A stretch of 64,000 bases of DNA. It comes from Daphnia pulex. Its lineage: Eukaryota > Arthropoda > Branchiopoda > Diplostraca > Daphniidae. A program made the translations under genes and the position numbers. Within the stretch, counting starts at the first letter, position 1. The number at the start of each line of letters is the position of its first letter. This document shows, piece by piece, positions 1 to 64,000 of the stretch. The notes under the pieces were generated by a model. The model searched no databases, was not told where the DNA came from, and saw nothing but the letters and a program-made list of their open reading frames with translations. The stretch covers positions 3,224,001-3,288,000 of the forward strand of contig NC_060023.1 of NCBI RefSeq assembly GCF_021134715.1, in the 5' to 3' direction.

Positions 1-3000
1 ATAGTATAAGGAAAACGATGTGACTGGATTGAATTCACATCGAGATGTGCACTCAACGATCAACGGTCATCACCTTCGCTTCTCATCAAGAAGATCCGTG
101 TTCAAATCCTTGTGTATCCCATTGTGCCTCCAATTGTATCGTCCCCCCTCCCCCACTATGCTATGTAATCTCTCTCTATGTTCGTCTGCTCCGTATCTGT
201 ATGCTGCTCAATGTTTCCAACCCACCCGCTATACCCAGCTAGTAGATCTCTCGACTGGCAGGTGCCACGACCGACGACATCGTGTTATCAGACATACCCA
301 AGCCTTACGTCTTTAGAAGTTGACGGTAGTCCCGATCCAGTAAGGCGAAACAGTATGCATACACACCGGCATAGGAGCGTAGGACCGAGTCCGAGCAAGT
401 TCTCAAGCATTCCAAATTCCTCCCCTTTTAATTTAAAATTTACAAAGTCCTTTTTTATTGAAAACATCCTAATATACTAACAATAAACGTCACATACTCG
501 CTATGTCTTTGGGACATCACCCAAATATTATGCAAATTTTGGTTCTTATTTCTACGCAGATTTCTCAAAATTGAATAAGTTTTCAATTGTGAGGATGACC
601 ATATAATTTAGCAATAAAAATGTGAACGAAAAATAGAAAATGAAGAAGGAGCAAGAAGGAAGTAGCGCAAGTAGAACAGACTCAAGTTCTTTCTGTGGTT
701 TTTTTTCCTAGAACTTTGATGATCTGATACATGTATACGTCGTATATAGCTAATCTCAATGGGGTTCCATTTGACTTCGACCCGATCCCCCTCTGTTCTC
801 TTTTTCTCTCGACTTCTCGTAAAATTCCACCACATCAGTCCAGCCTCTGCCTCTCTTAATGGATTGATAATTATGGAATTTTTCATGTCTCGGTCGTTCG
901 AGTGCAAGAGCAACGGCAGCAGATGCGCTGCCGTGCGCAGCCATATAAATAAAGACGATCACTACCCGTTCTCGAAGGAAAGAAGGAACAACACGAACGC
1001 AACACTGCTGCAACAGAAAATAGAAGAAAAGGGAAAAACGGAGAGATAAAGAGGAGAAAAAAAAGCCAAATAGAATTTCATTCAAGTGGCTCGTAAATTC
1101 GACAGTCGTAATATTGTGGGTTCCTGCTGGCTGCCGTTTGGTCCTGTTGTTGCTGCATCTCTTTGGCTACGGTAATGACAGCTAATGAGTCGCTTGTTTG
1201 TTCTTTAACGATCTTCTGCAGCGGTCAAACCAATGGACGAAACATCCATCGAAGACCCTCAAGGGCTTCATCAGGTCTCCTCTCTTCTTCGTTTTTCTTC
1301 TTTTTATTTCTCTTTCATGTCTCGTCTCGTTGTTGTGGTCCGTTGTGTTTCCACCTGCTGGGAAACCGTCATCAACATAACTCCGTGGAGTTTGAATGTT
1401 CTATTCAACTTGGATTTTTTTTTATGAAAGAGCCAGAAAGAGAGAAGAAAGAAAGTGAAAGAGACGAGTGAGCCAGTACAAACTTTGATCGATGGGCATT
1501 CGAGATATCGCTCTTGCCCTCTCTCATATTCTCTCAGATTGTCTCTTCTTATCGTAACAAGTGCTCGAATTCACAACATTTACTGCATACCTGTTGTGGA
1601 GATCCCGGGGCCATTTGGCCATTGTCGACTTCAGTGAATGGCCAACTTTTCATGATCCAACTCTACAGATATACAATAACAATTTTTATTATTTTGAAGA
1701 GAGGAATTTCAGGCGATGCAACATGCTAGAGTGAATGAAACGTTAATAAAAATATATTTTGATGTGTTCCAAGGGCTTTATTTTGCTGATTTTCTAAATT
1801 TGCAAGGAGAACGAATAACAGATGACTTTAATCGTTTAGATTTTATTTCAGTTTTAAATCAACGAAACAGATGGATGGATACAACGTACCAACGGAAAAT
1901 CAACAGACAAACAATCAACAATTTGTGTAAAAAAAAACATGAAAATTCATCTTCTGAAAAATGAGAAAAAAACGAACCAAACATAGTCCATAGACCACCT
2001 AGGAAAAAACAGTCGTTAGGTTTTTAAAATAAAAAAAGTAAAAACGAGAAATGCCGGAGGTATGAATCACCAGCACGCAATGCACCACCAGTCCACCACA
2101 CACAAAGCAGCAACCAGTAAGAACAACAACTCTGCATACGTGATGAGTATCATTATAAATCCATAAAGGTGATCTTCAAGGGGAAAACAACAAGGCAAAG
2201 GAAAACAATTGGACAAGAAACAAACAAAAAATGTACCCACAAATGCAACGCAAGAAATAATACTCGGATTGTCGGATCAAATGTGTGCCGGTTGCTGGAA
2301 ACGATTTCATTTGGAATTTGGGGCAGAATAAAAAACAGAAAAGAAAAAAAAGAGATTAGAGCGGGAAGAAAAAAATTTGAAACTGCCAAGCAAAAGATAT
2401 TTCAATTCAATTTCGTTCCTGAAATATGCCGGATAAAATAGTCTAACTTAAACTCATCGTTATTTCGAGGGGTTGTAATCGTCGATGATCGAACGTGTAA
2501 TTTGAAATTTTAAAAAGGTTTTTACTACAGCAACCTGTTTGCGTCTGTTTGCATTTATAATAGAGGGTTGGTTGGTTTGTTGTATTGGTGTTTATTGAGT
2601 GATCATTTCTGATGATGGGAAGATGCGCATGTCGTAATATTCTGTGGATGAGTTTGTTTACAAACAGCGTGACGACGAGATGTGCATCCAAAAAGAGACG
2701 ACCAAAAAATAAAAAAGGGAAGAATGAGAAAAGAGCGAGGGAAGAGCAGCGGGAGTGACGGAGTCGTCGCCGACGTCTTCCATCATCAGACAAGAAGATG
2801 ACATCGTCGCGCACAAAAAAAAAGAGACAGCGCAACAGAAAAGAAAACAACATCAACAACAACAAAATATAAAGTCGGCGAGATGAAGTACGTTAGTAAT
2901 TTCAAGGATATTTTTGCCTCTTTTCTTTTCTCCTCGTCTGTTCTCGTCGAGTCGAGTCACGAAGTGTTCAAGACTTTTGAGAAAAAGAATTCGAGAGAGC

Positions 3001-6000
3001 TGAAATGATGAAGGACCCGCCCTTTTTATATAGGTAAAGTGAACGAACCAAAGATTACACACACACAGCTGTCTCTCTATTCCGACTTAAAGTGGATACA
3101 AAGTCGGCTCTTTCTCTATTATCTCAATCGCCAAGGCCCGGATGAGATCTCTGTTGTGGATGTATATAAATATCTAACAGTAGTAGAAGATAGATAGAAA
3201 CATCACAGTCCAGACGCCCGACATGTCCAACTCTTTTCTTTTTTCTTCATCCCGATTTCTTCCCCCACCTGCGATAGCAAGGCGGCGGCTCTTTTACGTA
3301 AGGCGGCGTAACTCTTTTCTGCCTCATCTTCTTATATAAATAACCAAGATTTTTCAAAATACATCATCAGGCGATTTCTTTTTTCCTGTTTCTTTTTTTG
3401 GATAATCATCGGGGTACCAATTGTCCCGGTTAAAAAGGAAATAAAATTTTGGAGTCTAAGTCTTTTAGTAGCCCGCCCAAGTGGTTACTGTCGAAAACGA
3501 AAAAGTATTAGGAAGCGAAATGAAAAATTTCGAGGACAGGTCGCTATTAGTCGACTGAGACCCACCCGTTTTGTCACTAGGGAACGAAGCAGAAAGATAA
3601 TGGATGCAATAAATGGAGGAGAGAGATTAATAGACCCTATAGAATAGACACATCAAGACTTTACAGGGAAATAGAATTTTTTTGCAGACTACTAAAAAAA
3701 CAGCACCTTTCTCTTTTCAAATGTTTTAACGACTCAATTATTTTGACGATTAATTTAACTGGTTATTTTCATACCGTCAAAATAATGAACTGTCATTTCC
3801 AGCGTTTTTTTCCAGCTGATTGCACTGAATCAAACCCTTGGATGGACATATGACCGGTTTTTGCTATCGATTCGCCACGCTCTTAGTGACACCGTGGAGG
3901 TATGCCAAAAGGAAATTTAAAAATAAAACAATTTCACTTTTGTTTTGTTGTGCTTTCATTATTTGCTATTGAGTGGTTAGGTTGTCTGTTACTCTGTTCT
4001 AGTTAGTGGCCGACGATATGAAACCAAAAAACGCAGCACTTTGAACTATATTTGGGCATCCAGTTCACGTCGTTTCACGCCGCCGCTTTCATCCAATTTA
4101 TCTATTTGCTTTTACTTTCCGTTTATTCCGGATTTTGGGACATTTTGTAATGATTCATCCATTACGCACGACTTGTTTCCCTTTTCAACAAACATTCGAT
4201 TTGAACCTTTGAACCTGCAGTGATTGGATGGAAGACGATTACCATATTATTAATAACGCGAACAATTCCCATGATTTTCTCTCTTTTGTACGATAAAAAT
4301 GGCTCTCCCCCGCCTCGCACCTTTAACTTTATTGATATGCAAAACATAAAAACATGTTCGCTCTCGCAGCAGGGAAACTCATGCGAGATGATGATTTCTT
4401 CCCCTTTTTTTCTTTGATTTTCCTCGATGTCGACGGTCGTCGGTGGCATTTTGGCTGTTTTTTGGAAGCTGCTATATAGTAATTCCGTTACTCGCTTGGT
4501 CTGACGAGATAACCACTTTATTCAATTTCTTGTCTATAGTTATGATTAGGTTTTTATTTAAGGCACTTGCTGTGTTGTTTTGCTTGTTCAACATTTACTT
4601 GGCCGCTATTTAAAAGTTGGGGAATTCGTGACAAAGTGGCGTTAAAAAAAATCTCAAATGTTTTAGAAAAATGGAGGCTCGTATAGAGAAAATAATAGTT
4701 GGTTGTGAATAATGAACGCAGTACTACACCAGGGTCTCTTTCTTGACTGACGGGCGTGATATGCTGCGTGTAATGAGAAGTACGTGATCCGACTGCGCCA
4801 TGCCCACGTTCACATTAGGTGAGACCTGCACTCAAGTTGGAGCTGAAGACTTGAAAGAGAAACTCTGCTGGCAAAGCAGATGAAGAATCAAATGTATAAA
4901 AGCTAGTTGGCTGGTTGAAAGACGTGGTGTGTGGTCACTTTGCACTTTCTTCCTGATCCTCAGAACTCTGTCCTGTATGAATGGAGTGTTCATTTTGGGG
5001 TCAAAGTCGAACGAAAGAAAATATGAGAGAAAGCTTCGCCAGACAACGTCCAGTTGAGTATTTTACAACTGTCGGCAGTCTCAACACCAAGTAATTTATG
5101 ACTTGCGCGCTTCTTCTCTTCATTCCCTGACCCTTTACCTACTTCAGTTCTTCTTCTTATGTAAGAACTAATATGCATAAAATAAGGAAAAAGAGAAAGG
5201 GGTGGACATTTAAGTGCTGACCACGAATGGTTTCTTTTTGTACAAAGACGAGAAGAGTTTAGATTTAACAAAACCTTTTATTACCGGTATCTCTGACGCA
5301 GAAGAGGAGTCGGATGACTGTATAAGCGCAGGTTATGAAGTACGACAAGCTAATTTATTTCAAGGTACTGACTGAGTGGCAACTAGAAGTATCATTTTAC
5401 CCCGTATTGTATATAATTTTTGTTTCCAGAATTTTAAAAAATCATCTTACTTATAGCCATATCATTTTCTTTACAAAAATTATTCGGTAAAATAACTAAA
5501 CGCGTATTTTGTCTAGGATGAACAATCATCAGTTTCCGCAATGCTTGACCGAACCTTTTCCGTAAATTCTACGAATTTATGTGCAATTATTTGATCCGCC
5601 TTTTTTTAGAATGAACATAGAATATACGATAGGAGATGGAAAAAGATAGCACATTGGAATAAGTCACATCCCAAAAGTAATTCCTCCTATTACAAAACAG
5701 GGCGGGGATCAGCTAGCGCGTTCTGACTGTTTGACGTCTTCTCGGGATCGCCCAATGTCTATCGACTTAAATACACACGATTCCTGCCATGCACTAAACT
5801 CTTAATGCAAATGCACATTATAATCAGGAACTATAGTCTGACAAAGATAGCTATAAGTGCCTAAACAAAACAAACGTGTAAATCGAAAAGCAACAAGAGA
5901 TACTTGAAACCAAACCCAACTTTAATAATAGTAAAAGAAAACAAATGAGATGATTCTGTTTTTAATATACTTGAAAACCAGAACAAATGCGTTGATAAAA

Positions 6001-9000
6001 AGGTATTTTTACTCTACGCAAACAGTATACTATCAATATTAGAGTACAATAATGTATACCGAGAAAAAGAGAGTCGGTTTTCATCGCTCATCATGGATAT
6101 ATTGTATAACGTCTATGGCGCTATGCGATGCCAGATTCTCCGACTCGAGAACTCCCTCGACACGGGCGGGACTCGATGCTCGACGCACACAATCAACAGA
6201 CAAGGGACGTTGATGGATCCGATCTATATTAGACTGGCCTGTATTTATACTTTGTAAATATAGCGAGCAAGAATCAAAGGAGACGAGATATCCATATCAA
6301 TGATGTAGGCCCAAGACGAAGGGGAGAAATGTTTATACATAAGCAAAGGCAGAGCCTTGAATGGCTAAAGAAGATCCCGATCTTCATGAATAGCTGGCGC
6401 GATAAATAAAAGTACGGATCGGAAAAAAGCCGGAATCTATTGCGCGTGATTGACTGATTCCCTTTTCATTCGCTGTTGAATAGCGCGAATCTTTTCAAGT
6501 GATTCAAGGGCCGAATTGATGAGACTTGAGCATCGAAATTCATTTAGAAGACTCAATGCCAACGTCTTTTGATGAGTTTAGCCTTTTAAGTGTTTCTCTT
6601 TGATGCAGCAAATTGAAAATGGGCAGAGTCCATTTCGTCTTCTTCCGCCGCTTCCATCGGCGGACGTACACAAAACCCTTTCGCAGTTCAATGCCGCCGT
6701 CTTGAAAGAGCCAGAACTTTGCCGCTCTCATCACACACTTGTATAAACTGGCGCTCATAGGTGTGTACTTCAATACCTTGGACCTTTAGACCGAAGTTGT
6801 TTATCCATTGAAACGGCTCCGCCGACGGGGAGGCGAAGAAATGCGTTCACGCCGTCGTAAATTGCAGCACTCCCCTCTCCCTCGCATCGTCTCCGCCCTG
6901 CAGTGATGTAAGCATGCGTCGAAGAAGATCATTTTCTTAAAAGATTTAGTTTAAAGGCGATTCCGCTCTTAATCATTTTATCATAGTCTTCTATTCCGAG
7001 TTGTATAGGCCCGACAAACGCGACCGCTCCCGCGTTAGTTCTTTCATAAAAATGTATCCCGTGATCCCTGCCCGTCTACGTTGCTCTATTTCACATACAT
7101 CAACGTCTTTGCTTTCATTTCAATTTCAGGCGGAATATATTCCCAATTTTGTTTATGTGTAGGACCAAAAGGGATGACGTTCCTTTTACACCGAGACTTT
7201 TTTTTTCATTCCGAATTACCACATGCAACGTCTTACCCCAGTACATTTGAACACCTAGACAAAGAGTACACACAGTGTAATACACAAATAGATAACATTT
7301 TAATTCTGTAATAAAATTAATGAAGACGAATGGATATACATTTTCGGTGAAGCACCTGCCAACATTTCCCCTGGTCGCTGGGCAGCTGGGCAGTTCTTGT
7401 TTCACAGAATATCCAATCTCTATACGTTCGTCGTATTATACACAATATCAGAATTCATCCTAAGAGAAAGACTAAACCAAACCACAGCAGTATATTATTT
7501 TGGCATGGCAGAAATAAAATGCACAAGAAGAGTTTCAAGTGACCGCCCAGTGTTCGTCTCGATTGTTGTGTTATCAGAAAACCTATACTCGACATTTTGT
7601 GGTCGAAGCTTTTTTTGTTTTGTTTTGATCGCCTTTTGTTTAGATATTGTCTGTTTGGGAGACTTTCAGGTCGTGACTGTTGGATTTTGTTATGTTAGTG
7701 GAAAAACAAGGAAAGGATTTCTGTATATGTTTCAGTTTCATTACAGAGCGGGCGTATCAATATTCGTTGAAATAACCTGGGTGATATGAACCAGAAACTG
7801 AGACGGGGGAACGTGAACTTCATGGTCGTACATCGTATACCCGTCCGTTCTCTCCGAATCCCGCAGAATTTTCGAATCGTGATTGCCGTCCATCCATCCA
7901 TCCTTGCTAGACAGTAACAACAACATTACTAAAGGGAAGTGGGTTGAGGTAACTCGACCGCCAGCCCCAACGTCTAGCAATTCCAAATGAGAAACTAAGG
8001 GAGAAAGGAGAGTTCCTTGATTGAATTGTTATTTAGAAGAAAGAACGACTCGAGTAGTTTCCTTTAATTTTTTATTTTATCTCTACCAAATGTTCTTGTC
8101 GATAGAACATGATTAATAGTTGATGCGGTAGCCAATTCACGAAGCCACCGAGTTGAGGTCTTTCTGATAAGAAATTTAAATTTTGATTTCCGCCCAGTCA
8201 GAAAAAGGGAGTTATTAGAAAGAAAGCAGATACAGTCAGACTAAGAGATGCCACTGAGGTGTAGAATGAGAGGATGTCGGAATAAATAAAAAGCAAGAAA
8301 CTGTCGAGTCAGCGAACGTCAATTAAATTCTCGGTGGGAGTGTCTTCTACGAAGTCTCTGAAAAAGGGGAATAATTCGAGAAAAGGTTTACTTTAATACA
8401 GGACCTAATGATTTTCTAATAATTGTCGCCCTCAAAAACTGCAAGTTTAAATTGCTGATGACTCCTTGTTAGCATTTTTCTCAAACAGAAACTATATAAA
8501 AAATCTAATTTACCGAGCACTTTACCTCTTATTGTTTTTCTTGTTTTTTTTAATATTCAGAGATATTATTTTTTTAACCTTCACTCAAAGAAATTATTAT
8601 ACAGTCAGTAGCTGAATAAATGAATTTTTCTTTTTTCTTTATTTTAATGAATGGACAAGATTCTGGTTCTGACTGGACCGGACTTGACGCAACGTGTGGG
8701 TAAGAGTTTTAATAGTGGCCCAACCATTTCAATCGATTACTAATAGGTATCGCACAGTCGTTATTCTTATTTCGATTGGCAGCTCAAATTACTTTTTCTT
8801 GTCTTGGTTGTATGATGCAGTGGCATCACTTCCTCTGATGCTCGCAGCAGTTCCAATCCCCGGTCCTCGTCGGCTTTGTTAATGAGGCGTGTAAAAAAAC
8901 GTGCCCAACGTTACAACACATCCTTCCTCTTTCTCTTTCTCTCTGATGCCACCCCAGTGGTGTGTCTCTTTCCGAGTCGAGACTCGCGTTATCCGATTGT

Positions 9001-12000
9001 CATAAAAAGTCCAACCGGAAAAGCCGTCACAGCAGACTGCTGAATGTATGTGTACAGTTATGTCTGCGTAGCGATAGACGTACCGTACAAAAAATCATAA
9101 ACATAAACAGTCGTTTTTTTAGATGTGCTATATTGTATATGTGGATACTCTTAGAACATGTTGGACAAGGAAAACAACAGCAGAGACAGCGCGAGAGGAG
9201 GTCGAATAAAAATTTTCATTTTTATTATCAAAGGAGCTGGAGCTTGACGAGTTATGGGAGAGAAGTGAATTGGAACTTTTTCCTACTTAGAAATGAGAAA
9301 ATGAAATTCAATTACAGGAAAATTATGAGCCATTTTCAACTGGGGAAAATGTGCCGTTAATGTCGGGCACCTCAAATGGAGAAGATGTAGCCGAGTTATT
9401 ATTAAATTTTCCAATTGAAATTACGACCACAAAATGAACAATATGAAACGAATATAAACGGAATAGTTGAACAGTGAAGTAGGTAAATGAGACTATCCCC
9501 CAAGACGTTTGTTTATTTCATTTGCGAAGACTTTTATTTGTTTTCCTCGTCAAAAAATTCCCAAAATGGGTCGACTCGTTTCATTTGCATGAGGTTGTCC
9601 GTCTGTTCCTGACTCTTTTTTAGTTTGCGACACAGTACCGTAGAGCTCCAGACAGATAAGTGTCGATTCTGATACTCAAATGGAGATAAACGAAAGACAT
9701 CACGAAGCGGACGCTCCGACAGAGTCCTCGCGTTTCTTTTGGCGTCGTCAATAAAAGAAATGTTCTCTTCACGAGCGAAACAGCAAAGTTGAATTGATTC
9801 CCGTCGCTATTTAAGGTTGGCGTCTGCGTCCCAAGAAAAAAAAACGAATACGAGTAACGATAGACAACGTTTTGAATTTCTACGTCGCCGTTATTTTTAG
9901 TTCGTTTAAAATTCGACGTTGATTATACGTCCAACTTGGGCCGAATATAGCCTCAGACATTTTCGAGTTTTTGTGTGACAAAATAGTCGATGATATGCTC
10001 CGTCAGACACACTCGATTGAATCGAGAAAAAAAAATCGTAAAAGTGAAATTGGACGGAGGAGGAAAGGAATGAGGAAAAATCTCTATGGACAAATTTTGA
10101 TAACCGACTAGACTCCCCATTCCACATGATAGTAATTTGGAGTTGTACTGGCGTTGGAAGGATGACGCTGCGGGATGCAAAATATCTTCTATTACGTCAG
10201 CCACTTTCTTCTTCCTTGTTCGTCGTGATGGCAGCAGTCGAATAATTACAGAAACGACTGGATGGCGTTACACGACGCACTTCATCACTGCGCATAGGGC
10301 CCACAGGCCACACGTTTTGCTTGTACTGTTTGTAGAATTTGGCCGTGTCCATTTCCTTCCTTATCTTTTCTTTTCTTCCCATTCGTCCCTCATTTCTTTT
10401 CATATCCTTATTTCCCTCTCTTTCTCAGCTTCTTCTGAATTGTGATGATATTTCATTTCCCTGCCACTTTATCGTTTTATAAACTCTTCAGTCGAGTCTA
10501 TATTCAACAACCAACTGACATGGCCAAGCTCACATGTGCTGCTGTGCATGAAAGACGCTGCGCTCCCGATAAGGAGTGCCTCATTCACGGTCACCAGCAG
10601 GACGGGCCACTGCTCCTTTTTATTCCTCCTGCAGTGAGTCAACTATCGTCTGAAACATCAAAGAACTGAAAATATGAAATATATTTTGAAGCCCTTCTCT
10701 CTAGACCATATACGAGGAACAGTATATCCTTTCCGTCAGAAAAATCCAAGAAGTGAAAACTGAAAAGGTCGCGAGGCTGACAAGAATTGAGGGTCAATTA
10801 AGAGTTACGCTCCCATTCGTCTCATCAGGTGGTTTGCAAGCGAGTCAAACCTTGCCATAAAGTTTATCCGAGAAGGAAGTTTATTTTTATTTTTTAGAGA
10901 ATACGAGACGACGGGATGTTTACACACAAGTGAATTGTGAATGCCTATCGTCGTTTGCTGGAGACTTTTGATCGTAAATCTATTTACAGTGCTGGGTGAT
11001 CATTGGTGATCATATATGGTGATGTGTGTGTATGTGTGTGTATGTGTGACATCATCTGTCAAAATGATTCAAGAAAAAATAAACAAAACGAGAAACAAAC
11101 AAAATGTTGAAGAAACGAGAAGGAAAGGCGCGCGTGAGAAACGCCCAGCAATGAAATACGACGCGCTCGTTTCACTTCGGCCATCGTCGACGCTGGCGAT
11201 GCCGTTTCACATCAAATCGAAAGAGGCGAAGGATTTTACAAATAAATTCTCCTTTAGGTCGTATAGTAGGAAAAATTGCGCTACGTTACAGCCGCTACAG
11301 CTGGCACTGCTGGTCGTTACACAACGGTCTCTAAATCCCACCCATCCAAACAGGTTAAACCGACGCCGGCGTTTCTTTTTTTTTCTCTCCGTCGTGAGGA
11401 TTCTTTGTTGTAGATGAGGTTATATATAAGGCATCTGTTTACCTTTATACCGTATACAAACAATCGCAATAGATATATGACGCCTCAATATGAATTGCAA
11501 ATTTAATCAACTCAACTTCTTATCCTCCAGCAAAACTGTTTGGCTCTCCTTTTTTCCAAAAATTCAATTTTATCTTCTGGAAACCCCAGGAAAATCGATG
11601 ACTCATAGATCCAAACTGGCTCTTCTTTGTATATTTTTGTCTTTAATCCGATTACACTTAACGTATGCATAAAAGAAAATTGAAAAAAGGGTGCGGGATC
11701 CACACCCCACTTTTTAAGCTTATAGAGACTTTTGGAATTGGAAGAGAAGGCAATAATCAAACTGACTGGTTTCTTATCTTTGGTCGTTAAGCCATCTGTC
11801 TGAAGTATATGAAATTCTTATTTTGTTATTTACGGTTTTAAAAATGTTGATTAAGTTGAGTCAGCTAATAAGGAAGGTAAATACAAAAAAAAAGTTTGAG
11901 AAACAAGGCTTGAATATGATTGGTGATTGCTGCGTGGGGCTTCGCCTGTGAGTGAGGGGTAATCTGGCCAGTACTCGGCAGTTGGGTCACGCGTGATCGG

Positions 12001-14100
12001 TGCGGACGCAACCAACTCTTGATGCGTTTATTCCGGCCGCTGGACTGGAAAATATTCAACTTGTCCATGTCCTACGCACTCACGTATTATGGAGAAGTAT
12101 AGCAGCAATAGGCGAAGAGAAAAGGAGAGTGAACGAACGAACCAAGGAGGGAGGAAGGAAGGGAGCCGTTCACAATTACCAAGTCTATTGTCGACAACCG
12201 CCGACCTGTGAGGCCTCCCTCAGTCCCTCTCAGTTATTCTGTTCCGTCCATGGCGGCAACACGCACAAAACAACGCCCCACCCCACACTACTGACACACA
12301 AAATGAATAAATAATAAAAATCAGCTTTCAGCTTATTCCTCTTCTATCGACTCTATCGACTCTAGACCCACTCCAATAATTCGGTTGATTTTTTTATGGC
12401 GTTTTTTTTTTGTCTCTCATCCCGTTCTGTTTAGACAATAAATATCCACAGAAAAATAAAGAGACGAGGTAACCCCTTTAGAGGATGAAAGGGGCGCAAT
12501 GGAACAGACGGGAAAGATCGAAAGTAAACAACCGCCGAGTTAGACCCTTGGACTCGGTGTCAGCAGTGCGCTACATGTGCGCTTGTCAATAAAGAAAGAA
12601 AGTCGAGACTTGTATGTACAGTGGGTGTTCTATGTCGGGTCCCTTATTTCTATATCCAATCACACCGCGACGTTGGCGTCGCTTCTTTTTCAACGAGATA
12701 AGGGAACGGATGGATCCTCACGGCGCCCGTTGAGCTTGGCGTAATGGAATACAAACAAGAAGATATAAGAGGGGAGCTCGACGGCATCAAGCCCTCCAGT
12801 CTTTATGAAAGAACAACACACTCGCCTATTATGTGTACCAAGTTACAGTATAGACTATAAGTATAATATGCGGCGATATAGTCGCATCCATCCATCGATC
12901 AACAGAGTGCCGAGTAAAATGGGAAAAAGATAAAGTATAGAAAAATATAACGAGACCTAGTTCATAGGTTATACCTACTTTTTCTATTTCCAAAGGTTCT
13001 TCTCATAAGTGTAGTCGTGAGTTTTACTTGTAGCGCTTTGAGCCAAATATTTGGAAACGAGACCAACAAGTATCCCGTCCAACCGCCGTGTGTGGTTCAT
13101 GTAAATATCATCCGAGATCGGTGAACTCGGCAACGCCCTTGGGTTTTTATAAATAAGAACAATGGAGAGTCTTCCATCTTCCATTTTTCTCCTCGGATTT
13201 GATTTTTTTTTCTTCTTTCTTTTCTTTTCTTTTTGTAGTTGATGTGCTTCAAGAGCAAAGGACAGAGACTATAGGGGGGAACGAAGGAGAGAGTTTGGTG
13301 CGTATAAATTATGAACATTAAATAGGCCGGGAGTGATGAACGAGCCATCATCCACATCAGGTGGTCTCCGCGTGTGAAAGCAGCAGACAATCTACGCAGT
13401 CGCAGGCAGACAAGCGAAGCCCATCCGAGAGAAAAAGAGGAAGAAGAAGTGAATGAGTGATGGACTATTGTTATTATATGTATCAGCGGTCAGCCATCAG
13501 CACCAAATTTTCCAAACGACTCGAGACAGGAGATCGGGAGCGCCATCACCGTCGATTAAGTGCAGCACGGAAAGCGGGCTGGAAGTTTGGAACCCCTTTT
13601 TGGATTTTCAAATCCATTTAAATATAAATTGATCAACAGTCGTTAAAAATTGGCTTTCCCGCTTCGACGTGAACGGGGTGATGGGGTCTGTCTGTCCGTG
13701 TGGGTTATTTGCTTTGCATAATAGCCTCCAGGTTTCGTATTTTTCCTTTTCTTCGCTTCACTTGATAAAACTGGCCGGAAAAATTCCCCTTTTTTATTTT
13801 TAGTGTTTACCATTTTAAAAGAACAGCGCATAGTCTCATGTAAAAGGAATGAAAGGATATGGATCGGCGTGATGCCAACACCTCGATCCATTCGATTCCC
13901 TCGGAGAGGATCTAAATGAATTTATAGGAAAAAATGGATATTCGGTTTACTGAGCAGACAGGGGGAGAACTGGGAGGCGCCTGATGGAACACCTCCTTCC
14001 TCACCGTCGTCTTCCATCGCCGCTTGTTTATTTCTCTTGGTGTTATTTACAATGGCGGCATTGAGTTGGATTTTCTTCTTCTCATCCGTGAAATCTGTAC
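1..14100. other. Long stretch with no supportable gene
   Basis: I see no conserved protein, signal peptide with plausible mature chain, tRNA or rRNA here. Open frames are short, overlap on both strands and are rich in F, S, K and R, as expected from pyrimidine and purine tracts. Scattered TATA-like strings and A/T-rich runs occur but cannot be tied to a transcript. The stretch could be intergenic DNA or a long intron or UTR of a gene outside the window. Confidence 0.6.
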
Positions 14101-15900
14101 GGTTCCCTCCTGCGGCGCAACAGCGCCCAACCTTACAGTGAAGTACAACGTGTGCATTAGACGAGTATATTTATACCCGTGTGCAATATTGAATAAATCA
14201 AATTCTCATTCGAACGAGGATTTGTCTGTGCCACAATATGCGCGCGTGAGGCTTTCCTCGCCAAGGCTGTGGGGCCGTGTGGGGTTGTTGGAGGTTTAGG
14301 CTTATGCTTATCTTTATGCGAAGTCTGATGTGAATGTATTGAAGACTCACACGTTGATACCTTTGAGCTTCTCTCCCCCATCAGCCCATCCACCCACTCT
14401 CTTGTATCGAGCGCAAGGCAATCGGAAATGAAAGTCTGGTGTCGAACAAGGCAATTGTTGATTGGGTTATGGTGAGAGAATCGGCAGGCATGGAGGAACT
14501 TTTTCTTTCTGTTGAATGAATAATAATCAGATCTTGCGTCCTCCATCCATCGTCGTTGGATAACAGGAAGCGGAAAATCCTGAGATATGAAACGGTTGGC
14601 GTTACAAAAGTCCACCGGCCACAATTCCATCAAGTTGATTTCATCAAACACTAATGTCATTACATCGAGTATATTGTCCAGTGTACTATAAGAGTCTATC
14701 GCATCGTCCTTTGGTGATTTGATACTAGACAGGGAATGGGGGGGAGGGATCGATTTCTGCCGGCCACTCTGCATTAACGAGCCGGACTCACTCCCCATTC
14801 TTATCTCGTCGCCACGTAAATCCAATTGTAACATTACGATTCATTATGAATGCAGAAGGGGGTGCTACAGTGCAGAAAGAAGTTGGGGGTGGTAGGGTGG
14901 TAGGGCGGTAGGGTGGAGTGGAGTTGAAGGGAACGATAAAACGGGAGCGGCTCGATTCTCTTGAAATTCCTTTTCCCTTTTCCCTTTATAGATGACGGAG
15001 AATCAAGGACGAGGGGAAAAAGGAGAAGGTGTCGAAATGGGCAGCGGAGGGACTTGCACAGCAACAAAAGTCAGCACACGACGGCCGTGTGATCGCCCTG
15101 TTTTGTAAATGATAAGAACAAACAAATAAAAGAAATGCAAGTTGAAGAAAAGGGGTCGAGCTGGCAGTCAGCAGCGATTCGATATTCTTCCCGTTGTGAT
15201 GTGGACGATGGGTGGATACGAGTTAACGCCCTGAAAAGACACACGCAGCCGAGCAATGGAGCATCCGCCTCATCCCGTCTCGTCTGAACAAAAGCAGAAG
15301 CAGCTCGGTGGAACACGACTGATGGTGGACGACGAGGGAGATGGGCAACGTGATATCTTGCCCATCTGAATGTGTGCGGACATGAAGGGGAACTACCAAC
15401 AAACAAACAAACACGGACACGCGTGTATTCTCTTGTAATCGAATTTCGATCGACAAGAGCGGCCGATCGAAATTGTGTTGAAATGTCGGACCATAACAAA
15501 CGCATCGCCGAATTCTGGGTAGAAGCAGCTGTTCAATTAGGGCGACGAGTTGGAATATCTTCATAGTTGGACGCTGTTTGACGCTGATGTCCGAGTTGAA
15601 ATGTCGTCGGTTCAGTTGGCACTTTGGGAGGATTTCCAAGTGACGGTCATCGAATTTAGCGAATAAGTCGAAAGGGACGACTGGATTAAAGGAGACGATC
15701 AAGATTAAACTCGTAGGGTACTGGTTGTCACGACGAAGGGCAGCAGCGGACTTGACGTCGACATGACTCGAATTTCCTCTTGTTTTCCTCCAATGGATTG
15801 CAATGATCCCCGAGGAGGGATCGCCGATGGCGACCATTAAATTGTTTATAATTTGTTGGAGAGACGAGGGAATCCACGGAGACTGAAATGGAGCGACACG
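14101..15900 (-). other. Region with unusually long unassigned minus-strand reading frames
   Basis: Two of the longest reading frames in the left third of the window lie here on the minus strand: 14157-14834 (225 codons) and 15223-15837 (204 codons). The local base composition is more G/C-rich than its surroundings. I recognise no domain, and neither frame has a clear signal peptide or membrane segments. They could be exons of an unknown gene, a decayed gene or chance. I do not call a product. Confidence 0.3.
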
Positions 15901-18900
15901 AAGAAAAAAGGGGAAAAAAGAAAAGGAATTAAGGGCTTGATAAATCAGACGGAGGCATCAGACAGATAGAAAAAGAGAAGAAAAAGAGAAAATAAGAGAG
16001 AAAAGGCGTGTGCTGGTAGGATCAAACGACATCCAAACAGCCAGCAGCCACGGAGAGACCCTCTGTGTAATTAGATTGTAATTTGACGCTACATCCGTCA
16101 CGCGGATCTGTATCTAATGCGCAGGGATTATTTCACACTCGGCAGCCCTAGATGGAATGAGAAGGCAATCTTCTCTCCGGCTTTATATACAATTTTAGTT
16201 TTTCTTTTTTATATTCGCCTTGGCTGCCGAGCTGCTGTTGGGGATTGTTTGTGGTGTCGTGAAAATCATCGATTCCAAAACTCAAAGCAACGCCCAGTAA
16301 AAAAGAAAAAAAGGAAATGAGGAAAAAGGAAAGGAAAGACAAAGAAAGAAAGAAAAGAAACAACCAAATGGTTAGCTACGCCGAAAGTTTGTTAGGACGA
16401 AAACAAAAGCAAAACAACAAAAAACAAGAAGAGGTGGGAATGAAAATGGGAAAAGATTTTCTTTTATTTCATCGTGTTTTGCTTCTATATGCATTCCTAA
16501 TTTAGCTGACGTTTCGTTTTTATTATTTTCTCCCTTTTCTTTTCTTTTCTTTTCTTTTTCTCGGCTCATTCTCATTCAAGGTATCACTTTTATTATTATT
16601 ACGATACCAGAGGTCGGGCAAAGTAGCCGAGATTCCGAGGGACCGAGAGACCGGGGGAGAAAAGAAATGAGGAAAAGGCCCCTGGTGTCTGATGGCTGGG
16701 GCATCCGCAGGTTTTGGGAAAACGACGCGGGGAGTTGCCATCATCTTCGTTTGTTTCGACCATACAGAAACTAAAGGAGAGGCAAAGAAAGAAAAAGAAA
16801 AAGGAAATTCTGAAAAAGAAAAAGAAAAAAGATCTTTTCGTGCTGTTAAAAGGGAAATCCGTCCGAAACAAGAAAACAGAAGATTTGAAAGCCTTTTACG
16901 GTAAATTCAAATCGTCGTCTCTATACCCCCACTTCTTCTCTTCTCGTCAGTCAGAGTCGCAGCAGTCAACTACGAAGCAGCTCCCAGTGTTATTAAATCG
17001 ATGCCTCGTTAGCGCACCATGTCGGGCTGCGCTGCTCTTCTGAAAAAAGCTCAAAAGAAAAAAGTAAAGTAAAGGAAAAAAATAAAGATTTCTTGGTTGC
17101 TACGAAGGAACCTCAGAGATCAATAATTCAAACGGAGGGGCTTTCAATGTGTATACAGTGTCTGCAGTACCTCCTGGCAGGATATTATTTACGACGAGGG
17201 AGACAACAACAGCAGAGAGCGCGTAAACGAACGCGCAGTCGAAAAGTCTCGACGATGAGGCTACTTTATAGCGCTCCGAGTCTATCGCCCTATGCAAAGT
17301 CTCTCCCGATTGTCATGAAATAGAAAAAATAGTCGGCGTTGTCGCTGGCTGTTTTCTATTGATAGGCGGAAAGTTTTAAATGTGAATGGATGGGAGAAAA
17401 ACAAACAGAAAAAAAGTTTTATCGCAAGCGACACGCACAGCCCACACGGATTCGCTCGCTCGTTCACTTGCATATTCCCTTCCACGTTTCACTCCGCAGC
17501 GAGGAAATGGAAACAAATAAATCATCAGACCACTCAGACGAAGAAAAACGCGAGAAAAAAGGGATAATGAACGGAACGGGGAATATGAAATGAAAACGAT
17601 GTAGAAGAACCAAAGAAGGAAAATACGTCGACTCAAAGACAAACGAAGAAGAAGAAAAAAGCGTGTCGAAAATAGGAATATAGTAAAAGATGATGAATAA
17701 TCTAAATGATCTTTGAACTTAGCGCTGTTTTTGTAATTATCGAATTGGTTATAGTCGTTTTCCCGTTTATTGTCGGGCATATCCGACAAACGTAGTTTCT
17801 TTTGGTTTTGAATGTCTTCAACGGTAATCATTGTGCTCAGTTTTGTCTGTCGGTCACGTTATTAGATATCCAAAAGGAGAAGGCCAATCATCGCTCTCAG
17901 TAGGGGACCTTGTCTATTTGATCCATCCATTTTCTCTCCGTATCAAAATCGCTTGTTTCCTTGTATTCGTCTTTGTCATCTTCTTCTCTAATCCTCCATT
18001 CTTTTTCCCTTTTTATTTAAGTATATTTTCACGTGATTTATAGACCGAAAAGTTCACGTAACGTCAAAGAAAGAAAAAGGGCCTTGTCCTGGGAATCGTT
18101 AGACGCACAAAAATCGAATGAAATACGAGGCCAACGTAAAACTAATTGGAGCGATTGGCTCGTTATTTCTTCATCGGTTCAGCAAACACAAATTTACAGC
18201 GGGTCTATCTGATGTGGGTAATAGGAACGAGGAACAATTTCAGTAATCTCTATAAAATTTGTAATGTGAAAAGAGTTTTTGAGTAGATGTTTTTGAGTAT
18301 TTCGAACAAGCACTTATAGAGATCGAAATAACAAATAAGTAACTATACCAGAAATATTTACAAGAGAGGGCGTAATGACAAAAACAGGATCACAGTGTTG
18401 ATTATAGTGACTTGGCCATTCAAGTAATAAGTCCCACCCGGACATAAAATTATAAAGAAAAAAAGAAAGAAAGAGAGAAGAAATAAAGCCACTGATGGTT
18501 ATCGACAGACACGTGTGTTGTTTATTCGTGTTGCCATGTCTCTTGCCTCGCTCCTTCCGAGTTGGCCGGGTTCGGTGCCTCGAAGATTTATTTGACTCGA
18601 AGAATCTTTACATATGTTTGGGCATTTTTGTGTTTTCTTTGGTTATTCACGACCGATCGAATATCTTGAAAGAAAAACGAAGAAATAGAGAAAAAAGAAA
18701 GAAATGTAATCAACGCGTTCGTTAACTTCCTTATTTGCCAGCCGATTCGTGTTGGTCTCGGCTATTAAATCGCTATAGACCCACTTGGTCTTTAGTTTAA
18801 TCGTTGAATTGGTTTTTATGTCATCCACATTTTACGATGATTGAATTTTGGGTGCGTGTTTCTTCTCTTCTTTTTTTAGAAGAATAAACAAACGAAAGGC

Positions 18901-19440
18901 TGCCAACATTCACCATAAATCAAAGTGTCCAGATGAGAATATGTCCCGGTGCGTAAAAAAAAACCTCTCTACAGCCTTTGTGTGGCTTGTGTGTTGTTTA
19001 ATGTTTATTTTCTCCCCTCAACCTCATTACACATTCGCGTCAGCAGTCTGCTGGCTGTTTGTCAATCTGGCTGACTTTTCTCCGATAAAACCATAAGCGA
19101 ATTTGGGATTAAGGTGCAGACTAGACCCTCCCTCTTCCCCTTATAGCAGTTGGATGGTTTGCGGAAGGGGCTTCCGGGTGTGAGAGATGACTAGAGTATG
19201 AGAGAAATATCAGCCGTAAGTGGCTTGGGTCGATGTGGGCTGGTGAGGGGGTGAGATTTCCCAATGGATCCCATACTGCGGCCAATGCTCTCATGTATAC
19301 GCGGCTACCGTAGTTGTAACTGAATTACTCTCCAACTTCCATCATCCTCTAGCTCCCTATACAGTCTCTCTTATGGCTGGAACAATATTGGTTGTATATA
19401 AAGAAAAGAGGGGACGAGGGAAGCACAGCGCTTCATTTTA
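15901..19440. other. Non-coding stretch rich in purine/pyrimidine tracts
   Basis: Polypurine and polypyrimidine runs dominate (for example 16300-16370, 16530-16560 and 16770-16830). They produce K/R/E- or F/S/L-rich frames of no evident meaning on both strands. No gene or RNA can be supported. Confidence 0.55.
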
Positions 19441-19473
19441 AGGGTAAGACCGTTAAATATTGGAAAATATCGC

Positions 19474-19507
19474 CTGCAATGTGTTCTAATATTTTACAAC
19501 ATTGCAG
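19474..19507. repeat. Inverted repeat, 9-bp arms
   Basis: The arm CTGCAATGT at 19474-19482 is exactly complementary to ACATTGCAG at 19499-19507, with a 16-nt loop. It sits 24 bp from a stronger inverted repeat, so the two may belong to one element or transcript. Confidence 0.6.
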
Positions 19508-19530
19508 AAAAAGAACGGCGGAATGAGACA

Positions 19531-19553
19531 TCTAACAGGAGACTCCTGTTAGA
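19531..19553. repeat. Perfect inverted repeat, 11-bp arms with 1-nt centre
   Basis: TCTAACAGGAG at 19531-19541 is followed by one A and then CTCCTGTTAGA, its exact reverse complement. No protein-coding context is visible. The CTAACAGGAG core also occurs in a palindromic site at 48.02 kb. Confidence 0.7.
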
Positions 19554-20154
19554 CCATGGTATTACAGTACAATGCTGCACTACAATACAGTGCTGCGTCT
19601 CATCACTTTGTTTTTGTGTGCAATCACATCGTCCTACTGAAATGCGAATTGCCATCAGGTCCACCAACTTCCTTGAAAACTCTCTTTTCCCACTGTATGA
19701 ACCACTGCATTACATTACATTACATGACCACCCAACCCAAAAAAGCACACGGACAAGCTACTGCTGAGGTTGTTATCAGAATCGCTACCGTATCTTACCG
19801 TACCCAGTGCTACATGCAATACATGTATATATTGTACCGCATATTAAAAAAGAAATGAACTCACTTCTGAATAACACGTTTATAAACTCGATAAGAATTG
19901 ATTGACATACATTATATCAATCGTATAAATATCATTCAGACAGATCTGATATGCATCACTCAATCCCCGTCAACGTCTATTTTACCCATTTGAGTTCGAC
20001 ATGGATGAGCATCAGATAATGGCTGCAGATAAAAAGAAATGTCATCTTATAGCTCAGGGTTGCATCACCGGTATATAAAGGGACGAACAAGTTATGCACA
20101 ATGAAATATTGCACCACTTATTTTATGAACCAAAAACTTAACATTTTTTGAATT

Positions 20155-20181
20155 ACCCGCCATGAAGACTTCATGGCGGGT
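20155..20181. repeat. Perfect inverted repeat, 13-bp arms with 1-nt centre
   Basis: ACCCGCCATGAAG at 20155-20167, a single A, then the exact reverse complement at 20169-20181. The G/C-rich stem is strong compared with its A/T-rich surroundings. It lies about 640 bp beyond the stop codon of the first chitin deacetylase-like gene. Function unknown. Confidence 0.75.
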
Positions 20182-20633
20182 GCACCACAATCATTCGAGC
20201 CTTAATTTCCATCTAACGGATATACCAACAACTGCATGCGCATTCAAAGAGGGGCGCTACTTCCGATTTTTTTTCTTTTTTTTATGCTACTAATCATGTG
20301 ACTCATGAACTGATACACAAATTTCGGACTCAATTTATATTTATGCCCAGAAAATAATCGAATGAGAACGAAAAAAAAAACAAAAAAAAAAAAATCTTCG
20401 CGTTTGGTTGGTTGGGGCAACTCTTTCAGAATATCAACCAATGAGATCTTTAGAAAAAAAAAACAGGATATTAGCCTTAGCCTTAACAACCATTCCAAAA
20501 ATAATCTACGTCGGATGATAACTGCATTTTTGGCAAATAAAAAAAAACACGCTTTTCCATAATCATCTCTCAGATGTCTGGAAACTTTGTGTAATAAGTA
20601 CTGTATGTTTTAAAATAAAACACTTTTGCAAGT

Positions 20634-20639
20634 TTTATT
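20634..20639 (-). terminator. Putative polyadenylation signal of CDA-like copy 1
   Basis: AATAAA on the minus strand, 179 bp beyond the stop codon. The other three copies have AATAAA at the matching place, 174-191 bp beyond their stops, which supports it. Confidence 0.5.
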
Positions 20640-20817
20640 CCTTATATAATGAATAGCATATAAAGGGATGGAGATTATAGCGGAAGGCGTTTCAATTATC
20701 GGAAAATAAGCACGTTATTAAACTGGGAATGAAAACCCTGTAACTTATCAAAGAGGGCCGATTCTAAATCTAAAATACTGTAAGGATACATGATGTTCAC
20801 CATTTAAAAAATAATAA

Positions 20818-22621
20818 TTAGGGCAAGCCAAGTGGATTCCCGGTCCATGGATAGACGTCAGGACAGGTGACACAAATTGTCATATTGCGCGGGCCAACAG
20901 GAGACACATCGTCTTCATAGTAGCACGTATTATTTGTGCAAGGAGTCTTGGTCATGGTTGGACAAGAGAAGAAGTTTGGGACTTCGGCCAACGGTTTAGG
21001 ATTTTTCATCCAGTCCAATCCCTAAATTTGTTTTCAAACGCAATCGAGAAATAATAACCCGTCAGTAAACAATCGAAATGGAACATATATACGACTGAAG
21101 GTATTCTAAAATTATTTTCTCACTCTGGCAATGGGAACAACGTAAACGTCATCGTAAACTACAATTGCATCGAGGAACTTCTTGTAACCCTTCAAACGGT
21201 ACTGTGCATCCTGGAACCAGGCGTTAGCAGTCAAGTAGATGCCAAATGGAGCCTTGCTTGTAGTATAGTGACGTTGAAAATTGCTCATCAAATATTGATA
21301 AGTTTCATCCACTGTATTCGGTCTACAATCAAAAAGATAATGTATATATGCTAAAATTAAAAAAGCACTTCAAGAATTCATTGCAACTCCTGGCACGCAC
21401 TTGTCACAGGCATCAGCCATACTGCAAACGGTTTCATTTCGGTTTAAAGCCACCTATTGCAATATTTAGAACGTGAATGCATAATTACGAAAGAAGTTCA
21501 AACGTTGTTTTTTACCATCGGGACTGTCCAAATACCGGGGTATTTGTCTTTGGGACAAGGCGGGATTGCACATTCCTACAAAACACATTTGAAACATCAA
21601 AAACAATTACAAAATCTACTAGAAATTTAGTTTTTCAAAATATTGAGATTCTATAATTTTTGTAGTCCACTTACGTGTTGAAATCCTTGATCCAAAGTGT
21701 AAGGCCAAACAGGAGGATTAGTATTTTCAGTAGTTGGGAAAGAACAGTCGTAGAACATGCCAAGATTCTTCATGGCTGTAAAAGTAGCGTCACCGCTTGA
21801 CTGCAAGAACGGCGCTCGTGCACCCTGTTATTTTGATCCAATTAATGAACATTAAAGATTTATTCAAAAATTGAATTTGTACCCGAATTTCAGCTTTGGG
21901 AATGTTCGCAAATTTGGCCAGAGCCTCTTGGATTCCACCAATTTCATCAGTCCACTCGGACACTGACTTGTAAGCCCAATCTGACGATGGAGTTGAGTGG
22001 CTGTTATTGAACAGAGGAATGAAAATTTTTTATTTATTTATTTTTTGCTAAATAAATAATTGTAAAAAGACCTATTTTTTAGAAGAAAAAAAAATCGATC
22101 ATCACTTACGACATGCTGTGGGTTGCAATTTCCTGCCGTCTGAAGTAGAGACTGTGGGTCAGGGTGTAGTCGTTGTACTCGTGATAGACGAAGAAAGTCA
22201 TTTCAATCGGGCAGCCGTTGGGATTGATGCTGTTGTTCAACAGATATGTGTAGTCCATGTAATTGGTCGCCATAATCGCACCGTCAAACGCCAAAAAAAC
22301 CAATTGAGCTGAAACTCGATTCAATTCATTATTCCAACTGAATTCAATTTGTATTTATAGAGCAAACGATCAAACTTACGGGTATTCGCCAGGCTTAAAC
22401 CGCCTGGTGGAGACGTGGACATGCATTTGCAGGCCGGCCCTACGCAATTCGTGCTATACAGTGATGCAACAAATCGATTAATACAACCCGGCCATATACA
22501 ATTTAAATATTGAACTTGTATATAAATGCAGTAATCACAACGAAACTTACGAATTGCATTGCGCCTGCGATTGGTGGAGGAAGACGGCGAGAAAGAAGAT
22601 GACGGCCAAAATTCGTTGCAT
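20818..22621 (-). CDS. Chitin deacetylase-like secreted protein, tandem copy 1
   Basis: Nine exons: 22551-22621, 22380-22453, 22110-22308, 21883-22000, 21675-21824, 21516-21575, 21401-21453, 21124-21322, 20818-21021. All junctions are GT-AG and in phase, giving 375 aa. Residues 1-20 are a signal peptide ending QSQA. A short Cys-rich segment follows, then a polysaccharide deacetylase (NodB) fold of the single-domain arthropod type without LDLa or chitin-binding domains, and a Cys-rich tail ending GNPLGLP. Family members remove acetyl groups from chitin outside the cell, often in the gut lining. Motif 2 (HSMSH, 112-116), motif 3 (RAPF, 157-160) and motif 4 (D180) are kept. Motif 1 is AFDG (D57, G58 in place of the second Asp), and the motif 5 His is Thr273. 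Activity is therefore doubtful, and chitin binding remains possible. Family call firm, function inferred. Confidence 0.9.
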
Positions 22622-22696
22622 TTTGGCGCTTGTTAGCAAATAGACCCACAAAGATGTTTGAACTGCTTTGCCTCGCTACTATTGCACTTATCCAAA

Positions 22697-22702
22697 TTTA
22701 TA
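22697..22702 (-). promoter_or_regulatory. TATA box of CDA-like copy 1
   Basis: TATAAA on the minus strand, 75 bp upstream of the start codon. The matching position in copies 2 and 3 is also TATAAA, and copy 4 has GATAAA. Confidence 0.6.
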
Positions 22703-23269
22703 GCCTCGAAATCGTATGATGCAACGCTTAAGATAACTGATGAAACTGTCAAAAGTGCAAGACAATGCATATTATAATCACAGTTAACAGACAAACCACA
22801 AATACTGGTCATATATTTGTTCAGTTACAAGTTTTTCTCTTGTGCGCACTCAAATCACCACCCAGAAAATGTAATAAATTCATTTAAATATTATTATTAG
22901 TTGCTTTGTCTACGAAGAATTATTACCATTGGACACGAAATACGTTCGTGAAGCGCGATAGGCATTTGTTTCTTCCTTTTTTTTGGGGGGGGGGAGGGGA
23001 GATTCAAAAAACATTTTTTTTTTCTTTTTTTTTTTAATGAGGAATAATCAAACGCTAATAGCCAATAACTGGTTTGGGTACGACTCAGTCAAATAATCAA
23101 AAGGCGATGGTCAAGAGAAATTATATGACTAATGTTAAACACGCTGGACTCGAGCTCATTATTTTCCATAAAAAATACTATGAAGTATGAAACCGGATAA
23201 ATTCGCTTCTACACCTCGCAATTGCCATTTAGCATTTATTAAACAATGGCCCTTTATCACGACCTTACT

Positions 23270-23277
23270 TGACGTCA
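23270..23277. promoter_or_regulatory. CRE-type TGACGTCA site upstream of CDA-like copy 1
   Basis: Palindromic TGACGTCA, 649 bp upstream of the start codon, followed within about 10 bp by GATAGG and then by a conserved CATCTTGTTTGG block. All four copies have the arrangement. Confidence 0.5.
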
Positions 23278-23829
23278 CTGCATGATAGGGTAAGGCGGCG
23301 ATGTCATGCCCCATCTTGTTTGGGGGGGGGGGGTATACATTCTTACCTCTTTAGGTAAAGTTATATAATTACAATTATGCTATGTGTAAAAGTTTAACCC
23401 GAAATTGATGAATGGTAACCTTTGACGTGAATTAATCCTGAAAGTACAGTTATTCTTTTTCTCACATTTTAGACCCATTTCGAAAGTTCCGATCCCGTCG
23501 TGCACCATCTCGTAGTCGCCCATGATATTACATAAGATATTTCTCATTAAAACATTTGGACTGCAAAACAATGACATCACTCTTAGGATTTTGGGGAGAG
23601 AATTCAAATCACTTTACCCACTTTTAAGCTTGAAGTAAACTCAAATATTAATAAGAAAATAATTTTTTCCTGAATTAGAACAAAATCGCATTTTTCATAG
23701 CTGTCTACAAAAAAAGATGATAAATTAATCAAACACAAGAACATATCTGCTTACATATCTCAATGTCCTCCAAATCCAGCCCAAATCAACACACGTCTTT
23801 AACTTTTAAGCACTTTCAAATTACACCAG

Positions 23830-23835
23830 TTTATT
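23830..23835 (-). terminator. Putative polyadenylation signal of CDA-like copy 2
   Basis: AATAAA on the minus strand, 174 bp beyond the stop, in the same place as in the other copies. Confidence 0.5.
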
Positions 23836-24008
23836 CGTTATATACTCAACCGCATACGATATAGTGATGAAACAGCGGCAACCATTTTTAGCTACATCGT
23901 TGATAACAATTCGTATTTGATAAAACTAAAAACTAAAACCTTGCTACCATAGTCCGAGAGGTTCCATTCTAAAGCTAAGGATACACGTTGACCTTAAAAA
24001 TAAAAGAA

Positions 24009-25800
24009 TTATGGCAAGCCAAGTGGATTCCCGGTCCATGGGTAGACGTCAGGGCAGGTAACGCAACTTTTCATATTGCGCGGGCCGACAGGAGACGCAT
24101 CGCCTTCATAGTAGCACGTATAATTTGTGCAAGGAGTCTTGGTCACGGTTGGACAATTGAAGAAGTTTGGGACTTCGGCTAACGGCTTAGGATTTTTCAT
24201 CCAGTCCAATCCCTAAATTTGTTTTCGAACCCAATCGAGAAATAATGACCCGTCAGTAAACAATCGAAATGGAACATATATACGGCTGAAGGTATTCTAA
24301 AATTATTTTCTCACTCTAGCAATGGGGACAACGTAAACGTCATCGTTTACTAAAATATCGTTGAGGAACTTCTTGTAAGCCTGCAAACGGTACTGTGCAT
24401 CCTGGAACCAGGCGTTAGCAGTCAAGTAGATGCCAAATGGAGCCTTGCTTGTAGTATAGTGACGTTGAAAATTGCTCATCAAATATTGATAAGTTTCCTC
24501 AAAGGTATTCGGTCTACAATCAAAAAGATAATGTATATATGCTAAAATTAAAAAAGCACTTCAAGAATTCATTGCAACTCCTGGCACGCACTTGTCACAG
24601 GCATCAGCCATACTGCAAACGGTATCATTTCGGTTTAAAGCCACCTGTTGCAATATTTCGAACGTGAATGCATAATTACGAAAGAAGTTCAAACGTTATT
24701 TTTTACCATCGGGACTGTCCAAATACCGGGGTATTTGCTTAGGGGACAAGGCGGGATTGCACATTCCTACAAAACACATTTGAAACATAAAAAATAATTA
24801 CAAAATCTACTAGAAATTTAGTTTTTCAAAATATTGAGATTCTATTATTTTTGTAGTTCACTTACGTGTTGAAATCCTTGATCCAAAGTGTAAGGCCAAA
24901 CAGGAGGATTAGTATAATTAGTAGTTGGGAAAGAACAGTCGTAGAACATGCCAAGATTCTTCATGGCCGTAAAAGTAGCGTCACCGCTTGACTGCAAGAA
25001 CGGCGCTCGTGCACCCTGTAATTTTGATCCAATGAACATAAGACAACGCCTATATTTATAAAAAAATTTAATTTAAATAAACCCTAATCGAAGTTTTGGG
25101 AATGTTGGCAAATTTTGACAGAGCGTCTCTGATTCCGCCAATTTCATCAGTCCACTCGGTGACTGACTTGTTAGCCCAAGTTGCGGCTGGAGTTAAGTGG
25201 CTGATTTTGAACAGACGAATGAATTCATTTGTAAAAAATTTTGCTAAATAAATATTGTAGCAGGACCTATTTTTAGTTAAAAAAAAATCGATTTATCACT
25301 TACGACATGCTGTGGGTTGAAATTTCCTGCCCTTTGAAGTAGAGACTGTGGGTCAGGGTGTAGTCGTTGTACTCGTGGAAGATGAAGAAAGTCATTCCAA
25401 TGGGACAACCGTTGGGATTTGTGGTGTTATTGAACAGAAATGTGTAGTTGTCGTAATTCGTCGTCGTAATTGCCCCATCAAACGCCAAAAAAACCAATTG
25501 AGCTGAAATCAGATTTAATTTATTATTCCAACTGAATTTCGTATTGATATAGAAGGGACGTTAAACTTACGGGTATTCGCCAGGCTTAAACCGCCTGGTG
25601 GAGACGTGTTCATGCATTTGCAGGCCGGCCCTACGCAATTCGTGCTATAAAGTGATAAAAAAAAACGATTATTACAACCTAAAGCTACAATTGAAACAAT
25701 TACTCGTATATGAAAACAATGAAGCTCACGTATTGCACTGCGCCTGCGATTGGTGGAGGAAGACGGCGAGAAAGAAGATGACGGCCAAAATTCGTTGCAT
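24009..25800 (-). CDS. Chitin deacetylase-like secreted protein, tandem copy 2
   Basis: Exons 25730-25800, 25571-25644, 25304-25502, 25083-25200, 24866-25015, 24707-24766, 24592-24644, 24315-24513, 24009-24212. They have the same nine lengths as copy 1, giving 375 aa and a complete frame. The fourth donor is a weak GTTTAT. Signal peptide, NodB core and Cys-rich tail are as in copy 1. Motif 1 is again AFDG, motif 2 is HSMSH, motif 3 RAPF, and Thr replaces the motif 5 His (context GIYLTANAWF). In exon 3 this copy differs from copy 3 by a single residue (ISTHS versus IATHS), so the two have diverged or been homogenised very recently. Likely an extracellular chitin-associated protein with doubtful deacetylase activity. 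Confidence 0.9.
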
Positions 25801-25874
25801 TTTGGCGCTTGTTAGCAAATAGACCCACAACTATGTTTGAACTGCTGTGCCTCGCTACTGTTGCATTATCCACA

Positions 25875-25880
25875 TTTATA
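25875..25880 (-). promoter_or_regulatory. TATA box of CDA-like copy 2
   Basis: TATAAA on the minus strand, 75 bp upstream of the start codon, in a block shared with copies 1 and 3. Confidence 0.6.
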
Positions 25881-26417
25881 GTCTCGAAATTGTAGCTATG
25901 TTGCAACGCTTTAAGATAACTGGAGCCGTCAAAAGCGGCACGCCCAAGATAATGCATATTATATTGTTATAGCCACAGTTACAGACACACCACAATAAAT
26001 TAGCTACTGTCATATATTTGTTCAGTTCACAGAAGTTTTCCTTTTGTAGGCACTCGAATCACCTCACAGAGAATGCAATGAATTTATTTGAAAATATTTT
26101 CAGTTGCTCTGCGAAGACTTATTACCAATGAACACGAAATGCGTTTGTGAAACACGATTGGAATTTGTTTCTTTTTTTGTGAAGAACAAAATTCTTAAAT
26201 TGGTTTTGATGACGAATAATTAGCCGCTGATAACCATCAACAGCTCGCTTGGCTACGACTCAGTCAAGTAATAAAAAAGGCGATAGTCAAGAGAAAACAC
26301 GCTGAGCTCGAGCTCATAACTTTCCATTATAAATACTATAAACCCTGATAAATTCACCTTCACACCTCGCTATTGCCTTTTGTTACACAATGGTACCTAC
26401 TTAATCACAGGTATACT

Positions 26418-26425
26418 TGACGTCA
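26418..26425. promoter_or_regulatory. CRE-type TGACGTCA site upstream of CDA-like copy 2
   Basis: TGACGTCA, 618 bp upstream of the start codon, followed by GATAGG and CATCTTGTTTGG as in the other copies. Confidence 0.5.
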
Positions 26426-26742
26426 CTGCACGATAGGGAAGGTGGAAATGTCTCATGTCCCATCTTGTTTGGGAGTGGGTACATTTGTTCAGGTAAGATA
26501 GAATAGCCTAATTGCAATTATGTTAAGTGTAAAAGTTTTACCCAAAATTGATGAATGGCAACTCCTTTAATCACGTGTAATCCTAAAATTGTTGTTATTG
26601 TTTTTTCCCACATTTTAACTATTTTGGAAGCTCCAATTCCGTCGTGCGCCATCTCGTAGTCGCCCGTGATATTATTCATAAGATATTTCCATCAGTAAGA
26701 AATTTCACTGGAAAACAATGAATCATCACTACACTATTAGGA

Positions 26743-26765
26743 TTTTTTTTTTTGGGGGGGGGGGG
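26743..26765. repeat. T11-G12 homopolymer tract
   Basis: Eleven T followed by twelve G. The homologous sites in the neighbouring spacers (about 23588 and 29957) are short, so this is a local expansion. Confidence 0.8.
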
Positions 26766-27015
26766 AGGGATGGTTTTCAAATCACTTTAGCGTACCACTT
26801 GAGACTTGAAATAAATCAAAAAATTTAAAAGAAAATAAGTTTTCCATTAGTTGTGGAAGTTGGAACAAAACCATATTTTTCATTGGCCTCGCCCCTACTA
26901 AAAGAAAAGATGATAAAATTAATAAAACAAGAACATTTCTGCTTACGTATCCCAATGTCCCCCAAATTCAGCCCAAATCAACACACGTCTTTAAAGCTCT
27001 TTCAAATTACACGTG

Positions 27016-27021
27016 TTTATT
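27016..27021 (-). terminator. Putative polyadenylation signal of CDA-like copy 3
   Basis: AATAAA on the minus strand, 181 bp beyond the stop, in the same place as in the other copies. Confidence 0.5.
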
Positions 27022-27201
27022 CGTTATATACTCTACAGCATACGGTATTGGAACAGTGGCAAGCTGTTTTATAGCTATATCCTTATAAACAATCCGTATT
27101 ATGTTATAAAATTAAGAATTCAAACCTTGCTACTAGTCCAAGGGGGTAGTAATATAAAGCTGTAATGATCTAAGGATTCACGTTGACATAAAAAAAAAGA
27201 A

Positions 27202-28986
27202 TTATGGCAAGCCAAGTGGATTCCCGGTCCATGGGTAGACGTCAGGGCAGGTGACACAACTTTCCATATTGCGCGGGCCGACAGGAGACGCATCGCCTTC
27301 ATAGTAGCACGAATAATCCGAGCAAGGAGTCTGGGTCATGGTTGGACAAGAGAAGAAGTTTGGGACTTCGGCCAACGGCTTAGGATTTTTCATCCAGTCC
27401 AATCCCTAAATATGTTTTCAAACCCAATCGAGAAATAATAACACGTCAGTAAACAATCGAAATGGAACATATATACGGCTGAAGGTATTCTAAAATTATT
27501 TTCTCACTCTGGCAATGGGGACAACGTAAACGTCATCGTTTAATACAATTGCATCGAGGAACTTCTTGTAACCCTGCAAACGGTACTCGGCATCCTGGAA
27601 CCAGGCGTTAGCAGTTAAGTAGATGCCAAATGGAGCCTTGCTTTTAGTATAGTGACGTTGAAAATTGTCCATCAAGTATTGATAAGTTTCATCCAAGGTA
27701 TTCGGTCTACAATCAAAAAGATAATGTATGTGCTAAAATTTAAAAAGCACTTCAAGAATTCATTGCAACTCCTGGCACGCACTTGTCACAGGCATCAGCC
27801 ATACTGCAAACGGTTTCATTTCGGTTTAAAGCCACCTGTTGCAATATTTCGAACGTGAACGCATAATTACTAAAGAAGTTCAAACGTTATTTTTTACCAT
27901 CGGGACTGTCCAAATACCGGGGTATTTGTTTTTGGGACAAGGTGGGATTGCACATTCCTACAAAACACATTTGAAACATCAAAAACAATTACAAAATCTA
28001 CTAGAAATTTAGTTTTTCAAAATATTGAGATTCTATTATTTTTGTAGTTCACTTACGTGTTGAAATCCTTGATCCAAAGTGTAAGGCCAAACAGGAGGAT
28101 TAGTATAATTAGTAGTTGGGAAAGAACAGTCGTAGAACATGCCAAGATTCTTCATGGCCGTAAAAGTAGCGTCACCACTTGACTGCAAGAACGGCGCTCG
28201 TGCACCCTGGAATTTTGATCCAATTAATGAACATTAGAGATTTATTCAAAAATTGAATTTGTACCCTAATTGAAGTTTTGGGAATGTTGGCAAATTTGGC
28301 CAGAGCCTCTTGTATTCCGCCAATTTCATCAGTCCACTCGGCGACTGACTTGTTAGCCCAAGTGTAGGCTGGAGTTAAGTGGCTGTTTTTGAACAGATAA
28401 ATGAATTATTTTTTTTCCATCTTTGCTAAATAATAACAGTTTGGACAAGACCTATTTCCTAGTTTAAAAAAAAAACTTAAATTTATCCCTTACGACATGC
28501 TGTGGGTTGCAATTTCCTGCCCTTTGAAGTAGAGACTGTGGGTCAGGGTGTAGTCGTTGTACTCGTGGAAGATGAAGAAAGTCATTCCAATGGGACAACC
28601 GTTGGGATTTGTGGTGTTATTGAACAGAAATGTGTAGTTGTCGTAATTCGTCGTCGTAATCGCCCCATCAAACGCCAAAAAAACCAATTGAGCTGAAATC
28701 AAATTCAATTTATTATTCCAACTGAATTTTGTATTTATATAGAAGGGACGTTAAAACTTACGAGTATCTGCCAGGCTTAAACCGCCTGGTGGAGACGTGT
28801 TCATGCATTTGCAGGCCGGTTCAACGCAATTCGCGCTACAGTGATGCAACAAAATCGATTACAACCTATAGCTACAATTGAAACAATTAACACATATGAA
28901 AATAATGAAGCTCACGTAGTGCATTGCGCCTGCGATTGGTGGAGGAAGACGGCGAGAAAGAAGATGACGGCCAAAATTCGTTGCAT
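27202..28986 (-). CDS. Chitin deacetylase-like secreted protein, tandem copy 3
   Basis: Exons 28916-28986, 28762-28835, 28494-28692, 28265-28382, 28057-28206, 27898-27957, 27783-27835, 27508-27706, 27202-27405. Exon lengths are identical to copies 1 and 2, giving 375 aa with an intact frame. Signal peptide (MQRILAVIFF...), AFDG motif 1, HSMSH motif 2, RAPF motif 3 and Thr at the motif 5 position are shared. It differs from the others in exon 2 (VEPACKCMNTS in place of VGPACKCMSTS). Same inferred role: a secreted chitin-directed protein that probably cannot hold the catalytic metal normally. Confidence 0.9.
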
Positions 28987-29062
28987 TTTGGCGCTTTTCA
29001 GCTTATAAACCCACAAAGATGTTTTGACTGCTGTGCGTCGCTACTGTTGAACTATATCCATA

Positions 29063-29068
29063 TTTATA
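29063..29068 (-). promoter_or_regulatory. TATA box of CDA-like copy 3
   Basis: TATAAA on the minus strand, about 77 bp upstream of the start codon, as in copies 1 and 2. Confidence 0.6.
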
Positions 29069-29627
29069 GTCTTGAAATCGTATGTTGCAACGCTTAAGAT
29101 AACTGGAGCCATCAAAAGCGACACACCTAAGATAATGCATGTGTCAGTCACAGCTACACAGACACACCACAAACAGGCTAAGCTATACTGGTCAAGCAAT
29201 TATTTGTTCAGTTCACAGTTTTCCTCTTGTACACAATCAAATCACAACCCAGAGAACGTAATCAATTCATTAAAATATTATTATTAGTTGCTCTACGATA
29301 CGAAGATTGCCATTGAACACGAACAGTTTTCGTGAAACGCGATTGGCACTTATTAAATTTTTTTGTGGGGAGGGACTCAAACAACATTTTATAATTGGTT
29401 TTGATGATGAATAATTAGCCGCTAATAACCATCAATAGCTCGCATGGCGGCGACTCAGTCAAGTATAATATAAAAAGGCGATCGTCAAGAGAAATGATAC
29501 GACTGATGTTAAACACGCTGAGCTCGAGCTCATAATTTTCCATTATAAATACTATGAACCCGGAAAAATTCGCCTTGACACCTCGCAATTGCCATTTATT
29601 ACACAATGGTATTTATCAGAGTATTCT

Positions 29628-29635
29628 TGACGTCA
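29628..29635. promoter_or_regulatory. CRE-type TGACGTCA site upstream of CDA-like copy 3
   Basis: TGACGTCA, 642 bp upstream of the start codon, followed by GATAGG and CATCTTGTTTGG. Confidence 0.5.
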
Positions 29636-30184
29636 CTGCACGATAGGGGAAAATGGAAATATCATGTGACTCATGTCCCATCTTGTTTGGGAGTGGGTAT
29701 ATTTGTTCAGGTAAGATGAAATAGCCTAATTGCAAATATGTTAAGTGTAAAAGTTTTACCCAAAATTGATGAATGGTAACTGCTTTATAAACGTGTAATC
29801 CTAAAAGTGTTGTTATTATTTTTTCCCACATTTTTAAACCGATTTTTGAAGCTCCAATTCCGTCGTGCGCCATCTCGTAGTCGCCCATGATATTATACAT
29901 AAAAATATTTCCATCAGTAAGAAATTTCACTGGAAAACAATGACATCACTCTTAGGATTTGGTTCAAATCACTTTAATGTACCACTTTTAATTTTAAATA
30001 AATAAAAAAATTTAAAATAAAATAATTTGTTTTTCAAAAACCACATTTGTCATTGGTCGCCCCTACTAAAAAAAAGATGATAAAATTAATCAAACACAAG
30101 AACATTTCTGCTTACACATTATAATGTCCCTCAAATCCAGCCCGAATCAACACACGACTTTTAAGCACTTTCAAATTACACGTG

Positions 30185-30190
30185 TTTATT
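30185..30190 (-). terminator. Putative polyadenylation signal of CDA-like copy 4
   Basis: AATAAA on the minus strand, 191 bp beyond the stop, in the same place as in the other copies. Confidence 0.5.
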
Positions 30191-30380
30191 CGTTATATAC
30201 TCAACAGCATATGATGATGGAACAGTGGCAAGCCTTTTATAGCTATTTCGTTATAGACAAAATTCGTAGTATGTTATAAAATTAAGAATTCAAACCTTGC
30301 TACTAGTACAAGAGGGTAGTAAAATAAATCTAAAATGCTCTAAGGATACATGATGTTCACCATTTAAAAAATTAAAAGAA

Positions 30381-32214
30381 TTATGGCAAGCCAAGTGGAT
30401 TCCCGGTCCATGGGTAGACGTCAGGGCAGGTAACGCAACTTTTCATATTGCGCGAGCCGACAGGAGACGCATCGCCTTCATAGTAGCACGAATAACTTGA
30501 GCAAGGAGTCTGGGTCATGGTTGGACAAGAGAAGAAGTTTGGGACTTCGGCCAACGGCTTAGGATTTTTCATCCAATCCAATCCCTAAATTTGTTTTCAA
30601 ACCCAATCGAGAAATAATAACCCGTCAGTACAAAAAAAAAAAAGAATGATTACACTTGCAGCTTTTCCTCAATTCATTTTCTTACTCTGGCGATTGGGAC
30701 AATGTAAACGTCATCCTTTGTACTCAACGCATCGAGGAACTTCTTGTAACCCTGCAAACGGTACTCGGCACCCTGGAACCAGGCGTTAGCAGTCAAGTAG
30801 ATGCCAAATGGAGCCTTGCTTGTAGTATAATGACGTTGAAAATTGTCCATCAAGTATTGATAAGTTTCATCCAAGGTATTCGGTCTAAAATAAAAAAAAG
30901 TAATGTATATATGCTAAAATGAAAAAAGCACTTCAAGAAATCATTGCAACTCCTGGCACGTACTTGTCACAGGCATCAGCCATACTGCAAATGGTTCCAT
31001 TTCGGTTTGAAGTCACCTGTTGCAATATTTCGAACGTGAATGCATTGGCCATAAAAGATGAAAAAAGAAGTTCAAACGTTATTTTTTACCATCGGGACTG
31101 TCCAAACACCAGGAAATTTGCCTTTGGGACAAGGCGGGATCGCGCATTCCTATATATAAAACACATTTGAAAAAACCATAAACGAATTAAGAAATCTATA
31201 CTATTCATTTATATTTTTCCCAAACGAGATAACGTAATCATGCTGGTATTAATATAGTCCACTTACGTGTTGAAATCCCTGATCCAAAGTGTAAGGCCAA
31301 ACAGGAGGATTAGTATTTTCAGTAGTTGGGAAGGAACAGTCGTAGAACATGCCAAGATTCTTCATGGCCGTAAAAGTAGCGTCACCACTTGACTGCAAGA
31401 ACGGCGCTCGTGCACCCTGGAATTTTGATCCAATTAATGAACATTACAGATTTATTCAAAAATTTAATTTATGATTTATACCCTAATTTCAGCTTTGGGA
31501 ATGTTGGCAAATTTGGACAGAGCGTCTCTGATTCCACCAATTTCATCAGTCCACTCGGCGACTGACTTGCTAGCCCAAGTGGCGGCTGGAGTTAAGTGGC
31601 TGTTGTTTTGAACAGTCGAATGGATTTAAAAAGAAAAAGAAAAATGTGTAAAAAGTAGGAGCAAAAACTTTGTTCAACAAATAAAAAAAAGATAAATTGT
31701 AATATTAACTTACGACATGCTGTGGGTTGCAATTTCCTGCCGTTTGAAGTAGAGACTGTGGGTCAGGCTGTAGTCGTTGTACTCGTGGAAGACGAAGAAA
31801 GTCATTCCAATGGGACAACCGTTGGGATTGATGCGTTTGTTCAACAGAAATGTGTAGTTGTCGTAATTGGTCGTCGCGATGGCTCCGTCAAATGCCAAAA
31901 AAACCAATTGAGCTGAAATTCAATTCAATTCATTATTCCAACTGAATTAAATTTGTATTTATAGAGCGAACGATCAAACTTACGGGTTTGCGCCTTCGTT
32001 AAACCGCCTGGTGAAGACGTGGACATGCATCTGCAGGCCGGCCCTACGCAATTCGTGCTACAGTGATGCAACAAATCGATTATATACAACCCGTACAATT
32101 TTAAAAATATTTTGTATACAATAATAATTACAACGAAACTTACGAATTGCATTGCGCCTGCGATTGGTTAAGGAAGACGGCGAGAAAGAAGATGACGGCC
32201 AAAATTCGTTGCAT
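30381..32214 (-). CDS. Chitin deacetylase-like secreted protein, tandem copy 4
   Basis: Exons 32144-32214, 31984-32057, 31714-31912, 31482-31599, 31267-31416, 31090-31149, 30964-31016, 30686-30884, 30381-30584, giving 375 aa. This is the most diverged copy: exon 2 reads GLTKAQT where the others have GLSLA(N/D)T, exon 6 reads KGKFPGVW, and introns 5 and 8 do not resemble those of copies 1-3. In exons 1-5 and the 3' flank it nevertheless resembles copy 1. The changed catalytic positions (AFDG; Thr for the motif 5 His) are present here too, so they predate the duplications. It is the first copy in the direction of transcription and may be the founder. Confidence 0.9.
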
Positions 32215-34420
32215 TTTGGCGCTTGTTAGCGTTTTAGACGACCCAACTATAGGATTTTGTACGTGACTGTTGCCTCGCTGCTGCTACTCCATCCGTATTT
32301 ATCGTCTCGAAAAACGCATATTTAATGACCATCTGATAATTGTTATAGAATGTTCTCCAGCGCGTAGGATCGTAAATTGCGTCGCACCATAATTTTATTG
32401 CGCGTCTATACATTCTACGCGGTGCGTGTTGCAATGCTTTAATTCTCTAAGAGAAGATGTCGAAAAAAAGGTCGACAAAAATTGTCAAGCGTTTCGACAT
32501 TTGGTCCAGAAAAAGTTCATAAAAGTAGATACTTGTCATCTACATTTTGTGTGACATTCCCCTACTGTTAAGAGTTAATCTCTCTCTTATTCGTTAAAAA
32601 ACGAAGGCGAGAAGATAATAGGTAACTGGGTCCGTTGAAAAATTCTCACCCGAGATATAATGCTTATAGTGGCAGACTCGAATGTCGAATATTATACAAA
32701 CATTTTTAATTCAACCATTTTCTTCATACTCAAATCGCCGCCCAGGGAATTTATTAAATGCATTTATAAATAGTATTATTATAGTTGCTCTTAGAGACTG
32801 GTCTATATATACGAAGAATTATGATTATAATCGGCACGAAATGCGTTCGTGCCGCACGACAGGGGTTTTTCAAGAAATAGTTTTGATGATTGGATGATGA
32901 TGAATCAGCCGCTAATAACCAATAACTCACATGACTACGAACCAGCCGAGTATTATATGTAATAATAAAAAAGGCGGCCGCCAGGAGAAATTACACGGCC
33001 GTTAAACACGCCGAGCTCATCATTTCTATATGTAATAAATAACACGCAAAAAATAAATAACGTGTAGCGAATTCTGCCAATCAAATAAGATCGGATATAT
33101 TCCCCATTTTCAGTCCTGCGATTGATGCAGCATTTGATTTTATACATAGGCCTACCAATATCCACACGTAGTGGCATTTATAAGAGTCTAATTGACGTCA
33201 TGGGATGATAAGAGGCGGAATTGGCTTGTCCCGTCTTGTTTGGTGGGCGCGAGTCCTCCCACGTCGAACGCCCCGACCCGAGCTGAAATATTGCAGCTCC
33301 CAAAACGCCGAATGTCTTTTTATCAGATTTAGGAGTCCTACGCCCAGTGCTGCAATTCACTGGGCAATGCTGCTGGACCCTTATAGCCTTCGCTCTATAC
33401 ATTTCGTGAGACTGGTGATATTATAAGGCCGGCGATAGATAGATGGAGGCATTCCTTTTCCTGACGTCAGCCAGTATAGCTTTCGTTTCCGACGTCGGAA
33501 GGATCACTATACAGATTATCTAAATGACCTCCAGGCGAAGGCTGCCGACTACTTCGCACGCATATGACGGCAGCCAAAAAATGCCACCATCAGATTTTTT
33601 TCTCGAACATCAGCGAAAGTTATATCGCTTAATTCCATCTATAAAATAACCTTTATTACATATTTTTATCTGAATTAATTTTGAAATTTAGCGGGAAGAT
33701 TTGAATATTGACGTATCAGAGTCGAAACTTATTATTTTTTCCCTAATAGTCCAATTTTTGGCTTTCGCCAGAAGGGGCCCCTGCAATTACATAAATGAAA
33801 AGGAGAGAAAAAAAAAATAAATGATATGCCGTGTGGACTTTTGGTGCTGTTGATTTGACGACGACCGTTATCAGGTTGAACGCGGTGTGGAGCGCGTCTG
33901 TATTTATCTGTAACGATTCCATTCAGAGCTGACTGTGGGGGCTAATAAAGATCAGTCACGTTAAGCTATGGCGGTCGCTCTAATGTAGGTGGTGGTGGGT
34001 GGGCCAGTGAGTAGAGAGCAAAATCGTGTATTAAGGCCCGGATCAACTGAGTTATCATGGGCCATAACAGACGACGGATATCTATTACATCTTATTGTTT
34101 CTTTCCAGCACCCCCCTTTTTGTTGTTGTTTTAGTTTCTTCATTTTATTGGCCATATAGCCACTGGAGACTGTGTATAGGCTCTCCTGTCGCCGCCGACC
34201 TCGATTTGTGTGTCTCCACGACCGCAACAAACATAGAAAAAACCAAAGAAACGGAAGTAGAAAATGTCAGCAATCCAATATAGACGAAACAATAAAAACA
34301 AAACAAAAAAAAACAAAAAACGGAAAAGAATCTCTTTTATTCCGGACGCACCTCCTCCAAAAGGTACTTTGCCTGCCGGGGCTGAACCATCAGTACCTAC
34401 TTGGCGACTTTTCGCCGTTG
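32215..34420. other. Intergenic region between CDA-like array and RPCH gene
   Basis: The left part is the promoter side of CDA-like copy 4, with a TATA-like GATAAA about 85 bp upstream of its start. The rest is A/T-rich sequence without a supportable gene. Confidence 0.6.
33193..33200. promoter_or_regulatory. CRE-type TGACGTCA site upstream of CDA-like copy 4
   Basis: TGACGTCA, 979 bp upstream of the start codon, followed by GATAAG and then CGTCTTGTTTGG, a diverged form of the block found in the other three spacers. A second TGACGTCA lies at 33462-33469. Confidence 0.45.
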
Positions 34421-34429
34421 TATATAAAG
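34421..34429 (+). promoter_or_regulatory. Putative TATA box, possibly of the RPCH/AKH gene
   Basis: TATATAAAG lies about 30 bp upstream of an initiator-like TTCACAAT (near 34451). The coding exon of the neuropeptide starts right after a 3' splice site (35283-35284), so an upstream non-coding exon is expected. This promoter is the best-placed candidate, about 0.9 kb upstream. The donor site of that exon is not clear. Confidence 0.35.
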
Positions 34430-35314
34430 AGAGAGACTGACACTGTTGGATTCACAATCATTTCTTCTCCGGCCAAAGAAACTAACATTTCACTCCGACA
34501 AGTTCAGCATCTCATCCGCACCGGAAATCCTCCCTTTTTTTGACGCAACTCGAAAGCGGATCCTAATACATTCAGCATCAAACCATCACAGCAGGTCTGC
34601 TATTATTAATTTTAATTCGTTCAGGCGACGCACTTTGGATTTCTAAATATGTTTTTTTAAGAAAGGAATAATAAATATATTTATAAGAAAAAGAATTGAT
34701 GTGTGCTCTTATTATACATATTAGGAGACAGTGCACGGATATATATAAAGTGCTGGTCAGCAGTCTAAACTTTGGCCTTGTTTATAGTTCCATAAAATAA
34801 TATCATCATTTGTGTGTGGCGAGGTGATTGCCGTTTGGTATATGTATACGCATTCAATTTTCCTAGTGATATGACATGTAACTATATATATAAGGCTATT
34901 GGGTACACGGCACGCGAAAGAAGAGATGGCGAGTGCTGTGTCCGGCGTCCGGTCACGGAACAAAGAGATTATAGTGGACGTTAACATCTCGTTTCATCGC
35001 TTGCACAGCGAGCGCGCGTGCAACATGAAAAGGCAAACGGCAATATAACTGCCGCCGCTGTGTAACGTAATATAGGCCCAGCACGAACCACCAGCACCAC
35101 CAGTCCAATAAACGCACAGGAGAGAGACCCGAATGGTGTCCTTTTACAACTCCATTGATTTCCATTGCTATATATATATATATTAGGCAACAGTTTGAAG
35201 ACACTTAATGGATGCTATTAAACGCTAAACGAATTCAGATTTGATTTGATTTTTCTCAACTTCAATTATTTGATTTTTCTCCAGGAATTTTTGAATAACG
35301 GAAATATTTCTAGA

Positions 35315-35659
35315 ATGGATACTGCCAATCATCGCATTTTGATCTTGACGCTATTGATGATCGGCCTGGCCAGCGCTCAGGTGAATTTCTCGACCAGCTG
35401 GGGCAAGCGCTCACCTTCGACTTCGACGAAAGCAGCGGAACCACCTTCAGCTCCTTCTTACCGCCAAAATTTCCACTCGAAAAAGGTCGAGTCAGGGACC
35501 CTGGAATCGCTCCCCAATAATCAGCATCTTCCCGAATCGTTCGACACCGTTTCCTCGACGATTTACGACGACGCCGAAGAGCAACGAATCAGCATATCTC
35601 TACCAAGTCCTTGCCTATCAATTCTGAAATCTCTCTTGTTGGTCAATCAAATAGTTGAG
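35315..35659 (+). CDS. RPCH: Red pigment-concentrating / adipokinetic hormone precursor (C-terminus unresolved)
   Basis: The precursor of a secreted neuropeptide that acts on a class A receptor and controls pigment movement or energy mobilisation in crustaceans and insects. Residues 1-21 are a signal peptide ending LASA. Residues 22-29 are the hormone QVNFSTSW, with Gln for pyroglutamate, and Gly30-Lys31-Arg32 gives amidation and cleavage. The rest is the precursor-related peptide, with one Cys (C100) in a hydrophobic SPCLSILKSLLLVNQIVE segment, as in related precursors. The frame starts just after an AG splice acceptor (35283-35284), and this Met is chosen because it opens the signal peptide. 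The exon probably ends at 35659 (GAG, then GTAGAA). If it is not spliced, the frame runs to a TAG at 35750-35752. The last exon, expected to hold a second Cys, was not found with certainty. Confidence 0.9.
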
Positions 35660-35752
35660 GTAGAATATCTTTTAAAATTTAAAACAAATTACAATCTCAA
35701 AATAGTTTATAAATTCACCGCTAGATGGCATGGATGCATAGGTTTAAAATAG

Positions 35753-38700
35753 AAAATCTTTTCCCATTGCCAATAGGACATGTAGGCTTTACATCCGTAG
35801 ATATTTTATAAATATATATATTTTAATGCGTGTTTTTTTTTACGAATGAGTTAGAAGCCAATTAGCGAGCCAATTAATCATTGACGAAAGTGAAGGATGG
35901 AAGAGAGAGAAGTGAGAGGACGGCGGCGATAGGAAGGAAAGGGGGGGTCCCGAGCCGCACCCCCACAGCACAGCACAGCACCCATAGGGACTTGGATGGC
36001 CTCTTCTCTTCATTATCAAACAGATGCAGATGAATTGATCCGCAGAGCGGGCTCACGGTCCAACAATCACGACAAATCACTTGCTCTACCCTCCCACCAC
36101 CACCACCCTTTTCTCATTTGTACCCACAGAGAGACACTCACTTATACGCGCTCGTGTGGTATTATATTTAAAAGGAGAAAATAGAAGAAGAAGAAGGAGA
36201 AAAAATAAAGAAGTGGCTTCGAGGTAGTAGACCGACTGGGGGAAAAAGGGAATGGAGGGATAATTACTAACGAGTTCGTCAGCGCTTCTAAATATGTATA
36301 TACACTGATTCGCTGGTGGCTATGTATAATAGAAGAAGAAGCGAGGGGATAACACCAGCACCACAGCCTCTAACTGATTTATTATTATTCTCTTTTATCT
36401 CAAATCGACAGACGGAATTGCAGAAGATGGAAAAATACGACCGACAGCAACAATAACAGGCCATTGCGACTTTGGACTTTAATATTTGGTAGTTATTCCA
36501 CATCCAGAAAACCACATAGATATCATGATGTTTTTTATGTAATCTATGTTTATGTATTTGACTTATTATTATTTGTTTTAGTCGGTGCGAAATTTTCATC
36601 CATGTTACGATACCCGGCAACATGTGTCAGCCCGGTTGGAAAATTACATTACCATCCAATTTAAATGTTTTTTCGTGTTCATAATATTTCGTAATATTAA
36701 AAAAAAAATCGATGAAATTTTCATTTTTCTCGATGTTGTTGGCAACCCAAAATTTCGTTTCAATGTTCAAATTATTTATCATAAAAGCAAGTGATATTGA
36801 ATTGATGATGTCGACATTTTTTTGTTATATATATGGAAGAGCCCTACCATATATATAAGAAGAAGAACTATATACTATATAATCTCTATATCAACTATAT
36901 AACATGTCTAGTCGGATTGCGTGGTTGTTGTTATACGAGAAGAAACAGCGCGGGACTATGCTGCTGCCGCGGCCCATCACATGTATACCGACACGATCCG
37001 TCAACAAACAAAAAAGAAGAAGATGGTCTGCCATAACAACCGGAACTAACCCGCATCATGGAAGAACGTGGGAGAGTCTTATATATATACTATATACATG
37101 TAATATCTCGATGTATCTGCTGTTGTTGCTGCTAGCCTCCCCTCCGAAAAATAAAGAAAAAATGTGAAATAAAAAAAGTATATTAGATCTATCTATATAT
37201 ATATTCCATCATCCATTTATTATTGCAACACTCAAATATCGATCATGTGTCCAGAAGAATTTCAAATATTTTTCTTTTTTTTCCACTGGAGAGAGATAGA
37301 TATATAACATCAAAGCGAGCGCGCTTTGATCGATTACATAAAATATATGGGCACATATAGATCGTGAATAAGTGATGATGATTTTCATTTATTATTAGGT
37401 CGGTCGCTCTTTTTATAGGACACAGTGTCGCCTCCCCTGTGTTTTTTTTCTTCTCATCCGTCGAGAGAAGAAAAGAGGAGGAGCGTCGAGAATATATCTA
37501 TAAGAGCTGCGATAAACATGTCTCTTATATAACCCTTGCACCATTTTCTTGTGTTGGGTGTTGGCTCGTCGATCACGCTCCAGCGGCCAGCTATAGGGGA
37601 AGCCCATCTATATAGCCTACCCAATAAATATATGTATTGACAGGGACGGACGTCCAGCTGCTGAGTGGACACACACACAGTCTATATATACAGGACTATA
37701 TACATATATATACAAGAGACACTCTGGAAACCAATCGAGCGGATATCACCCTCCTTTTTCCTTTATTTTTCCGACATTGTTTTTCTTTTCTTCTTTTAAA
37801 TTTGATGCTGTTATAATTTTTTTTATACATAGACAATAGATTCTAAAAATAAATATCACAGGTCGTCGATATAAATGTAGGGGGACCGTTTTGATGTAAT
37901 ATGTTATATATAGAGAGAAACGTGCCGGCACGCAGGGAACATATCTGCGGTCGTGAAAGAAAAGAAAAGTGAACGAACGTGAGAGAAGAGGGACGTTAGA
38001 GAGTGAAGGCCGCCCAGCTCTTGAAACATCATCGTTTTTTCTCTCTCTTCCTTGAAGCGGAGGGTGTGTGCTGTGCTGTGCTGTGCTCTGCGCTGTATAT
38101 GCTTGTTTGTGTGTGAGCTAACCAGCAGCGTAGCAAACTCTCTCCCGCCCGGCGATCGATCGCACACAGAGACAAGGAGAGTCTCTCTCTCACGACTGTA
38201 CCTCGACTTTTCTACCCCCTCCTTTCACATCTTGTGTGAGCGCTCCAATGTATACCTGGGTTCGAGCCCCCACCCACCCCTTGGGCAAATGAATTGCACA
38301 CACAACCAAAATGACGAAAAATCAAATATCAATTATTATTATTATAATGATTTATTTTATTATATAATTCCGGGAAATCTGTTCGGGAAAGGGCAGAGTG
38401 TATGCTATAAACCGCAATCACCTTAGATATATTCTTATTTTCTAATTAATTTCATCATCGAAAAGAATCTATACAGAGGAGCAGAGCAGAAAATGACTTT
38501 TGATAATTATAATTATTCAGTGTCGGGTGTTCTTCGTCTCTAATATAGCTCCGCTCTGCAAATTGTCACGATTTGCCTGTATACGGTTCTACAGGCTTTT
38601 ATATATTCCCCTCCCCCTCTCTACCCATTATATAGGGGGGAGGAGAGAGGGGGATGTGTACGGGAGCGGGTCGTTCAATACTTGCAAAGGCAAAAGGCTC

Positions 38701-39570
38701 TCTCGCTCTCTCTCTCTTTCCCTATATACATTTCTTCTTCTTTCTCTCGTCATTCGCTCCTCCCCTCTCGTGCGGGAGTCTCTATAGTGGAACCTTCCCT
38801 CCGTTCGGGAGAGAGAGTGAAAAGCAACGGGCAAAATGTGTACACACACAAGTCTCTACCATACCCTCCAGGCAGTGCATACATATCACAGAGGGAGGGA
38901 CTTGCTGCCCCTGACTCCCGTACGTACAGTCGCGGGAGTTCACCGAGTCGTCCAACATCACGGGAGACACATATAAAATCGTCCCGCTCATTTAGGAAAT
39001 GTCAATCTAATTTTTATTTCACTGCACAAATTAAAATTCTGGTGAAGAAAAATTAAATAAAAAGTCGATTTGAAATTATTTGAGTTGCGCGCGCTTACAC
39101 ATCGTTTTCTGCGCCGGACACCTGAACCCCAAAAAATTATAAAAAACCCACTCGTCTTCTCTTGTACTATAATATTTTCCAAACTCAATTCAATTAATTT
39201 CTGGATATAAATATAATATAAATAAGAAAAGATAAAATTCATATCTCACCGAAACGGTGGGCCAACTTTCCCCACATATATAGAGCGCGATGCAACATAT
39301 GGCCAAAAGTCTATATCCACACCCCCTGTGTTGGCTGGCCCTGGCTGGCCCTGGCACGTATATATATATGCTGTCCTGTGTGGCGGGCGGAACTCCCAGA
39401 CAGGCACCAGGAGCAGCAGGAGCAGCAACGCTCTCGCTCGGGCTCTTCCACATCCCCCTTTTCCTATTATATATATATATTTATTATATATATTATACAT
39501 ATATTATATATACATAGAAACTCTCTAGTGTGTTGTGTGTTTCGATCGTCGTTTTCTTCCGTGTCGCTGT
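35753..39570. other. Intergenic region between RPCH gene and receptor gene
   Basis: A/T-rich sequence with many TATATA strings, (CA)n and pyrimidine tracts. It may hold the final RPCH exon. A segment near 36020-36090 reads DADELIRRAGSRSN after an AG acceptor, but its phase does not fit the proposed donor. No other gene is supported. Confidence 0.5.
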
Positions 39571-39574
39571 GTGC

Positions 39575-39792
39575 TCAGTGTCTCTTGTGTGTGTGCAACA
39601 GTCTCCTAGATTTTTCTTTTTCTTTTTTTTCTTTCCGGGAGAAATTCTTAATGGTTTAAATTTAAAAAAAAAGGAAAAGAAAAGAAAATCGATCGAAAAG
39701 TGAGCGAAATCAAAGGGCAATTCGATCAGTTTTTTTTTGTGCTGGAGTCGGAGGAATAACAGCGGGACTTGTCTCCCGCCATCATGAACCAG
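39575..39792 (+). other. Candidate first exon of the receptor gene (5' UTR plus ATG AAC CAG)
   Basis: An initiator-like TCAGTG at 39575 lies downstream of a TATA-rich stretch (39470-39515). The sequence runs to ATG AAC CAG at 39784-39792, directly followed by a strong donor GTAGGT. The next in-phase acceptor (CCCCTTAG, ending 42115) would join it to AAA ATG CTC and add MNQK to the receptor. This rests only on splice-site form and phase. Confidence 0.3.
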
Positions 39793-40202
39793 GTAGGTGT
39801 GCTGCGCCCATGTTCCGTTAGTGATGTGTGTGTGTCTATATAGTGATGTGCGTCGTCTCTTTTATTTTTTGACGTAATCCAATTGCGCGGAGAGACCACC
39901 AGCAGCATAGCGGGGAAAACCCCGCAAAATGAAACAAAATATATAAAAATGTGGGAAAATCAGATGAATTCAATCGAATCGATTCGCTCCCTTTTCTTAT
40001 ATTATGTGTAGATTTATATACAGGTCGTTTATTTCTTGACGAAACGCCATCGGGATGTGACTTTGCCCTTTAAAAGATCCCACACGAAAGAAAAAAAGAA
40101 GGAACAAGTATATAGAAGAAGGTATATAGAGCTGATGGGTGGTGGTGGTGGGGTGGACTAATGGGGAGGAGCTGGAAGGGGGAGTCAGCAGAACAGGGAC
40201 GA

Positions 40203-40222
40203 GCAGCAGCAGCAGCAGCAGA
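40203..40222. repeat. (CAG)n microsatellite
   Basis: Six to seven consecutive CAG units in non-coding sequence. Similar short CAG/CTG runs recur at 42050-42069 and 44917-44939. Confidence 0.8.
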
Positions 40223-42118
40223 GATGTGGCCCCCCTGCTGCTGCTCCCGCACTCTTTTCACGGCTCATCGATTGTGTCAACTCGACGGAACGCTGAGAGA
40301 CAGCAAAGGAGAGCGGATGAAAACGAGGAATAGAAGGAGAGAGAGCGAGAGGAAGGGGGGGGGGAAATCAATCGACTAAATCGTCGCCGACGACGACGTC
40401 TCTTTCCCGCTGTGCGTCTTCTCAAACAGACGACGCCAAAACTCCTCTTTCTGCTGCTCTCTCCTTGCTGATGTGCTCCGCTCCTGTTTGCCTTTTCTTC
40501 CTCTTCAACTCGAAACTGTTTGTCTCGTTTCCATCAAACTCTCCCGTCGACCCCCCGCCAGCGGCATATATAAAATCTAACCGGCTATATTCGATTTTAT
40601 ATAATAGTAATAGCGAATAGGCCTTCGTTCAATATGAATTATTATAGTCGATTTTTAATTATTTTCCATTTAATTGGCGAGGGTGAACACCTTCCCGGCT
40701 GGGTGATGTAATACCTAGTCGATAGAAAATGAGGGAAATTATTTTCTTTTTTTCTTTTATTGATTGTTAATAAGAGTCAAATGGGGAGCTAATATATTAT
40801 ATCCACCACCACCACCACCACTATGGAAGCATTCGCTTTCCCTCATCCGGACACTGTTGAGCTAGCAGATCCGTGCCAAGAAAGCCAAGAAGGTCTTTCC
40901 TTCCTTCTTCTTCTTCTTCTTTTTTAAAAAAGAAGAAGGAAAAATAGAGAAAAGAAAAGGGAAATTTGCTTGACACAGAGTGTGTGTGTATAGGCTATAT
41001 AGGGACCTATACATACGCGTCTGCGCAATCCAGCAGCAGCATTTATATGCAGTCCTTTTCGGCTTTCTTCGATTATATATTATAGGACGCGCACACACAC
41101 AGCCCGACCAGCAGCCAAATGTCAATCAGAAGAAACAAGAAAGAATTAGGGAAATTTCCAGAGAAACACCACCAGTCTTCTATAATTTTTGGCGCATATG
41201 TATTTAGACATGTGCTGTCTGTCATATATCGATCAAAAGATAAAACCTTAGAAATGTTGCACATTTTTTTCACCCCCGCGGGGATTCAAATTTTCGCTGG
41301 GGTCCGTTCGGTCCGTCTTTGTTGTTCAGTTGGGCTTCCTCAACAACCTTTAGAAAATTATATTATCAACTTTGCTATATGTGTGTGTGTGTAGATATAT
41401 AGTACCACACGCGCTATATAGTTGGTATAGTTCCATCACATCTTTTGTATATGTACACAGTTCAGTAAATAGGCCGGACATTTAAAAAAGAAACGAAAAA
41501 AAAAAAACCTGTCAGCCAAAGGTGCCGACTGCCGTTGACAGTTGCACCGATCGACCGATTCCCCCCCCCCTTCCTTTTTTGTATAGACTTGGGGGGCTCC
41601 TGTTGGTGTTTTATGCCCAGTCACCTCTTGTAAATATATATTTTCTCTATACTGGTGCTGCTGGGCCGGGCAAGAGAGAGTCAATCGATATTGGTCGATC
41701 GATCAACCAAAGGCGAACCAGCTGTTATATATGCTGGGGGCGTTATATTATAAATGTTATAGCGACTATATACACCTACAGCATATCTAATCTCTAATTG
41801 AATTATCAATTCTCAAATTTGATTATTATTTGTCTTTTGATTTGTCTTATATTCTTTCTTTGGCTGCTGGCCCGTGTGGTTGCTGGTGTTGGACCCGAAC
41901 GCACATAATAATAATAGACAATTGCTGATTGGCGGCTGCAACTGACTAGTAGTTGGTCGTCACGGTGGAGCGCCATCTACTGTGCGGCCGTCGGCGGAGA
42001 GGACGAAGAGGAAGACGACGACGTGTTGCGGCGGTTGTTGCCTTCGCATCAGCAGCAGCAGCAGCAGCAAGGCAGCCCGGGCTGGTTGTGCTGGTCAGCC
42101 AAATCGGCCCCTTAGAAA

Positions 42119-45100
42119 ATGCTCATCTCTCTCGGATCTGTCGAAGGATGGCAGTCATCGGTCGCAGAATCGGCAGCAGCAGCAGCAGCGTCCTCAGCTT
42201 CTTCGGCGGCCTCGCAGGCCGTCACGGCCGCAGTCTCGGCCGTGGCCGCCGTCTCGGCCGCCGCCCACCAGTCGTCCATCGGAGCCGCTGCAAGTGGTGG
42301 CGGAGGTTCGCCCAGCGGGGCCACCGACGTCATCCTCACGGCAGAGAATCTGACCCAGGCGGTCATCATCCTCATCCTGGACGTGGTCATCATCTGCTCC
42401 AATCTCCTCATCATCGCCACACTCGCCACAGGATCAGGTAAATAATAATCAAATCAAATTCTTCTATTCCACCATTTTTTTATTTTCATTCAACTCTCTC
42501 TATCGTCATATTCTTCCTTTGATGGAAATCGTTTGATCTGCACATCCGCTCCTCCGGTTGTGCTGGGGAGGAAAAATAGGGGTTACTCGGGACAAGGCTA
42601 AACAGCAACCTTTCTATCTATTTTATAATATCTATAAATATATCGACACAAGAATGAATGGCTCGTCTCTATACATCTAGCATAGATATACACAGAGTCA
42701 CATCGCCGGTGTATACTCTGTAGACCCTATTGCGCCTTATAGAGAGAGCAGCAGCAGATAGGAAATGTCTAGATTTTTCTCGCGCTCCATCTATAATCAA
42801 AGTCCTCTTCTTCTTCTTCTTCTCCTTTCTTTTTTTTCCCATTTGCCTCATCTTCCATTCGCCGACTGTCTCCTCTCTCGGAAGAAGAAAAAAGAAGTTT
42901 CGGCGGAAAACTCATCGTAAATTGCAGCCCACAAAAAGAAAAAAAAAGATTTCGAGAAAATAGTAGACAAGAGACGATTGAAAGCAATTTCGATCGTATT
43001 ATCTCCTCCCTCTCAAGCTTGTGTCTACGTCATCCGATTCTTTTAGATCTATATAGATAGATATACTATATACAGCATATATACAATCATAATATAATGA
43101 AACACAAATAGTTAGACGCAATATAAGATAGACGAAGGCCTGTCCGAGTTATTTTTCTGCCCACCAGCAAATATATATCTAAGGCGAATCTAACAGGAAA
43201 ACAAAAGGGAACAAAACTTTTTTTTTACTCTCTCTCTATTTTTCTTGGGACAAGAGCAGATGGATCTCTCTCCCATTGTACACACAGGAGCTGATGCTGT
43301 ACAGCCCAAAAAGAAATAAAAAGAAAAAAAGGGCAACTTGATATATTCTTTCCTTTTGATATTTGTGTGTGTGTGTATTTCTTCTGCATACACACAGCAG
43401 AAGCAGTCAGAGAGCTGCTGGGGCTATACACAGCATCTTCTGTATAAATATATGTGTGTCTGTTGATACAGCAGTCTACATATATAGCCTATACTATCTA
43501 GGCGAGGCCTATATATTTTCACTAGACTGCTGAATGGACAACTCACTCCGACGAGGACTAGATTCGTCCACAATTTATAGATACCACTCTTAGATATGTA
43601 CATAAAAGCTAATTTATATGTAACGGAATTCCTCGTATAATAGAGAGATCCAACGGCGGAAGATATACGGCGCAATACTTTCCATATACATAAAAAAGCG
43701 CAGCCCAACCATAGTACAGAGAGAAATAGGACAGCAATCAATCCCATACATATACACGAAATGAAATATAAGAGAAGAAAATCGAAACGACTTTTTTTCC
43801 ATCTAGCCTAGCGGAATAATAATGGAATAACGCAATACTTTCAATCTCTATTTTAGTATAGATATATACGCCATTGCCAGTTCTATTTATAGATAAATCT
43901 ATATTTATAGACGACAATAAGGACGAATACAGAAGCTGATGGCTCTTTCTCTATATTCCCGATATATTGCCAAAGAGAAACTCTATCAAAAACAAACATC
44001 CAGTTGATCAAAAAGATGGATGGCGTCTCTCTCTCTCTCTTGATATAATTGACCTATATGTCTCCTGGCTGTGCTATGTATCGAACAAAAATGTATTCAA
44101 TTGAATTGGAGAGAAAGAAAAAAAAAGATCTATATAGAAATATATACTCTTTGCACAAGTTGGAAAATGCCTTTTGGGTGTGCTGTGCTATGCTGGAATA
44201 TTATAACCTGGGCCCCACCCACACGCGTCTCCACATAGATGTATAAAAGACACGTCACCATGTAGAGCGCCGACACGCGAATAGGGCGCCCTCCGCGTGT
44301 GTCTACTCTCTCTACACACACACACAGATGATAGCGTCGTCGTCGTGGACGTCGATCTCGTTTCATCTACACGGACGAGAAGAGACGAGAGAGAGCGGAG
44401 GAGAAATAAACGAGAAATGGAGGAGAGAATGGAAAGAAGAAGGAGCGCGAGGATATCCTATTAGATTGGAAGGAAAAGGAGAGAGAGAAGAGAAGAGAGA
44501 AGAGAATTTCCATCGAAGCGCGCAACTGTCGTCTTTGGTTCACTCGAGCGTGGCAGCCATGATGATTTGCTCTACATCGCCCCAAACTCTAATTCAAACC
44601 TCCTTCTTCTTCTTCTTCTTTCACAAAAAAACAAACTATCTAGTCCTGCTGCTGGCTCCTATATAGGAGCCGATCTGATCGACGCCTTACGTTAGGCTCC
44701 CATACTGTCTATATTGCTCCTTATTATATTCTTTGCTGGCTCTATATAGCTCTTCTTATATATGTGCCATTGCAGCAAATCATCGGCCGGGCACGTCCGC
44801 CAACAGGGGCCAGCTCAAATAATATAAAACAAAACGCCACATGTGCTGTACTATCTATAGAGCAGAGACTACATTTATTTACCATATCGCCCAGCAGAAA
44901 AACAAAACAAAAAAGCCCAGCAGCAGCAGCAGCAGCAGCGGCCTTATACATATATATTGCTGCTTTACAGTGTGATGATGATGATATGCTGGCCAGGCCA
45001 CGTGGCTTCACGCCCAGGACCTGACCCTGGACCACACCAACAAAATAATGATAAATACATTTTTTTTGGGTGTGGCCAGAAGCATTCTATAGCCATCAAA

Positions 45101-46882
45101 CCAATTGATAAATCGATATAAATGTTCCATCCTTTTTCAATAATAATAGGCGAACCAGATTTGTTCTACAGTGAAATGAAAAGGGCTTAAAATAAATTTA
45201 TATGTTACGCGAATCAATGTCCGTTTTGCGGGCCGTCACATCCAGCCGAATAGCAGCAGCAACTGCTGTTGCTGTTATAATATATATCTAGTATATACGG
45301 TTCAATTATAGCTTGGCTAATTACACTCGAATGGCCGCCGGCGACGTCGTTCACAACAGGCCGTTTTTCTTTTTTTGGCCATCTGAAAAGGGGAAAAAGA
45401 TATACGTTTCAGCACTTGTGTCCTCCATCAGGAGCAGCAGCAGCAGAAACAGTTTTTTTGGGGGGTTGAAAATAGGCCCATCAGTCAGGAGCTCTCAGCG
45501 CCCGGTTGAACCGGCATCGTCTGGTGCACTGCAAGGAGAAATGCGAAATCGATGCTACTGGGCTTCTTCTTCTTTTTTTTTCTCCCTCTTCAAAAAAGGC
45601 CAGCATACTATAACCTTCAGTGCAGCAGAAGCAGCAGACCCCTTCAATTATATATATGTGCGACTGATTTAGACCATTCTCTTCTTTTCTTTTCTATAAC
45701 ATTTCTCTCTGTTGCTGGTCAATCGACCATTTCGACTTTTTGAACAATCCTCCTCTTTTCCCTCCTTCTCTATTATATAACTCTTATATATACATTATAT
45801 ATATAGAATTGATGCCAGACTCTCAAAATAGAGTGTCTGGCAATCCCAGCGGTTTTCTCCAACCGAAAAAGTATTTCTATATAATATATATCTAACAAAA
45901 AAAGAAGAGGGGCAATCAAAAGAAGAAAAAGAGTTTCCAACTCTCTCCCTGCTGTATAGCTCCTTGAATAGTATAGCATTGTGTAGCCGCTGGCCTCTCT
46001 CAACACCTCAACAGATATATATCTAAAGTACACACACACAACGCACAACAGCAGCAGCAGCAGCACACACACACAACACATCAATAAATAAATAAATGTA
46101 TAATATATACGTACCCAGGAGCCACAGCAGCAGCACAGCTAGGAGCATAGCCTATCACCAGCAGTTCAGTAGGATATAGGAGAGTTTCCTGTCGGATGGC
46201 ATCAGCAATATAAGATGCTGGGCGCCCAGCAGCACACACACGATCGATATATAGTAGAGAGAGAGTACACAGGAGCACCCAAACAACTCTCGTTCCTTTT
46301 CCTATAAACATGCACATCTATCCTTTCTATATACACAGCAGAGAGAACGCATGTGGAGGTTATAGACTTGTTTGCTCTCCTTTTGCTCCAGCATCCGCAG
46401 CAGAAGCACACTGTACACATAGCAGCTATAGACGTTGTGTGTGTATTATTGGCCAATGACCGAGCGCCGATCTATACAACGAAAGAGACGCCAATGCTCC
46501 TGCAGGAGCGTACATATATATAGTATAAGGAAAATACTGTGCCGAGTGAGAATTGCGAAATGAAAAGAAACGATAGCTCTTGTGTCTGCAAGCGAACTGC
46601 TGTAAGAAAGGTCCTATAGATATATCCTTTTCAATCGTATATATAATATAGACCTGGGCTCGCTTCGGCTCCTATTATATAAGGAGCATCCCTCCTGAAA
46701 AAAGGCAGGAAATTCTTTCCACAGCATATAGAGGAGAGATATAGGCTCTTATTATAGATGTATCCGTGCTGCAATGTTTCTCCTTCGCCACCGTATATTA
46801 TATAGCTTCTCGTATTATATAGAGATATATTTTTATATGTATACATGGGCCATTTGGAAACATAAAACATGTACTATCTCTC

Positions 46883-46914
<32 letters not shown>

Positions 46915-49900
46915 ACAAACAATAATCATAATATACAACGATATCACCTAGATCTGTACTTTGCAGCGGCGATATTGAACAATTGTGTGTCGGGCATCGA
47001 AATATAAAGGCCATTTTTAAAATAGTATATTTGAGGTTATCACATTTAATAAGAAATAAGGAGCTCTAATAGTTTTAAGGATTCGATATTATAATAAAGA
47101 AAAGCTTTCACGTCCGCCCACACACAGCAGCACGCAACGTTATATCTTAGATATATATCGAATTGGGTCACGTTATATAACAAGCAGGAAAGAAAGAAAA
47201 AAAGTCGAATTGGATTTCGATTGCTGTGCCGTCGTACATTATTAGTCAATTATGGGGCGTGTGACTTTTATTCCATTTGCTGCTGGTTGTGTGTGCGCTG
47301 GGGGAGGGAGGGGGAGCGTGTTGCGCATGGCAGTTGTCTGGCCGATTTACACGTACACAAACGATTCAACCGGAATGAAATCCAATAGGCCCACACAGCA
47401 CGCGTCTCCTGCTATATGTATAAATGTAAGCTCCTAGCTGGCTCCTATATATGCATGTCTAGAAGAAATTCTATAAAAGAAAACAAGAAAAAAAGACGTG
47501 TTGGAGGGAATCTCTGCTGCTCTAGTGGCGCCACAACAGCCACAGTGTTATACATAGGCCTACACACAGCACACACATAGAGAGAGAGAGAGAAGCCAGT
47601 CTTGAGAGCAAGCCCCTGCGGCGGCGGTGGCTGACGCTGGTGAATTTGCGGGCGTCTGTCGACAGCAGCAGCATCGGTGGGATGCCATATACTACTAAAG
47701 CGGAGAGAGAGAAACGACCGGGAAACATCCATATCGATCGGCCAGCCCAGCCCACCCCAGCCCAGCCCAGCACACCATATACTACAGCATGCACAACAAG
47801 GCCTTTCATCTCTCCTGACTGGCTCCTATACTAGCTCCTTTTATTATTATATATACATTCGTCGGCTGCTGTGCTGTGCCTGTATTTCTTTTGAGTTTGA
47901 TTTTGATATGGAAGGGAATAATCGACGGCGCAAAGATTTCAAGAAGAAAACACACACAGTCGGAAAACTTGTGCAGTACAGATGTATACATCATAACATT
48001 CGGTAGAGAGAGAGACTTGGGCTCCTAACAGGAGCAATATCTCGGCATCCTTCAAAACCGCGAGCCTTTCTCTCCCTTCATTTTCTTTTTCTTTTTGTCT
48101 AAATCAATATTAGATTTAGCTCCACCCTCTTTCTCTCTCTCTCTCTCTCTTTCTATGGCATTATATATAGATCCCATCGTCTCTCTCTCTCTGACTCAGG
48201 AGCGCAAGGAACAAAAACCAGCAAGTATAGGCCTATAGAAGAACGGAATATAATATCTAGAAAAAGAAGAAAAGAACCTGGAGAATTGGGAGACCGACGT
48301 ATATTACCCAGCCCCACCCGATGAAATCCCTCCCAACCCCACCACCCTTTTTTTCTCTCCAAATAAAACAGGAGCCATCTCCAAAGTTAGGAGACAAAGG
48401 GATAGATCTAGTCGAAAGAAAAAAAAAAGGCGGGATGAATAGGAGTCCATCACGACTATAGCAGCCCGCAATTTTTGACGTCAGTTGAAACTTTATTATA
48501 TAGTAAGACCGGCCTTGTGAGAGCTGCTTTTTTCTATACAAGATAAATGGACGTTAAATGTATATCATCTAGAAAAAGAGAGAGAGAGAGAGAGAGAGAC
48601 AAAAACAAGGATCGACAGTGACGGCTGTGTGTGCTGATGTCGTATATAGAAAATACAAAAAATACATATAAGGAAATACGTCGCCGGTTTGTTCGGCAGC
48701 AAACGACAGAGAAGAATCGCACCTCATTTCTTCCGCTGTCTGGAGCAGATTCGGCCGTCATCACTCTCCACCAACCAGCAGCAGCTCCTTCTCCCTTCCA
48801 GTTTCCTTTTTTTCAGCAGACGAGCTCCTTTTATTCCAACTGCTGCTCCTAAAAAAATCTATTTATACCATTTGAGATCAAATGTAGGCCAACCGACATT
48901 AGTATTCATCCCACGAAAATCTAACTCTCAATTGGTCACATTCAATAGATGTATATAGCCTCGTATTATAGTACATCAAGTTAATTGATATTTATTATCA
49001 AAGACTATCGCGTTTTGATTCCAAATAAGTCTAAAAAGAATAATAGACTACGCCCATTATAAAAGATACGACACGAAAACGAATGGATGGACCCCCAAGT
49101 GAGACCGATGGAATGACAAGATATATAATTTCTATATTGCTGATGTATACTCTATACACCAGCAGCAGCAGCACCATGTCGTGTGTGTGTGTATAACCTG
49201 ATGATGATGTCGGTTGCGGGAGCGCATCATTCACGTCTGACTGACGCAATAAACGGACCCTGTTGACAACCTATTACACAGGAGCTTGCACATATACAAC
49301 CCCCGATGCACACATATAATACAAACCACATTATATAGCTATACTATTTTCCACGCAAATTTAAATGCAGCTACAACTTAAATAGATTATATAAATTGTA
49401 TACATCCTTTGTAGTCTGGTTTGTTGTATACATGCATATATATAGGGCACCAACAGTTGCTCCTGTCCGTATATCCCAGTGGACGTAATACATCGAAGAG
49501 ACACATAGAGCACAGCACAAGATGAATGTCTTGAGACTTTGAGAGACCTCGTGCCGCGCCCTCCAACTCGATTTCTTGGTGCTGGCCGGCAGCAGCAGCA
49601 TCAGGAGCATCTTGTTTTGCCGGACGGCAATTCACTGATATGCGTGTATACACGACACGAAACAGGCCAGCAGTCGACTCCTCTGTGTGTGTTATACCGC
49701 CACACACACACACACACATCCGATTATATGAAGATGACAAAAAAGAAGAAGATAAAGAGACGATCAAGGAGCTCGTTCATCCAAGGAGCCGTCGTCTGAT
49801 GTTGGCAGCCAAAAGCCAAGCCCTCTCTTCCCCCCTCCTCCTTTTGCTGGGCTATATGGAGGGAAATTATATGGCCGTCTGCTGGCCCTTGTGTGTCCGT

Positions 49901-51138
49901 TTTATCCACAACGACGACCAGGAGCATCACACACAACACACAGTAGGGGCTAAATTGATTAGCCCATTCACGTCCGACTGCGAGCTACAGCTGATGCTCC
50001 TATCTAGGAGCCATTAGGAGCCCGGTCACCGTATATATATCCATACACACAAGGCTTATAAATAGATGTCGACATGTCCAGCCCCAATTAATAATATGCG
50101 GGCGCACCGGGCCGTCTATATAGGCCTATATCTATAATGTCAAATGATCAAAGCGTGGCGGGAAATTCAAAATTCAAAATTGATGGTAATATCTCTCTAT
50201 CTCTCTTTTATTATTATGAAATAGGTGGCGAAGTGATGAACTATTACCTGATCAGTTTGGCGGCGGCCGACCTGCTGGCCGGCCTTTTGGTCGTGCCGCT
50301 GTCCATCTACCCGGCGTTGACGGACAGCTGGCCGCTGGGTGACGTGTTGTGCTCGATCGCCGGCTACGTGGAAGCGACTCTGTGGGCCGTCTCAGTGTAC
50401 TCGTTCATGTGGATATCGGTGGACCGCTACTTGGCCATCCGCAAGCCTTTGCGCTACGAAACGGTGCAGACGCCGTCGCGCTGCCAGTGCTGGGTCATCT
50501 TCACGTGGCTGACGTCCATGCTGGCCTGCTGTCCGCCATTGCTCCAGGGCTCGACCGGCTACGCCAGCGGGGCTCCTTACTTCGACCCGGAGGCCTTCGT
50601 CTGCCACCTCAACTGGACGGGCATGTCGGCCTACTCGGTGACGCTGGTCATCTTGGTCCTGTGTCCGACCCTGGCCACCGTGGCCTACACCTATTTCTAC
50701 ATCTTCAGCTCCATGCGCAAGATGAGGAGCTCCTTGCTGCAGCAGGACAAGGAATACGCGACGGCCCTGAGCGAGAACCTCTCCAACCCGACCCACCTCA
50801 TGTCCTTCATCCTGGTGATGACCTTCTGGCTGTCGTGGCTGCCGTTCATCTGCCTGACCCTGTACGAGTACCTGGCCCAGCATCGGATCGACTCCATCCC
50901 ATTCCTCCACTTCACCGTCTTCTGGCTGGGCATCTGCAACTCGTTCTTCAAGCTCTTCATCTACGTGGCCATGAGCCCGCTCTTCCGGCACAAGCTCAGA
51001 ATCTTCTGTCTCTCCTATCTCTGTTGCGGGGCCGCCAAGAGAAACAGCGCCAACAACAGGAGACCGCTCACTTCCGGATCGGCAAACAGGAACCACCACC
51101 ATCATCATCACAATAACGAAATCATCTACAGACGGTGA
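42119..51138 (+). CDS. Orphan class A G-protein-coupled receptor, GPR21/GPR52-like
   Basis: Exons 42119-42437 and 50225-51138, joined in phase 1 across a 7.8 kb intron; 410 aa. The N-terminus is rich in Ala, Ser and Gly, with a possible glycosylation site at N77. TM1 is about 81-103, and the intron falls between TM1 and TM2. D122 is the conserved TM2 Asp, C149 and C233 the disulphide pair, DRY 173-175, and TM6 has FWLSWLPF (W311, P313). TM7 reads NSFFKLFIY (345-353), so the Asn-Pro of NPxxY is Lys-Leu. GPR21 and GPR52 also lack that Pro. This, the SVDRYLAIRKPLRY segment and the AYTYFYIF segment in TM5 suggest that family, whose members are orphan, often Gs-coupled receptors of the plasma membrane. 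An in-frame TAG at 42113-42115 supports the start unless an upstream exon is spliced in. The tail is Arg/Asn/His-rich. Confidence 0.88.
44654..44671. repeat. Perfect 18-bp palindrome GGCTCCTATATAGGAGCC
   Basis: A self-complementary sequence and the clearest member of a motif family (GCTCCT/AGGAGC) dispersed in the receptor intron. Confidence 0.85.
45813..45842. repeat. Inverted repeat, 12-bp arms with one mismatch
   Basis: TGCCAGACTCTC (45813-45824) and GAGTGTCTGGCA (45831-45842) flank AAAATA. They pair at 11 of 12 positions. It is in the receptor intron, and transcribed it would form a short hairpin. Confidence 0.7.
46496..46509. repeat. Palindrome GCTCCTGCAGGAGC
   Basis: A perfect 14-bp member of the GCTCCT/AGGAGC family. 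Confidence 0.8.
46668..46687. repeat. GCTCCT...AGGAGC inverted pair
   Basis: Six-base arms around an 8-nt A/T spacer, from the same motif family. Confidence 0.65.
46889..46911. repeat. Poly(T) tract
   Basis: About 23 consecutive T in the receptor intron, after a short pyrimidine run. It could be a decayed poly(A) end of a minus-strand retrocopy, but no element body is visible. Confidence 0.7.
48021..48035. repeat. GCTCCT-AAC-AGGAGC inverted pair
   Basis: Six-base arms with a 3-nt loop. It shares CTAACAGGAG or a near variant with the inverted repeat at 19531-19553. Confidence 0.7.
48132..48150. repeat. (CT)n microsatellite
   Basis: Uninterrupted CT/TC dinucleotide run in the receptor intron. 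Confidence 0.85.
48577..48599. repeat. (AG)n microsatellite
   Basis: Uninterrupted AG run in the receptor intron. Confidence 0.85.
49996..50011. repeat. GCTCCTA-TC-TAGGAGC palindrome near the second receptor exon
   Basis: Seven-base arms with a 2-nt centre, 214 bp upstream of the exon. Another TAGGAGCC follows at 50015-50022. Confidence 0.75.
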
Positions 51139-54100
51139 TTTTTCAAATATATTTTTATGATTTATTATATAATAATAATACCCGGCAAATTTCAAAAGAA
51201 AAACTAGAACATTTTCTATATATTGTGATGATATATCAAATTTTGAAACATTTTAACAAAAGACCAGAACAATATAACTTCCGCAAAAAAAAAGTTTTTT
51301 AAAAAATAAGAAATTATGGACAGTGTCGAGAGACGATTCTGCTCAGGTTTTCAATTTTTTTTTAATTCCAAAATTTAAAAAAATTTTTTAATTAAAAAAA
51401 AAAAATTGAAAGACAACCATGGCCGGCATCCAACTATTTTTGTGTAGACGGTTGACTTCTATATAATTAATCTTGTAACGTAGGTTATATATATATATAT
51501 ATTATATATATTATACATAAATATGATGGGTGTTTTGTAATTTGTATACATAATAATTTTACCAGTAGGCCAAATATGTTTTTTGTTTTGCAATGAAAGA
51601 ACGGGGAAAAAACAGGGACGGTCGACAAACATATTTCCAGAAAATAGGCTTTGAATAAAAATGTAGAATTAAATATTTCCCCCCTCCCAAAAAAAGTAAA
51701 TTCGTGCTGTGTACAGTAAAATAAAAATATAGGCTTCTGCTGCTAATATATTAAATGTAATACGCCAGACAAAATTTCAAAAAAATTCATGAGAATATTA
51801 AAAGTATGGGTCATTCAAAATATTTACATGCTGTCCCAGTCCGTATGATTTTTTCGGTTAAAAAAGAAATTTAATTTTTATTTTGTAACATCAATTTTTC
51901 CCAAACACAAAACAAAAGAATTGTTTGTGCTCCTTTGCGTCTGAGACAAATCAATAACGCTTATATATCGGTATGGTTCCACGTCAACACAAATACCTAC
52001 GTATAGGCTTATGTAACAATTGCAATTCCGTGCATATATATTAAAAATATATGAAAATTATGATCTAATAGTCAGTCAATTTCAAGTCAAAATTTGAAAC
52101 AAAAAAAGCAGAGGGAAATAATTGGAAATCAATGATATGGACGAGCGCGGTTATTATATACTTAACAAATATATAATAACAGCAGCCGCCAGCCCCGAAA
52201 AAATTGAAATCAATATTCTATATAAATACATCTATACCGTGCTGCGTGTCGTGATGCGTATTATATATATATAATAATATCAATTTAAATTGGATGTCGA
52301 TCGTCGTGTCTCTCTATAATATCGATGTGTGTGTATACATCAGGCTCATCATAATATGCTTAGCGTCGTCATCATCACCTTGAAAAATTGTCTCTCCATC
52401 AAATATTCGAAAAACAAAAAAGATTAGAGCTGTTATTATATATATTAACTGCGCTGCTTATCTCCGCCTCTCCATGTTCTCTCTCGTTCGAAAACCGTGT
52501 GCCATCTGTTCTATGTGTGTGTGTGCTGTGTGCGTGTTGGTGATTTGTGTCGCTGCTCTGTTCTGTTGTTGTTGTTTTTTGCATCTATTATCAACGTCCG
52601 ATAATAATTCCCCATTATTATGATCTACGTTTAGACATCGGCCAATCTAATTGAATGTGTGTGTGTGTGTGAGTCGGCCATCCGCTGTCGAGGGGGGGGG
52701 ATGTGTTATCGACTTTCCCGCGCCTTTGGCACCTGCTGTCATATCCATCGGCAACATATGGCGCCAACCAAATGAATCCAATTAGATATCCAACCCAAAA
52801 AAGAAAGAAAAATTCATCCCAAAAAATTGTCGGCTGGTGCCATACATTTATTGATTATTTTTTTTTAGAGAGAGAGAGCTGCTTTAATATGAATTACATT
52901 TTCGTGTTGGCGCCCTTCAAAAAAGAAAAAGCTTCGTCTATATACGTATATATATAGGCAAAAGAAACAATCAATTCATCATCATTCTTATGGGTCTTTT
53001 TTCTTCTAGCTCTCTCTCTCTTTCCTATCTATAATACACACCCCGGGCTCGGCCCCAGTCACATGTACATGGGTATTGATTTTTTTTTCTCTCTCTTCCG
53101 TTTTCCATCTCCCATTTAGCCCCAGTCTAGAGTCGTCTATGTAGAGGTGGAGAGCAGCAGCAGCAGTGCCTCGGCCAAACAAAAAAGGATTATATTCCAT
53201 GTTTCTAGTACCAGCAAGTTTCTTATTTTATCTTTTTTTATTTTTGGTGGAGCTGTTGAAATGATTAGCATCGATCCTCCGCACTTTATAGAAATTGCTC
53301 CTCTTTCGCCGGCATTTTTTCGTCTTGATGATGATTTATGACCGCGCCCTCCATCATATTATATATCTTTTTTCTCAAAATGAAGATATAGTCGGGGTAA
53401 AATTATATATATATAATATACAGGCGGGCCAATTTTGATCATCGTTTGGTCGTGTTGTGTCACTCCCCCCCTATCAAATCGTGTATGTCTGTGTGTGTGT
53501 GTGTGTATTTGAATTCTAAACAAAAAAGGCCCCACCCTTTCTCTCATTGCATAGAAATTATAGAGTAGCTCGGTCGACAACGAAATCAAGCGAATCAATA
53601 AAACATTCCTATACAGTCCCCCCACCAAAAAGAACAAACAAAAAACTTAAACTTAACATAAAAGACGTAATAGATTGGGAGGGGAGAGGATGAGGAAAAT
53701 TTTTTAATTTAATTTTTTTTTTATGTGAAATTTTTGATTATTTTTTTTAATGTGTCAAAGTATGGTTTATCCGTTTGGTCAACTCCTCCACCCCCCAGTT
53801 TGCTGCTGTGTATTCATTCACCGAGAGTTGAAACCAAGAAAAAAAAACAAAAAAATTAGATGATTATGATGTAATTCGATATAATTAATCCTTAAGAAAA
53901 ATGTTTGTCGTTTTGTGCTCGGCCAAAAAAAAAAAAAAATTATTGGAACAACCACACATTCCCGATTAATTATTTTATCATTTCCCGGCCAATTTATTGT
54001 CAATTCAGCCATTTTTTAATTATTTTTTTGGGTTTCAATTCATTTCCAAAATTTTCCAAACCCCCTGCAAAATGATGTTGAAAAAAAAAGAAAGAAGAGC

Positions 54101-56407
54101 TCACTCTAAATATGATGATGATAAAAGTATACATATGATATTGCGTGTATGTCATGTACTGTACATGTCCTACCTGTTGCGGAAAAAAAATAAAAGTTGG
54201 TTCATAAAACTCTACAACAATATCAATTCAATATTTTTATTATTTTTTTTTAATCGATTAAAACGAAATTTTTCAATTAAAAACGGGCTTTATTTTTTTA
54301 TATTATTATTATTTGTTTTTTTCATTGTTCCGGATGACATTTGAATATCAAACATCTGGCTGCTGCTGTGCCGTCGGATATATCATATTTTCTACTCGGT
54401 CGAAAATGGCAATCAAATGGATTCCTCGTGTGTGCCAGGGTGCAAATGGCACGGCCGCTGGATATTATAATATCAAAATGAATAAAGAGCTAGCTCACAT
54501 CGTGTTTGTCCGTCATGTATACTATAGAAGAGGGAAGACAACTTTTACATTCTTTTCTTATATAAAAGATAAATAGATTTCGACGTAGTAGTACACATCC
54601 GGAGAAAGTCAAACGCGGAGAAACTATACACAGTTATAATCTGGCCGGTAAATACAGGGAAAACCTCTTTCGACTATATCCACATACGCCGAGGAGAGTC
54701 TCTCACTCAGTCCAGCAGACGGGAAAGAAAAGAAGGTCTCTCCTTTTTTTGTTCCCGGGGTTGCTGGCAAAGTTACGTAATCTCTTTCCCAAATGATTTG
54801 GAAGGCCATCCCAGGAAATGCGCTGAATCTGCTTAGGATCTTTTTTATTTTTTTTTATTTTTTTTTTGCCCGTCTCAGCTTTTTTGTAAATGGCGCGCCG
54901 GCCTTTCATATGTTTTGTCGATTCCGTCTATCACCAACACACAATGAAGACACACCAGCATATTTATTTGTTGCCCAATCTATATCTATATATATATATA
55001 TGCTTGGCCATCTCTATTTATAAGGAGCCCCCCAAAAAAATGAGTGAATGAGCCAGGCCAGCACACGCTAAAGCAAAGGCAATAGTCACAGACGGACGTG
55101 ATGAAAACAATAGTTCACTACACGTTATCAATTTCTTTTTTCTGGAAGAAGAAAAAAATCATTTCTGGCCATATCCAATATTCTCTTCGGCGCACTTGAA
55201 CCAAACCCAGCATACACTTGAATGGGCCAGCAACTTCCCTTAGCTATATTATATATTTACACACACAAAAGTAATATATATACATACATAAATCCCTCCT
55301 CTCTCTCTAGCTATATACATATGCTGTGTAAAGTGCTGGTGAAATATGACTGGGACTACATTTTTAGATTTTTCGGGAGAGAGTCGGAGTCCCGGTGGCG
55401 TCGTCTATTGGACCGCGATTCAATCAAACCCGCAGCTCTCAGCATCTCACTGCGTGTGTAGAGACTTGCCTTTAAGGACATGTAGACATGAGAGCAGAGT
55501 ATATAGAGAGCTATGTGGGATATAGAAAATATATCCAGCACATCTATAGGGGGGGGAAACCAGATCGATATCAAACCCAAAAGTGCGACGTCGGCGAAAA
55601 AGTATTTGGACTATTTAGCCCGGGCTGGCCTTTTTAAATATATAAGCTATAATCGCTATATATGAAAATCAGACATATTTATTTTGTTCGGGAGTTCCCG
55701 AATAATAAATGGGAGACCCTATATAGGAAATGGACGCATTATAATGTTATAGGAGCCCAGCCAGTGCTGTGTGTTCTCCTAACAGGATAAAATATATTTG
55801 CGTCCGTCGGTGCACATTTTCTGGCCGGCCCTTTTCTGTTAAGAACAAGGAACTTTTGTGCATAATGTTCGGTCGTCTCGACAATTCCTTCGATTTATTT
55901 TTTTCCTTTTTTTTAACCCAAGTTTTTTTCGTCGTTCAAAGTTCTTCCCCGCCAATTCAATTAGGCGACGACGCCGACGTCAGTAAAGTACCGAAAATCT
56001 TTGCATCTCATTTTCCAAATGCGGGTTTCTCTAGCTCTTTCTTCTTTTGTTGTTTTTCTTTTTCTTTTTTAAATTCGCCCACTTTTTATATTTCAGATGT
56101 GCGCATTAAGCGCCAATCAAGTTCATTGGGGACGCTTCGATGCTGCCATTCGTCTGAATTAGCGACGTGTCGATTGTTTCTTTGCAAACTCGGCTGTAAA
56201 ATGATCGATCGCTTTGCCACGTAAATCACAAAATCGTGTCTGGCAAAAAAAGCAATTCCTTTTCTCATTATTCATTCAAGTCACACTTTTACTCCACAAC
56301 TTTTAAAATTTCTAAAGGAGAAAATTAAGAACAAAATTTTTTAAAATCGGCTTCTTTTTCGAACCGCTGGCAACAACGTAGAAACTCTCACAACAGGAAG
56401 CAAAGAT
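51139..56407. other. Receptor 3' UTR and A/T-rich intergenic region
   Basis: The first part is probably the receptor 3' UTR, and an AATAAA lies at 51654-51659. The rest is A/T-rich with (AT)n at 51486-51502 and (GT)n at 52656-52671 and 53490-53506. Reading frames are short or F/K-rich. A frame at 55769-56224 (151 codons) is not recognisable as a protein. Confidence 0.6.
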
Positions 56408-56415
56408 TATATAAA
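56408..56415 (+). promoter_or_regulatory. TATA box upstream of the acyl-CoA dehydrogenase gene
   Basis: TATATAAA lies 100 bp upstream of the start codon, which leaves room for a 5' UTR of about 70 nt. Confidence 0.5.
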
Positions 56416-56514
56416 GCTTTCTCGTCGGGACTACGTTGTTTGTTACTTTGCAAGAGCAAAGTCCGAAATATATACATTTACTCCCCTCCATTTTCGATAC
56501 CAGTTGCCGTCAAC

Positions 56515-58507
56515 ATGACTTCGTTAATCCAGGTAAGAAGATATCGTTTGTTTGCACGTCTCATGTTTTCCTACTTAAGACTTATCACCCAGATGGCCTT
56601 TTTACAACGACGCACTTTCACTTATCTGCGCCATTTTATCGAAAATAACAACTGTTCCCCATTTTTATTTTATCTACGAATTGAAATGCTATTTCCAGGC
56701 ATTGAAGACCCCTCTTGGCCTTCGTTCTGTTGGTTTCATTAAAAGGAGCTTGGCTTCCACTACCAACCCAACTACATCGTCAATCCCTGCACCCCAACAT
56801 GAGAAGCAAGGAGCATCTACTGGCTATTGTTTTGGTAATGTTTTGCAGTTTTTAAGTTGAATCATACTGGTATTGATTTACTCTTCTTGTTGATTTCAGA
56901 GCTTACGCCAGAACAGCGTGAAGTTCAAGAGCTGGCCAGGAAGTTTGCTCGTGAAGATGTCATTCCTGTTGCAGCCCATCACGATAGAACTGGAGAGTAC
57001 CCATGGGAGCTTATTAAGAAAGCTCACAGTCTGGGACTCATGAATGGTCACATTGATGCTGAATTTGGTATGGCTTTTAACAAATTTTTGATCCTTATCT
57101 CTTGACATTGTAATTTACTCTTATCATGTTAGGTGGCATGGGACTGAGCAATTTTGAAGGATGCCTCATTGCTGAAGAACTTTCATATGGTTGCACTGGT
57201 ATTGGAACTGCAATTGAAGCCAACGGTCTTGGGGTATCACACAGACTTTAATTCTGCAAGTTTTCTTGAACCTTGTGTCTAATGAGGAATCCTATATCTG
57301 CAGCAATCCCCAGTAATCTTGGCTGGAAACAAGGAACAGAAGAAGAAGTACTTGGGTCGCATGATTGAGGAACCCCTCATGTGTGTAAGTATATATTTTA
57401 AAAAAAATATCCCAGGTCTTATATCAGCCTTGTGAAGCATTAAATACGTGTTTAACAACAGGCTTACGGTGTCACCGAACCTGGAGCAGGATCAGATGTC
57501 GCCAATATCAGAACCAAGGCGGAAAAGAAGGGCGATCATTACGTTTTGAATGGACAGAAAATGTGGATCACCAATGGCGGTCACGCAAATTGGTATTTCG
57601 TCTTGGCCCGCACAAATCCCGATCCTAAAGCCCCACCTCATAAAGCTCTGACTGGTTTCATCGTCGACCGTGATACACCCGGACTCACTCCCGGCCGAAA
57701 GGTAAAAAATTCCTCGTAATAAATTGTGCAAGCCAGTCTATTCAAAAGTGAAATTTTTAACAATTTCCAGGAAATCAATATGGGCCAAAGAGCTTCCGAT
57801 ACCCGGGGAATCACATTCGAAGACGTTTTAGTGCCCAAAGAGAATGTTCTGATTGGTGAAGGTGCCGGTTTTAAAATCGCTATGGGCGCTTTCGACCAGA
57901 CCCGCCCTCCGGTACACCAAAACCAAATTCTTTCAATCTTGGCCACTGTTTTATCAGATATTTGGAGAAAAAATAACGAGACCTGTTTCCCTCCCAGGTG
58001 GCTGCTGGTGCCGTTGGTTTGGCTCAACGAGCTTACGATGAAGCCATGAAATATGCCATGGAGCGAAAGACTTTCGGCGTCCCCATTTTTAAACACCAGG
58101 CTGTGGCTTTCATGTTGGCTGACATGGCCATCGGTATCGAGACATCTCGTCTGGCTTGGATGAGGGCTTCCTGGGAAATTGATCAAGGAAGGCGAAACAC
58201 CTATTACGCTTCCATCGCCAAGGCTCTGGCTGGTGATGTGGCCAACAAATGTGCCACCGACGCTGTCCAGGTAATAACTGCAAGTTATGAAATGCTCCCA
58301 AGGTGATCCACTTAACTGATCACGTTTTTTTTTCTTCTTTTCTTTTTTAAATGGGACATTTAGATTTTTGGTGGCAATGGTTTCAATTCCGAGTATCCCG
58401 TCGAAAAACTCATGAGAGATGCCAAGATTTATCAAATTTATGAAGGAACTGCCCAAATCCAGCGCGTTATTATCTCCAAAGAAATCGTTTCTCGTTTCAC
58501 TGCTTAA
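56515..58507 (+). CDS. ACADM: Medium-chain acyl-CoA dehydrogenase, mitochondrial
   Basis: Exons 56515-56532, 56699-56834, 56900-57067, 57133-57233, 57304-57384, 57462-57701, 57771-57911, 57998-58270, 58364-58507; all GT-AG and in phase; 433 aa (human enzyme 421). A FAD enzyme that makes the first double bond in beta-oxidation of C6-C12 acyl-CoAs in the mitochondrial matrix and passes electrons to ETF. Residues 1 to about 30 are basic and Ser/Leu-rich, like an import signal. The first family signature ([13 protein letters not shown]) is at 169-181 and the second ([20 protein letters not shown]) lies early in the last exon. The catalytic base is Glu413 in [10 protein letters not shown], the position that marks the medium-chain type. 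Nearly every segment aligns with human ACADM. Its start sits in a one-line first exon after a TATA box. Confidence 0.97.
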
Positions 58508-59195
58508 AGAAAAGAAAATTAGAAATCTTTTTATCGTGAAACTTTTTTAAAAATTCAATCTCATCTATCGATCTGAGCTCATCCGAATAATAAAGGTTTA
58601 AAAGACTTAAAAAAAAAACGAAAAATCGATACAATGCAATTAGTTTTTAAGTGAACATTTATATTTCTGCAATACAAGAAGTTCAGCACAGCCGAACATG
58701 AGTTGGTTTCTATTCCTGTATATATGTTTTTGTTTTACGATGACGAAACGAGGTTTGCGTGCGGTCATCCGATTTTGGCGTCATTATTTTGGCAGTAAAC
58801 AAAGGTCGAACAAGGGGGTGGAATAAAAGAAAGTTGCTGCCCGTTTGGTTCACACGTCCGCCATCGGTGGCGCTATTGTAGGGTTTCCATTCCTGCTCCT
58901 TGCCTGTTGTGTTTACATTTTCTAAGATTCTTATTGTGAAGAGCCAGATGATCAGGTCCAGTAATTGAGTAATTGGTGGACATGAAAACGTATAACAATC
59001 GAAATTAATCGTAATGGTAGACATGAAAAAATTTTAAACGTTAGAATTAGGCAAATGTTTACGTAAAGAATTGAAATGTGATTTACCTTACACAAAGTTC
59101 TATTTCATGATATTTGTCAAAATCCATCGTCCCTTTTAAAGTTCCGGGCTCAGATATACGCGCATTAAGTTAGATAACGTTTATGTTCTACAGCG
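58508..59195. other. Spacer between ACADM and the ZYG11/ZER1 gene
   Basis: It begins with the ACADM 3' UTR, with AATAAA at 58589-58594. The 5' UTR of the next gene lies at the right end. A TTCTACAG just before its start codon could be the acceptor of a 5' UTR intron. No gene seen between. Confidence 0.65.
58589..58594 (+). terminator. Putative polyadenylation signal of ACADM
   Basis: AATAAA, 82 bp after the stop codon. Confidence 0.6.
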
Positions 59196-62191
59196 ATGCC
59201 TTTCAAATCGATCCTTGTTGATAACACCCCTTACACTTTGCAAGACATTTGCCTGCAGTCACTGGGAAAGTACTTGAATTCAGCCAACCTTTTTCTGGGT
59301 GCACGAGATGGTTTGTCCTTACCAACAGAGCTCTGTGAGAGATTGTTGCAGTATCAAATTCAGGAAGACAGAGACTTGGACTCCCAGTTTGTCAGCATAT
59401 TTGAGGATACCAGCTGTACCCGTCTCAAACGTGTTTCACTCAAATTGTGTACCCTCAAGGAACATGAAGCTGAAATCTTGTTTAGACATGAACTCAGAGA
59501 GCTAGAACTAATTCGCATGAAGGTAATATCTCATTAAAGTTTTCTCATGCCAATTCAAGCTAATTTTTTCTGTACACAGGTTGCCCCAAAAGTCAGAAGA
59601 ACTTTAAATGAATATTCCCAACAGTTGATTTCCCTGACTGTTTCAGAATGCATTGATTTCTTCTCACAGCCCATCACCGAACTATTAATAACAGCTCCAA
59701 AATTAAGAAAATTTGTCCTTCAGTCAGTTCATGTCGACCCTGGGCATGAATTCTTTTCTTCCTTGTTAAGGGGTTTCCCTAATCTAGCCTATCTGGATCT
59801 ATCAGACTGCAATAATGTTGGTGATCTGTCCTGCCTGTTACATTGTCCTAATCTATCAACACTGATTCTTTATAATGTATCTGGTCTACAAGATGCCATT
59901 GAGTATATTTGCAAACTGGTTAGTTTAAGGTAAGTGTTAACAAAGTGAATTGGTCATGGGACAGTTTAATACATTGGGCTTCATTTATGTTTTAGACATC
60001 TAGATATTTCACAAAGCAGTGACATTCGGGGGCGATCTAATGAAAAGAACGGAACATACGAGCTACCCAATCAGACTTTGGCAATGCTTGTCGAAAGCCT
60101 GCCGTTTTTGAAATGTCTAGATATTTCAGGGACGAATTTGGCTGGAACAGGTAAAAAACTCTTCGTCCGTGATCAGTATGGTGATATTAAATTTGTTATT
60201 ATTTTTCGATAGGCGTTGCTGAAAAAACACCAAGTGGCAATTTAGCCACAGACATTCCAGGATTGCGAAGCCGGATTTCCAATCCATTGGATATGTTGGG
60301 ACTTTACGGCACATCCCACGAAGCCTGTCATCGTCATCACATCCCTGCCCTTTGTGTCACTGGAGACGCCAGTGAAGAGCAAATCCTAGCAGCTGGAAAG
60401 GTATAAAATTCAATTCCATACGATCACGGGGGAAAAAGAGTTGAGACTTACCATTTTTCTCGCAACAGGCTTATATCGATAGGGCAGAGATGATGCAAGG
60501 AGTTTTGAACGACTTGTATGGCATTATAAGACCAGAGACATGCCAAAATCCACTGGCGGCTTTGGATATTATATTACAAGCGATGGAAAATCATTGGACT
60601 GAAAGTCACATACAAATATCTGGAAGGTAATCGAATCCGTTAAATTTTGAATTTCTTTCAACACTCAGAATTTGTTTTCCCCCCTAACAGTGCGTCGTTG
60701 TTTTACATCGTGAAAAGCCCCGAACGTGAGCGATCGTTGCTCAACGTCAGAATCAAACAAAAAACCATATCTGTACTGTTGAAAGCCATGGATATGCATT
60801 GTGATGATCCTACAATGATGCGGAATGGATGTCTGACGCTTTGTCAGTTTAAAATCCCTCAGGATGTTGTACGTATTTGACTTTGAGTTCATTTTTGTCA
60901 CGACAGATCAATTCTTAATCAATGATTGACTTTACTAGTTATTTAGTTACGAGAGGTTGATACTGATTTTGCTGCATGTCGTGGGGGATCACAATCAAGA
61001 CGATTTCGTCCGGCGGATCGCCATCTATTTGTTAAACTCCTTGGCCTGCCAAGTCGACGGGAAGTTTAAACAACTGGTCGGTAGTCTTGGAGCGATCGAG
61101 GTAAATTTTAAATGTCATTATTATTTAAACTAGAAAAGTTAAGTAATGATATATTTGATTATTCCAGACCATGCTACAGCTGATTGAAGAGAAACTGAGA
61201 CGCAATGTCTGCGATGATGTTATGGAAGTAGCGTGGTCCACAATGTGGAACGTAACCGATGAAACTGCTCTCAACTGCAAACGCTTTTTAAGGCACAGCG
61301 GCATGCAGTTCTTTCTTAATTGTCTCAAAGTAAGTTGAACTGTATATTTTCTTTTAAAAAACCAAATTTCTACTTGCCATTCCTTTTTTTTGCAATTTCC
61401 AGGCCTTTCCTAATCATCCCGAATTGCTTCGTAATATGATGGGTCTTTTGGGTAATGTGGCTGAAGTGGAAGAGCTAAGACCGCAACTGATGACTTCCGA
61501 ATTCATCACCGTATTTTCGGATTTATTATATTCAACCAGCGATGGGATTGAAGTGAGAGTCTTATCGTGCAGGCCCTTGGAACTAGACTGATTAAATCCA
61601 ATCCTCTTTAGGTGAGCTACAACGCAGCCGGCGTCTTGGCGCATATCGCATCTGATGGTGCAGAATGCTGGAAAATCAAAGAACCTAATCGCGAAGACGT
61701 TCTAAACCGAATCGTCACCGCCATCGATCGCTGGGATATAGATTCCAAGCGAAATATTAATTATAGGTATGAAATTCTGCATTAATGCTGTAAACCCAAG
61801 TCGATTAAATTTTTCTTTGAAAATTCTCATTTCAAAAAAAGATCATTTGAACCGATTCTCCGTCTCTTGAACATGGATCATACACCGCAGTGTCAGTATT
61901 GGGCTGTCTGGGCATTGGCAAATCTGACTCGAGTTTACGGTAAGATTTGGTTTCCTAATTATCCTGAAAAATCCTCATTTAATTTCTTAATTTCATTGAA
62001 TAGCCGAGAAATACTGTCGACTCTTGAAAGAAGAAAATGGATTTCAAATCTTGGAAAAATTGGTGGCCAGGACGGTCGACGATAAAGTGCGACGTTTCGC
62101 CAAAAACGCGCTCGAAGGTTCAATCGAATATCTCGAACGCAATGCAGTGGCGGGTTGCGTCGATGACCATTCAGACGAATTAGAAGGGTGA
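59196..62191 (+). CDS. ZYG11/ZER1-family CUL2 ubiquitin ligase substrate receptor
   Basis: Exons 59196-59522, 59580-59929, 59996-60150, 60213-60400, 60469-60626, 60691-60868, 60939-61100, 61168-61329, 61403-61552, 61612-61766, 61842-61939, 62004-62191; 756 aa, close to human ZER1 and ZYG11B. Residues to about 100 carry the elongin/cullin-binding N-terminal region (SLPTELCERLLQY). Leucine-rich repeats follow at about 95-280 (LAYLDLSDCNNV, HLDISQSSD, LDISGTNLAGTG), then armadillo-like helical repeats from about 340 to 750 (MRNGCLTLCQF, NMMGLLGNVAEVEELRPQLM, YWAVWALANLTRVY). In animals these proteins recruit targets with an N-terminal glycine to CUL2 ligases, and worm ZYG-11 acts in meiosis. I cannot decide between the ZYG11 and ZER1 branches by eye. 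All junctions keep phase and the frame is intact. Confidence 0.93.
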
Positions 62192-63365
62192 CGGAATTTC
62201 GCTTTTCATTTTACCCTTTTCCGATTCTTTTTCAAGCTGTACACATTAGCTGTCTGTATGATTATATTATCGATTAAGAGAAATTTTCTTAAGTTAAAAA
62301 AAAAACGCCCGTTTTCTTTCGTCTTCATTTTTACACGCTTCCCAACCTTTCTCCCCCCACAAAAATGATTTATCTATATTTATGAAAGTTATTGAAACAA
62401 AAAAATACTGCGCATTTGGTGTCTTGGGTTTTCTGTCACACCAATATAGTTCTTACGAAATTTATTCAGCCGAATGAGAGTAGCCTCTTGGTAAATTGTG
62501 TACACCATATCGGTTGCCGACAAACAAGATACATTTCTTTAATCCAGATCGACGTTGCAATACAATTATTCTTGAACTTATTCTTATTTTATTTGTAGGA
62601 AAAAAATAATAAACGAGTGCTTCTTATCCAATTCTGATAGTCAAATGGCTGGAAAGAATTTTTATTTTATGGAACTCTGGGGAAACCTTGTGATTTCTTA
62701 TTTAAATTTTGTATTTTTTTTTTGACGCGTCATTTTGTAAGAAAATATTTCGACACCAGTTTCGATCGTCACTCTGATGCAGACTCTCTCCGGGAGTTTC
62801 GAAATTTTTAAAAGAAAAAAAAATCGTTGATAACCCCTCAATATCGAATATCGCCATCATTTTGAATTTGCATCCTGTTTTACATATTATGCATTTGCGC
62901 ACAGCGCAGTGGTTATGGGTTCTAGAAGTCACTTTTTTTTTCTTTCAGATAATTCAATGCCAAAACAGGAAAATACAGATCTCGTTTAACATTTATTCCA
63001 AGAATCATACGACTTTGGAATTTTTTAAGTTCGCTTATTCGCACTTTTAAAATTTGCCAAATTCTTTTACAGTTAAATAAAATTTCGATTAAAAAAAATT
63101 GTCGAAAATTTCCCATTTGGTTGTTTGCAAAGTGACGGAATTTTTTCTTACAATCATCGGTATATCAAATATTTCATCAGCGGCAGGATATGTTACCATG
63201 GCATAAACAATTATAAATAATGCGGTTTTGCGTGGGTAATTGTTGACCGCAAATTCCGGCAGCGATACGGCTGACACACAAACCACAGTGGGCGAAAAAA
63301 CATTCCGAGAACCTTCCTTTTAGTTAGAGTTTGACGATTCAACGATCACGAGCTGTGGGGTGAAC
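62192..63365. other. Spacer between the ZYG11/ZER1 gene and the integrin beta gene
   Basis: It starts with the 3' UTR of the left gene, with AATAAA at 62608-62613. The remaining A/T-rich stretch has short frames only. The integrin promoter and 5' UTR should lie at the right end, but I see no clear TATA box. Confidence 0.6.
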
Positions 63366-63941
63366 ATGGACTTGAAGATTACTAGCCTAGTAATTGCCAT
63401 CTTCTGGCCCTTGGCTTGGTCACAACTGGACTCGTGCGCATCAGCAGTCGATTGTGGAAAATGCACCACCATTCCAGATTGCGTCTGGTGTCGTGAAACG
63501 GTGAGCGAAAATGTACGTGAAAATTCCTGTTACGAGTCCGATTAATTTCCTGATTTATTTAGAATTTTAACGGAGATCGTTGCATGACAAGAGATCAAGC
63601 CAAAACAGCTCAATGTTCTTCCCAATTTGTAGTCGACCCTCAAGTGTTTATCGACTACGTTCAAAACGTTCCGTTGGCTGAAGCGTCCAAATTGGATGAT
63701 CCCATCCAGTTGAAGCCGCAGAGGGTTTCCGTGAGCAACGCCAGAAACGGTCTAGAGCTTTTAAGAACCAACTGGAAAAGCTTCTAAGCAGATTTGTCAG
63801 ACCTTCTTTTCTTGTTTCGTTTTTGTTCAACAGGACAAACTTACACCATTCCGGTCGAATTCAAACAGGCTAAAGATTATCCGATTGATCTGTACTTTTT
63901 GATGGATCTGTCCAATTCGATGGCCGACGACAAAGCTTCAG
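63366..63941 (+). CDS. Integrin beta subunit, N-terminal part (cut by window end)
   Basis: Exons 63366-63500, 63563-63749 and 63834-63941 so far; about 143 residues, and the rest lies beyond the window. A type I membrane adhesion receptor chain that pairs with an alpha subunit and binds extracellular matrix. Residues 1-19 are a signal peptide (ending LAWSQ). A Cys-rich PSI domain follows ([19 protein letters not shown]), then the hybrid strand and the start of the beta-I domain at [15 protein letters not shown], with MIDAS residues D132, S134, S136 and ADMIDAS D139-D140. The Met at 63366 opens the signal peptide. The second donor is GTCTAG, non-consensus but the only one that keeps phase to [10 protein letters not shown]. 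The third exon is taken to end before GTGGAG, since the frame then stops. Resembles insect beta-PS type chains. Confidence 0.93.
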
Positions 63942-64000
63942 GTGGAGAAACTGATATTTCTGAAGTTTAGGCCGTTATGATTATATTGAATCATTATTCT
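63942..64000 (+). other. Start of an integrin beta intron at the window edge
   Basis: It begins GTGGAG. Reading through would hit TAG at about 63968, so this is taken as intron. Confidence 0.6.

What the first reader, a model, noticed from the sequence alone, without database searches (positions are those of the whole stretch)
20818..32214. Four tandem chitin deacetylase-like genes, all predicted to lack a normal active site
Each copy is intact (9 exons, 375 aa), yet all four read AFDG where the family has TFDD, removing one of the three metal ligands, and all have Thr in GIYLTANAWF where a catalytic His is usual. The HSMSH, RAPF and D180 motifs are kept. Intact frames plus shared loss suggest selection for a non-catalytic role such as chitin binding in the gut lining, or an unusual catalytic arrangement. 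The motif meaning is established for the NodB/CE4 family; the conclusion is inference.
Basis: partly seen in the sequence, partly recalled or inferred. Interest (0 to 1): 0.72.

Follow-up and report, generated by a model that had tools for sequence, protein, structure and literature searches.

The report
Four tandem, probably inactive chitin-deacetylase genes
A water-flea-like genome carries four neighbouring intact copies of a chitin-modifying enzyme gene that share the loss of two active-site residues, so they probably bind chitin instead of altering it; this is a new variant of a kind already suspected in insects and ticks.

Summary
Four minus-strand genes (20818-32214) each have 9 exons, 8 GT-AG introns and 375 codons; the proteins are 86-92% identical. 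The best solved match is silkworm BmCDA8 (E 8.6e-85). Against BmCDA8 all four have Gly at zinc ligand Asp63 and Thr at motif-5 His282, while base Asp62, both His ligands, motif-3 Arg162 and motif-4 Asp244 are kept. Of ten comparison proteins, nine keep all seven residues, among them the four nearest paralogs in this genome; one (C8a) has lost five on its own.

Two corrections to the interpretation. Loss of the metal Asp alone proves little: 6 of 49 bacterial CE4 domains lack it, and PdaA-type enzymes without it are active (PMC5855634 passages). The joint loss with the motif-5 His is the stronger sign. And the four copies are one event, spread by tandem duplication and gene conversion.

Frames are under constraint (omega 0.50) but less than in intact siblings (0.19). 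Most likely: secreted, non-catalytic chitin-binding proteins, perhaps of the gut lining. Binding and location are inference. Inactive CDA-like gut-lining proteins are already proposed in print.

The parts
20818..22621 (-). copy A, CDA-like gene; exons 22551-22621, 22380-22453, 22110-22308, 21883-22000, 21675-21824, 21516-21575, 21401-21453, 21124-21322, 20818-21021
24009..25800 (-). copy B; exons 25730-25800, 25571-25644, 25304-25502, 25083-25200, 24866-25015, 24707-24766, 24592-24644, 24315-24513, 24009-24212
27202..28986 (-). copy C; exons 28916-28986, 28762-28835, 28494-28692, 28265-28382, 28057-28206, 27898-27957, 27783-27835, 27508-27706, 27202-27405
30381..32214 (-). copy D; exons 32144-32214, 31984-32057, 31714-31912, 31482-31599, 31267-31416, 31090-31149, 30964-31016, 30686-30884, 30381-30584
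22280..22291 (-). copy A motif 1 AFDG (Gly58 codon 22280-22282)
25474..25485 (-). copy B motif 1 AFDG (Gly58 codon 25474-25476)
28664..28675 (-). copy C motif 1 AFDG (Gly58 codon 28664-28666)
31884..31895 (-). copy D motif 1 AFDG (Gly58 codon 31884-31886)
21214..21243 (-). copy A motif 5 GIYLTANAWF (Thr273 codon 21229-21231)
24405..24434 (-). copy B motif 5 GIYLTANAWF (Thr273 codon 24420-24422)
27598..27627 (-). copy C motif 5 GIYLTANAWF (Thr273 codon 27613-27615)
30776..30805 (-). copy D motif 5 GIYLTANAWF (Thr273 codon 30791-30793)
22622..24008 (.). intergenic part of the tandem unit, 1387 bp (the other two are 25801-27201, 1401 bp, and 28987-30380, 1394 bp)
   Evidence: 5' flanks of A, B, C are alike and that of D is not; 3' flanks of B, C, D are alike and that of A is not

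Best explanation
The four genes are a recently amplified tandem array of secreted, single-domain (group V-like) chitin-deacetylase relatives that no longer deacetylate chitin. Shown: intact genes, an N-terminal hydrophobic stretch followed at once by the CDA domain, the CE4 fold signature with all conserved cysteines, the shared loss of one zinc ligand (Asp63 to Gly) and of the motif-5 general acid (His282 to Thr), siblings in the same genome that keep both, and purifying selection on the frames. Inferred: without general acid and full metal triad the deacetylase reaction fails or is very weak; the protein is kept because the cleft still binds chitin, so that it works as a structural or protective chitin-binding protein, most plausibly in the peritrophic (gut-lining) matrix as proposed for other CDA-like gut proteins. 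Extra copies raise dose or add variants, and gene conversion keeps them alike.
For: Gene models and splice sites; BmCDA8, a peritrophic-type CDA, as best solved relative (PMC6463723, Results and Discussion read); two catalytic losses in all four copies against nine comparators that keep all seven residues; 14 of 14 conserved Cys columns kept; omega 0.504 with omega = 1 rejected by 2 x 9.8 log units, kappa fixed in the constrained fit; no other Pfam domain in copy D at E <= 1. Of 39 bacterial CE4 domains with motif 1 and the motif-5 position aligned, 38 keep the motif-5 His, and the one without it has also lost the base Asp, so the combination in the window was seen in 0 of 39. Precedents: TnPM-P42 binds chitin strongly through a CDA-like domain (PMC3958831, passages) and its deacetylase activity was not detected (PMC2817921, passages); tick IsCDA is suggested to be non-enzymatic and supportive (PMC3798397, passages); motif 4-5 substitutions in group V are hypothesised to inactivate (PMC11719712, passages).
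Against: No expression, localisation, binding or activity data. The catalytic base, both His, motif-3 Arg and motif-4 Asp are kept, which a pure binding role does not need. 0 of 5 cleft aromatics named for BmCDA8 (F238, F247, F248, F347, Y361) are kept in the copies, and Q125 of subsite +1 is Ser or Ala, so retained chitin binding is not visible in the sequence; intact paralog C7q also keeps 0 of these 5. Substitutions at family-invariant positions are not significantly enriched at catalytic residues (p 0.17). PF01522 scores below its cut-off for copy D (15.9 against 23.1 bits) and above it for intact sibling C7q (29.6).
Confidence: 0.58

Rival explanations
1. Still a metal-dependent deacetylase with a changed site: two His plus water hold the metal, as in PdaA-type enzymes, and another group or the solvent replaces the general acid, giving weak or differently aimed activity.
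For: Base Asp, both His, Arg and motif-4 Asp are kept. 6 of 49 bacterial CE4 domains lack the metal Asp yet keep base, both His, Arg and motif-5 His; one of the 4 Asn-bearing ones scanned is PdaA by NCBIfam (304.1 bits, cut-off 298) and one of the 2 Ile-bearing ones PdaB (273.2, cut-off 237.4). PMC5855634 (passages) lists MurNAc deacetylases without the metal Asp as active. Insect CDAs are weak enzymes anyway, and BmCDA1 needs partner proteins (PMC6463723).
Against: All 6 of those bacterial domains keep the motif-5 His; the window copies do not, and TANAW offers no residue of like chemistry.
Confidence: 0.17
2. Genes in decline: after losing activity the copies drift, held up mainly by recent duplication and gene conversion.
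For: omega 0.504 against 0.187 in the intact siblings; three more family-invariant positions vary among the copies (R80, G111, A115) and L34 is lost in all. The comparison of omegas mixes recent (dS 0.09-0.18) and old, near-saturated divergence (dS 1.0-1.7), which by itself can raise the recent value.
Against: omega below 1 in 6 of 6 pairs with bootstrap bounds under 1; no stop, no exon indel in four copies while 8 of 8 introns have indels.
Confidence: 0.15
3. A changed reaction on chitin or a related sugar, as in SwsB, a CE4 protein with a substituted catalytic Asp that became a metal-independent lactam cyclase.
For: SwsB shows that a CE4 site with a lost catalytic residue can be an enzyme of another kind (PMC12444981, passages). 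The copies keep most of the site.
Against: SwsB lost the base and keeps other parts; no candidate reaction or substrate is apparent here.
Confidence: 0.06
4. Artefact of assembly or gene modelling.
For: None found; no transcript data were available to confirm splicing.
Against: Four copies with different synonymous codons agree at Gly58; 32 of 32 introns are GT-AG; own aligner agrees for copy A.
Confidence: 0.02

Closest known systems
BmCDA8 (Bombyx mori, PDB 5z34), group V chitin deacetylase
   Same: Single CDA domain after a signal peptide, 38-39% identity, same cysteine pattern, motif 2 HSxSH, PFLQ in motif 3, CSMxDxC in motif 4.
   Different: BmCDA8 has TFDD and the motif-5 His and is a proven enzyme (PMC6463723); the copies have AFDG and Thr, and lack its cleft aromatics.
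CDA-like peritrophic proteins proposed as non-enzymatic: TnPM-P42, tick IsCDA, ApCDA5a/b
   Same: CDA-like secreted proteins for which binding or support without catalysis is proposed (PMC2817921, PMC3958831, PMC3798397, PMC11719712; passages).
   Different: For ApCDA5 motifs 1-3 are said to be kept and motifs 4-5 altered; here motif 1 has lost the metal Asp as well. Their sequences were not in reach, so I could not align them.
Intact siblings in the same genome: C7p, C7q, C7r (C7:9175133-9181431) and C8c (C8:13423788-13425401)
   Same: Nearest relatives, 40-46% identity, one clade with the four copies (support 100/98); also a tandem set.
   Different: They keep all seven catalytic residues and omega is 0.187.
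PdaA-type MurNAc deacetylases (TIGR02884)
   Same: Metal Asp absent, base Asp, both His and Arg kept.
   Different: Keep the motif-5 His; bacterial sporulation enzymes of peptidoglycan.
GH18 chitinase-like lectins
   Same: General plan: enzyme fold kept, catalysis lost, sugar binding kept (PMC10234404, passage).
   Different: Unrelated fold and family; only an analogy.

Membership tests
CE4 / NodB-fold polysaccharide deacetylase family | Homology over the NodB domain | tested here: met
   5z34 E 8.6e-85 and 5zns E 5e-64 over residues 21-373; PF01522 itself 15.9 bits, below its 23.1 cut-off
CE4 / NodB-fold polysaccharide deacetylase family | Base Asp in motif 1, HxxxH motif 2, RxP motif 3, Asp in motif 4 | tested here: met
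   kept in 4 of 4 copies
Active CE4 deacetylase (canonical) | His-His-Asp metal triad | tested here: not met
   Asp63 is Gly in 4 of 4; not decisive alone,
Active CE4 deacetylase (canonical) | General-acid His in motif 5 | tested here: not met
   His282 is Thr in 4 of 4
Active CE4 deacetylase (canonical) | Deacetylase activity | not testable with these tools
   needs purified protein
Arthropod group V chitin deacetylases (CDA6-9) | Only a CDA domain; no chitin-binding (CBM_14) or LDLa domain | tested here: met
   Pfam scan of copy D at E <= 1 gave PF01522 alone; copies A-C not scanned
Arthropod group V chitin deacetylases (CDA6-9) | Clusters with group V in a tree | tested here: inconclusive
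   On the side of BmCDA8 against group I and C5 (100/98) but the order of C1x, BmCDA8 and the eight-gene clade is open and BmCDA8 is a long branch; only two reference arthropod sequences
Arthropod group V chitin deacetylases (CDA6-9) | Expressed in the gut | not tested
   no expression data in reach
Chitin-binding peritrophic proteins | Binds chitin and sits in the peritrophic matrix | not testable with these tools
   inference from relatives only

The most novel reading that the evidence does not exclude
A CE4-derived family of chitin lectins: a lineage-specific, tandemly expanded set of deacetylase-fold proteins that lost catalysis but stay under selection, the CE4 counterpart of the chitinase-like lectins. 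In the same genome a second CDA (C8a) has lost catalysis independently and more completely, so loss of activity with retention of the protein would be a recurrent route in this family.
Probability: 0.25. Interest if true: 0.55.

Novelty: new variant of a known kind. Interest (0 to 1): 0.38.

Why it matters
Arthropod chitin deacetylases are weak or silent enzymes in vitro although their loss is harmful, and it is open how much of their work is catalysis and how much is binding. A genome with intact and catalytically altered sister genes side by side offers a natural test: compare binding, activity and knock-out phenotype of matched proteins. It also warns that annotation by family name would call these four genes deacetylases.

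Tried and rejected
Metal-Asp loss as proof of inactivity: rejected after the bacterial control and PMC5855634. Fourfold independent loss: rejected, since different segments group the copies differently (A with D and B with C in the 5' half; A, B, C against D in introns 5 and 8; A with C at one middle block). A spare exon with an intact motif: none seen between the copies. C2:12964397, over the PF01522 cut-off, gave no CDA model (score 48, stretches without CDA motifs) and was dropped from the tree and the counts. Enrichment of losses at catalytic sites: not significant for the four copies. In one search I labelled a motif-3 column R160; that column is Gly, and the Arg is R162, which is in the invariant list and kept; the Fisher counts do not change. 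A structure prediction was not run: the tool takes proteins that the DNA gives letter for letter, and these are spliced; pieces by exon would not have answered the question. Other arthropod or Daphnia genomes are not in the collections used, so the age of the loss could not be set. No gut-specific promoter test was made. Bacterial control limits: 8 genomes chosen by me out of a capped pattern scan for a TFDDGP-type motif, 56 loci, 59 aligned domains of which 10 had motif 1 unaligned and were dropped, leaving 49; the HMM was built from 12 seeds.
Full report
What is there. The window is G000:C7:3224001-3288000 of a genome of 133,188,837 bases in 13 contigs. Size and contig number fit Daphnia pulex from recall; an ORF with the peptide QVNFSTSW followed by GKR scores as adipokinetic hormone (Pfam E 3.3e-6), and that peptide is, from recall, the Daphnia form. 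The species is not shown by any search. Four minus-strand genes lie at 20818-22621, 24009-25800, 27202-28986 and 30381-32214. Each has 9 exons of the same lengths, 8 GT-AG introns and 375 codons. Intergenic gaps are 1387, 1401 and 1394 bp.

The active site. The only PDB sequences found at E <= 0.001 are BmCDA8 (5z34, 8.6e-85) and BmCDA1 (5zns/5znt, 5e-64). In BmCDA8 the metal is held by Asp63, His117 and His121 (PMC6463723, Results read). The alignment of 14 proteins puts Gly58 of the four copies on Asp63 and Thr273 on His282; Asp62, His117, His121, Arg162 and Asp244 are kept. The five motif residues' roles (base, metal triad, Arg that holds the base, Asp-His relay, general acid His) are as described in PMC5855634 and PMC10967932 (passages). 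Of 63 positions that are invariant in nine CDAs I counted as motif-intact, the four copies differ together at L34, T60, D63, V104, R274, H282 and F296, and in part at R80, G111 and A115.

The rest of the family in this genome. Searches with copy D and with PF01522 and spliced models give 12 CDA-domain genes: the four copies; C7p, C7q, C7r and C8c, which form one clade with them (100/98); C1x; C5; and the group I pair C8a and C8b. This is more than the 3 given for D. pulex in PMC8002005 (Table 3, passage), and may still be a lower bound. Of the eight other genes, seven keep all seven catalytic residues. The eighth, C8a, has lost five of seven (D62N, D63G, H117F, H121S, H282G) against 3 of 56 other invariant positions (Fisher p 0.00015), and stretches scoring as CBM_14 and LDLa lie upstream of it.

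Is it selection or decay? Pairwise omega is 0.44-0.59 with bootstrap upper bounds of 0.69-0.97. A codon model gives 0.504, and 0.187 for the four intact siblings; a fit with omega = 1 and kappa 2.5 is worse by 9.8 log units. So the frames are constrained, but less than in the siblings; part of the difference may come from comparing recent with old divergence. Introns 2, 4, 5, 7 and 8 show different groupings of the copies at up to 94-100% identity, and blocks along the gene favour AD/BC, then AC/BD, then AB/CD. Upstream of the start, A, B and C are alike and D is not; behind the gene, B, C and D are alike and A is not, as expected for duplication of whole gene-plus-gap units. The shared Gly and Thr are therefore best counted as one event.

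How much does each loss mean? In 8 bacterial genomes, 59 CE4 domains were aligned; 49 have motif 1 aligned. 41 read Asp-Asp, 4 Asp-Asn, 2 Asp-Ile and 2 have lost both. All 6 with only the second Asp lost keep both His, the Arg and the motif-5 His. One of the Asn type scores as PdaA and one of the Ile type as PdaB (the other four were not scanned). PdaA-type enzymes are active although they lack the metal Asp (PMC5855634, passages; metal dependence of PdaA in PMC12444981, passages). So the first loss alone is not proof. Of 39 domains with motif 1 and the motif-5 position aligned, 38 have the His; the other one has lost both Asp too. The combination in the window, base and both His kept but metal Asp and general acid gone, was seen in 0 of 39. 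The sample is small and was picked through genomes that hold a TFDDGP-type motif.

Mechanism. The best reading is a secreted CE4-fold protein that can no longer carry the proton to the leaving amine and has a crippled metal site, kept for binding chitin. Inactivity is inferred from residues, binding from relatives: TnPM-P42 (passages in PMC3958831 and PMC2817921) and the suggestions for IsCDA and ApCDA5 (PMC3798397, PMC11719712; passages). Against an easy transfer: none of the 5 cleft aromatics of BmCDA8 is kept, nor Gln125, though Ser241 is; but intact C7q also keeps none of the 5, so these residues say little either way. BmCDA7, of group V, was reported active in a crude preparation (PMC3958831), so group V proteins are not inactive as a rule.

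What is known. Substitution of critical motif residues in insect CDAs is described as frequent (PMC2817921, passage), and inactive CDA-like gut proteins are proposed in several papers. In the ten full-text searches, whose listings are all I saw beyond 15 papers opened in part, I met no description of this Daphnia array or of joint loss of the metal Asp and motif-5 His in an arthropod CDA; most subscription papers are not in that library. I file the array as a new variant of a known kind, interest 0.38.

Noticed in passing
L039 (G000:C8:7198215-7199555, minus strand): C8a, a group-I-like CDA next to intact C8b, has lost five of seven catalytic residues (TFNG, FSVTS, HFGAS) while 53 of 56 other invariant positions are kept; CBM_14 and LDLa stretches lie upstream. 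It may be the CDA2A/vermiform-type gene whose D. magna protein rises with predator cues (PMC4236883, passages); that link is not shown. A stronger pseudoenzyme case than the four copies.
   Followed up: partly
L043 (G000:C1:2319560-2320440): C1x has two alternative exons for the stretch from motif 1 to motif 2, both with TFDD; they look mutually exclusive.
   Followed up: partly
window 35222-35752 (+): ORF with signal-like start and QVNFSTSWGKR, scored as adipokinetic hormone (Pfam E 3.3e-6).
   Followed up: partly
window 50095-51138 (+): Exon of a rhodopsin-type seven-helix receptor (PF00001 E 1.1e-39).
   Followed up: partly
window 57977-58306 (+): Exon of an acyl-CoA dehydrogenase (PF00441 E 1.9e-24).
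   Followed up: partly
window 59178-59933 (+): ORFs that look from recall like a ZYG11/ZER1-type leucine-rich protein; the first gave no Pfam match at E <= 0.01.
   Followed up: no
residue 90 of copies A-D: Ser or Thr in nine motif-intact CDAs (BmCDA8 S95, just before a conserved His) is Tyr or Phe in the copies; a bulky residue near the site might fill the pocket. Not modelled.
   Followed up: no
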